From Chloroflexota bacterium (GTDB taxonomy: Bacteria; Chloroflexota; Anaerolineae; Promineifilales; Promineifilaceae), in assembly GCA_008501785.1 (NCBI GenBank), contig QQUD01000488.1, positions 1 through 6,113 on the forward strand: a stretch of 6,113 nt of DNA, in the 5' to 3' direction. A program made the translations under genes and the position numbers. The first letter of the stretch is position 1; every line of letters starts with the position of its first letter. Below are positions 1-6,113 of the stretch, one piece after another. The notes below the pieces were generated by a model that saw only the letters and a list, made by a program, of their open reading frames with translations, was not told where the DNA came from and made no database searches.

Positions 1-662
1 GAAGATGAATCGCCTTCAATATCACTAAAGAATGCATCCACAAAAAAGACGGCATCGTTTTTCAGGAAGGTTTGAAATTGTTCATCGATCCGGTATAGGT
101 TAAAAGTTGCCATGATGTCAATGAAATCGCCCTCAGAAAGGCCGTTTGCAACGCCTTTTAGTCTATCTAAAGGAATGGCGGCGGCAACAAATCCTTGTGG
201 GATGAGGGATGAGGGTCCAAATTCTTTGCGACCAACAAAGGTTGGGTCACGAACTAAGGAGTCTCGCGTTAATGTTTCGCCCTGGAAAATATCGGATCGA
301 GCAAATGTGCCAACGACTTCATCAAAATCTGTGATCACATTGGTCCCAACATCTGCAACGTTACGCCAATCTTTTGTGAGAATATCTTCTGTCATTTCAA
401 AACCACGAGGAACGGTTTGCAATGAAACAACAACCTCAACTAAAGCTGGCGTTTCTGTTGGGGGAGCATCTTCATCAACAACGACTGGTTCCTGCCCTTC
501 TTCAGTTGGCAGCGGGGTTCCTTCCTCGTTTGTAAGGACAGGCGGTGGTTCTGTTGCGGTGGTAGGTTCATCTTGGCTTTGGAAAAAGAAGAGGGCACCA
601 ACGACAATTAATACCAGCGCTGCAAAGACGAATATGATGATTGCGATTGTTCGACTATTCAT
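1..662 (-). CDS. cpaB: Flp/Tad pilus assembly protein CpaB (RcpC), SAF domain; 3' end outside window
   Basis: CpaB/RcpC proteins are periplasmic components of the Flp (Tad) pilus machine, thought to help stabilise or gate the secretin. Reading the minus strand from the ATG at 662-660 gives 220 residues with no stop before the window edge. Residues 5-27 are one hydrophobic membrane anchor (IAIIIFVFAALVLIVV). Residues 28-75 are a Pro/Thr/Glu-rich linker. Residues 76-137 match a SAF domain: VVVSLQTVPRGFEMTEDIL, then VGTFARSDIFQGETLTRDSL, the usual transition from a 'promises to come' strand to a 'G..l.. i..ge.l' loop. From about 153 (IPQGFVAAAIPLDRLKGVA, then GLSEGDFIDIMATF) it matches the RcpC/CpaB domain that follows SAF in this family. 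The N-terminus, anchor and domain order fit CpaB, usually 250-300 residues. Other SAF proteins such as FlgA are less likely, because FlgA has a signal peptide and no RcpC part. No strong Shine-Dalgarno is seen; GAAGAG lies just upstream. Other Tad genes would be expected beyond position 1. Confidence 0.85.
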   Translation of the reverse strand, partial: MNSRTIAIIIFVFAALVLIVVGALFFFQSQDEPTTATEPPPVLTNEEGTPLPTEEGQEPVVVDEDAPPTETPALVEVVVSLQTVPRGFEMTEDILTKDWRNVADVGTNVITDFDEVVGTFARSDIFQGETLTRDSLVRDPTFVGRKEFGPSSLIPQGFVAAAIPLDRLKGVANGLSEGDFIDIMATFNLYRIDEQFQTFLKNDAVFFVDAFFSDIEGDSS

Positions 663-807
663 AGGCTATCTCTTCGTGCAACTTATACCTGACTTAAAAT
701 GGTTGTCGGGATATACTGCAAACAATCCAATAAAAGTTCGTTTTGGAGGGTGTGGGCACGGCTTAAATTTGCCAATTTTTGAAATGAGTTACAGGTTCGT
801 TTTAACA

Positions 808-816
808 ATATGTAAA
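808..816 (+). repeat. ATATGTAAA copy 1 (possible operator)
   Basis: This is the first of three copies of the 9-mer ATATGTAAA within 84 bp. It would sit about +10 to +18 relative to the candidate cpaB promoter start, where a bound repressor could block clearance. The role is inferred from position. Confidence 0.45.
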
Positions 817-832
817 CCTCTCGACGTGGTGT

Positions 833-861
833 ATGTTAGCATATGTAAAGTTGAATAGCAA
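833..861 (-). promoter_or_regulatory. Candidate sigma-70-type promoter for cpaB (extended -10)
   Basis: On the minus strand, TTGCTA (861-856) is followed after 17 nt by TAACAT (838-833), with the extended -10 dinucleotide TG one base before the -10 hexamer. Each hexamer matches 4 of 6 consensus positions and the spacing is ideal. A start of transcription near 826 would give cpaB a 5' leader of about 160 nt. The -10 block TATGCTAACAT resembles TATGCTAGAAT, the block before the kinase gene at 1461-1471. This is pattern matching only, with no transcript evidence. Confidence 0.45.
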
Positions 862-891
862 GTATTGCTGAGTGTATATTGCTTTACATAT
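841..891. repeat. Perfect 10-bp inverted repeat ATATGTAAAG / CTTTACATAT enclosing a small hairpin
   Basis: The left arm is 841-850 and the right arm 882-891; they are exact reverse complements, separated by 31 bp. Between them lies a second small inverted repeat, AGCAA-gta-TTGCT (857-869). The arms are copies 2 and 3 of the ATATGTAAA motif. The left arm falls inside the 17-nt spacer of the candidate cpaB promoter and the right arm lies upstream of its -35. That layout suits a dimeric DNA-binding regulator bridging sites. There is no T-run, so a terminator role is unlikely. A nucleic-acid hairpin role remains possible. Confidence 0.5.
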
Positions 892-971
892 TATCTGCAA
901 CTTGCTGATACAGCTTAATAACTGCACAAAGTGCGGCAGCTTTGATTTGTCAGCACAGATGCGCTCCAAAA

Positions 972-1397
972 TTAGCGTTTTGGATAAGGTGCGTCCGTTA
1001 AAAGTCGCCACCATGCCTGCCAGGGCATGGCTTGCTGGGCGGGGTCTGATGTTGCCACAGGAACGGCCGTTCCCTCTGGCGTCACTTCTATCACCAATGG
1101 CACAACTCGTTTTTCCCCCGGCAAAAGATAGCCCCCTTCATCTCGGGCATAAGCAGCTACATAATCTTCACTTTGTACATATTCCAAGGTGGCTTGCAAT
1201 TCTACCTGTCGTGTTACCTCCATCTCTAGTTCGTTTTCGATGATGGTTTCATCGCCGCCAACTAGTTCACCAGCACGTGCGCGCCGATTTAGGTCGAGTG
1301 CAATAAAGAGTGATGCCAGCACGACCAGGAGTGCAATAATTTGTGGAATGGTCAATAACGGCCGTTGTTGCCACAGTTTCCTATACATAACGCACAC
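972..1397 (-). CDS. FtsB/DivIC-like septum formation initiator protein
   Basis: FtsB/DivIC proteins are small bitopic membrane proteins that link the FtsL-FtsQ (DivIB) subcomplex to septal wall synthesis. This 141-residue protein has a short basic cytoplasmic N-terminus, one membrane helix at about 17-35 (IPQIIALLVVLASLFIAL), and a charged, coiled-coil-like stretch at about 48-75 rich in E, Q and L. The family's characteristic segment follows: DYVAAYARDEGGYLLPGE at 78-95, equivalent to the usual 'yiE..ARe.lg.v.pGE'. A Trp-rich tail (PWQAWWRLL, 125-133) extends beyond the usual domain. The start is uncertain: ATG at 1397 or the in-frame ATG at 1388 (MYRKLW) are both possible, and neither has a clear Shine-Dalgarno. 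It is divergent from the segregation operon across 83 bp. The fold assignment is fairly safe, but an exact FtsB versus DivIC call is not possible. Two AACGGCCGTT palindromes lie in it. Confidence 0.75.
   Translation of the reverse strand: MCVMYRKLWQQRPLLTIPQIIALLVVLASLFIALDLNRRARAGELVGGDETIIENELEMEVTRQVELQATLEYVQSEDYVAAYARDEGGYLLPGEKRVVPLVIEVTPEGTAVPVATSDPAQQAMPWQAWWRLLTDAPYPKR
1062..1071. repeat. Iterated palindrome AACGGCCGTT, exact
   Basis: This exact copy lies in the FtsB-like gene. On the coding (minus) strand it is read as ACG-GCC-GTT (T-A-V) in the C-terminal tail. Confidence 0.8.
1357..1366. repeat. Iterated palindrome AACGGCCGTT, exact
   Basis: This exact copy lies near the N-terminus of the FtsB-like gene, where it is read as CGG-CCG-TTA (R-P-L), a different frame from the copy at 1062. 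Confidence 0.8.
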
Positions 1398-1442
1398 ATC
1401 TTATCGGGGATTAGATTTTGATGCAAAAATGCGTGGCCGCTT

Positions 1443-1471
1443 TCGCAAATTGACTCTGGCTATGCTAGAAT
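1443..1471 (+). promoter_or_regulatory. Extended -10 promoter for the kinase-parAB run; nearly leaderless start
   Basis: TATGCTAGAAT at 1461-1471 contains TG, one base, then the -10 hexamer TAGAAT (5 of 6 consensus). The -35 region at the proper distance (1443-1448, TCGCAA) is weak, as often tolerated with an extended -10. Only nine bases separate the -10 from the ATG at 1481. Transcription would therefore begin about three bases before the start codon, leaving no room for a ribosome binding site, and none is seen. TTGACT at 1450-1455 looks like a -35 but is only 10 nt from this -10. Confidence 0.55.
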
Positions 1472-1480
1472 CACCGCCCT

Positions 1481-2317
1481 ATGGAAGCAATTGATTATTT
1501 GGTAGCAGGCTATGTTACCCGAGACCTCACGCCAACCGGATATAATGTCGGCGGAACGGCCGCTTACTCTGGTCGGATCGCTGATATGTTGGGGTGTCGC
1601 ACTGCCGTTATTACCAGCACCGCACCCAAAGAACCTGGCTTAGAAGCTTTACCGGATACTATACAACTTTACTCGACACCATCTGAAAAAACCTCGACGT
1701 ATGAAAACATCTATACGCCTCAAGGTCGGCGGCAAGTCGTTCACGCAGCCGCTAACAAGATCATGGCTGCTGACTATCCATCCGACTGGCCTGAACCAAC
1801 TATTTTGCATCTAGGGCCAATAGGTAACGAAGTGGATGTTAATTTTGCACACCGCTTTCCAAACAGCGTCATTGGACTAACACCACAGGGATGGATGCGA
1901 CGTTGGGGTGAAGATGGCCACGTTTACTTAGAAGATTGGCCTGACGCTGAGCAGATTTTGCCGTTGGCAACGGCCGTTATTCTCAGTGTAGAAGATTTAT
2001 TAGACGACTCGATGCTCCATCGATACAAGGCGTTAAGTAAATTACTGGTGCTGACCAGCGGTTATGATGGCTGCACAGTTTTCAAAGATGAAGATGTCTA
2101 CCATATTCCTGCCCCTCAAGTAAAAGAAGTTGAACCAACTGGCGCTGGCGATATTTTTGCAACAGCATTTTTGGTAAAATATCAGCAAACCAATGGAGAT
2201 TATCGGGAAGCGGGTCATTTTGCCAATATTGTTGCTTCTCAATCCGTAACGCATGTTGGTTTAGACGCCAAAATCATTAATATCCGAAAACATTTACAAG
2301 AAATTGGGGAATTATAA
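1481..2317 (+). CDS. PfkB-family carbohydrate/nucleoside kinase (ribokinase-like)
   Basis: This family transfers phosphate from ATP to a sugar or nucleoside hydroxyl in the cytoplasm. The 278-residue protein has the N-terminal substrate-side signature GGTAAYSG at 24-31, followed by RIADMLGCRTAVITS, the usual helix and strand of PfkB signature 1. It ends with PTGAGDIFATAFL at 219-231, the PfkB signature 2 that forms the anion hole, with D224 as catalytic base. The first Asp of the common DTGAGD is Pro here; the essential GAGD is intact. LVLTSGYDGCTVF (189-201) is the conserved strand before the nucleotide-binding region. At 278 residues it is shorter than most members (about 300-330), with a reduced middle and lid region, so the substrate cannot be named. 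It is the first gene of the plus-strand run, 9 bp ahead of parA. One AACGGCCGTT palindrome encodes T164-A165-V166. Confidence is high for the family and low for the substrate. Confidence 0.88.
   Translation: MEAIDYLVAGYVTRDLTPTGYNVGGTAAYSGRIADMLGCRTAVITSTAPKEPGLEALPDTIQLYSTPSEKTSTYENIYTPQGRRQVVHAAANKIMAADYPSDWPEPTILHLGPIGNEVDVNFAHRFPNSVIGLTPQGWMRRWGEDGHVYLEDWPDAEQILPLATAVILSVEDLLDDSMLHRYKALSKLLVLTSGYDGCTVFKDEDVYHIPAPQVKEVEPTGAGDIFATAFLVKYQQTNGDYREAGHFANIVASQSVTHVGLDAKIINIRKHLQEIGEL
1969..1978. repeat. Iterated palindrome AACGGCCGTT, exact
   Basis: This exact copy lies in the kinase gene and encodes T164-A165-V166. A one-mismatch copy, AACGGCCGCT, lies at 1555-1564 in the same gene. Confidence 0.8.
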
Positions 2318-2326
2318 AGTGTAGCG

Positions 2327-3127
2327 ATGACAAAAATTTACGCGGTCGCAAACCAAAAAGGTGGCGTTGGCAAAACCACAAGCGTCATCAATATTAGCGC
2401 ATTTTTAGCCAAAAGTGGCCGACGAGTGCTGGTTGTAGATATGGACCCGCAGGCGAATGCAACATCTGGTTTAGGATACAACAAATATGAAGTAGAGAAA
2501 TCTACTTACGACTTATTATTGGAAGAGGCGTCTTTTGATGAGGTACTTGTCAACCAACCCGAGTTTCGCTTAGATATTCTGCCATCACATCCTGAATTGG
2601 CCGGTGCAGAAGTGGAACTGGTAAATGCAATTGGAAGGGAGTATCGGTTGAAGAATGCTTTGGAAGCATTAAACGGCCGTTACGACTACATTCTCATCGA
2701 CTGTCCACCCAGTTTAAGCCTTCTGACCGTCAATGCGCTTACCGCCGCCATTAATGGCATCATCATCCCTGTCCAATGTGAATATTTGGCACTTGAAGGG
2801 CTGACCCAGCTAACACAAAGCATCGAATTGGTGCAAAAATACCTGAATCCAGCTTTAGCTGTACGCGGGTTGGTCATGACCATGTACGACAGCCGCACCA
2901 ATCTCAGCCGTCAGGTTGTAGAAGAAGTCCGCAATTATTTTCCTGGGCGCGTTTTCCGCACGATTGTGCCGCGCAATGTACGCTTGAGTGAAGCGCCGAG
3001 TTTTGGACAACCAATCAGCGCCTATGCGCCGAACTCACCCGGTGGCATTGCTTATAAAGTATTGACGGCCGAAATTCTGAAAAGCGATTTAGCTCAAGAA
3101 GGTGAAACGAAGGGGGTGGCTGCATGA
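2327..3127 (+). CDS. parA: Chromosome partitioning ATPase ParA (Soj)
   Basis: ParA is a deviant Walker ATPase that binds nucleoid DNA as an ATP dimer and is stripped off by ParB, so pulling ParB-bound origins apart. In this 266-residue protein the deviant Walker A motif KGGVGKTT is at 11-18, with signature lysine K11 and catalytic K16. Walker A' VDMDPQAN is at 37-44 (D40) and Walker B ILIDCPPS at 122-129 (D125). The C-terminal half has RTNLSRQVVEEV (190-201) and VPRNVRLSEAPSFGQPI (214-230), conserved in chromosomal ParA/Soj and implicated in DNA binding and dimer contacts. The lack of an N-terminal helix-turn-helix and the short length match chromosomal (type Ib-like) rather than P1-type plasmid ParA. 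The ATG at 2327 has no good Shine-Dalgarno; the nearest purine tract (GGGGA, 2306-2310) is too far upstream, so translation may be coupled to the kinase. It overlaps parB by four bases. MinD is excluded because it would carry a C-terminal amphipathic helix. Confidence 0.96.
   Translation: MTKIYAVANQKGGVGKTTSVINISAFLAKSGRRVLVVDMDPQANATSGLGYNKYEVEKSTYDLLLEEASFDEVLVNQPEFRLDILPSHPELAGAEVELVNAIGREYRLKNALEALNGRYDYILIDCPPSLSLLTVNALTAAINGIIIPVQCEYLALEGLTQLTQSIELVQKYLNPALAVRGLVMTMYDSRTNLSRQVVEEVRNYFPGRVFRTIVPRNVRLSEAPSFGQPISAYAPNSPGGIAYKVLTAEILKSDLAQEGETKGVAA
2672..2681. repeat. Iterated palindrome AACGGCCGTT, exact
   Basis: This exact copy lies in parA and encodes N116-G117-R118, in the loop just before the Walker B strand. 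Confidence 0.8.
3111..3119 (+). promoter_or_regulatory. Strong Shine-Dalgarno for parB
   Basis: AGGGGGTG differs from the full anti-16S complement AGGAGGTG at one base and lies seven bases before the parB ATG, inside the end of parA. It is the best ribosome binding site in the window and contrasts with the kinase, parA and LysM starts, which have none. Confidence 0.7.
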
Positions 3128-4161
3128 GTAAGAAACGAGGGTTGGGACGTGGCTTAGGGGCACTTATTCCTGCTGATGTGAGCAAGGATAAAACACAACA
3201 AACCGGACTGCGCGAAGTGCCGGTACTGTCGATTCAACCCAATCCGCATCAACCTCGCAGCGTGATGGACGACGAGAAGTTGGCGGATTTGGCAGCTTCT
3301 ATTCGTGAGCATGGGCTGATTCAGCCTTTGATTGTGACAGAGAAGAACGGCCGTTACACCCTCATTGCTGGTGAACGACGCTGGCGCGCTTCCCAACTAG
3401 CCAAATTAAAAGTTGTGCCTGTTGTTGTTAAGGAAGCCACACCCCAAGCGATGCTGGAACTCGCCATCATCGAAAACATTCAGCGTGCCGACCTCAATCC
3501 ATTGGAAGAAGCATATGCTTACCAGCAATTAATGGATGATTTTGGACTGACTCAAGAAGATGTCTCTCAACGCGTTGGCAAAGGGCGTTCAACTATTGCC
3601 AATTTAGTTCGATTGATCAAATTGCCTGAGAATATTCAGCAGGCAGTCACAGACGGCATCATCAGCGGTGCCCATGCTCGCGCCTTGCTGCCATTAGAAG
3701 ATGCTGAATTGCAAACGACAGCCATGAATCAAGTTGTGAACATCAGCATGAGCGTGCGCCAAACAGAAACGTTGGTGAAGTTGTATTCACTAAACGTGAT
3801 TCAAGAAATTCGAGATGCCGTTTTACTTGGACGTTTACAATTTGCCCATGCGCAACTATTGGCACAACTGCCAACCCCAGAAATGCAGAAAAATGGGGTA
3901 AAACAAGTTATTGTTCGTGGTCTTTCAGTTATCGAAACTGAATTACTTATTCAACGATTAACAGCCCGTAAAAAACCAGCGTCTAAACCACAAAAAACGC
4001 TGTCTGCTGAAATGGCTGATTTAGAATCTCAATTCCAGAACTCCTTAGGGACAAAAGTCAATATTGAACTGAGCAGTCGGGGTAAAGGTGGCCGGGTTGT
4101 CATTCACTACGAATCAGATGAAGATCTCAACACAATTTATGATGCAATTATTGGCGAATAG
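3124..4161 (+). CDS. parB: Chromosome partitioning protein ParB (Spo0J), with duplicated post-HTH segment
   Basis: ParB binds parS, uses CTP to clamp and slide on DNA, and stimulates ParA ATP hydrolysis. The 345-residue protein starts with the ParA-activating arginine motif (KRGLGRGLGALIP, 4-16). The CTPase (ParB/Srx) domain spans about 31-125: VLSIQPNPHQPR (34-45), GERRWRA (83-89) and ENIQRADLNPLEEA (117-130), all motifs involved in CTP binding. The helix-turn-helix for parS is at about 141-165 (GLTQEDVSQRVGKGRSTIAN). A C-terminal dimerisation domain covers about 294-345. Between them the segment IISGAHARALL...SVRQTETLV (about 171-218) is repeated as RLQFAHAQLL...SVIETELLI (229-276), which explains a length about 60 residues above Bacillus Spo0J. 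The start is fixed by the ATGA overlap with parA and a strong Shine-Dalgarno. I saw no parS site (TGTTTCACGTGAAACA) in the window. Confidence 0.95.
   Translation: MSKKRGLGRGLGALIPADVSKDKTQQTGLREVPVLSIQPNPHQPRSVMDDEKLADLAASIREHGLIQPLIVTEKNGRYTLIAGERRWRASQLAKLKVVPVVVKEATPQAMLELAIIENIQRADLNPLEEAYAYQQLMDDFGLTQEDVSQRVGKGRSTIANLVRLIKLPENIQQAVTDGIISGAHARALLPLEDAELQTTAMNQVVNISMSVRQTETLVKLYSLNVIQEIRDAVLLGRLQFAHAQLLAQLPTPEMQKNGVKQVIVRGLSVIETELLIQRLTARKKPASKPQKTLSAEMADLESQFQNSLGTKVNIELSSRGKGGRVVIHYESDEDLNTIYDAIIGE
3346..3355. repeat. Iterated palindrome AACGGCCGTT, exact
   Basis: This exact copy lies in parB and encodes N75-G76-R77, in the turn before the GERRWRA motif. Confidence 0.8.
3634..3777 (+). 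repeat. ParB internal repeat, unit 1 (residues 171-218)
   Basis: This codes for the normal helical segment after the ParB helix-turn-helix, including SGAHARALL and MSVRQTETLV. It aligns without gaps to unit 2 at an offset of 58 residues, with 18 of 48 positions identical by hand count. Unit 1 carries the family-typical GHAR-like (GAHAR) and VRQTE sequences, so it is likely the ancestral copy in function. Confidence 0.7.
3808..3951 (+). repeat. ParB internal repeat, unit 2 (residues 229-276)
   Basis: This is the second, more diverged copy of the segment: FAHAQLL, PEMQ, QVIVRGLSVIETELLI. The conserved positions are the I, A-V, G, A-H-A, L, E-Q, Q-V, S-V, T-E and L shared with unit 1. It directly precedes the Lys/Pro-rich linker (RKKPASKPQK, 282-291) to the C-terminal domain. 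Confidence 0.7.
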
Positions 4162-4213
4162 GGCTAACACGCCCTGTCATTTCGGTTGAACTGCTTGTGC
4201 CAAATTTTTAAGT

Positions 4214-4217
4214 AGGA
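4214..4217 (+). promoter_or_regulatory. Ribosome binding site that bears on the M24 peptidase start
   Basis: AGGA lies only three bases before the ATG at 4221, nine before the in-frame ATG at 4227 and twelve before the ATG at 4230. The spacing favours 4227 (protein MMKQLV...) over the longest frame; the difference is only two residues. Confidence 0.45.
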
Positions 4218-4220
4218 TGA

Positions 4221-5417
4221 ATGAATATGATGAAACAACTTGTGCAGGAAAAGCTGCAACAAGCCACCATGATCCTCAACGATTTTGATGTTGATCTGTG
4301 GCTAACCTTTGTGCGTGAAACATCGATGCAGCCAGACCCGGCTCTCGATTTAATTGCCGGGGTAGATGTGACGTGGCAGTCAGCTTTTTTGGTGAATCGA
4401 TCTGGCAAACATATCGCCATTATTGGTCACTTCGACAGCGAAAACGTGCATAATCTCAACGCCTATGCACAGGTGATTGGGTATCATGAAGGGATTGGCT
4501 CACATTTGCGTGAGGTTTTAACAGACCTCGATCCGGCACAAATCGCCATCAACTACTCTGAAAATGATGTAGCCGCCGATGGCCTAAGCTTGGGACTCTA
4601 TCGCAGCTTGCTCAAGCATTTGGAAGGCACGCCTTACGCCGAGCGACTTGTTTCTGCTGAAAAAATTATCGGGGCCCTGCGTGGTCGAAAAAGTCCAACT
4701 GAAGTTGAATTGGTGCGGCAAGCGGTTGCCACAACGGAGCAGCTTTTTGACGAAGTGGAAGCATTTGTCAAACCAGGGATGACGCAGCAGCAAATTGCTA
4801 ATTTTGTGCGCGGACGCATTGATGAAATGGGATTGGGATATGCATGGCCGAAGCCATTTAATCCGATTGTGACGTGTGGACCTGATTCTGCTGTGGGTCA
4901 TGCCGCGCCAGGTGATGTGGTTTTGCAAAAAGGGCACACGCTGCACCTCGATTTGGGTATCAAACAAAACGAATATTGTTCCGATATTCAGCGGATGTGG
5001 TATGTGCTGGATGATGGCGAAACGGAAGCCCCATTAGAAGTGCAGCGAGCATTTTCTGTTGTATTGGGAGCGATTCAAGCTGGCGAATCTTATTTGAAAC
5101 CGGGAACACCTGGATGGCAAGTTGACGAAGCGGCTCGTGATTTCATCGTGGACAATGGCTACCCGGAGTATAAACATGCCTTTGGCCATTTGTTGGGACG
5201 GGCAGCGCACGATGGCGCTACTGTTTTGGGACCGCAATGGGAACGGTATGCAGGTATTTGTGAGCTACCGGTGGAAATTGGCAACATTTTTACGCTGGAA
5301 CTGCATGTGGTGGTACCGAAACGCGGCATTATGAGTTTGGAAGAAGATGTACTGGTAACAGAAACAGGAGTAGAATATTTGAGCAGTCCGCAAACGGCGC
5401 TGCGCTATATTCGATAA
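4221..5417 (+). CDS. M24-family metallopeptidase (Xaa-Pro aminopeptidase/prolidase-like)
   Basis: M24 peptidases remove N-terminal residues, often before proline, or split X-Pro dipeptides, using two metal ions in a 'pita-bread' fold. The 398-residue protein has an N-terminal creatinase-like domain (about 1-150) and a catalytic domain from about 160 (SPTEVELVRQAVATTEQLFD). All five expected metal ligands are visible: D244 in LHLDLG, D255 in CSDIQR, H323 in FGHLLG, E360 in FTLELHV and E375 in LEEDVLVTE. H227 (AVGHAAPG) and H330 (RAAHDG) sit where the family has substrate-binding histidines. No signal peptide is seen, so it is probably cytoplasmic. The start may be 4227 rather than 4221 on Shine-Dalgarno spacing. 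It follows parB after 59 bp and precedes the LysM gene by 4 bp. Exact specificity (PepP, PepQ or another) cannot be told; a catalytically inactive M24 homologue is unlikely with every ligand present. Confidence 0.9.
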   Translation: MNMMKQLVQEKLQQATMILNDFDVDLWLTFVRETSMQPDPALDLIAGVDVTWQSAFLVNRSGKHIAIIGHFDSENVHNLNAYAQVIGYHEGIGSHLREVLTDLDPAQIAINYSENDVAADGLSLGLYRSLLKHLEGTPYAERLVSAEKIIGALRGRKSPTEVELVRQAVATTEQLFDEVEAFVKPGMTQQQIANFVRGRIDEMGLGYAWPKPFNPIVTCGPDSAVGHAAPGDVVLQKGHTLHLDLGIKQNEYCSDIQRMWYVLDDGETEAPLEVQRAFSVVLGAIQAGESYLKPGTPGWQVDEAARDFIVDNGYPEYKHAFGHLLGRAAHDGATVLGPQWERYAGICELPVEIGNIFTLELHVVVPKRGIMSLEEDVLVTETGVEYLSSPQTALRYIR

Positions 5418-5421
5418 TTGT

Positions 5422-6113
5422 ATGTTGAATCGTAGGTATTTTTGGTTGGTTTTAATTGTTTTGGCGCTGGTTGGGGTGGAAAACGGCCGTATTCTCGCCC
5501 AAACTCCAGAACCCACACCACCCTCTAATCCAATCCCCCAAGTTCACACCGTCCAGTCCGGTGAAAACCTGACCATCATTGCCCAAAATTATGGCGTGAC
5601 GGTTGCAGAACTGCTGACAATCAATGGGCTAACTGAAGAAGACATACTGTTTGCAGGTCAATCCTTGTTTATTCCTGGTGGTGAGGGTGAAGCAGTGGCA
5701 ACTGTGTACACCGTGCAGATTGGCGACAGTATCGATAGCATAGCAACTGCATTTAACGCCACACCAGCATCAATTTTAGAAGCAAATCGGGCGATAAATG
5801 CCCACTATGAATTCACTGTTGGGCAAACGGTTGCCGTTGTGAGTCGCACAGGGTCAGCATTGCCGCAAGCTGTGACCGGCCAACCGCATGTGGTGGCTCC
5901 CGGCGAGACGTTGAACATGATTGCGGCGCGGTACAATGTGAATCCGATGGCGTTAGCGGCTGAAAATGGACTACCTTATCCATCGATTGTACTGCTGGGA
6001 CAGCGGCTGCGCATACCGGCAGAAATCCCGTATCGATTTTTACCGGGGACGTGGGTGGATGTGCAAATACGGCCGTTACCCATCATCCAAGGCAACACCG
6101 TATCCATTTACGT
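5422..6113 (+). CDS. Secreted triple-LysM protein, probably a cell-wall peptidase; 3' end outside window
   Basis: The frame opens at the ATG at 5422, four bases after the M24 stop, and runs to the window edge without a stop (230 residues). Residues 1-26 are a signal peptide: MLNRRYFW, a hydrophobic core (LVLIVLALVGV), then probable cleavage after ILA before QTP. A short Pro/Thr linker (TPEPTPPSNPIP) follows. Three LysM domains, which bind N-acetylglucosamine in peptidoglycan, lie at about 42-85 (HTVQSGENLTIIAQNYGV ... GQSLFIP), 96-140 (YTVQIGDSIDSIATAF ... GQTVAVV) and 156-199 (HVVAPGETLNMIAARYNV ... GQRLRIP). The segment from about 210 (VDVQIRPLPIIQGNTVSI) resembles the strand-rich region preceding M23 (LytM) endopeptidase domains. 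A LysM-M23 wall hydrolase or its activator is my best guess, but the catalytic part is not in the window. There is no Shine-Dalgarno; translation is probably coupled to the upstream gene. Confidence 0.87.
   Translation, partial: MLNRRYFWLVLIVLALVGVENGRILAQTPEPTPPSNPIPQVHTVQSGENLTIIAQNYGVTVAELLTINGLTEEDILFAGQSLFIPGGEGEAVATVYTVQIGDSIDSIATAFNATPASILEANRAINAHYEFTVGQTVAVVSRTGSALPQAVTGQPHVVAPGETLNMIAARYNVNPMALAAENGLPYPSIVLLGQRLRIPAEIPYRFLPGTWVDVQIRPLPIIQGNTVSIY
5482..5491. repeat. Iterated palindrome, one mismatch (AACGGCCGTA)
   Basis: The 8-bp core ACGGCCGT is intact. It encodes N21-G22-R23 at the end of the LysM protein's signal peptide. Confidence 0.65.
6068..6077. repeat. Iterated palindrome, one mismatch (TACGGCCGTT)
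   Basis: The 8-bp core ACGGCCGT is intact. It is read as CGG-CCG-TTA (R-P-L) in the region after the third LysM domain. Confidence 0.65.

Follow-up and report, generated by a model that had tools for sequence, protein, structure and literature searches.

The closest described systems are the HIP elements of cyanobacteria, exemplified by HIP1 (GCGATCGC), of which Synechococcus elongatus PCC 7942 carries 7402 copies against 60 expected (PMC4390886; PMC3025956). In the portions of these papers drawn on here, an alternate outer pair on the fixed hexamer gives TCGATCGA (PMC4390886), 88% of the HIP sites of Synechocystis 6803 carry a 10-bp extension and one-mismatch HIP forms are common in many cyanobacteria (PMC4390886; PMC3025956), while the model put forward is one of GmeC-directed repair (PMC4390886). 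Other short words invite comparison: the uptake sequences of Neisseria and Haemophilus occur about once per kb and are non-palindromic, and the Chi sites of RecBCD/AddAB are over-represented GC-rich octamers, useful to phages, that are asymmetric and orientation-biased. CGGCCG is the recognition site of the type II R-M enzyme EagI, and both hosts and phages often avoid R-M sites. The motif described here is a HIP-class element outside cyanobacteria. Like HIP1 it is a GC-rich octameric palindrome found in genes at about 1-2 per kb, with one dominant word per genome, but its CGGCCG core and its phylum are unrelated, and GCGATCGC is not among the top palindromic 8-mers. It shares a palindromic six-base core with the EagI site and, unlike R-M sites, is enriched rather than avoided. 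HIP1 raised the question of why some genomes become saturated with a single palindrome, and this is a second, unrelated case. Its many related genomes, several dialects, losses of the motif and phages make it possible to test the methyltransferase (MTase) model and the rival models by comparison.

The window, the whole stretch of 6,113 nt that was analysed, comes from a Chloroflexota lineage close to the GTDB family that includes a Promineifilum MAG. The palindrome is matched there nine times, exactly or with one mismatch, whereas 200 dinucleotide shuffles lead one to expect 0.21 such matches (sd 0.44) and never give more than 2. All nine positions reported in the first-pass annotation (five AACGGCCGTT, two further ACGGCCGT cores and two one-mismatch copies) proved correct (Table 1), and gene calls agree with its claim that the seven ACGGCCGT cores lie in five genes and use all three reading frames. 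These genes encode DivIC/FtsB-like (a PF04977 match below the Pfam cut-off), PfkB-like kinase, ParA, ParB and LysM proteins.

Table 1. Copies of the palindrome in the 6,113-nt window
Copy	Type	Position	Gene	Strand	Frame
AACGGCCGTT	exact	1062..1071	DivIC/FtsB-like, 975-1397	minus	T-A-V
AACGGCCGTT	exact	1357..1366	DivIC/FtsB-like, 975-1397	minus	R-P
AACGGCCGTT	exact	1969..1978	PfkB-like kinase, 1481-2317	plus	T-A-V
AACGGCCGTT	exact	2672..2681	parA, 2327-3127	plus	N-G-R
AACGGCCGTT	exact	3346..3355	parB, 3124-4161	plus	N-G-R
AACGGCCGTA	exact 8-bp core, one flank altered	5482..5491	LysM, 5422-	plus	N-G-R
TACGGCCGTT	exact 8-bp core, one flank altered	6068..6077	LysM	plus	R-P-L
AACGGCCGCT	one mismatch, core ACGGCCGC	1555..1564	PfkB-like kinase		
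AAAGGCCGTT	one mismatch, core AAGGCCGT	137..146			

The genome-wide, lineage-specific and HIP1-like character proposed for the palindrome is borne out among relatives, on which the genome-wide claim and all such counts rest since the window's own genome lies outside the analysed set. Of 52 genomes of one Chloroflexota family, 27 are motif-rich, with ACGGCCGT at about 990-2,100 per Mb, 22 are motif-poor and three intermediate; in four members of the order outside the family the word stands at 43-74 per Mb, or 0.7-1.9 times the reversed word. A 493-kb sample of genome G003 holds 1990 copies (both strands counted) against 73.9 expected under a third-order Markov model, and this 27-fold excess, the huge genome-wide over-representation of a palindromic oligomer that marks the HIP class, disposes of a local chance cluster. 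The ratio drops to 9.2, 2.6 and 1.2 at Markov orders 4, 5 and 6 because there the model already takes in sub-words of the motif itself. In the same sample CGGCCG is flanked by A..T 995 times and by T..A 12 times. Loci were tabulated for 50 of 80 plus the window.

The widespread unit is an 8-mer on the CGGCCG core, and the outer base pair, in some lineages together with a tenth-base extension, constitutes a lineage dialect. Across the family the core occurs with the outer pairs A..T, T..A and G..C. The 10-bp AACGGCCGTT dialect used by the window is dominant in G017 and G018, where 82-84% of sites carry the extension (481 of 2984 8-mers of G017 lack it). The TCGGCCGA dialect takes up 58 of 94 CGGCCG in G015 and 60 of 71 in G034, GCGGCCGC takes up 61 of 71 in G051, and TGCCGGCA is the dialect of G029; apart from ACGGCCGT and TGCCGGCA, dialects were called from a sample of about 40 kb for each genome. 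Other family members have an enriched CGGCCG core alone or no motif. Such outer-pair switching on a fixed hexamer, the lineage-wise replacement of one word by another and the 10-bp extension of some genomes, as in Synechocystis 6803, are all features of HIPs. A ParB tree of 46 of the 52 genomes has 17 open forks and places G029 on a long branch.

Sites are strongly maintained, as the first-pass annotation had supposed. When relatives are compared, identity holds for 83-94% of sites and for 30-48% of all 8-mers, from the lowest pair G003/G014 (64 of 77 sites, against 30%) to the highest G013/G001 (162 of 173, against 48%), these pairs being drawn from overlapping regions of one clade and hence not independent. 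The same codons are also retained better inside motifs than outside them: among conserved residues GCC is kept in 81 of 82 cases against 560 of 711 elsewhere, and CGT in 28 of 33 against 50 of 130. Conservation is mostly limited to the word, although the -3 and +3 bases show a weaker signal of their own (0.92 and 0.91, nearly equal to the word), and sites probably arise by point substitution, not transposition.

With masked background, the motif in G003 exceeds expectation 82-fold (1990 against 24.4), and over-representation drops about 64-fold from no mismatch to one. At half-site positions 2-4 one-mismatch forms number 120 against 171 expected (0.70), so that this genome has no one-mismatch halo at core positions, in contrast to many cyanobacterial HIPs as far as these are covered in the sources cited above. 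Recognition is not strictly all-or-none: at half-site position 1, the outermost base, A>T occurs 117 times against 23.8 (4.9-fold) and A>G 86 times against 51.3 (1.7-fold), which is why the sum of all one-mismatch forms (383 against 299) lies above expectation.

The word is also common to tailed-phage contigs, a difference from HIPs as treated in PMC4390886, whose main text has no word beginning with 'phage'. Its density is 1.7-1.9 per kb in three contigs that encode head or portal proteins and 0.9-3.5 per kb in 18 of 20 hand-picked IMG/VR records (18 taken from a density list, two from outside it). Viral contigs show a one-mismatch excess of 1.3-2.8-fold, which, like the unextended 8-mers of G017, also speaks against strictly all-or-none recognition. 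As a control for selection bias, the same pair search gave, among the matches listed, 13 of 86 dense loci of at least 5 kb for ACGGCCGT against 0 of 95 for TCGGCCGA; it covered 119 of the 120 stretches of one scan and 120 of the other, those below 5 kb being dropped. A sequence comparison of the 20 viral loci with 3.28 Mb of locus DNA gave no match. To judge only from the shared motif, these phages are apparently viruses of the family, and the dialect could help to link phages to uncultured hosts.

The reading that we favour, short of an even chance, is that a near all-or-none preference at each site is imposed on all cellular DNA, most likely through biased repair. A host-encoded activity would recognise the full symmetric word and act on whatever DNA the cell contains, that of phages as well, each site being favoured nearly all or none and independently, in keeping with the Poisson-like spacing. 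Whenever a mutation on a single strand destroyed or created a site, biased repair would settle on the word; loss would then be very slow, and the word would accumulate to the limit that proteins tolerate, some residues even changing. An altered contact of the enzyme with the outer base would shift the dialect. Whether repair or selection acts, a stationary excess of 82-fold corresponds to a scaled preference of about 4.4; site-by-site natural selection of similar strength fits the same statistics as biased repair, and the enzyme is putative. More tentatively still, this activity may constitute an MTase-independent sequence drive, in which an enzyme of the host would create and keep a palindrome of 8-10 bp, nearly all or none, in all DNA replicating in the cell and so write its dialect into chromosome, proteome and phages, a change in outer-base preference switching the dialect of the whole genome.

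It is possible, though we consider it unlikely, that the motif is instead a HIP of the MTase-linked kind, in which part of the word is methylated by an orphan MTase and mismatch repair, guided by the methylation, drives the sequence step by step toward the word; according to the part of PMC4390886 relied on here, cyanobacterial HIPs occur together with MTases that act on a portion of the motif. Among the four families searched, PF01555 has a match, if sometimes a weak one, in every one of the 27 motif-rich genomes, and the four of 52 genomes that it does not match (G004, G023, G030 and G052) are all motif-poor, which leaves room for an MTase. Its best E value is 9.5e-10 to 5e-4 in five of the 27 (G014, G019, G035, G037 and G048), however, and a strong member of any one family, PF00145, PF01555, PF02086 or PF02384, common to all 27 was not found (MAG completeness not given), again a difference from HIPs. 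PF00145 is absent from 13 of the 27 and PF02384 from three (G017, G019 and G048). PF02086 is matched in 25 of 27 motif-rich and 17 of 25 other genomes; among the motif-rich ones it is missing from G017 and G038 and matched only marginally in G013, and it is also strong in the motif-less G022, G023 and G030. DPPY is present in 30 sampled PF02086 proteins, and those with it presumably have GATC specificity; the word contains no GATC. Further, G004 matches none of the four families and yet has an enriched CGGCCG core, and the C-to-T form ATGGCCGT is near expectation (36 against 27.6). A cognate MTase may sit outside the four families, differ between genomes or fall in missing pieces of the MAGs. 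Phosphorothioation by Dnd, which has a GGCC core, was rejected: DndC (TIGR03183) is above its cut-off in only five of the 52 genomes, all motif-rich, and thus not in 22 of the 27.

A functional site under selection at each copy, such as a palindromic signal of the Chi or self-recognition type by which DNA repair is protected or channelled and which is obligatory for phages too, appears less probable again. Strong conservation in all frames agrees with it, as do viral contigs that are as rich as the bacteria and wear dialects (the share of half-sites with A at -1 is 93% in G071, 64% in G069 and 25% in G063). A signal needed once per stretch nevertheless predicts an even spread, whereas spacing is Poisson-like (CV 1.09), with no shortage and even a slight excess of large gaps, and neither an organisational grid nor even spacing was seen on a 306-kb contig. 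The earlier interpretation is supported as to a maintained, lineage-specific, HIP1-like palindrome, while the even spacing that it proposed to check finds no support; it missed the outer-pair switching, the phage contigs and the protein effect. About 15,000 selected sites would also be a heavy load, and the motif is missing from some family members. The word resembles Chi as an over-represented GC-rich octamer, but known Chi sites are not palindromic, and the present word is symmetric and known here from sequence alone.

Spread as a DNA-uptake signal through biased natural transformation of the kind known from Neisseria and Pasteurellaceae is improbable. Uptake sequences are likewise short species-specific words, with a similar density and, as here, a lineage dialect, and their drop from exact to one-mismatch forms is equally steep (82- and 92-fold in the portion of PMC1939737 used). 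According to the same source, though, their one-mismatch forms remain over-represented; those of G003 are so when taken together but not at core positions. Phage structural genes should have no need of an uptake signal, and the word is palindromic and no denser between genes than within them.

A chance cluster, codon bias or a repeat family can be dismissed with near certainty: although T-A-V and G-R frames are frequent among copies, chance and codon bias are ruled out by the window shuffles, codon-permuted genes, codon retention, the 27 of 52 genomes and the Markov excess, and a repeat family by conservation and repetition confined to the word and its weak ±3 signal. On contig C5 of G003 the three frames hold 316, 171 and 72 sites against 59, 13 and 2 in codon-permuted genes, which upholds the earlier view that protein constraint fails to explain the motif; with the Poisson-like spacing, these are dispersed single sites in coding DNA in all frames, as in the HIP class. 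The proteome itself bears the imprint of the word. T-A-V, the most over-represented tripeptide in the proteome sample, occurs 539 times in G003 against 71.7 expected (7.5-fold), 520 of the 539 being written with the motif, which points to a DNA-level force strong enough to reshape proteins, and the enriched tripeptide differs according to dialect.

The 8-bp palindrome ACGGCCGT, built on a CGGCCG core, and its 10-bp extended form AACGGCCGTT recur through the window, where matches with at most one mismatch number nine against 0.21 expected from dinucleotide shuffles. Every coordinate that the first-pass annotation gave for these copies is right, and its gene calls are backed by Pfam.

Sites and genes of the window, and loci referred to in the text
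Feature	Location	Detail
AACGGCCGTT, exact copies	window 1062, 1357, 1969, 2672, 3346	n=5
Further ACGGCCGT cores	inside window 5482-5491 and 6068-6077	n=2
One-mismatch copies	window 137 and 1555	n=2
Genes by Pfam	window	PfkB kinase, ParA, ParB, M24 peptidase, LysM
DivIC/FtsB-like protein	window	Pfam match under its cut-off
Repeat stretch	L108:1225-1294 (G003:C5:161225-161294)	~70 bp
Loci behind GCCGGC counts	L224, L458 (G016); L221, L455 (G051); L226, L470 (G055)	
Further loci behind GCCGGC counts	L223, L457 (G056); L469 (G057)	
Carriers of ~330-residue PF01555 methyltransferase	G036:C68, G013:C289, G012:C83, G025:C26, G018:C872, others	
PAPS-reductase-like protein	L330:12027-13187 (viral record G063)	phrog_12882, E 2e-126

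The window ParB shares 91-92% of its residues with two proteins and 71-72% with a Chloroflexi MAG protein. In a ParB tree taking in 46 of the 52 genomes of the family, the window groups with its three nearest proteins in a supported clade inside the larger part of the tree, on which the ACGGCCGT label needs six changes. A genome scan brought up as relatives the MAGs CFX4 (16 copies of ACGGCCGT over 11.5 kb) and BJ8 (44 over 20.9 kb), the latter sharing a GTDB family with a Promineifilum MAG. Counted whole, CFX4 (G001) holds 13,708 copies in 6.9 Mb and BJ8 (G003) 15,031 in 7.2 Mb, against 192 and 130 of the reversed word. With genome sizes rounded, 27 of the 52 family genomes carry 990-2,100 copies per Mb, three (G016, G020, G055) are intermediate at about 420-510, and 22 lie below about 180. 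Counts are 43-74 per Mb in the order's four genomes beyond the family, which is 0.7-1.9 times those of the reversed word, and 9-39 in six further Chloroflexota genomes, where they about equal the reversed word or lie under it. The genome-wide excess over Markov expectation that had been proposed is borne out in these relatives: in 493 kb of G003 the ratio is 27 at order 3, twice that of the next octamer, falling to 9.2, 2.6 and 1.2 at orders 4, 5 and 6 because these models take in sub-words of ACGGCCGT itself. Once the motif is masked out of the background, the count over both strands in G003 is 1990 against 24.4 expected. Separately, one ~70-bp stretch of G003 accounts, on both strands, for most of the listed short matches in G001, G012, G013 and G014, each of which has 67-87 matches in all; it appears to be a dispersed, imperfectly palindromic REP/MITE-like family of the same clade.

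The word is written in dialects, that is, with a lineage's favoured outer base pair and in some lineages a tenth-base extension. Cores are extended to AACGGCCGTT in 2503 of 2984 cases in G017 and 5060 of 6147 in G018, and in just 780 of 15,031 in G003. Since A stands at -1 in 86% of half-sites in the window (12/14), against 87% in G017 and 21% in G003, the window belongs to the 10-bp dialect; half-sites in G003 (loci L003, L081-L090 and L101-L115) have G in 50% at -3 and C in 41% at -1, a preference in which codon effects may play a part. Some ACGGCCGT-poor genomes are instead rich in a sister word: in samples of 7-41 kb, TCGGCCGA makes up 58 of 94 CGGCCG in G015 and 60 of 71 in G034, and GCGGCCGC 61 of 71 in G051, while TGCCGGCA reaches 3665 copies in the whole genome of G029. 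Samples of the same size show bare CGGCCG enriched 4-7 fold, and only slightly biased in its outer pair, in G004, G016, G055, G056 and G057, 1.3-2.3 fold in G002, G041, G043, G044, G046 and G047, and at 0.8-1.3 times expectation in G022, G023 and G030. Genomes enriched for CGGCCG strongly avoid GCCGGC (no copy against 30 expected in G016 and 28 in G051, expectations that the motif inflates); G029 shows the opposite, with CGGCCG at 3 against a similarly inflated 24 and TGCCGGCA enriched.

Alignments of G003, G013, G014 and G001 (83-88% identity, 11-37 kb per pair) show ACGGCCGT identical in 83-94% of comparisons, against 30-48% of all 8-mers and 31-50% of G+C-matched 8-mers; shared sites were counted from both sides, so that G003 and G013, for example, share 50 of 62. 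Over the eight word positions pooled identity is 0.92-0.96; it drops to 0.78-0.79 at the two adjoining bases and rises again at -3 (0.92) and +3 (0.91), half of the half-sites having G at -3. Codons at conserved residues are likewise kept more often inside motifs than outside: GCC in 81/82 against 560/711, ACG in 74/77 against 185/302 and CGT in 28/33 against 50/130. Intermediate forms of the word are rare. One-mismatch copies at half-site positions 2-4 in G003 number 120 against 171 expected. The outermost base tolerates more change, with 117 A>T copies (23.8 expected) and 86 A>G copies (51.3 expected), which lifts the total of one-mismatch copies to 383 against 299.

Protein constraint does not account for the copies, as the first-pass annotation had argued: on a 306-kb contig of G003 (G003:C5), whose 617 sites have a density of 2.06 per kb within long ORFs and 1.58 outside them, the three frames hold 316, 171 and 72, against 59, 13 and 2 when synonymous codons are permuted within genes. 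The influence runs the other way. T-A-V, the top over-represented tripeptide in samples of G003, G014 and G017, occurs in G003 at 7.5 times the amino-acid expectation, against 1.1 times in non-motif relatives, and is written as ACGGCCGT in 520/539 cases in G003, 163/168 in G014, 7/20 in G002/G041/G043, 2/12 in four motif-less family genomes and 0/11 in five outgroup loci. T-A-V in any other spelling falls short of expectation (19 against 71.7 in G003, 7 against 10.5 in G017), and the DNA word therefore shapes protein sequence. S-A-D and S-A-E taken together are raised in the TCGGCCGA genomes (summed counts of 37 against 8.4 and of 28 against 6.8), and A-A-A in the GCGGCCGC genome (34 against 9.2), although A-A-A is up 1.4-2.1 fold in the other sets too. 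Even spacing, also raised earlier, does not hold on G003:C5, where the gap coefficient of variation is 1.09 and 0.8% of gaps exceed 3 kb against 0.2% expected; there is no grid and large gaps are not avoided, which counts against a role requiring even coverage.

The parallel that had been drawn with HIP1 of cyanobacteria stands, to the extent of the excerpted text of PMC4390886: there too one octamer characterizes each genome, with outer-pair variants and 10-bp extensions. We file the motif as the same kind of thing as HIP1 and its alternates, in a new variant form. In the open-access literature searched, ACGGCCGT appears as a whole word in a single paper, about DNA encryption, and AACGGCCGTT in four, none of which, by title and abstract, deals with genome-wide repeats and one of which is about the DNA-binding sites of a Thermus regulator; among the matches listed, no report of the Chloroflexota motif came up under highly iterated palindromes, palindromes, Chloroflexi or the family names.

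The word is also present on viral DNA. Scanning IMG/VR for two cores no more than 30 bp apart gave records of very high density among the matches listed; of 20 records counted whole, the 18 picked from this density list carry 0.9-3.5 cores per kb (one has 227 copies over 65.5 kb), and two from outside it carry 2 and 4 copies. We take G069 (terminase, portal, head morphogenesis, major head/protease and tape measure genes), G070 (head protease/major head protein) and G071 (portal, head protease) to be tailed phages or prophages because of these genes; G063 and G064 have matches to FtsK-like, endolysin or transglycosylase families and may be mobile elements of another kind. Pieces of G069 hold 49 copies against 1.0 expected in 27.5 kb, and one-mismatch copies stand at 1.3-2.8 times expectation in eight viral sets. 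The viruses differ in dialect as well: the share of half-sites with A at -1 is 93% for G071, 64% for G069 and 25% for G063. From the shared word we infer that these viruses infect this Chloroflexota family. A control search with TCGGCCGA under the same rule gave no dense loci among the matches listed; the viral contig L565, which has 0.99 TCGGCCGA per kb at 52% GC (11 copies, where the next palindrome has 2), may be a phage whose host uses the TCGGCCGA dialect. G063, the densest motif-bearing viral record counted, encodes a PAPS-reductase-like protein possibly linked to DNA modification.

Any mechanism has to explain that sites behave independently of one another, that the core is recognised almost all or none, that the outer base changes symmetrically, that phage DNA carries the word, that the effect is strong enough to alter proteins and that no strong methyltransferase (MTase) family is shared. 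Since it fits all of these, we tentatively prefer a host activity that would recognise the complete word and bias repair toward it, a reading we rate at somewhat less than even odds. Per-site selection for a functional signal may be at work instead, and would reach the same equilibrium as biased repair at a scaled preference of about ln 82 = 4.4.

Each cyanobacterial HIP genome reportedly has an MTase for part of its word (excerpts of PMC4390886). Four MTase Pfams (METHYLTRANSFERASES: PF00145, PF01555, PF02086 and PF02384) were profiled over the 52 family genomes, and every motif-rich genome has some match. PF00145 is unmatched in 28, including 13 of the 27 motif-rich genomes. All 27 have a PF01555 match at E <=0.001, and the four genomes that lack one (G004, G023, G030 and G052) are motif-poor; its best E is weak (9.5e-10 to 5e-4) in five of the 27 (G014, G019, G035, G037, G048), and thus no strong common orthologue is seen among the matches listed. 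PF02086 (Dam/DpnM-like), near-universal with and without the motif, is matched in 42 of 52, motif-free genomes included, and unmatched in G017 and G038; the 30 sampled proteins (L181-L210) all carry DPPY and form two clusters and one single. PF02384 is unmatched in G017, G019 and G048, and the core-enriched G004 matches none of the four. To judge from these profiles, none of the four families clearly accounts for the motif on its own; an MTase of some family beyond these four, a PF01555 enzyme of divergent sequence, or MTases that vary from genome to genome may do so. A DNA uptake signal fits less well than biased repair by the host, for although uptake sequences fall equally steeply from no mismatch to one (82- to 92-fold), their one-mismatch forms stay over-represented (both in extracts of PMC1939737), and sharing by phages is not expected of them.

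Two further observations concern DNA modification in the family. Many of its genomes, whether rich or poor in the motif, encode a PF01555 MTase, perhaps a single orthologue, in a ~330-residue open frame (E ~1e-44 to 1e-53). Predicted DNA phosphorothioation systems are scattered, with DndC over its NCBIfam cut-off in five of the 52 genomes (G011, G024, G025, G032 and G036).
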